Part shown: positions 1-27,570 of the stretch, piece by piece
How positions within the stretch are numbered: position 1 is the stretch's first letter
Layout of the letters: every line of letters begins with the position of its first letter
Source of the DNA: a virus
DNA length: 27,570 nucleotides
Direction: 5' to 3' (one strand)
Virus record (IMG/VR): IMGVR_UViG_3300020459_000051
Coordinates: 1 to 27,570 of that record
Position numbers and translations under genes: made by a program
Notes under the pieces: generated by a model
Databases searched by the model: none
What the model was told of the DNA's origin: nothing
What the model saw: only the letters and a program-made list of their open reading frames with translations

Positions 1-2
1 CA

Positions 3-65
3 AAATACATAATTACCTCTTGGGTTGAGGAATTTCCACTAAATTCACATAGTTTTAAAGAATAG
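3..65 (+). CDS. C-terminal end of an upstream gene (partial)
   Basis: One forward frame is open from the window edge to a TAG at 63-65 and reads ...ITSWVEEFPLNSHSFKE; the other two forward frames stop within the first 30 bases. The tail ends two bases before the late promoter that serves gp25, which is normal packing for a T4-like phage. Only about 20 residues are visible, so the gene cannot be identified. It could also be a chance open stretch. Confidence 0.4.
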   Translation, partial: KYIITSWVEEFPLNSHSFKE

Positions 66-66
66 G

Positions 67-74
67 TATAAATA
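67..74 (+). promoter_or_regulatory. T4-type late promoter upstream of gp25
   Basis: The exact octamer TATAAATA, the -10 element recognised by the T4-type late sigma factor gp55, lies just after the upstream stop codon. By the usual T4 spacing transcription would start near base 80, leaving a leader of about 20 bases before gp25. It would drive gp25, gp6 and the giant gp7-like gene as one late transcript. Confidence 0.8.
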
Positions 75-99
75 AAGTGAAGTAATATTATATTTCGCT

Positions 100-507
100 T
101 TGGCTTTAGTTGAAAAACGTACATCTCAAGTATTCAAGGACATTAGTCTATCCTTTAAGGCACATCCTATCACTAAGGATCTGCCAATATTGAAGAATGA
201 ACGTGCGATTGTAAGGTCTGTACGTAATTTGATCGAGACAATACCAACAGAAAGGTTTTTTAACTCCCTTATTGGTACTGATATTCGTGGATCACTGTTT
301 GAAATGTATACAAACAGCACTCGTACAGTCATCGAAGACCAAATTAATAGTACTTTAGAGAATTTTGAACCTAGAATTGAAAACGTTGAGTCGGTAGTTC
401 TAGGAAAACCTGATGCGAATGCTCTTGAAGTCACAATTTACTTTGACATCATAGGTTTAGAAGTACCTCGTCAGCAATTTTCATTCTTATTAGAACCAAC
501 TAGGTAA
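100..507 (+). CDS. 25: gp25 baseplate wedge / sheath initiator
   Basis: The 135-residue protein matches T4 gp25 in length (132) and layout. gp25 is the wedge component that sits at the inner baseplate and templates the first ring of the tail sheath. The diagnostic EPRIE motif is at residues 90-94, after a RFFNSLIGTDIRGSLFE stretch that corresponds to the family's conserved FDPEFG...LFE region. The start is TTG at 100: an in-frame TAA at 73-75 bars anything earlier, no ATG or GTG lies between, and MAL- is a usual beginning in marine relatives. No good Shine-Dalgarno is seen just before it. It is followed after 4 bases by gp6, its direct partner in the wedge, consistent with co-transcription from the promoter at 67. 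Confidence 0.93.
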   Translation: MALVEKRTSQVFKDISLSFKAHPITKDLPILKNERAIVRSVRNLIETIPTERFFNSLIGTDIRGSLFEMYTNSTRTVIEDQINSTLENFEPRIENVESVVLGKPDANALEVTIYFDIIGLEVPRQQFSFLLEPTR

Positions 508-511
508 AATA

Positions 512-2455
512 ATGCCATTTACACAATTTACCAACCTAGATTATGATCAAATTAAGACTGAGATAAAAAATTATCTTGCTTCAAACTCAAATTTTAAGGA
601 TTTTGACTTTGAAGGATCTAATTTTTCCGTTTTAATCGATACTTTAGCGTATAATACGTATATAAACTCATTCAATGCTAACTTAGTTGCTAATGAATCC
701 TTCTTAGATTCAGCAACCATCAGAGAAAACGTAATATCACTTGCTCGTAACATTGGATATGTTCCTAGATCAAGGACTGGAGCAAAAGCATCCGTTACTT
801 TTACTGTTGAGATCGATGATCCTAAGATAGGTCAACCAGATCAGATACCTTTTATTACATTAAATCCTGGTTTAGTTTGTGTTGGTAGTGTAAACGATAC
901 TTCTTACCGTTTTTCAATCTCAGAAGCGAAGACAGCGAACCTTTATACTAATAATGGTAAGAGATATGCTGATTTTGCTGTTGATATTATTCAAGGAACC
1001 CTTGTAAATGGTGCTTTTCTAGTAAATACTGATCAAGATCAGAGATTTATTCTTGGAAATGCTAATATTGATACATCAACTATAGTAGTCACAGTAAAAC
1101 CAACCAATATTAGTGGATTGGGTAGAGAATATAAGAAAGTTGACAATATTTTAAACCTAAGTAAGGATTCTGAGATCTTTTTAATACAAGAAGTACAGGA
1201 TGAAAAGGTTGAATTGCTCTTTGGTGATGGATTCTTTGGTAAAAAGTTGACAACGGGTGATCAAATAGGTGTTAGATACATTATAACTGACGGAACAGAG
1301 GGTAATGGAGCAGCTGCGTTCGATTTCCAAGGAACATTTGTTGATCATAATGGTAATAACATCAAACCAAACACTGTTGTAGATGTAACTACTGTTGTAC
1401 GTGCCTCAAATGGTTCTGAGAACGAGAATTTATCCTCTATTAAGTATTTGGCTCCTAGATTGTATTCGGCACAGTACAGGGCAGTTACACCAAGAGATTA
1501 TGAGGCAATAATTCAATCAATTTACCCACAAACAGAGTCTGTTGCGGTTGTTGGTGGTGAGGAATTAGATCCTCCACAGTTTGGTAAGGTACAAATCAGT
1601 ATCAAACCAAAAAATGGTACTTATGTCTCCGATTTTGATAAGCAACAGATCAAAAATCAGTTAAAAAATTATGCTATTGCTGGTATAAACTCAGAAATCG
1701 TTGATCTTAAGATATTATATGTGGAAATTGAGTCAACAGTTTATTATAACACGTCACAAATTACAAATTCTTCCAATTTACAAGCAAATATCTTAAATTC
1801 GCTTACTACATATGCGGACAATGTTGATATTAATAAGTTTGGTGGTAGATTTAAGTACAGTAAGATTAATCAACTGATTGATAGAGTTAATGAGGCTATT
1901 ACTTCTAATATTACAAAGGTAAGAATTAGAAGAGACTTAAAAGCACTAATAAATCAGTTTGCTCAGTATGAATTATGTTTTGGTAATAGATTCCATATTA
2001 ACTCTGAAGGATTTAATATCAAGAGTACTGGTTTCTACATCTCTGGGTGGAATAAAGTAGTTTATTTAACTGACATTCCTAATACAAATAGTAATGGTAA
2101 GTTAGATGGTAGTGATAAGGGAATTATTTGTATTGTTTCTAAGGATCTTAATAATGAAATGAAAATTGTAGCAAAAGATGTTGGTACAGTTGATTATAAG
2201 AAAGGTGAGATTATCTTAAATACTGTTAATATCACATCTACAGTTGCTCTAAATAATTTGATCGAAATACAAGCATTCCCCGATTCAAATGATGTAATTG
2301 GATTGAAGGATTTGTATCTCAGTTTTGACGTTTCTAATAGTAAGATAAATATGGTTAAGGATGTAATTGCATCAGGTGAAGACGTATCAGGCGTTGTATT
2401 CTCAAGAGATTATTACACATCAAGTTATTCTAACGGAACAATAGACAGAAAGTAG
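512..2455 (+). CDS. 6: gp6 baseplate wedge subunit (baseplate J-like)
   Basis: The 647-residue product is close to T4 gp6 (660). gp6 forms dimers that tie the six wedges together around the hub. The N-terminus carries the family signature: a short amphipathic stretch, DFEGSNFSVLIDTLAYNT from about residue 32, then NESF and the AxxxGYVPRS segment (NIGYVPRSRTGAKA, about 85-98). The middle has the J-like VxLLFGDGFFGKKL segment (about 232-245) and RAVTPRDYEAII (about 326-337), both typical of baseplate J/gp6 proteins. The ATG overlaps the end of gp25 by spacing only (4 bases), with an AGG near the gp25 stop as a likely ribosome site. The TAG is one base before the next ATG, so gp25, gp6 and the giant gene look translationally linked. 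Confidence 0.95.
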   Translation: MPFTQFTNLDYDQIKTEIKNYLASNSNFKDFDFEGSNFSVLIDTLAYNTYINSFNANLVANESFLDSATIRENVISLARNIGYVPRSRTGAKASVTFTVEIDDPKIGQPDQIPFITLNPGLVCVGSVNDTSYRFSISEAKTANLYTNNGKRYADFAVDIIQGTLVNGAFLVNTDQDQRFILGNANIDTSTIVVTVKPTNISGLGREYKKVDNILNLSKDSEIFLIQEVQDEKVELLFGDGFFGKKLTTGDQIGVRYIITDGTEGNGAAAFDFQGTFVDHNGNNIKPNTVVDVTTVVRASNGSENENLSSIKYLAPRLYSAQYRAVTPRDYEAIIQSIYPQTESVAVVGGEELDPPQFGKVQISIKPKNGTYVSDFDKQQIKNQLKNYAIAGINSEIVDLKILYVEIESTVYYNTSQITNSSNLQANILNSLTTYADNVDINKFGGRFKYSKINQLIDRVNEAITSNITKVRIRRDLKALINQFAQYELCFGNRFHINSEGFNIKSTGFYISGWNKVVYLTDIPNTNSNGKLDGSDKGIICIVSKDLNNEMKIVAKDVGTVDYKKGEIILNTVNITSTVALNNLIEIQAFPDSNDVIGLKDLYLSFDVSNSKINMVKDVIASGEDVSGVVFSRDYYTSSYSNGTIDRK

Positions 2456-2456
2456 A

Positions 2457-5400
2457 ATGAGCATAGAATTTGATAAAAAAGTACAAGTAAATAAAATCTT
2501 AGAAAGTCAGCTACCAGAATTTGTGGTAGCTGATTTTCCATTAGCAGTTGATTTTTTAAAAACTTATTACCATTCTCAAGAATATCAAGGTTCTGCTGGT
2601 GATTTAATCGATAACTTTGATCGTTATATCAAGGTTGATAACTTAGTACCAGAAGTTATCACTGGATCAGTTACTCTAATTGATGCAATCGATACTAGTT
2701 CAACAACTATTACAGTTGATTCTACTAAGGGGTTTCCTTCTGAGTATGGATTATTAAAGATTGATGATGAAATAATAACATATACAAGTAAAACTACAAC
2801 ATCTTTCCAAGGTTGTATTCGTGGTTTTAGTGGAATTACCAATTACAGTCTTGGTATAGAGTCTTCAATAGAGAATGTTAATAGACAAAATTTAGAATTT
2901 AAAGATACTGACGCTGCTTCTCATATATCTGGCACTAAAATTACTAATCTTAGTGTACTATTTTTACAGGAATTCTACAGAAAGTTAAAGAAAACTTTTT
3001 TACCTGGATTAGAGGATAATGAATTTGCTGCTGGTGTAGATGTTGGTAATTTTATTAAGACTGCCAGATCATTTTACCAATCAAAAGGTATATCTGAATC
3101 TGTAAAGATTCTTTTTAAAGTCTTATATGGTAAGGATGCTAAAGTTTTAGATCTTGAAGAACGATTAATCAAACCATCAGGTGCTGAGTATATTCGTAGA
3201 GAAGTTATAATAGCAGAAAGAATAAGTGGTAATCCTTCTAACTTGGTTGGACAAACGATAACCAAGTCTACAGATGCTCAAACAAGTGGATCTGTATCTG
3301 AGGTTGAGATTTTAACCAGAGATAGGAAGGAATATTATAAAATTTCCTTATTTGTTGGTTTTAGTGATAGGGATTTAATTGAAGGTACATTTACAATACC
3401 AGGAAAATCAAAAGTATTGGAATATGTTTCTGCTCAATCTGAGATAATATCAGTAGATTCTACAATTGGTTTTCCAGCATCAGGTGATTTTGTCGTTGAT
3501 GGCAATATTATTACATACTCTTCTAAATCTATTAATCAATTTTTTGGATGTTCTGGTGTAAATAAAAATATTGAAGTAGCATCTGATTTAAGATCTATAG
3601 AAACTATTTTTGGTTATGAAAACGGAGATATTAACAAAAAGTCTGAATTAAGAATTACTGGTGTTTTATCTGAATTTGTACCTGATGGTGACATTAGTCT
3701 AATAAGCGAAGGACAGGAGATTTATGTTAGGAATTTAGGTGAATATATTACAAACCCAATTGAAGTTGATAAATCATTCAAGCAAATTTTTGCCAATTCA
3801 TGGATTTATAATACTAGTTCCAGATATCAAATTAATGGATTTATTAATGCTGGAGATACAACATTTGAGTTAGCAAGTGAAATTGATAAATCAAGTTTAA
3901 AAGAAGGTGATAACTTTGTTATTTTAAGAAGAAATACACAAACTGAAGTTGGTGGTGGTCAAATTATACAAATTGATCTACCCAATTTAATACAAACAAA
4001 TAGAATTTGGTTAGATGAGACTTTAGATCCCAATCCAAATGCTTATTATGATGTAAGAAGAGTTATTAATAAGGCATCGGCAAAGAATACTGGAATTGGT
4101 ATTACATATGGCAATAATAAAGTCTTATCTGATATATTAAATGTATATACTGATGATAGTGATTATGGATATGTTGCTTCAAACTCATTACCCAGTTTTG
4201 AGATAGATGCTGAATCTATTGTAAACACTATTTCAGCAGGTGAAGAACCATTTTTAACCAGTCCAGCTAAAACTGACCCTCTAACAAATTATCCAATAGA
4301 TTTTTTAGAGTTTACTTTCCCAACTGAGGTTAAATTTAATAGTGGTGATGCTGTTGTCTATAGAGCAGGAACAGGAACAACTGAACCAACTTTACTAACA
4401 GGAACAGGAACAACCATTGGATTGGAGAATAATGGAGTTTATTATGCTGGTGTTGGTACAGATAGAAGAAAGGTTAAATTATATCAATCAATAAGTGCTA
4501 TTGATTTTGGAAGTCCTATAGGATTCAACTCAACACCTGGTAATGGAGTATCTCACAATTTACATCCAGTATCTACTGATAATAAGAAAATAAGAGATAA
4601 TAGAACTCTTCGCAAGTTTAATTTATCTCAAAATTTAAATGTCAGCACCAATGAGCAAAGACCAGTTAATGATATTGGACTATTGGTTAATGGTGTTCAG
4701 ATAAGATCTTGTATATCAGATGATATTATCAATTATGGACCTATAGAATCTATAGATGTCTTTAATAGTGGTACTGGTTACGATATTGTTAATCCACCTA
4801 GATTTGTTATAGAAAATCCCACTGGTGTTGGTACAGATTTAACTGCACAATACAATACTACAGTATTGGGTGCTGCCACAACAGCATTATGCGAACCAAT
4901 TCTTAGTGGAAGTGTTGATGAAATAATCGTAGATGAACAAAATTTTGACATTGATAGAGTAACATCAGTTTCATTAACTGGTGGTAATGGTTCTGGTTGT
5001 TTATTAGAACCAATTGTCGGTCCAAGATTTAGGGAGGTACAATTTGATAGTCGTGATATATTCTTCTCAGGTGGATTGGATATTCAAGAAGAAACTATTA
5101 CATTTAAAGGAATTCACAATTTTGTAGATGGTCAGTTAATATATTACAATAGTAATGGTCATGATCCAATAGGAATTACTGCTTTTAAAGAAGCAAGTAC
5201 TACCGTTACAGAATATCTTACTAATGGAGCACCTTATTATGTTAAGGTTCTAAACCCATCAAGAATCAGATTGTTTAAAAGACCTGATGATGCTTTACAT
5301 GGTGTTGCTGGTATTAATACTATAGGATTCTCAACAGCAACAAGTGCTGCTGGTATTCATAAGTTTAGAACAACTTCTAAGAATACTTTGAGATCTGTTA

Positions 5401-8400
5401 AGGTATTGTCATCGGGATCTGATTACCAATACAGAAGATTACCAGTTCAACCTTCAGGAATATCTACTTCTTATGATAGTATAATCTTTAAAGATCATGG
5501 ATTTAGAAATAATGATGTTATAGAATACACCACAATGGTTGGTTTGGGTGTAGATTCACCTACAACTATTGAAGGTTTAGATACTGCTCGTTCATATAGA
5601 GTTGTTAAAGTAGATGATGATTCATTTAAACTAACTGATGCTGGTATTGGGGGAACAATAACATCTGATTATAGTAGAAGAAAATATGTTAACTTAAAAT
5701 CTGTTGGTACTGGGTATCAGGTATTTAAATATCCAGATATTAAAGTAACTGTAGAAGCTACTTCCGATTCAAATATTGCGGCTGATTTTACCAATTTAAT
5801 AACACCAATTGTTACTGGTAAGATAGTTGGTTCATATGTTTATGAACAAGGTAGTCATTATGGATCAAGAGTTGTAAATCATAAATTAAAATCTAATATC
5901 ATTATTCAAAATGGTCAGGATGCTGAAGTAAAAACCTTTGTAGAAAATGGATTAATTCAAGATGTTTTCGTTCTTAATAGAGGCAGTCAATATTATTCTC
6001 TACCAGAATTACAAATAAGTGGTCCTACAGGTAGTGGAGCGCAATTAAAGCCAATTATCAATGCTGATGGTCAATTAATTGATGTTGTAGTTATTAATAC
6101 TGGTATTGGATACTCTGATACGAGTACAAATATATTTGTCAATTCTAGAGGACATAATGGTTTACTGGATGCTAGAGTAAGAGAGTTGTCTATTGACAGA
6201 GTAAATCATGAAAATACTGTTGGAAATTATCATTTATCACCAGATCCTACATCATGGCAATATGACGAGGACAATAAAAAAAGATTAAGTGATTTCCCAG
6301 ATACAGTAACTTATAATATTACTGCTTATAGTAAGCAATTGGCAGAAGAATTTGATGATGTTGGAGTTGATGTTGCTGCTGGAATAGGAACTCATTCACC
6401 GATAATTGGTTGGGCATATGATGGTTGTCCAATTTATGGTCCTTATGGGTATTCAGATCCTGATGATATTGGAGAAGTTAAGCGTTTAATCTCAGGATAT
6501 ACTAAAGATATCAATTGGTTTGACAGACCAGATGTTCCTTCTGGATTCTTTGTAAATGACTGGAAATATAATGCTCATGGTGACTTAGATAATCATAATG
6601 GAAGATTCTGTAAGACTCCAGAATTTCCTAATGGAATATATGCATACTTTGCTACTATAGCAAGTGATAATATTACACCTATATTCCCATACTTTATTGG
6701 TAAAACATATAGATTGCCATTGATTCAAGATAATATTTCTTTGGATCAGACTTTTGATTTCAATAATTCTAATTTATCTAGAAATACTTTCCCATACAAA
6801 GTTAATGATAGATTTGCCGACAACGATTTCTTAATTGAATCTAATGAGATTGTCAAGCAAAAATCTGTAGTTGAATCTGTTACTAAAGGGGTTGTTGATA
6901 GTTTCCAAGTTTTAGATGGTGGTACTGGATATAAAGTTGGAGATTTCACTACCTTTGATAATACTGGAACCAATGGAACTGGTGCTAGGGGAATGGTTGA
7001 TGAGATAGTTGGTATTGGTGTTTCTAATATTTCTACTGAACTTACTAAGTTTGAAAATGCTGTATTAGTCTGGGAGAATGAAAACCAAATTAATGCACAT
7101 TTCTTACCATCTTTACCTCTGAATGATGAAGATACCGTTCTAGTTTCTGGTCTCAGTACTTCTAATTACAAATTAAATAATTCATTTAAGATTGGTATTA
7201 GTACAAATGTCATTGGTTTAGGAAAGACAATGACTACTAATAACAATTCTGCTGGAATTGTTGAGGACATTTATGTAAATGAAATACCAAATACAGTTTC
7301 TATTGGTGGATCACTTCAAGTTGGTAGTGAAATTCTTAAAGTTCTGAATCTTTATAGTTTAGAAAAGATTATAAGAGTTAGAAGATATGGTACTGGTATT
7401 GGACATACATATGGATCTAACATTGATGTGATAAACAATCGCATTAGTATTCCAGTTAAGACGAATTACTTTGAATCTAAAGTTAATAAAATTGAATACT
7501 TCAATCCAAACAATTCCGTTGGATTGGGAACTACTAGTGGATCTACTTTAAATTATAATTATGGTGAAATTAATCTTCAAGTTCCAGTTCCTCCACAATC
7601 AATATATGTACCAAATCATCCATTTATAACAGGACAAAAGGTTAAATTAAGAAAACCATTAGCACAAGCATCTTTCCTTGTTGGTAGAGATGATGATGCG
7701 TCAAATCAATTCTACATTCCAAATCAATCTAGTGGTATAAGTGACGTATATGTTGTTAATAAGGGAACAGATTATATTGGTCTTGCTACAAACGCTGGAG
7801 CAGCAAAAACAGAATCTGGATTATATTTCTTTGGTAATGGTAGTAATGATTTTGAATATACTTTAGAATCTGATTACGATCAACTAACAGGACATATTAG
7901 TAGATTAGTTTCTACAGTTACTACAGAAGTAGGATTGGCAAATACAACAACTCATGGATTAAAGAATAAGGATTTAATATCTTTAAACGTTGTTCCTAAT
8001 GTGGTTGTTGGATTAGGATCTACTGCTCCAGTATCTGTTAGTTATAACAAAGAACATGATAAATTATTAATTAATTCTGTAATTTTTGAAGCATCTGATG
8101 TTAATCCTCTTAATAATCTGATAACAATTAATGATCATGGATATAAAACTGGTGACAAGTTATTCTATGATGGTGATGTAGTAGCTACTGGATTACAAAC
8201 AGGTGGATATTTTGTTCATCAAGTAGACTCAAGTACATTCAATTTATGCGAAACTTATAAAGATGCTGTGTCAATACCTCCAAGCATTGTTAATATTACT
8301 AATTCGGGTGGTAATAGGCAGGAAGTATCTTTAATTAATCCACAAATAACAGTTGTTAAAAATTCAGATTTAACGTTTGGTTTATCAACTAGTAGTTTAC

Positions 8401-11400
8401 TTGGATTTGAGTTTAAATTATTCTATGATAAGGAATTTAAAAATGAATTTACTAATGCTGGTGCGGCAGGAACTACATTTAATGTTTCTGGACTAGGAAC
8501 AGTTGGATTAGGTACAACTGGTGGACAACTGTTTGACTTTGGTGGAAATATTGTAGGTGCTGCGGTATCTATAGGATTCTCTACATCATTACCATCTGTA
8601 ATGTATTACACTCTAGAGAAAGGTGGATACATTAGCACTTCAGATACTAGTGTGCTTAATTACAATCAAATTAAATTTGTAGACAGTAGTTATTCTGGAG
8701 AATATAAAGTATTTGATATTACAGATGAAACATTTAAAATCTCTCCAAGAGCAGTACCTGAAGTTTTATATTATGAAAAGAATCAATGTGATACTATTGA
8801 ATATTCTAGCAAATCTACAACGGTAGTTGGACCAATAAAGAACGTTAAGTTAATATCTGAAGGGTTTAGTTATAAGAGTGTACCTGGATTTACTTCTGTT
8901 ACTAGTTTAAAAGGTGAAAATGCTAATATAGTAGCTTTATCTACTTCAATTGGTAAAATCAATCAGATAAGAATAATTGATTTTGGATTTGAATATTCTT
9001 CAGATAAGACATTACGACCAGAAGCATTTATTCCTCCTGTTGTTAGAATAGATGATTTGGATGTAATCGAAACTATTGAGGTTACTGATGGTGGTCTTGA
9101 TTACTTAAGTGCTCCTGATTTAATTCTTTATAATCCAGAGAGCAATGAAGTTGTTGATAGAACTTCATTAACTGCTAATGTTCCATACCAAAGTGTTACT
9201 GGAGTTAATGTAATTGCTCCAATTAAGGGTTTAGACTCAGTATCTCATAACGTTATTGCTATTAATAACTCTAATGGTATTGGTATTGTTTCTATGACCA
9301 CTAATGGAACAGTGGCTAGATGTGTTATGGAAACACCAATTAATGGGTATAATGAAGCACCATTTGCTGCTAATGATGAAATCTTTGTTGAAGGTATCCA
9401 ACTATTTGGAGAATCTGGTATAGGTACTCAACAATCATCTGTTTCTGGCGTAACTATTGATCCCAACTGGACTGGTTATAATTCCAAAGATTATAAGTAT
9501 CAGTTCTTTAAAGTTAAATCATACACTTCATCAAATCCAGACATACTTGAATTTGACTTAATTGGTGTAAGTACTAATCCAGGTATTGCTAAAACTTACC
9601 AATCTGGATATGCCAATATCATAAACAAATCTAAGTATCCAGTTTTTGCTCCACTTCAAAAAAGATCTAGGTTTGCACTTAATGAAAGATTGTTAGTTAA
9701 ACAAGGTCTTGATTTTGTAGAGAAAGACATTTTCATTGTTGAATCTAGAGAAGATTTTGTTAAAATTGATGGGTTAGATACATTAAAAATAGGTGATAGA
9801 ATTACTGGTGAATCTAGTGGTACTGTTGCAAGTGTAACTGGATTTAATAATAACAATGCTAAATTTAAGGTAGATTACTCTAATAGACAAGATTATGGTT
9901 GGTTGGATAATACTGGAAAATTAAGCGAAGATTTCCAAGTAATACCAAATAATGATTATTTCCAAAATCTTTCATATTCTATTAAGAGTGAGAAAACTTG
10001 GGACGAATTTGTTGATCCAGTTAATAGACTAGTTCATCCATCAGGTCTTAAGAATTTCTCAGATACTATAATTGAAAATAAAGTAGATACTAGAGTTGGT
10101 ATTGGAACTACTCAACCTGTAGCATCTTCTATTGTTCTTGATATTACTGCTGAGAGAAGAGTAGATACGATTAATTATTTTGATCTTGCTAATGATTATG
10201 ATGTAAGAGATGAAACTAATTCTAAATTTGTTAACTTTAGGAATAAGAGACTAACTGATTACACTAAGTGTAGAACAAATAGGGTTATTATTCATGATGA
10301 TATTAGTGGCAGATTCTCAAGTAAGGGAACCACGGATCTATTTACAGAAATAGAAGAAATTAACACAAATTATGCTAAGTATTTGGTACAGATTATAGAT
10401 CCAGATACTTTTGATACTCAAATTACAGATCTTGTAGTATTAACAACCACGGATGATGCTTTTATATTAGAAAAAACAACAGACTTTACTAATATAAAAC
10501 TTGGTGATTTTGGTGCTGATGTTGACACTTTTAATAGAAAGACTTTAACATTTACTCCTACTGAGAAATTTGAAAAGGATCATGATCTTAAGGTTCTTAA
10601 AACATCCTTTGGTAGTGATTTGGTATCTTCAGGTTCTAAGCAGTTTGGTTCTGTTGATTTAATTGGTAAAAATGTTGACGTTGCTATTGGTAGAACCACA
10701 TTTACTGGAAGTATAAGTGGAACAACATTAACCAGTGATGACTTTGATTTAACAACAGTAGTCAAAGTTGGTATTGGAACAACTCTAAGTGGACCAGGTA
10801 TTGAAGATGGAACTGAAATTGTAAGTATTGATAGTACTCATACTGCGACTTTAAGTAAGAGTCAAATAGTTTCAACTACTGATAAACTTGGATTTATAGA
10901 TTATGCCATAGGTAGAAGAGCAATTCCATTGGGAGTTACTACAACAACTATAGCAGAATTTTCACATACAGATTTCAATGCTTTCTATGCCAATTCAATA
11001 ATAAAAGATAAAGTTACAGGTGAATTAGATTATAACGAACTTATTATTAATTTTGATGGAGAAAGTACATATATTTCTGAAGTATATGGTGACGTATTAA
11101 ATGTTTCATTTAGTAGTAGTGATATTAGTAAGGTTGGTATTTTAACAACAAAGGTAGAATCTGGAGTTATTTCTTTTGATTGTATTAATGATAGAAATTC
11201 CGCATTAGTTGTTAGTACTAACATTGTTGGTTTGGGTACAACAACTGCTGGTATAGGAACATATCGATTTAACGTTTCAGGACAGCCAGATGGTGCTGAA
11301 AGAACTGTTAGATATGAATCCTCATATTCTGCTGATAAGGGTTCTTCAGGCAGCATACAACCAATGTTTGTAACGAAACCACTGATTATAGAAAATGATA

Positions 11401-14400
11401 GTAGTGTCAAATCTATAGTACGTGTTTCATGTGGAACTACATCTGCTATTCACCAAGTTATCCTAGTACAGGATAAAAATAATGATGCCATAACCGTTCA
11501 ATATCCACATGTTTCTGTTGGAACTGATAGTGGTATTGGAACATTTGGTTCAAATACTGCTGGATCAAATGTTGAGTTTTTATTCTACCCAGATCAAGCA
11601 TTTATTGATACTGAAGAGTTGATTGAAGTTCAATCTTACAATGAAGTATTCAGTACTTTAAATGATTTTGAAAATGAACCAGATATTTTAGAATATGGTC
11701 CAATATCCAGTGATTTAATATTAGCATCATATGATGGTCCTAATGGTAGTAGAGGAAATAAAGTTAATTTTGATCTTAAATTTGAAGGGACTCCAATTTA
11801 CTTCAAGAGATTCAATCCAAGTGATTCAGATGTTGTTGCTACAACTGTTGGTGGAGGAACCACATTAACAATACCAAATCATTTCTTTAATGACAATGAG
11901 CAGATAACATATGAGGCTTCTTCTACTTTTATAGGTGTTGCTCCAGTTTCGATAGGAATTGCTGCTACTATGGACAATGGTGGTTTTGTTCAGACAACAA
12001 TGCCATCTACAGTATTTGTTAAAGCATTGGATCCTGATAAGATTCAATTGTTTAGTAGAAAAGAGTATCTTACTGATGATGATGCTCTCCCAATAAGATT
12101 TACCAACTCTGGTCAAGGTAATGCTCATAAACTTTCAATGACCAATAAGTTAAGTAAGACTGTTATTGGACTTGATGGCATAATTCAACAACCAGTTACT
12201 TATACTAGAATTAATCATAATCTTCCTGCAACTTTGGGAATAGGTGTTTCTCAGTTTGCTTTAAGTGGTATAAGTTCTGTTCAACCAAGAGATATATTAA
12301 AAATTAATGATGAATACATGAAGGTTGAGCAAGTAGGATTTGCTACTAATCTACTACAATCAGCAACAATCAATTCAGTTGACGGAACAATTCCTGTTGT
12401 TAAAGTTGAAAGAGGATCACTTGGAGTATCTGAAACAACTCATATTGCTAATAGTAATGTTGGAATCTTTAGAGGTTCTTTCAATGTTGTGGACAGTACA
12501 GTATGGTTCTTAGAGGCTCCAAAGGGAAATACTAGAACTAGAAGAAGTTTAACCAATCTACCTTATGTTAAAGCAGAATTTAGTGGTAGAACCTTCTTAA
12601 GATCTAATTATGATACAAATATGATATTTGATGATCTTTCTGATTCATTTACTGGAATAGGAAGGACATATACTTTAACTGTTGGTGGTGCTAATACTTC
12701 TACTGGTGTTGGTGTAGGAAATGGTATTTTGTTTGTTAATGGAGTATTCCAGACACCATTAACTCTTAATAACTTAGGAAATAATTATGAAATCGTAACT
12801 GACACTACTGCTGGAATATCAAGTGTTGTATTTACTGGTATTAGTTCTGAAAATGGACAAAAGATACAATCAGAATTTGATATAAACCAGAATCAAATTC
12901 CTAGAGGTGGATTAATAGTTTCTATGGGATCAACAGTTGGTCGTGGATATGCTCCTTTAGTTGGTGCTAGAGTTCATCCTAAGTTGGTTAACGGCACTAT
13001 TGGTAGTATTGTTGGTGTTGGAACATCAGTTGGACCTGTTGGTGGTGGTATTCAAACTGCTCATTATGATCATAGATCTGGAATTATGACAGTGACCACT
13101 AATACTGGTCATGGATTTGCTTTAGGAACTCCAGAATCAGTTAAAGTTGAAAATATGTGGATGGATTGTGAGGTACAACATGCTGGAGTAACCACTAATG
13201 TATTCCAAGATACTGATAGACCTTTACAACTAGTTGGAGTTGCCTCTGAGAGAACCTTTGAAGTATTTGCTGGTATTTGTACTATTCCTCACAATTACTT
13301 CAAGAATGGTGAAGTTTGGGCATATCATGACGAATTAACATTTGGTTCTGGATATCGTGAACCAGTTTCTATCGGTGTTACTGATATTAATTATCTTCAT
13401 AAGTTTGTAAGTTCTACTACAAATTCTATTACAGCATATACTGGATCATTTATGGGTGAATCATTCACTCCAACCAAAGCAGATTATAATTCTGTTACTG
13501 GTAATTTATTATTAACAGTTGATGGAATTCATACTATACCTTCACCTGCTAATTACACAGTTAATTTTGCTCAGTATGATTCAATTGCTGGCATCATGAC
13601 AGTTAGTGCTGGTACAAAATATGATGTTAGTGATGCTACTTATAATCCAACTACAGGTGACATGGTATTGAAGGTTGGTAAGCATTCATTAACTACTAGT
13701 GATAAAGTTAAAATTGCTCCAAATTCAATAACCTTTAGTTGTGGATTTGGTGGTGCTACTGGTACGGCTGCTCAAAAATCATATCCAAGATCATCTGGAA
13801 CAGGTAATCCTGCTGGTGGTGCTGATCCAGCATACGATACCTTTATAGCAATCACTGCTGTGGATACTGATGCTGGTACAATTACAGTAAATGTATTATC
13901 AACAACTCCTTCTACGAATACAGATGATCATACATTTGTAAGTGCTCTTGCTGGTGCTGTATTTGTTCCTCACAAGTTTACTAATAATGAACAGGTTAAA
14001 TTTGATGAAAGTTCAATCACATTTACCTGTGCTATGGATAATAATACTACAGATCATCCTTATCCAAGACCAACTGATCCCTCAAATAATAAGTGGTTGC
14101 TTGTATCCAGCGCAACGGATACTGAATTTGAGACAAATGTCGGAACAAGTCCAATTGTTCCATATACACCAACAACAGGATCTTCATATGATCCTTCTAC
14201 AGGACTAATGGTTCTTGAAATAGGAGCACATAGTATAAAATCAGGGACAAGTGTTAAATTAGAAGAAGAATCCATTAAGTTTAGTTGTGGATATAATGGT
14301 GCTACTGGTACGGCTGCTCAAAAATCATATCCAAGATCTAATGGAAACGACCCATATTACAATACGGCAATTACTGTTCAGGCAGTTACTGAAACTACAA

Positions 14401-17400
14401 TAACATTACAAGTATTAACTAGCATACCTTCCACAAATACAGATCCTCATACATTTGTAAGTGCTACTGCTGGTGCTGTTAAGGTTGGAGGATTCTATGA
14501 ACACACCTTTAAGAGTTCTACTGATAATGGAGTGTTGGGAACCAAATCATTGAAGATCGCACAGGGTGGATTAATCTTTAGATGTTCTAAAGATGCTGAT
14601 ATGAGTTTACATCCTTATCCAAGAACGACTGATCCAGCATATGATACTTATCTTCCAATAACATCAGTATCACCAAACACATTCATGACTAATGTTGGTC
14701 CTGGTGGTGGTGCTGGTACTGGTGCTGTAGTAACTGCTAATGTTGCCTATAATGATCATAAGTTTGTTAGTGCTTCTTCCCCAATTTCATCAAGTCTTGG
14801 TGGAACATTAGTTATAAATGATGCGAAATATGATCCTGCTAGTGGTATTATGACAGTTACCACAAGTTCTAGTCATTCATTCACATCAATGGATACTCAG
14901 ACAGTAACGAATGCTGTATATAATCCAAATGTTGGAATTGTTACTATAACAACAGCAACACAACACGGATACTTAAATGGTGATTATGTTAAAATTGAAG
15001 AAAACTCATTAATATTCAACTGCTCAAAAGACAATTATTTAAGTGAGCATCCATATCCAAGAAAGGGTGATCCAATTAATAACAAGTGGGTACAAATTTC
15101 AAATAAAACTGATTTCAAATTTGAAATTCAATGTCTAACAAATATACCATCCACAAACACAGCATCACATAATTTCCTACGTGCTAAGGATAATCAATTA
15201 AGAAAGGCAAATGGGCATGTTCAATTCGTTGATGACACTCTAGTGTTTACATGCAATCAGGATCGTCATGCAACAACACACACATATCCAAGATCAACTG
15301 ATCCAATTAGTGGAAGACCTGTAGGTGTTGAAGCGACTCCATCTTCCACAGAATTTACAATAAATGTTGGAAAATCACCAGCAGGAACTGGTGGATCTTT
15401 ACAATTTAATATTCTAAATGCTGGATCTGGTTATGTTAACCCAGAAATTATTGTTCCTCAACCAGTTTATGAAAATATGCCAGTTGTTGGTGTTTCTAGG
15501 TTGGGTGTAGGTAAAACTACAGAGACTGGAGTTAATTTACTATTGGATTTAAAGGTAGGTGCTGCGAAAACTACTGTAGGTATAGGATCTACATTGTTTG
15601 AGATATCAGAATTTGATGTGGCAAGATCTGGACATTCATTTAATATTGGCGATGTATTTAAACCAGTTGGTTTAGTACCTGCACTTGGTTTACAGGAACC
15701 ACTTCAAGAATTTGAATTAAATGTTGTTGAAGTGTTTAATGATTATTTCTCAGCATGGCAGTTTGGTGAAATTGATTTCATTGATGATATCAAATTGATG
15801 CAAAATGGCAGTAGAAGAAGATTCCCATTATTCTTTAATGGACAACTACTAAGTTTTGAAACTGATAAAAATGAAGCATTATCAGAATCTATCGATTTGA
15901 ATGCTGTTCTTCTTATATTTGTAAATGGCGTATTACAAACACCTGGTATTGCTTATCAGTTTGAAGGTGGAACAACATTTACATTCACTGAAGCACCTGA
16001 TAGTGGAGATAAAGTGGATGTGTTCTTCTATCTTGGACAAAGAGGAGTTGATGTTGAACTTGTTGATATTCAAGAAACAGTTAGACCAGGTGATCAAGTT
16101 AGATTACATGGACATCCTAGTTTAGGCGCAGTAACTTTCCCTCAAGATAGAGATAGGGTTGTTAAAGAGATATTGACATCTAATTTAATTGAAACGGACA
16201 TCTATTCAGGAAAGGGTATTGATGAATTTAATGATAGACCACTTGAGTGGATAAAGCAAAAAACAGATTTAAGTATTCAAGGTACATTAGTTGTTAAATC
16301 TAGAGAATCAATCGAACCTCAGATATATCCTACAGCAAAAATTATTGCTGATGTAAAACCAGAAACAGGTACTCAACAATCTGGTGGAATATTTGTAGAT
16401 GATGCTGAAGTATTCTTCTATGAAGAAGGTCCAATAAGACTTGATCCTGAAGATAGGTATTCTGTTAATATTGCTGCTGTTGATGCTCTAATGTTACCTG
16501 GATCTACTAAATCTGATGGAACTGAAGTAAAAACACCTGCAGGAGCAACAGCAACTATAGCATTAAACAGTTTAGCATCTATTGGCAACACTTCACAGTA
16601 TAAGTTAGATTCAATATCAGTTACTGATGGTGGATCTGGATATACAGTTGCTCCTACTGTTAAACTTCCAGACCCAGATGGGTTATTTACTGGTGGAGCA
16701 AATAATGTATGGGCAGGTACTGGAGTAACTGCTACTGCTACAGCAAATATTGTTGATGGGTCAGTTATTAGTATTGATATTACAAATCCTGGTTTTGGGT
16801 ATAGTGGAATATCAAGTCATCATGCAAGTTGGCCAATACAACCTCAAATAATTATTGAGAGTCCACAATATGAAACCGAGAAGATAACTTCTATTAGTAA
16901 TGTTCAAGGATTTGCTGGAATTATTACTGGTATAAGCACATCTGCTGGTACAAACAATCATCCTCTTGCTATTAAATTCTTCTTCCAAGCAATTGGAAAT
17001 TATACGGTTAGTGATTTGTTAGTTGGTTATCCTATTATGATCAAGGATACTAAGATTGGTGATGGTATTATTTCTGTTGATAGTCACGATACCTCTATAG
17101 TTGGTATTGGTACATCATTTGCTGATAACATCTACAAGGTACATGATATATCAAGTTCAGGTAGAACGGGTGAAATAACATGTAATATACTCAGCACAAC
17201 TAATCATGTTGGATTAGCTTCAACTGGTGGATTTGACCAAACTAATACTGGAATAACAACTAGTTTAGGTAGATTATCATGGGGTCGCCTATATAATGCT
17301 ACTAGAGATTCAAATCCACTCTCTATTGGAGTAACTGGTTATACAGTTGATGTTGGATTATCATCATTCCCAACAATTCAAAGAAAGAATTATACTGATT

Positions 17401-17453
17401 CTTCGCTTAAGGGATTGAGGAATACTGGAGCAATCAGATTACAAGTATTATAA
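2457..17453 (+). CDS. giant gp7-like baseplate wedge protein with YHYH domain and β-repeats
   Basis: A single uninterrupted frame of 4998 codons, well over half a megadalton, between gp6 and gp8, exactly the T4 gene 7 position. Residues ~195-330 resemble T4 gp7: SFYQSKGISESVKILFKVLY (about 205-224) followed by GAEY (~242) and LVGQTI (263-268), against STKGIEASYKFLFKVLY, GTEY and LVGQTI recalled in gp7. In T4, gp7 joins gp6 and gp8/gp10. After this come two GFPS...I-D-x-I-I-T-Y modules (~70-120, ~330-370), five HGFxxGDxVxY-type modules, about eleven GxGY strand repeats, a YHYH domain (~1235-1420), a FxC...HPYPR repeat block (~3757-4308), and a VNGVLQTPG module (~4485). Many VG[IL]GTT hexapeptides are scattered throughout. 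No signal peptide or membrane span is seen. Naming it gp7 rests on the N-terminal part and gene order; the remaining ~4,650 residues are phage-specific, probably peripheral baseplate or adhesive structure. Confidence 0.85.
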   Translation: MSIEFDKKVQVNKILESQLPEFVVADFPLAVDFLKTYYHSQEYQGSAGDLIDNFDRYIKVDNLVPEVITGSVTLIDAIDTSSTTITVDSTKGFPSEYGLLKIDDEIITYTSKTTTSFQGCIRGFSGITNYSLGIESSIENVNRQNLEFKDTDAASHISGTKITNLSVLFLQEFYRKLKKTFLPGLEDNEFAAGVDVGNFIKTARSFYQSKGISESVKILFKVLYGKDAKVLDLEERLIKPSGAEYIRREVIIAERISGNPSNLVGQTITKSTDAQTSGSVSEVEILTRDRKEYYKISLFVGFSDRDLIEGTFTIPGKSKVLEYVSAQSEIISVDSTIGFPASGDFVVDGNIITYSSKSINQFFGCSGVNKNIEVASDLRSIETIFGYENGDINKKSELRITGVLSEFVPDGDISLISEGQEIYVRNLGEYITNPIEVDKSFKQIFANSWIYNTSSRYQINGFINAGDTTFELASEIDKSSLKEGDNFVILRRNTQTEVGGGQIIQIDLPNLIQTNRIWLDETLDPNPNAYYDVRRVINKASAKNTGIGITYGNNKVLSDILNVYTDDSDYGYVASNSLPSFEIDAESIVNTISAGEEPFLTSPAKTDPLTNYPIDFLEFTFPTEVKFNSGDAVVYRAGTGTTEPTLLTGTGTTIGLENNGVYYAGVGTDRRKVKLYQSISAIDFGSPIGFNSTPGNGVSHNLHPVSTDNKKIRDNRTLRKFNLSQNLNVSTNEQRPVNDIGLLVNGVQIRSCISDDIINYGPIESIDVFNSGTGYDIVNPPRFVIENPTGVGTDLTAQYNTTVLGAATTALCEPILSGSVDEIIVDEQNFDIDRVTSVSLTGGNGSGCLLEPIVGPRFREVQFDSRDIFFSGGLDIQEETITFKGIHNFVDGQLIYYNSNGHDPIGITAFKEASTTVTEYLTNGAPYYVKVLNPSRIRLFKRPDDALHGVAGINTIGFSTATSAAGIHKFRTTSKNTLRSVKVLSSGSDYQYRRLPVQPSGISTSYDSIIFKDHGFRNNDVIEYTTMVGLGVDSPTTIEGLDTARSYRVVKVDDDSFKLTDAGIGGTITSDYSRRKYVNLKSVGTGYQVFKYPDIKVTVEATSDSNIAADFTNLITPIVTGKIVGSYVYEQGSHYGSRVVNHKLKSNIIIQNGQDAEVKTFVENGLIQDVFVLNRGSQYYSLPELQISGPTGSGAQLKPIINADGQLIDVVVINTGIGYSDTSTNIFVNSRGHNGLLDARVRELSIDRVNHENTVGNYHLSPDPTSWQYDEDNKKRLSDFPDTVTYNITAYSKQLAEEFDDVGVDVAAGIGTHSPIIGWAYDGCPIYGPYGYSDPDDIGEVKRLISGYTKDINWFDRPDVPSGFFVNDWKYNAHGDLDNHNGRFCKTPEFPNGIYAYFATIASDNITPIFPYFIGKTYRLPLIQDNISLDQTFDFNNSNLSRNTFPYKVNDRFADNDFLIESNEIVKQKSVVESVTKGVVDSFQVLDGGTGYKVGDFTTFDNTGTNGTGARGMVDEIVGIGVSNISTELTKFENAVLVWENENQINAHFLPSLPLNDEDTVLVSGLSTSNYKLNNSFKIGISTNVIGLGKTMTTNNNSAGIVEDIYVNEIPNTVSIGGSLQVGSEILKVLNLYSLEKIIRVRRYGTGIGHTYGSNIDVINNRISIPVKTNYFESKVNKIEYFNPNNSVGLGTTSGSTLNYNYGEINLQVPVPPQSIYVPNHPFITGQKVKLRKPLAQASFLVGRDDDASNQFYIPNQSSGISDVYVVNKGTDYIGLATNAGAAKTESGLYFFGNGSNDFEYTLESDYDQLTGHISRLVSTVTTEVGLANTTTHGLKNKDLISLNVVPNVVVGLGSTAPVSVSYNKEHDKLLINSVIFEASDVNPLNNLITINDHGYKTGDKLFYDGDVVATGLQTGGYFVHQVDSSTFNLCETYKDAVSIPPSIVNITNSGGNRQEVSLINPQITVVKNSDLTFGLSTSSLLGFEFKLFYDKEFKNEFTNAGAAGTTFNVSGLGTVGLGTTGGQLFDFGGNIVGAAVSIGFSTSLPSVMYYTLEKGGYISTSDTSVLNYNQIKFVDSSYSGEYKVFDITDETFKISPRAVPEVLYYEKNQCDTIEYSSKSTTVVGPIKNVKLISEGFSYKSVPGFTSVTSLKGENANIVALSTSIGKINQIRIIDFGFEYSSDKTLRPEAFIPPVVRIDDLDVIETIEVTDGGLDYLSAPDLILYNPESNEVVDRTSLTANVPYQSVTGVNVIAPIKGLDSVSHNVIAINNSNGIGIVSMTTNGTVARCVMETPINGYNEAPFAANDEIFVEGIQLFGESGIGTQQSSVSGVTIDPNWTGYNSKDYKYQFFKVKSYTSSNPDILEFDLIGVSTNPGIAKTYQSGYANIINKSKYPVFAPLQKRSRFALNERLLVKQGLDFVEKDIFIVESREDFVKIDGLDTLKIGDRITGESSGTVASVTGFNNNNAKFKVDYSNRQDYGWLDNTGKLSEDFQVIPNNDYFQNLSYSIKSEKTWDEFVDPVNRLVHPSGLKNFSDTIIENKVDTRVGIGTTQPVASSIVLDITAERRVDTINYFDLANDYDVRDETNSKFVNFRNKRLTDYTKCRTNRVIIHDDISGRFSSKGTTDLFTEIEEINTNYAKYLVQIIDPDTFDTQITDLVVLTTTDDAFILEKTTDFTNIKLGDFGADVDTFNRKTLTFTPTEKFEKDHDLKVLKTSFGSDLVSSGSKQFGSVDLIGKNVDVAIGRTTFTGSISGTTLTSDDFDLTTVVKVGIGTTLSGPGIEDGTEIVSIDSTHTATLSKSQIVSTTDKLGFIDYAIGRRAIPLGVTTTTIAEFSHTDFNAFYANSIIKDKVTGELDYNELIINFDGESTYISEVYGDVLNVSFSSSDISKVGILTTKVESGVISFDCINDRNSALVVSTNIVGLGTTTAGIGTYRFNVSGQPDGAERTVRYESSYSADKGSSGSIQPMFVTKPLIIENDSSVKSIVRVSCGTTSAIHQVILVQDKNNDAITVQYPHVSVGTDSGIGTFGSNTAGSNVEFLFYPDQAFIDTEELIEVQSYNEVFSTLNDFENEPDILEYGPISSDLILASYDGPNGSRGNKVNFDLKFEGTPIYFKRFNPSDSDVVATTVGGGTTLTIPNHFFNDNEQITYEASSTFIGVAPVSIGIAATMDNGGFVQTTMPSTVFVKALDPDKIQLFSRKEYLTDDDALPIRFTNSGQGNAHKLSMTNKLSKTVIGLDGIIQQPVTYTRINHNLPATLGIGVSQFALSGISSVQPRDILKINDEYMKVEQVGFATNLLQSATINSVDGTIPVVKVERGSLGVSETTHIANSNVGIFRGSFNVVDSTVWFLEAPKGNTRTRRSLTNLPYVKAEFSGRTFLRSNYDTNMIFDDLSDSFTGIGRTYTLTVGGANTSTGVGVGNGILFVNGVFQTPLTLNNLGNNYEIVTDTTAGISSVVFTGISSENGQKIQSEFDINQNQIPRGGLIVSMGSTVGRGYAPLVGARVHPKLVNGTIGSIVGVGTSVGPVGGGIQTAHYDHRSGIMTVTTNTGHGFALGTPESVKVENMWMDCEVQHAGVTTNVFQDTDRPLQLVGVASERTFEVFAGICTIPHNYFKNGEVWAYHDELTFGSGYREPVSIGVTDINYLHKFVSSTTNSITAYTGSFMGESFTPTKADYNSVTGNLLLTVDGIHTIPSPANYTVNFAQYDSIAGIMTVSAGTKYDVSDATYNPTTGDMVLKVGKHSLTTSDKVKIAPNSITFSCGFGGATGTAAQKSYPRSSGTGNPAGGADPAYDTFIAITAVDTDAGTITVNVLSTTPSTNTDDHTFVSALAGAVFVPHKFTNNEQVKFDESSITFTCAMDNNTTDHPYPRPTDPSNNKWLLVSSATDTEFETNVGTSPIVPYTPTTGSSYDPSTGLMVLEIGAHSIKSGTSVKLEEESIKFSCGYNGATGTAAQKSYPRSNGNDPYYNTAITVQAVTETTITLQVLTSIPSTNTDPHTFVSATAGAVKVGGFYEHTFKSSTDNGVLGTKSLKIAQGGLIFRCSKDADMSLHPYPRTTDPAYDTYLPITSVSPNTFMTNVGPGGGAGTGAVVTANVAYNDHKFVSASSPISSSLGGTLVINDAKYDPASGIMTVTTSSSHSFTSMDTQTVTNAVYNPNVGIVTITTATQHGYLNGDYVKIEENSLIFNCSKDNYLSEHPYPRKGDPINNKWVQISNKTDFKFEIQCLTNIPSTNTASHNFLRAKDNQLRKANGHVQFVDDTLVFTCNQDRHATTHTYPRSTDPISGRPVGVEATPSSTEFTINVGKSPAGTGGSLQFNILNAGSGYVNPEIIVPQPVYENMPVVGVSRLGVGKTTETGVNLLLDLKVGAAKTTVGIGSTLFEISEFDVARSGHSFNIGDVFKPVGLVPALGLQEPLQEFELNVVEVFNDYFSAWQFGEIDFIDDIKLMQNGSRRRFPLFFNGQLLSFETDKNEALSESIDLNAVLLIFVNGVLQTPGIAYQFEGGTTFTFTEAPDSGDKVDVFFYLGQRGVDVELVDIQETVRPGDQVRLHGHPSLGAVTFPQDRDRVVKEILTSNLIETDIYSGKGIDEFNDRPLEWIKQKTDLSIQGTLVVKSRESIEPQIYPTAKIIADVKPETGTQQSGGIFVDDAEVFFYEEGPIRLDPEDRYSVNIAAVDALMLPGSTKSDGTEVKTPAGATATIALNSLASIGNTSQYKLDSISVTDGGSGYTVAPTVKLPDPDGLFTGGANNVWAGTGVTATATANIVDGSVISIDITNPGFGYSGISSHHASWPIQPQIIIESPQYETEKITSISNVQGFAGIITGISTSAGTNNHPLAIKFFFQAIGNYTVSDLLVGYPIMIKDTKIGDGIISVDSHDTSIVGIGTSFADNIYKVHDISSSGRTGEITCNILSTTNHVGLASTGGFDQTNTGITTSLGRLSWGRLYNATRDSNPLSIGVTGYTVDVGLSSFPTIQRKNYTDSSLKGLRNTGAIRLQVL
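2840..3450 (+). other. gp7 homology region within the giant protein
   Basis: Residues about 130-330 hold the only part I can relate to a T4 wedge protein. They comprise an FLQEFYRKLKKTFLPG segment, then FYQSKGISESVKILFKVLYG, a GAEY motif and LVGQTI. The same motifs in the same order occur in the C-terminal half of T4 gp7, from memory. It is preceded by residues 1-60 that look like the conserved start of marine phage versions (LPEFVVADFPLAVDFLKTYY). This is the likely wedge-binding anchor of the protein. Confidence 0.75.
4315..12140 (+). repeat. five dispersed HGFxxGDxVxY protein modules
   Basis: Within the giant protein a module recurs that opens with a His/Phe-xx-G-[DE]-x-[VI]-x-Y strand and continues with a G-x-YYV-x-x-[VL] strand and a xLxxxxxDA segment. 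Copies begin near 4315 (KFNSGDAVVY), 5113 (HNFVDGQLIYYN), 5494 (HGFRNNDVIEY), 8131 (HGYKTGDKLFYDG) and 11876 (NHFFNDNEQITYE). They are diverged at the DNA level and only visible in protein. Comparable modules occur in large repetitive surface and tail proteins; their fold is probably a small β-domain. Confidence 0.6.
6165..6720 (+). other. YHYH domain inside the giant protein
   Basis: Residues about 1237-1421 match the YHYH family pattern. The core GWAYDGCPIYGPYGY is at about 1318-1332. It is followed by a Gly/Asp-rich stretch with NDWKYNAHGDLDNHNGR, then FCKTPEFPNGIYAYF (about 1385-1399) and FPYFIG (about 1412-1417). The preceding segment (NHENTVGNYHLSPDPTSWQYD onward) fits the start of the domain. 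The family is of unknown function and is known from secreted proteins and phage structural proteins. Here it is embedded in a virion protein, which suggests a fixed structural or ligand-binding role. Confidence 0.75.
13064..15380 (+). repeat. block of [SL]xFxC...HPYPR and YxPxxGxMxV repeats
   Basis: Six related units share a FxC strand, a spacer, then [HK]xYPR and DPxxx. FxC positions are near 13725, 14013, 14271, 14568, 15006 and 15237. Examples are SITFTCAMDN...HPYPRPTDP, SLIFNCSKDN...HPYPRKGDP and TLVFTCNQDR...HTYPRSTDP, most followed by FxxNVGxSP or PSTNTxxHxFxSA. Interleaved are seven YDPxxGIMTVxxxxxH strands (13064, 13484, 13576, 13642, 14188, 14829, 14920). Spacing of the FxC units is about 77-146 residues. 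Every unit has one Cys, which could bind metal or pair between units; that is a guess. Confidence 0.75.
13751..14338 (+). repeat. 42-base exact direct repeat marking a recent internal duplication
   Basis: The 42 bases at 13751-13792 recur exactly at 14297-14338 (546 bases later), in frame. They encode GATGTAAQKSYPRS in both places. Further on, the PSTNT-D-HTFVSA...GAV coding stretch recurs at an offset of 519 bases (13917 and 14436). The two copies therefore differ by an in-frame length change of about 27 bases, which lies in the GTGNPAGGA region of copy one. This indicates a tandem duplication younger than the other repeats of the block. Confidence 0.85.
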
Positions 17454-17457
17454 TGAC

Positions 17458-17465
17458 TATAAATA
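17458..17465 (+). promoter_or_regulatory. T4-type late promoter upstream of gp8
   Basis: An exact TATAAATA octamer (context CTATAAATAG) begins five bases after the stop codon of the giant gene. Late transcription would start near 17471, giving a leader of about 22 bases before the gp8 ATG. It gives gp8 and the DUF4815 gene their own late transcript instead of relying on read-through of 15 kb. It overlaps the left arm of a possible 8-bp stem (17454-17461 with 17476-17483, one G-U pair). Confidence 0.8.
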
Positions 17466-17492
17466 GAAAAAAAAGTATAGTTAGCTGATAAG

Positions 17493-19100
17493 ATGCCTGC
17501 AATTGTTACTGATCAATTTAGAATTCTTAATGCCACTAATTTCGTAGAGTCTATTGAGAATAATAATTACTACGTTTTTATTGGTCTACCGAATCCCACA
17601 TATAAAGAAGCAGGAGACCCTGTAGTTGGTTTTGGTAGGTCTGAGAACTGGAGTTCAAATCCACCTCAGCCACTTGATAGTTTTTCAAATAATTCTCACC
17701 TTGGCGACACTATGATGTTTGGTAAGAAGATAACTTCTGCCAATATTAGAAGGGTTATAAAAAGAATTGATTGGAAAGTTGGTACTAGATATGAAATCTA
17801 TAGGGATGATTATAGTGGTGCTAATAAAAGTGCTTTAGAGTCAGCAACTAAGTTGTATGATTCAAAATATTATGTAATGAACTCTGATTTCAAAGTTTAT
17901 ATTTGTATTGCTAATGGATCTAGTGGCAGTAACCCTAAAGGTAATGTTTCTCAAGATGAACCAACTTTCACCGATCTAGAACCATCAAAGGCTGGTGGTA
18001 GTGGAGATGGTTATATCTGGAAATATCTTTATACTGTTTCTCCAAGTGACATTATAAAATTTGATTCTACAGAATATGTTACTGTTCCAAATGATTGGGC
18101 AACAAGTACCGATCCTCAAATAAGAGCAGTTAGGGAAAATGGTGATTCTACAGTAAACAATAACCAAATTAAGAATGTTTATATTGCTGATGCTGGTAAG
18201 CAGTATCAACCATTAACTGGTCAAGAAGTTGATATTGTTGGTGATGGTACAGGTGCTAAGGCAAGAGTTGATGTTTCTCAAGGAACAATATCCAATGTTA
18301 CAGTTAGTGCTGGTGGTAAAGGATATACTTATGGGTTAGTTGACTTAGGAGCAGTTAATAATAATTCTGCTGGTAACTCCGCAAAATTAATACCAATCAT
18401 TCCACCATCTAGAGGTCATGGATATGACATCTATACGGAATTGGGTACTGATAAAGTTCTAATTTATGCTAGATTTGATGATTCAACTAAAGATTTTCCA
18501 GTAGATACAAAATTTGCTCAAGTTGGAATTGTAAAAAATCCAACAACTATTGATGCTAATACATCATTTACTTCGGATCAATTCTCATCATTAGATGCGA
18601 TGAAATTCAAAGATAATCCAACGAGCACTTTAGATACTGAAAAAGTAACTGGGAATCCAACTGTTGGTGAAGAAATGCATCAAACATATGTGAATGTTTC
18701 TGGTGATACAGTTAAAGCAAGAGCATATGTTGCTTCATTTGATAATGATACTAAGGTCTTAAAGTATTTTACTGATAGATCCTTAGCATTTGGTGGAACA
18801 CAAGATCATACTGATTATATTGGTATATCTACAATTGGACAGTTATATCCATTTAAAGCAGGAACAGTTGTTGAAGGACAAAGTTCTGGTTTCAAAGGAT
18901 ATGTTGATAATAATTATAATGGAATTACTACTTTTACTAGTGGTAATAAGCAAGTTAATCTAGATGTATTCTTCACAGGTGGGTTGGCCAAATCTGAGAT
19001 AAATAAAGAATCGGGCGAGTTAATTTACATCGACAACCGACCTTTGATTGCTCGTAATGAACGACAAAAAGAAGACGTCAAAATCATCCTGGAATTCTAA
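17493..19100 (+). CDS. 8: gp8 baseplate wedge subunit, enlarged by insertions
   Basis: gp8 is a wedge protein that binds gp7 and gp6 on the baseplate periphery in T4. Both ends match T4 gp8: AIVTDQFR (residues 3-10, T4 AIVTSKFR), FGRSENWSSN (47-56, T4 FGRSEPWSSN), GDGYIWKYLY (171-180, T4 GDGYVWEYLF), EYVTVP (~190) and SGELIYIDNRPLI (507-519, T4 SGEMIYMENRPPI). The protein is 535 residues, against 334 in T4. The extra length lies between ~205 and 505 and includes a GxGY repeat (VSAGGKGYTYG) and a GQSSGFKGYV motif, both shared with the neighbouring large proteins. The ATG follows the promoter at 17458, and the stop is 5 bases before the next gene. Assignment is strong; the insertions' role is unknown. 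Confidence 0.93.
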   Translation: MPAIVTDQFRILNATNFVESIENNNYYVFIGLPNPTYKEAGDPVVGFGRSENWSSNPPQPLDSFSNNSHLGDTMMFGKKITSANIRRVIKRIDWKVGTRYEIYRDDYSGANKSALESATKLYDSKYYVMNSDFKVYICIANGSSGSNPKGNVSQDEPTFTDLEPSKAGGSGDGYIWKYLYTVSPSDIIKFDSTEYVTVPNDWATSTDPQIRAVRENGDSTVNNNQIKNVYIADAGKQYQPLTGQEVDIVGDGTGAKARVDVSQGTISNVTVSAGGKGYTYGLVDLGAVNNNSAGNSAKLIPIIPPSRGHGYDIYTELGTDKVLIYARFDDSTKDFPVDTKFAQVGIVKNPTTIDANTSFTSDQFSSLDAMKFKDNPTSTLDTEKVTGNPTVGEEMHQTYVNVSGDTVKARAYVASFDNDTKVLKYFTDRSLAFGGTQDHTDYIGISTIGQLYPFKAGTVVEGQSSGFKGYVDNNYNGITTFTSGNKQVNLDVFFTGGLAKSEINKESGELIYIDNRPLIARNERQKEDVKIILEF

Positions 19101-19105
19101 AGAAA

Positions 19106-22100
19106 ATGCCACAAAAGACTAACTTAAATATAAGTCCTTATTATGATGATTTTGATAAGGCAGATAATTTTTATAAAGTTCTGTTTAAACCTGGATTTCC
19201 CGTACAAGCAAGGGAACTTTCAGGATTACAATCTATCTTACAAAATCAGGTAGAACAATTTGGTAATCATATTTTTAAAGAAGGATCTATGGTTATACCT
19301 GGATCTGTAACATATGATAATACATATTTTGCGGCTAAGGTAAATGCCGATCATTTGGGAGTTGATGTTAGTATATACTTAGATTCTTTAATAAAGGATG
19401 AAGGAACAAGAGTAAGAGGTCAAAATTCTCAAATTGTTGCTAAAATTATAAATTATATTCTACCTCCAGCAGAGGGTGTAGATGAAATAACAGTATTTCT
19501 TAAGTATACAGAATCAAGTTCGACTGGAGCAAGTGAACAGTTTCCAAATGGAGAAATATTAGTACTAGATGAAAATGTAACTTATGGAAATACTACATTA
19601 AAGTCTGGTGATACTGTATTGACTTTAGTTGCTGATAATGCAACAGCAACTGGATCAGCGTTTGGTGTAGATAGTGGTGTATATTTCTTAAGAGGAACCT
19701 TTGTAGATGTCACAAAGTCTATTCTTATACTAGAACCATATTCTAATAAACCATCATATAGAGTTGGATTTGAGATTGTTGAGGAGATTATAACATCGAG
19801 TGATGATTCATCATTAAATGACAATGCTAAAGGATTTACCAATTTTGCTGCACCAGGTGCTGATAGATTCAAAATTGGTGTTAAACTAGCAAAAAAAGCA
19901 GTTGATGATTATGATGACATCAACTTTATAGAATTATTAAAGGTAAGAAAGGGTGAAGTTAAGAAAATACAAAATTCTTCAGTATATTCTGAAATTAAGA
20001 AGTATCTTGCTAAAAGAACATTTGACGAATCTGGAAATTATTCAGTAAATCCATTTAGGGTTAATCTACAGAACTCATTAAACGATGAGATAGGATCTAA
20101 TGGTGTGTATCTTAGTAATGAAAAAACAGATGAAGGTGCTGATCCATCTGACGATTTAATGTGTGTTAAATTGTCTCCAGGTAAAGCATATGTTAGAGGA
20201 TTTGATGTAGCATTGCCAGGCACAACAGTTTTAGATATAGAAAAACCTAGAGATACAAAAACTGTAAAATCTGGATCTGTTCCATTTAGAATGGGTAGTT
20301 TACTAAGAGTTAATCATAGTGAAGGTACTCCATATATTAACGTAGGGCAGAATGATGATGCTAGTCCATTATCAAACGTTGTTGAATTGTGGAATGGTAG
20401 AAAGGGTTCTAGTGCCACTCCAACTGCTGGTAATGGATTGCCAGTAGGAAAGGCAAGAGTTTACTGGTACAACCCATCAGATGCCCCATACACAGGGGAT
20501 TCAACTGAATGGGATTTGTATATGTACGATGTTCAGACATATACAGTACTACAAATTTCAAATACTGTTGATGTTGATTATCAAAAGGATATATTAGCAC
20601 CTTTGGGTAGTAAAGTAACTGGTCAAAGTAGTGGTGCTACTGGTTATGTTGATAAGCATAGAAATGGTGGAGAAATTCATGTAATTCAAACTACTGGTGC
20701 TTTTGTAAAAGGAGAAAAAATAATATTTAATGAAAGAACAAGTAATGTTGGTGTTGATACATGTACAGCGAATATATCAAATGTTATAACATATTCAACA
20801 GATGACGTAAGATCAGTTTTCCAATCAAAATCTATTGGTGGTTTCCAAGTAGATTTTAGTGCCGATTCTGTTTTATACGATAAAGTATTACCTAATTTTT
20901 CATTAACAGATCAATTAAACGTTAGTTCTAGTAGTGATTACACCTATAATTCATATTTGTCTGCTTCAGATGAACCAAGATGGTCTGAAAAAACAGCAGC
21001 AAATACTTATAATGAGACTGTAAGTTATGCTACAGCATCCACTACTGGACCTGGTTCGTCTGATATGGCTCCCATGTTTGATAGTTCAGACTCCACTTTT
21101 TTAAGTATGGGATCTGGTCATGCTGACTTAAGTATATTATGGTTAACTGATACTGTGTTATCAGATGTAGTTAAAATTACCGTTGGATATGATGGTGATG
21201 GTTGGTTAGGATTTGGTGGTGTTGGTAATAACCCTGCTAACCTTCTAAAAGTTAGTGATGGTACTGCTTATGGTGCTAATGGCGTTTCAGGTTCTGCTAC
21301 AGAAATTATATTATATGATGGAACTGCTACTAATTCACCAGCATTTAGTGGTCAATTAAAATATTTGAATTTTACTGAATATACAAACGCAGGTGGTTCT
21401 GCTCCTGCTGGTGCTGTTAAAGGTGCTTCATCAATATGTAATGTTTATTATATCAAGATTCAAAGACTATCTAATAATGTTTTAACTGAAATTACATGGT
21501 CTGCTAGTACTGGAGCTGTAACTGAGAATACTGCGAGTTGCCCCAGAAGAAGATTTTCTGGACAACTTGGTATAGGAACAGATAGTATAGTTTCATATCA
21601 AAAAACATCAACAAGTAATCCAACATATAATAGAGTATCTGCTATTTCTGCTGATGGATCTGAATTAACACTTAAAGAAGTAGCAACTATTTCTAATGTT
21701 AATGATGGAACACTTGTAAGTGGTAATAATCAATCCACATTTAGAATTAAAACTCCAAAAATTATAAATCTAAATCGATCTGGTTTATTCAGCAAATTAC
21801 CCAAGAAAAATATTTCTACAGTAGATCTTTCAGATTCTAATCTTATTATTACCCGTCAAGTTAAAGGTAAAAACCCAGATTCTACCTTTAGAATAACACT
21901 TCAAACTAGTGAATTATTTGATGGTTCTGGTAACAATGGTGCTTTAGGTATCACTACTGCGTTCTTTGAACCATTTGATGCTGAAAGATATTCTATTCAT
22001 TATAAAAATGGTGTATCTGAAGATTTAACTCAAGATAAAGTAAATATTTCAAATAATGGTGCTACTGTTGTATTTTCTGGATTAAAATATAGTAGTGCTG

Positions 22101-25100
22101 ATACTGCGGCAATACCAGCTACAATTAATTGTACATTAAAAAAACTTGGACTTGCTAGTAAGCAAAAAAATTATATTAGAAGTGGTACGGTAGCAGTAAC
22201 AAAGACTATCAGTATATCTAATGAAAGTACTAATTTAGGTATTAGTAGTGCTTATGGATTAAGGGTTGAAGATAAAGAAATATCATTAAATATTCCAGAT
22301 GTTGCTAAGGTTCATGCTGTATATGAATCTAAGGATAAAATAGCACCAACACTTGATAAATTGACTTTTGTTTCTGGATTAGGTTTAGCAAATAATACCT
22401 TTATTGGCGAAAAAATTGTTGGTGATGATAGTAGAGCTATAGGACAGATTGTAACTCGTGTTAATGATGAAAATATTGAATTTGTTTATTTGAATAATAA
22501 TAAATTTGTAAAAGGCGAATCAGTAACTTTTAAAGAATCAAATATTGTTTCTGTTTGTCAAAAAGTAACTGAAGGTAATTATATTGATAGAACATCAAAC
22601 TTTACTTTAGATAAAGGTCATAGAAAACAATTCTATGATTATTCTAGAATAGTAAGAAAAGGTACATCAGCAAAACCATCTAAGAGATTATTAGTTGTTT
22701 ACGACTACTTTGAATCTGCTGAAAATAGTAATGGCGATTTTTATACGGTTAATTCTTATACTAAGGAAAGATATACCCATGATATTCCTGTAGTTGGTGG
22801 TAATAGAGCATCTGATATTCTTGATTTTAGACCAAGAGTTAAAACGTTTGTTCCAAATGATACTGCTGGACAACAAACAACCTCTTCACCATTCTCTTAT
22901 AATAGTAGAGTACTTGAAACTGATACAAGATATGTTGTAACTCCAGATGAGAGTACTATTATTGGATATAGTTATTACTTACCTAGAATTGATAAATTAG
23001 TAATCAACAAATTTGAAGAAGTTAAATTGATTAAAGGTGTATCTGATGATAAACCAGCACCTCCAACTGAATTGGGTGATTCAATGGAAGTTGCTCAGAT
23101 ATCACTTCCACCATATTTGTATGACCCTATGAAAGGTCCTTCTATTAGACTATATGATAATAGAAGATTTACCATGAGAGATATTGGTAAATTGGAGAAG
23201 AGAATTGACAATCTTGAGGTAATGACTTCTCTTACTGCTTTAGAATTGGATACAAAATCTCTTCAAGTAAAGGATGCTGATGGTTTAGATAGATTTAAAT
23301 CTGGTTTTGTAGTTAATGACTTTAAGAATAGAGATTTTATTAGTTTTGCTGAAGATACCTCTAGATGTGATGTAGACACTGTTAATAAAGAATTAATTAG
23401 TGCTGTTGATTTTTGGTCTATGAGAGCAGAATTGGCATTAAATCCTGCAATTGCAGTAGAAACTGCTGATATGTCATCCAATTTAAGTCTTCTAGATTCA
23501 AATTGCCAGAAAACTGGAGATTTAATAACACTTAAGTATAATGAGACTGAATGGATTAATCAACCACAGGCATCAGGTGTTGAGAACATTAACCCATTTA
23601 ATGTTATTGTTTATGTTGGTGGTATTATTTTAGATCCACCATCTGATAACTGGACTAGAACAATTTATATTGATAATCATAGAGTTGAATCTACTGGAGC
23701 AACTTGGAACGAAATATCCAATATAGTTTCTGATAATACAACTTCAAATACTGCTGTAGATGTAACAGTTGAAGAAATTGATCCTGGCGAAGATGATCCA
23801 GATACACATGGAATGTTTGATGGTAATCATATTGACACTACTACAACTACTACAACTACTACAACACAAACTGTAGTTACATCATTTACTAATCAATTGG
23901 AAGGTCCTAGTAGGGAATTTAATTATGTTGAAAGTGTTAAGATTAGTGGTGAATCTGATCAGTTTATGCGTTCTAGAAATGTAGCGTTTACTGCTAACGG
24001 TTTAAAACCATATACAAAGCATATTCATAAGTTAGATAGTGGTGTACCTGATATAGTTCCCAAATTAGTAGAAATCTCAATGTCATCTGGATCTACTGGA
24101 TTCAATGTTGGAGAAAATGTTAGAGTCATGAATGGATCTACGCAAATTGGATACATCAAGTCTGCTGCTCCAAGTCATAAGTTTGGCGACTCTTCAAGAC
24201 CAGAGGTTGGTGCTGGACTAGGATCTCCTAATCGTACTGTTGAGAAATATTCAGTTGATCCATTTGACAGATCTCGTCCAGGTCCTGCTGATACATATTC
24301 AGCAACATCTGTATTGTTTAATACTGATGTTTATGCCTTAGCTAATAATGAAAATTATTATGGATATGTTGTTAAAGGTGCTAAACTTGTGGGAGAAACA
24401 AGTGGAACTGAAGCAACTATAACCAATACCGATCTAATGTCTGATCAATGGGGTGATGTATTAGGTGCTTTCTTCTTTAGAAATGCTAATGCTACACCAA
24501 CACCATCAGTATTATTCTATACAGGTACGAAGACATTTAGACTTACTGCTAATACAACTGGGGGATTTGTTCCAGCAGGTAGCACTGCTCTTGCTAGTGA
24601 TGCCAGTGGAGTCTATACAGGAACAGGAACTATTCTAACTCAGAATACAAGTACTGTTGGAGTTAGAAATCCACCAGAACCTGCACAAAAACCTAATGAA
24701 ACTACATCTACAGTAACTACAAATTCAACATCATCTACAACAAGAGTAGAAGCACCTTATAGAGATCCTCTAGCACAAACATTTACTGTTGATGAAACTG
24801 GAGCATTCTTGACATCATTTGATGTTTACTTCTATAAAAAGGATCCAAATTCTAAAGTTTTTGTTGAACTTAGAGAAGTTGAATTAGGGACACCGACAAG
24901 TTTCCTTGTTCAAGACTTTGCTCAAGTAGCAATAAATCCAAATGATATTACAGTATCAGATGATGCTACAATACCAACTACAATTAATTTTCCATCACCA
25001 ATTTATCTGGAAAGTGGTAAAGAATATGCTTTAGTATTCTTATCACCTGGATCTGATGAATATGAAATGTGGGTTGCCACTATGGGTCAGAAGAGTGTTA

Positions 25101-27322
25101 CTCCACCTGTAGGTTTACCTGCAACTAGTGATCAATCCCAATTTGGTGTTGTAACTAAGCAGTATATTGGTGGTAGTTTATTTAAATCCCAAAACGGTAC
25201 TATTTGGACACCAAGTCAATATCAAGATCTCAAATTTACTCTTAGAAAAGCATTATTTGTTCCATTTGGTACTACTACATTCTATAATAGTCCAATTGAA
25301 CCAGGTAATCTTAATACACAGGCATTGCCAAGTAATCCAATTAGAACTTTACCTAGAAAGATTAAATTTGGCGTAACTCAGATTACTAAAGCAGAAGCAG
25401 TACTTATACCAGTTGGTAGAAAAATTAGTACTGGACTAATTACAGATTCTGAAGATGACAGTATTACTGGTGTTATTGAAGAGAGAGGAGCACCTATTGA
25501 TACTACTGGTGGATCTGGATCTGCCTTAAAGGATTATGGTGTTGAAGTTACTATAATTGGTAATGGATTCAATAGTAAAAATAGTAGTACTGGAGCATTA
25601 GAATCAAGTTTTACAGAAGCTTCATGTTCTTTAAAATCTATTAATGGATCAGGTACTGGTGCTACTGCATCATTGACTTTTGTTAATGGTAGTATTTCCC
25701 AGATTAATAGTGTAAGTAATGCTGGTTCTGGATATGTTGTTGGTGAAGTTTTAGAAGTTGATGTTACCAATACGGGTAATATTTTATCTGGGGCTGCTGC
25801 TAGAATAGTAATTACAAAAATTACAGAAGATATTGATACATTATGGTTAACTGATGTTCAAGGTGAGAAGTTTGTTATTAATGACAATATAATACATTAT
25901 GGTACTAATAATGATACTAGAACTGTTTTAGCAAATAACGCAAAGGTTGATGTTGAATCAACGGTTGTGAGTGAAGTCTATAGTGGAAATGTTATTGAAG
26001 TAATTCAACATAACCATGCTCATCATGGATCTAATAATAAGATTACTATCGAAAATGTTGAACCAGATACAACGAAAGTATCAATTACTGAAGATCTGGC
26101 AACAGACGGAACCCAAGTAACAGTTTCTGATATATCACCATTCCAAACCTTTGCTGGTATAACAAGTGATAGGGGTGAGGCATTAATAGAAGGTGAAGTT
26201 GTTCAATATATTGTTCAAAGTACTAGTCCTGCTATTCTAAGTTTGAGTTCTAGAGGATTTGGATCATCTGCTGCTTTATCACATTCTGATGGAGCAAGTA
26301 TTCAACCATATCAAGTCAATGGTATGCCATTGGTGAAGATCAACACTACACATGATATTCCAACTAGTACTGGATTAAAAGATGTTACTAACATTGATAA
26401 TTATTTCTTAGAATTGGATAGAGGAACTGGTAACAGAGCAGCTGGAAAAAATCAAATAAGTTTTGTTAGTGAGAAAGCTGTTGGTGGATCAACTGTTGGC
26501 ATATCTCAAAACCATCAGTTTAGTAGCCTTTCCGCACAATGTAATGTAATTACACCAGGCAAAACTCGTGCTAGTGCTTCATTTAGAACTATAAGTGGTA
26601 CTAGTGCTAGTGGTAATGAAGTATCATTTATTGATCAGGGATTTGAACCTACAATTCTTAATGAGACTACATTCTTCCCAACTCCTAGAATGGCTGCTTC
26701 TAAAGTTAATGAAGCAAATCAGTTAGATACATTACCTAAGAATAAGTCATTAAGTTTAAAGGTTGATATGTCTTCAAGTGATTCTAATTTATCTCCAGTA
26801 TTGGATGTTAAAAATGCTACACTTATTTTAGGTAGAAACAAAATTAACAACCCAATAGGTGAAGACAATTATGATTCAGATTCTAGAACTAATCAACTAA
26901 GTGGAGATCCTCATGGATCAATATTTGTTTCAAATAGAGTTAATTTGAAACAACCAGCATCTTCATTGAAAGTATTAGTATCAGGTAATGTTAGACCAGA
27001 AGCAGACTTTAGAGTATTCTATAAATTATTCACTGCTGATTCTAGTGAAGTTTCTCAAACATATAGACCATTTCCTGGATTTAAAAATTTAATTGACACG
27101 AATGGTGATGGATTTGGTGATGAAATTATTGACGAATCTATGAATGATGGTAGATCAGATGCTAAAGTTAAATCAAGTGGATCAAATTCTTTCTCAGAGT
27201 ATCAATTCTCTATTGATAATTTAGAACAATTTAGCGGATTTACAATTAAAATTGTAATGACATCTACTAACGAATCTGTTCCTGTTAGACTTAAAGACTT
27301 TAGAGCAATTGCCCTAGCATAA
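19106..27322 (+). CDS. DUF4815-type giant baseplate/tail structural protein
   Basis: The 2738-residue product opens like DUF4815 proteins: SPYYDDFDKADNFYKVLFKPGFPVQARELSGLQ...FGNHIFKEGSMV (residues 10-63). It continues with SPGKAYVRGFDV (~357), YTHDIPVVGGNRASDILDFRPRV (~1228-1250) and a charged helix, likely a coiled coil, MRDIGKLEKRIDNLEVMTSLTALE (~1357-1380). A poly-Thr linker follows (~1578-1587), then DPLAQTFTVDETGAFLTSFDVYF (~1886-1908), a β-domain common in phage tail proteins. GxGY and HGASIQPY-like repeats follow. The end (DTNGDGFGDE at ~2664, then a EYQFSIDNLEQFSGFTIKIVMTS tail) is typical of the group. A ~200-residue segment (612-812) appears inserted into the N-terminal part. It lies where T4 has genes 9-11, so it probably belongs to the outer wedge, but I cannot tie it to one of them. 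AAAGAAA before the ATG is the likely ribosome site. Confidence 0.85.
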   Translation: MPQKTNLNISPYYDDFDKADNFYKVLFKPGFPVQARELSGLQSILQNQVEQFGNHIFKEGSMVIPGSVTYDNTYFAAKVNADHLGVDVSIYLDSLIKDEGTRVRGQNSQIVAKIINYILPPAEGVDEITVFLKYTESSSTGASEQFPNGEILVLDENVTYGNTTLKSGDTVLTLVADNATATGSAFGVDSGVYFLRGTFVDVTKSILILEPYSNKPSYRVGFEIVEEIITSSDDSSLNDNAKGFTNFAAPGADRFKIGVKLAKKAVDDYDDINFIELLKVRKGEVKKIQNSSVYSEIKKYLAKRTFDESGNYSVNPFRVNLQNSLNDEIGSNGVYLSNEKTDEGADPSDDLMCVKLSPGKAYVRGFDVALPGTTVLDIEKPRDTKTVKSGSVPFRMGSLLRVNHSEGTPYINVGQNDDASPLSNVVELWNGRKGSSATPTAGNGLPVGKARVYWYNPSDAPYTGDSTEWDLYMYDVQTYTVLQISNTVDVDYQKDILAPLGSKVTGQSSGATGYVDKHRNGGEIHVIQTTGAFVKGEKIIFNERTSNVGVDTCTANISNVITYSTDDVRSVFQSKSIGGFQVDFSADSVLYDKVLPNFSLTDQLNVSSSSDYTYNSYLSASDEPRWSEKTAANTYNETVSYATASTTGPGSSDMAPMFDSSDSTFLSMGSGHADLSILWLTDTVLSDVVKITVGYDGDGWLGFGGVGNNPANLLKVSDGTAYGANGVSGSATEIILYDGTATNSPAFSGQLKYLNFTEYTNAGGSAPAGAVKGASSICNVYYIKIQRLSNNVLTEITWSASTGAVTENTASCPRRRFSGQLGIGTDSIVSYQKTSTSNPTYNRVSAISADGSELTLKEVATISNVNDGTLVSGNNQSTFRIKTPKIINLNRSGLFSKLPKKNISTVDLSDSNLIITRQVKGKNPDSTFRITLQTSELFDGSGNNGALGITTAFFEPFDAERYSIHYKNGVSEDLTQDKVNISNNGATVVFSGLKYSSADTAAIPATINCTLKKLGLASKQKNYIRSGTVAVTKTISISNESTNLGISSAYGLRVEDKEISLNIPDVAKVHAVYESKDKIAPTLDKLTFVSGLGLANNTFIGEKIVGDDSRAIGQIVTRVNDENIEFVYLNNNKFVKGESVTFKESNIVSVCQKVTEGNYIDRTSNFTLDKGHRKQFYDYSRIVRKGTSAKPSKRLLVVYDYFESAENSNGDFYTVNSYTKERYTHDIPVVGGNRASDILDFRPRVKTFVPNDTAGQQTTSSPFSYNSRVLETDTRYVVTPDESTIIGYSYYLPRIDKLVINKFEEVKLIKGVSDDKPAPPTELGDSMEVAQISLPPYLYDPMKGPSIRLYDNRRFTMRDIGKLEKRIDNLEVMTSLTALELDTKSLQVKDADGLDRFKSGFVVNDFKNRDFISFAEDTSRCDVDTVNKELISAVDFWSMRAELALNPAIAVETADMSSNLSLLDSNCQKTGDLITLKYNETEWINQPQASGVENINPFNVIVYVGGIILDPPSDNWTRTIYIDNHRVESTGATWNEISNIVSDNTTSNTAVDVTVEEIDPGEDDPDTHGMFDGNHIDTTTTTTTTTTQTVVTSFTNQLEGPSREFNYVESVKISGESDQFMRSRNVAFTANGLKPYTKHIHKLDSGVPDIVPKLVEISMSSGSTGFNVGENVRVMNGSTQIGYIKSAAPSHKFGDSSRPEVGAGLGSPNRTVEKYSVDPFDRSRPGPADTYSATSVLFNTDVYALANNENYYGYVVKGAKLVGETSGTEATITNTDLMSDQWGDVLGAFFFRNANATPTPSVLFYTGTKTFRLTANTTGGFVPAGSTALASDASGVYTGTGTILTQNTSTVGVRNPPEPAQKPNETTSTVTTNSTSSTTRVEAPYRDPLAQTFTVDETGAFLTSFDVYFYKKDPNSKVFVELREVELGTPTSFLVQDFAQVAINPNDITVSDDATIPTTINFPSPIYLESGKEYALVFLSPGSDEYEMWVATMGQKSVTPPVGLPATSDQSQFGVVTKQYIGGSLFKSQNGTIWTPSQYQDLKFTLRKALFVPFGTTTFYNSPIEPGNLNTQALPSNPIRTLPRKIKFGVTQITKAEAVLIPVGRKISTGLITDSEDDSITGVIEERGAPIDTTGGSGSALKDYGVEVTIIGNGFNSKNSSTGALESSFTEASCSLKSINGSGTGATASLTFVNGSISQINSVSNAGSGYVVGEVLEVDVTNTGNILSGAAARIVITKITEDIDTLWLTDVQGEKFVINDNIIHYGTNNDTRTVLANNAKVDVESTVVSEVYSGNVIEVIQHNHAHHGSNNKITIENVEPDTTKVSITEDLATDGTQVTVSDISPFQTFAGITSDRGEALIEGEVVQYIVQSTSPAILSLSSRGFGSSAALSHSDGASIQPYQVNGMPLVKINTTHDIPTSTGLKDVTNIDNYFLELDRGTGNRAAGKNQISFVSEKAVGGSTVGISQNHQFSSLSAQCNVITPGKTRASASFRTISGTSASGNEVSFIDQGFEPTILNETTFFPTPRMAASKVNEANQLDTLPKNKSLSLKVDMSSSDSNLSPVLDVKNATLILGRNKINNPIGEDNYDSDSRTNQLSGDPHGSIFVSNRVNLKQPASSLKVLVSGNVRPEADFRVFYKLFTADSSEVSQTYRPFPGFKNLIDTNGDGFGDEIIDESMNDGRSDAKVKSSGSNSFSEYQFSIDNLEQFSGFTIKIVMTSTNESVPVRLKDFRAIALA
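20939..21541 (+). other. inserted ~200-residue segment in the DUF4815 protein
   Basis: Residues ~612-812 interrupt the expected DUF4815 order between FSLTDQLNVSSSSDYTYN and RRRFSGQLGIGTDSIVSYQ. The segment is rich in Gly, Ser and Thr, has a ITVGYDGDGWLGFGGVG core and two Cys (SSICNVYYIK, ENTASCPRR), and lacks the GxGY repeats of the rest. It could be a β-sandwich ligand-binding domain; I do not recognise the family. Confidence 0.5.
23835..23871 (+). repeat. poly-Thr coding microsatellite
   Basis: A period-9 ACTACTACA-type tract coding for ten consecutive threonines (D-T10-Q-T). It links the acidic VEEIDPGEDDPDTHG segment to the next β-rich region of the DUF4815 protein and looks like a flexible linker. 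Such tracts can change length by slippage in frame. Confidence 0.85.
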
Positions 27323-27327
27323 CAATT

Positions 27328-27335
27328 AATAAATA
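27328..27335 (+). promoter_or_regulatory. candidate T4-type late promoter (AATAAATA) before the last gene
   Basis: AATAAATA differs from TATAAATA at the first base only and stands five bases after the stop of the DUF4815 gene. The predicted start of transcription, about 6 bases past the octamer, is near 27341, inside the left arm of the hairpin at 27333-27359. Its position in an intergenic gap between same-strand genes parallels the two exact promoters at 67 and 17458. Confidence 0.55.
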
Positions 27336-27359
27336 CCTATAAGCAATACTTATAGGTAT
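27333..27359 (+). promoter_or_regulatory. 11-bp perfect hairpin covering a ribosome binding site
   Basis: ATACCTATAAG (27333-27343) and CTTATAGGTAT (27349-27359) are perfectly complementary with a five-base loop, CAATA. The right arm contains TAGG (27353-27356), six bases before the TTG start at 27363, so the folded RNA would hide the Shine-Dalgarno. No T-run follows, so this is not a typical intrinsic terminator. In T4, hairpins of this design (for example in front of gene e) block translation of read-through transcripts while late transcripts start inside the stem. Confidence 0.75.
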
Positions 27360-27362
27360 ATC

Positions 27363-27570
27363 TTGAAGTCATTCAAAAATTTTTTAAACGAAGCTGCTAA
27401 TGCTATAATAAAGTTAGGTGATAGTGGATGGGCAACTAGACTTAAAGGTAAAGGTGGGTATACTGATTCTAGTGGTGAATGGTATTTTAAAACGACAAGA
27501 GAATTATTTAAAAAGTCAAAATATAATGGAGATTTGAAGAAATCTGATCTCAATAAATACAACGGTAAGA
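27363..27570 (+). CDS. 5' part of a capsid-targeted (internal-protein-like) gene, cut by window end
   Basis: An open frame runs from TTG at 27363 to the window edge (69 codons). No in-frame ATG or GTG lies upstream in the gap, and TAGG sits six bases before the TTG. The N-terminus reads (M)KSFKNFLNEAANAIIKLG. This matches the pattern of the T4 capsid-targeting sequence MKTYQEFIAE|A of internal proteins, including a LNE|A site for the gp21 prohead protease (L/I-x-E, cut after E). The rest is Lys-rich and basic (LKGKGGY, TRELFKKSKYNGDLKKSDLNKYNGK), as expected of a DNA-associated head protein. If so, it would be packaged in the head and perhaps injected. Function of the mature protein is unknown; the antisense frame here is a shadow. 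Confidence 0.65.
   Translation, partial: MKSFKNFLNEAANAIIKLGDSGWATRLKGKGGYTDSSGEWYFKTTRELFKKSKYNGDLKKSDLNKYNGK

Follow-up and report, generated by a model that had tools for sequence, protein, structure and literature searches.

A T4-type capsid-targeting tag in a hypervariable cyanophage locus points to a candidate packaged internal protein

The internal proteins Ip1-3 of bacteriophage T4 are packaged by virtue of their leader and injected into the host, where each blocks a particular GmrSD enzyme; the leader is all that these proteins have in common (PMC12373910). Both ipII and ipIII start with MKTYQEFIAE|A. Targeting to the T4 capsid rests mainly on residues 4 and 7 of the leader and processing on residues 8 and 10 (PMC9026906), and lysines of a T4 internal protein touch DNA phosphates (PMC3012670). 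Little is known about cargo that cyanophages inject together with their DNA, and a search for literature linking capsid targeting sequences with cyanophages found nothing beyond a reference title.

We analyzed a linear IMG/VR virus fragment of 27,570 bases (hereafter the window); it derives from a T4-like phage of the Prochlorococcus type that is close to P-SSM2. Compared with P-SSM2, the window carries gp25-, gp6-, gp7-, gp8- and gp10-like genes in this order; no head genes were found in the fragment. The gp10-like gene stops at 27322 and, after a gap of 40 bases, is followed by a TTG-initiated ORF that is open to the contig end and whose translation starts MKSFKNFLNEAANAIIKLGDSGWATRLKGKGGY. 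The features of this region are:

19106-27322, plus strand, gp10-like structural gene upstream of the tagged ORF; its P-SSM2 counterpart is at the position of T4-GC 109
27328-27335, plus strand, T4-late-promoter-like box AATAAATA, identified by consensus match only
27333-27359, plus strand, perfect hairpin of 11 bp with a 5-nt loop (z -5.4)
27352-27356, plus strand, possible ribosome-binding stretch ATAGG, 6 nt before the TTG, proposed from sequence only
27363-27569, plus strand, truncated CDS with TTG start (69 of ~88 codons), candidate packaged internal protein of cassette family T4-GC 111
27363-27392, plus strand, capsid-targeting-type tag MKSFKNFLNE (10 codons) with predicted cleavage after E10, matching MKTYQEFIAE of T4 ipII/ipIII and the targeting-sequence positions 4, 7, 8 and 10 (PMC9026906)
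27393-27569, plus strand, predicted mature basic body AANAIIKLGDSGWATRLKGKGGY, incomplete at the contig end (pI 9.8; no family match)

TTG is the sole start codon available in the frame of this ORF, and the translation from 27363 to the contig end reads MKSFKNFLNEAANAIIKLGDSGWATRLKGKGGYTDSSGEWYFKTTRELFKKSKYNGDLKKSDLNKYNGK. The full gene is represented by the closest relatives, in three related loci (L002, L003 and L005), each 88 aa long and very basic (pI 9.8), with the same TTG start and 77-81% identical to the window ORF; between the window ORF and the L002 relative, dN is 0.10 and dS 0.29. The orthologue in P-SSM2 is PSSM2_115. Searches of the ORF and its full-length relatives against Pfam, PHROGs, NCBIfam and PADLOC gave chance-level matches only, and PDB sequence searches with this family and with the T4-GC 110 family described below gave nothing useful. 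The AlphaFold model of the family was poor (pLDDT 57), which made a PDB search with it meaningless. An antisense ORF at 27350-27562 is not conserved: its start shifts among relatives, and in L005 the frame is interrupted.

The initial annotation had aligned KSFKNFLNE|A with MKTYQEFIAE|A and lacked the initiator; once this residue is included, the register equals that of T4 exactly, with F4, F7, L8, E10 and A11 and a gp21-type site LNE|A. Its reading of a gp21 motif followed by a basic body also holds, as the body after LNE|A is Lys-rich with a pI of 9.8. The tag spans 10 N-terminal residues, with aromatics at positions 4 and 7 and its gp21 site at residues 8-10, like those of T4 IPI, IPII and IPIII. 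At the composition of the window, a match to M[KR].[FY]..F[LI].E[AGS] has a chance of 5e-7 per start, so that ~1e-4 matches are expected in the window by chance (226 starts of ORFs of at least 50 aa). In P-SSM2, four annotated gene starts carry the tag (PSSM2_114, PSSM2_115, PSSM2_194, which is GC 190, and PSSM2_211). Among the window's ORFs of at least 50 aa, the start at 27363 is the only one that fits the pattern.

In profile comparisons, exactly residues 1-12 aligned with T4 IPII and nothing beyond, and a weak match to IPIII was led by the same N-terminus. Homology of the body to T4 internal proteins, tested against IPII and IPIII, was absent: the body of the window protein is unrelated to these two proteins past about residue 12. 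A positive control, in which the tag pattern in degenerate DNA form was run on the whole T4 genome, returned ipII, ipIII, gene 61.1 and, spuriously, one in-frame match inside rnlA, which indicates that the pattern can pick non-cargo positions; IPI was missed, and the backward control pattern gave no matches on the same genome. Gene 61.1 of T4 (54 aa, hypothetical; NC_000866 18966-19130, minus strand; L232:467-631) has the tag-like N-terminus MKTFKEFIKE and is a possible unrecognised internal protein.

The placement of the gene beside baseplate genes, noted from the outset, is correct; more exactly, the gene occupies a hypervariable slot whose left border is the 3' end of the gp10-like gene and which extends to T4-GC 112. 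This position differs from that of the T4 ip genes, which lie beside e and denV. Related loci (80 in all) were gathered using T4-GC 112, the gene on the downstream side, as the query, and the slot proved to be empty or to hold one to three small genes. Slot ORFs of at least 40 aa were called blind to the tag, giving 93 in 51 Kyanoviridae loci. A start of the form M[KR].[FYWL]..F was present in 69 of these 93 ORFs compared to none of the 246 ORFs elsewhere in these loci (Fisher p 8e-52), counts that do not represent independent events because the IMG/VR loci are related to one another. Of the 24 slot ORFs without this start, most are one conserved untagged protein of ~45 aa, and GC 110 genes with MI[ST]FQEFL account for four. 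The conserved ~45-aa protein (MRNSVNPATKFIIDPSGSGKLVKFHLPIDLR) is found at L019:3569-3727, L021:3604-3738 and others.

Cassette bodies range from 45 to 218 aa, are varied in sequence and are partly mosaic. Mean identity is 74% for the tags (first 10 residues) and 32% for the bodies (24% when shuffled); tag identity remains at 70% in the 370 pairs whose bodies are less than 30% identical. Single-linkage clustering lumps 48 bodies via common C-terminal modules, and for this reason we quote no number of unrelated body families. By sequence, the slot is a hypervariable cassette in which the tag is kept and the bodies are swapped. The mosaic bodies and C-terminal modules, together with the constant junction at which ATG-start cassettes overlap the preceding stop codon, are also in line with a common N-terminus that is a mere recombination junction for small-gene swaps and plays no targeting role. 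However, it is the protein sequence that is conserved, with codons that vary and start contexts that differ, and the tag is also found at unlinked loci and in phages that are distant, so that we regard such a junction as highly improbable.

The start contexts are of two kinds. In most cassettes the ATG overlaps the previous stop, whereas the TTG-start members, the window included, have instead an AAATA late-promoter-like box and a hairpin. The hairpin stands directly upstream of every TTG-start member and only of those, and it moves with these genes into different upstream contexts. The box reads TATAAATA in L002, L005 and L031; in the window, TATAAATA also stands before the gp25-like gene and the gp8-like gene. 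The hairpin loop is CAATA in some copies and the reverse complement TATTG in others (window 27333-27359; L003:5973; L031:3710), as if inverted between copies.

The pI exceeds 9 in 58/58 cassette bodies (median 10.0) compared to 6% of 125 other small ORFs there. A strict [LI]xE site is present in 37/58 cassette members; the other 21 mostly have FxE, and cleavage may therefore vary. The slot thus resembles the T4 internal proteins in its short basic bodies, in several genes with only a leader in common, and in a variable locus in a T4-like phage. The same charge would suit packaged head proteins that condense DNA or balance its charge, whose basic bodies would neutralise the packaged DNA without any target in the host: strong basicity is common to all 58 bodies, several are short and of low complexity, and there are the lysine contacts of T4 internal proteins with DNA phosphates (PMC3012670). 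Such a role is nevertheless unlikely. Exchange of the bodies looks as if diversifying selection were at work, some relatives have an empty slot, and enzymes occur among the tagged members (a SAM lyase, cytidylyltransferases and a DPBB domain), a variety of bodies and enzymes that a pure counter-ion role would not need.

The SAM lyase is encoded by T4-GC 110 (PSSM2_114), which in P-SSM2 lies between the gp10-like gene and the orthologue of the window gene and is absent from the window. Its copies with the capsid-type N-terminus MRTFQEFLQLCEGG are:

L006:7495-8004 (PSSM2_114), T4-GC 110 with the tag
L003:5326-5835, T4-GC 110 with the tag
L019:3063-3572, T4-GC 110 with the tag

The family matches Pfam PF23780 above the cutoff (E 9e-8 to 2e-12), and the match is stronger in tagged relatives elsewhere (MKTFKQFIDESSLAR, E 2e-12). 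The structural model has a core pLDDT of ~70-90, and its best PDB matches are three T3 SAMase chains of 7ock, the complex of T3 SAMase with MAT (probability 1.00, TM 0.5-0.6, E 2e-3). Y66 and E76 are invariant in the family; the catalytic Glu of the Svi3-3 SAM lyase is E69. Judged by Pfam and by the fold of the model, T4-GC 110 is a SAM lyase, like the phage enzymes T3 SAMase and Svi3-3. It differs from T3 SAMase in its tag, which is of the capsid type and has LCE|G. The T3 enzyme is made first after entry, and we know of no case in which it is packaged. It is a known counter-restriction enzyme (PMC7877911; PMC8406200). T4-GC 110 provides the best evidence for anti-defence functions in the slot, and this evidence concerns the neighbour, not the window gene. 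In phage S-SZBM1, the same domain is the C-terminal part of a 707-aa protein and is joined to the rest at ITYREFIAEG.

The tag is also found on genes far from the slot (GC 190, GC 206 and gp6, gp13 and gp14 of S-CREM2). This distribution, which takes in unrelated enzymes, and the loci that lack the cassette and retain intact flanking genes make it very unlikely that the window product is a component of the neck, tail or baseplate, or an assembly factor, with an N-terminus that docks to a neighbouring structural protein, despite its position between the gp10-like and gp13 genes and the annotation of the gene after the slot as virion structural in P-SSM2.

Two sets of published data place tagged proteins in virions. 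Firstly, experiments have identified T4-GC 190 as a cyanophage virion protein (PMC3037559). This cytidylyltransferase starts MKKFSAFLNEA in S-SM1 and MKKFSAFLSEA in Syn9, and the S-SM1 protein has a tag and site near-identical to those of the window protein; unlike the window gene, GC 190 is a core gene for a large enzyme at another locus and no variable cassette. Secondly, mass spectrometry of S-CREM2 is reported to have detected four non-lysin enzymes in virions (PMC10665884). Three of the four carry the tag and a gp21-type site (SAM hydrolase, MKDFDSFLEE; kinase, MKRFDAFLTE; cytidylyltransferase, MKNFSSFLTE) compared to one, gp13, among the other 215 genes of this phage (p 9e-6). In the section of that report on which we draw, injection of the SAM hydrolase is suggested with no mention of an N-terminal signal, and its authors warn of possible co-purification (PMC10665884). 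In S-CREM2 gp12 (Cas9-like, reported in virions; L220:7704-10313), CTG-RFASFMAEA is found 16 codons into the annotated gene; this internal match was left out of the tagged count, and if the true start were at this CTG, gp12 may be a fourth tagged virion enzyme.

The gp23 proteins have cleavage-type sites near residue 55, FLSE|A in P-SSM2 and LTE|A in S-CREM2, and gp21 (PF03420) is present in both phages; the sites of the tags therefore fit the protease of P-SSM2 and S-CREM2. A search for gp21 in four related IMG/VR fragments did not find it.

We consider it likely that the window gene belongs to a cyanophage effector locus and encodes a packaged protein that resembles the T4 internal proteins and is processed by gp21. 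MKSFKNFLNE would bind the scaffold core during prohead assembly, and the prohead protease gp21 would cut after E10 and leave a basic body of ~78 residues in the head with the DNA. The body would then be ejected with the genome and act early in the cyanobacterial host, most likely on a restriction-type or other first-response defence. The slot from the gp10-like gene to T4-GC 112 would correspond, in cyanomyoviruses, to the ip loci of T-even phages, its bodies being swapped and its tag retained. For the window protein we infer packaging, cleavage, injection and target by analogy with T4 and with the tagged proteins that others found in virions. Packaging, the first interpretation of the initial annotation, is supported, and the window protein is very probably packaged; it is probably cut after E10, and its ejection with the DNA is reasonably probable. 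Injection combined with an anti-defence role, the second interpretation, is plausible by the same analogy, and that the protein counters host defence is put forward tentatively, as somewhat short of an even prospect; unlike for T4 internal proteins, there is no evidence of a GmrSD-type target in the host group of the window phage.

Whether marine T4-like phages use a T4-type capsid tag as a general loader of swappable injected effectors, the SAM lyase included, with a dedicated locus between the gp10-like gene and GC 112, appears evenly balanced. If such loading takes place, the SAM lyase would shut off SAM-dependent restriction from DNA entry on. Should the tag function as it does in T4, many small genes of abundant ocean phages that are now labelled 'hypothetical' would become predicted head cargo, the presence of SAM hydrolase, kinase and cytidylyltransferase in cyanophage virions would be accounted for, and one locus would be marked for host-specific counter-defence genes.

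Several further tagged genes were observed. At L085:3345-4001, a tagged cassette gene of 218 aa looks ADP-ribosyltransferase-like by eye (FHGSS, AYFTTDPSRAQQYA), for which T4 Alt would be a parallel; family libraries and the PDB gave this reading no support, and it therefore stays a lead. A tagged 51-aa protein, MKTFKQFQEEWSNKYKKSIDCSNPKGFSQRAHCAGRKKRAKGEETKSKPVE, recurs in many tagged IMG/VR loci (L107, L114, L117, L121, L122 and others). Some contigs carry several MKTFKQF-tagged genes with unrelated bodies (four in L148, two each in L147 and L175), suggesting further effector islands, perhaps outside cyanophages.
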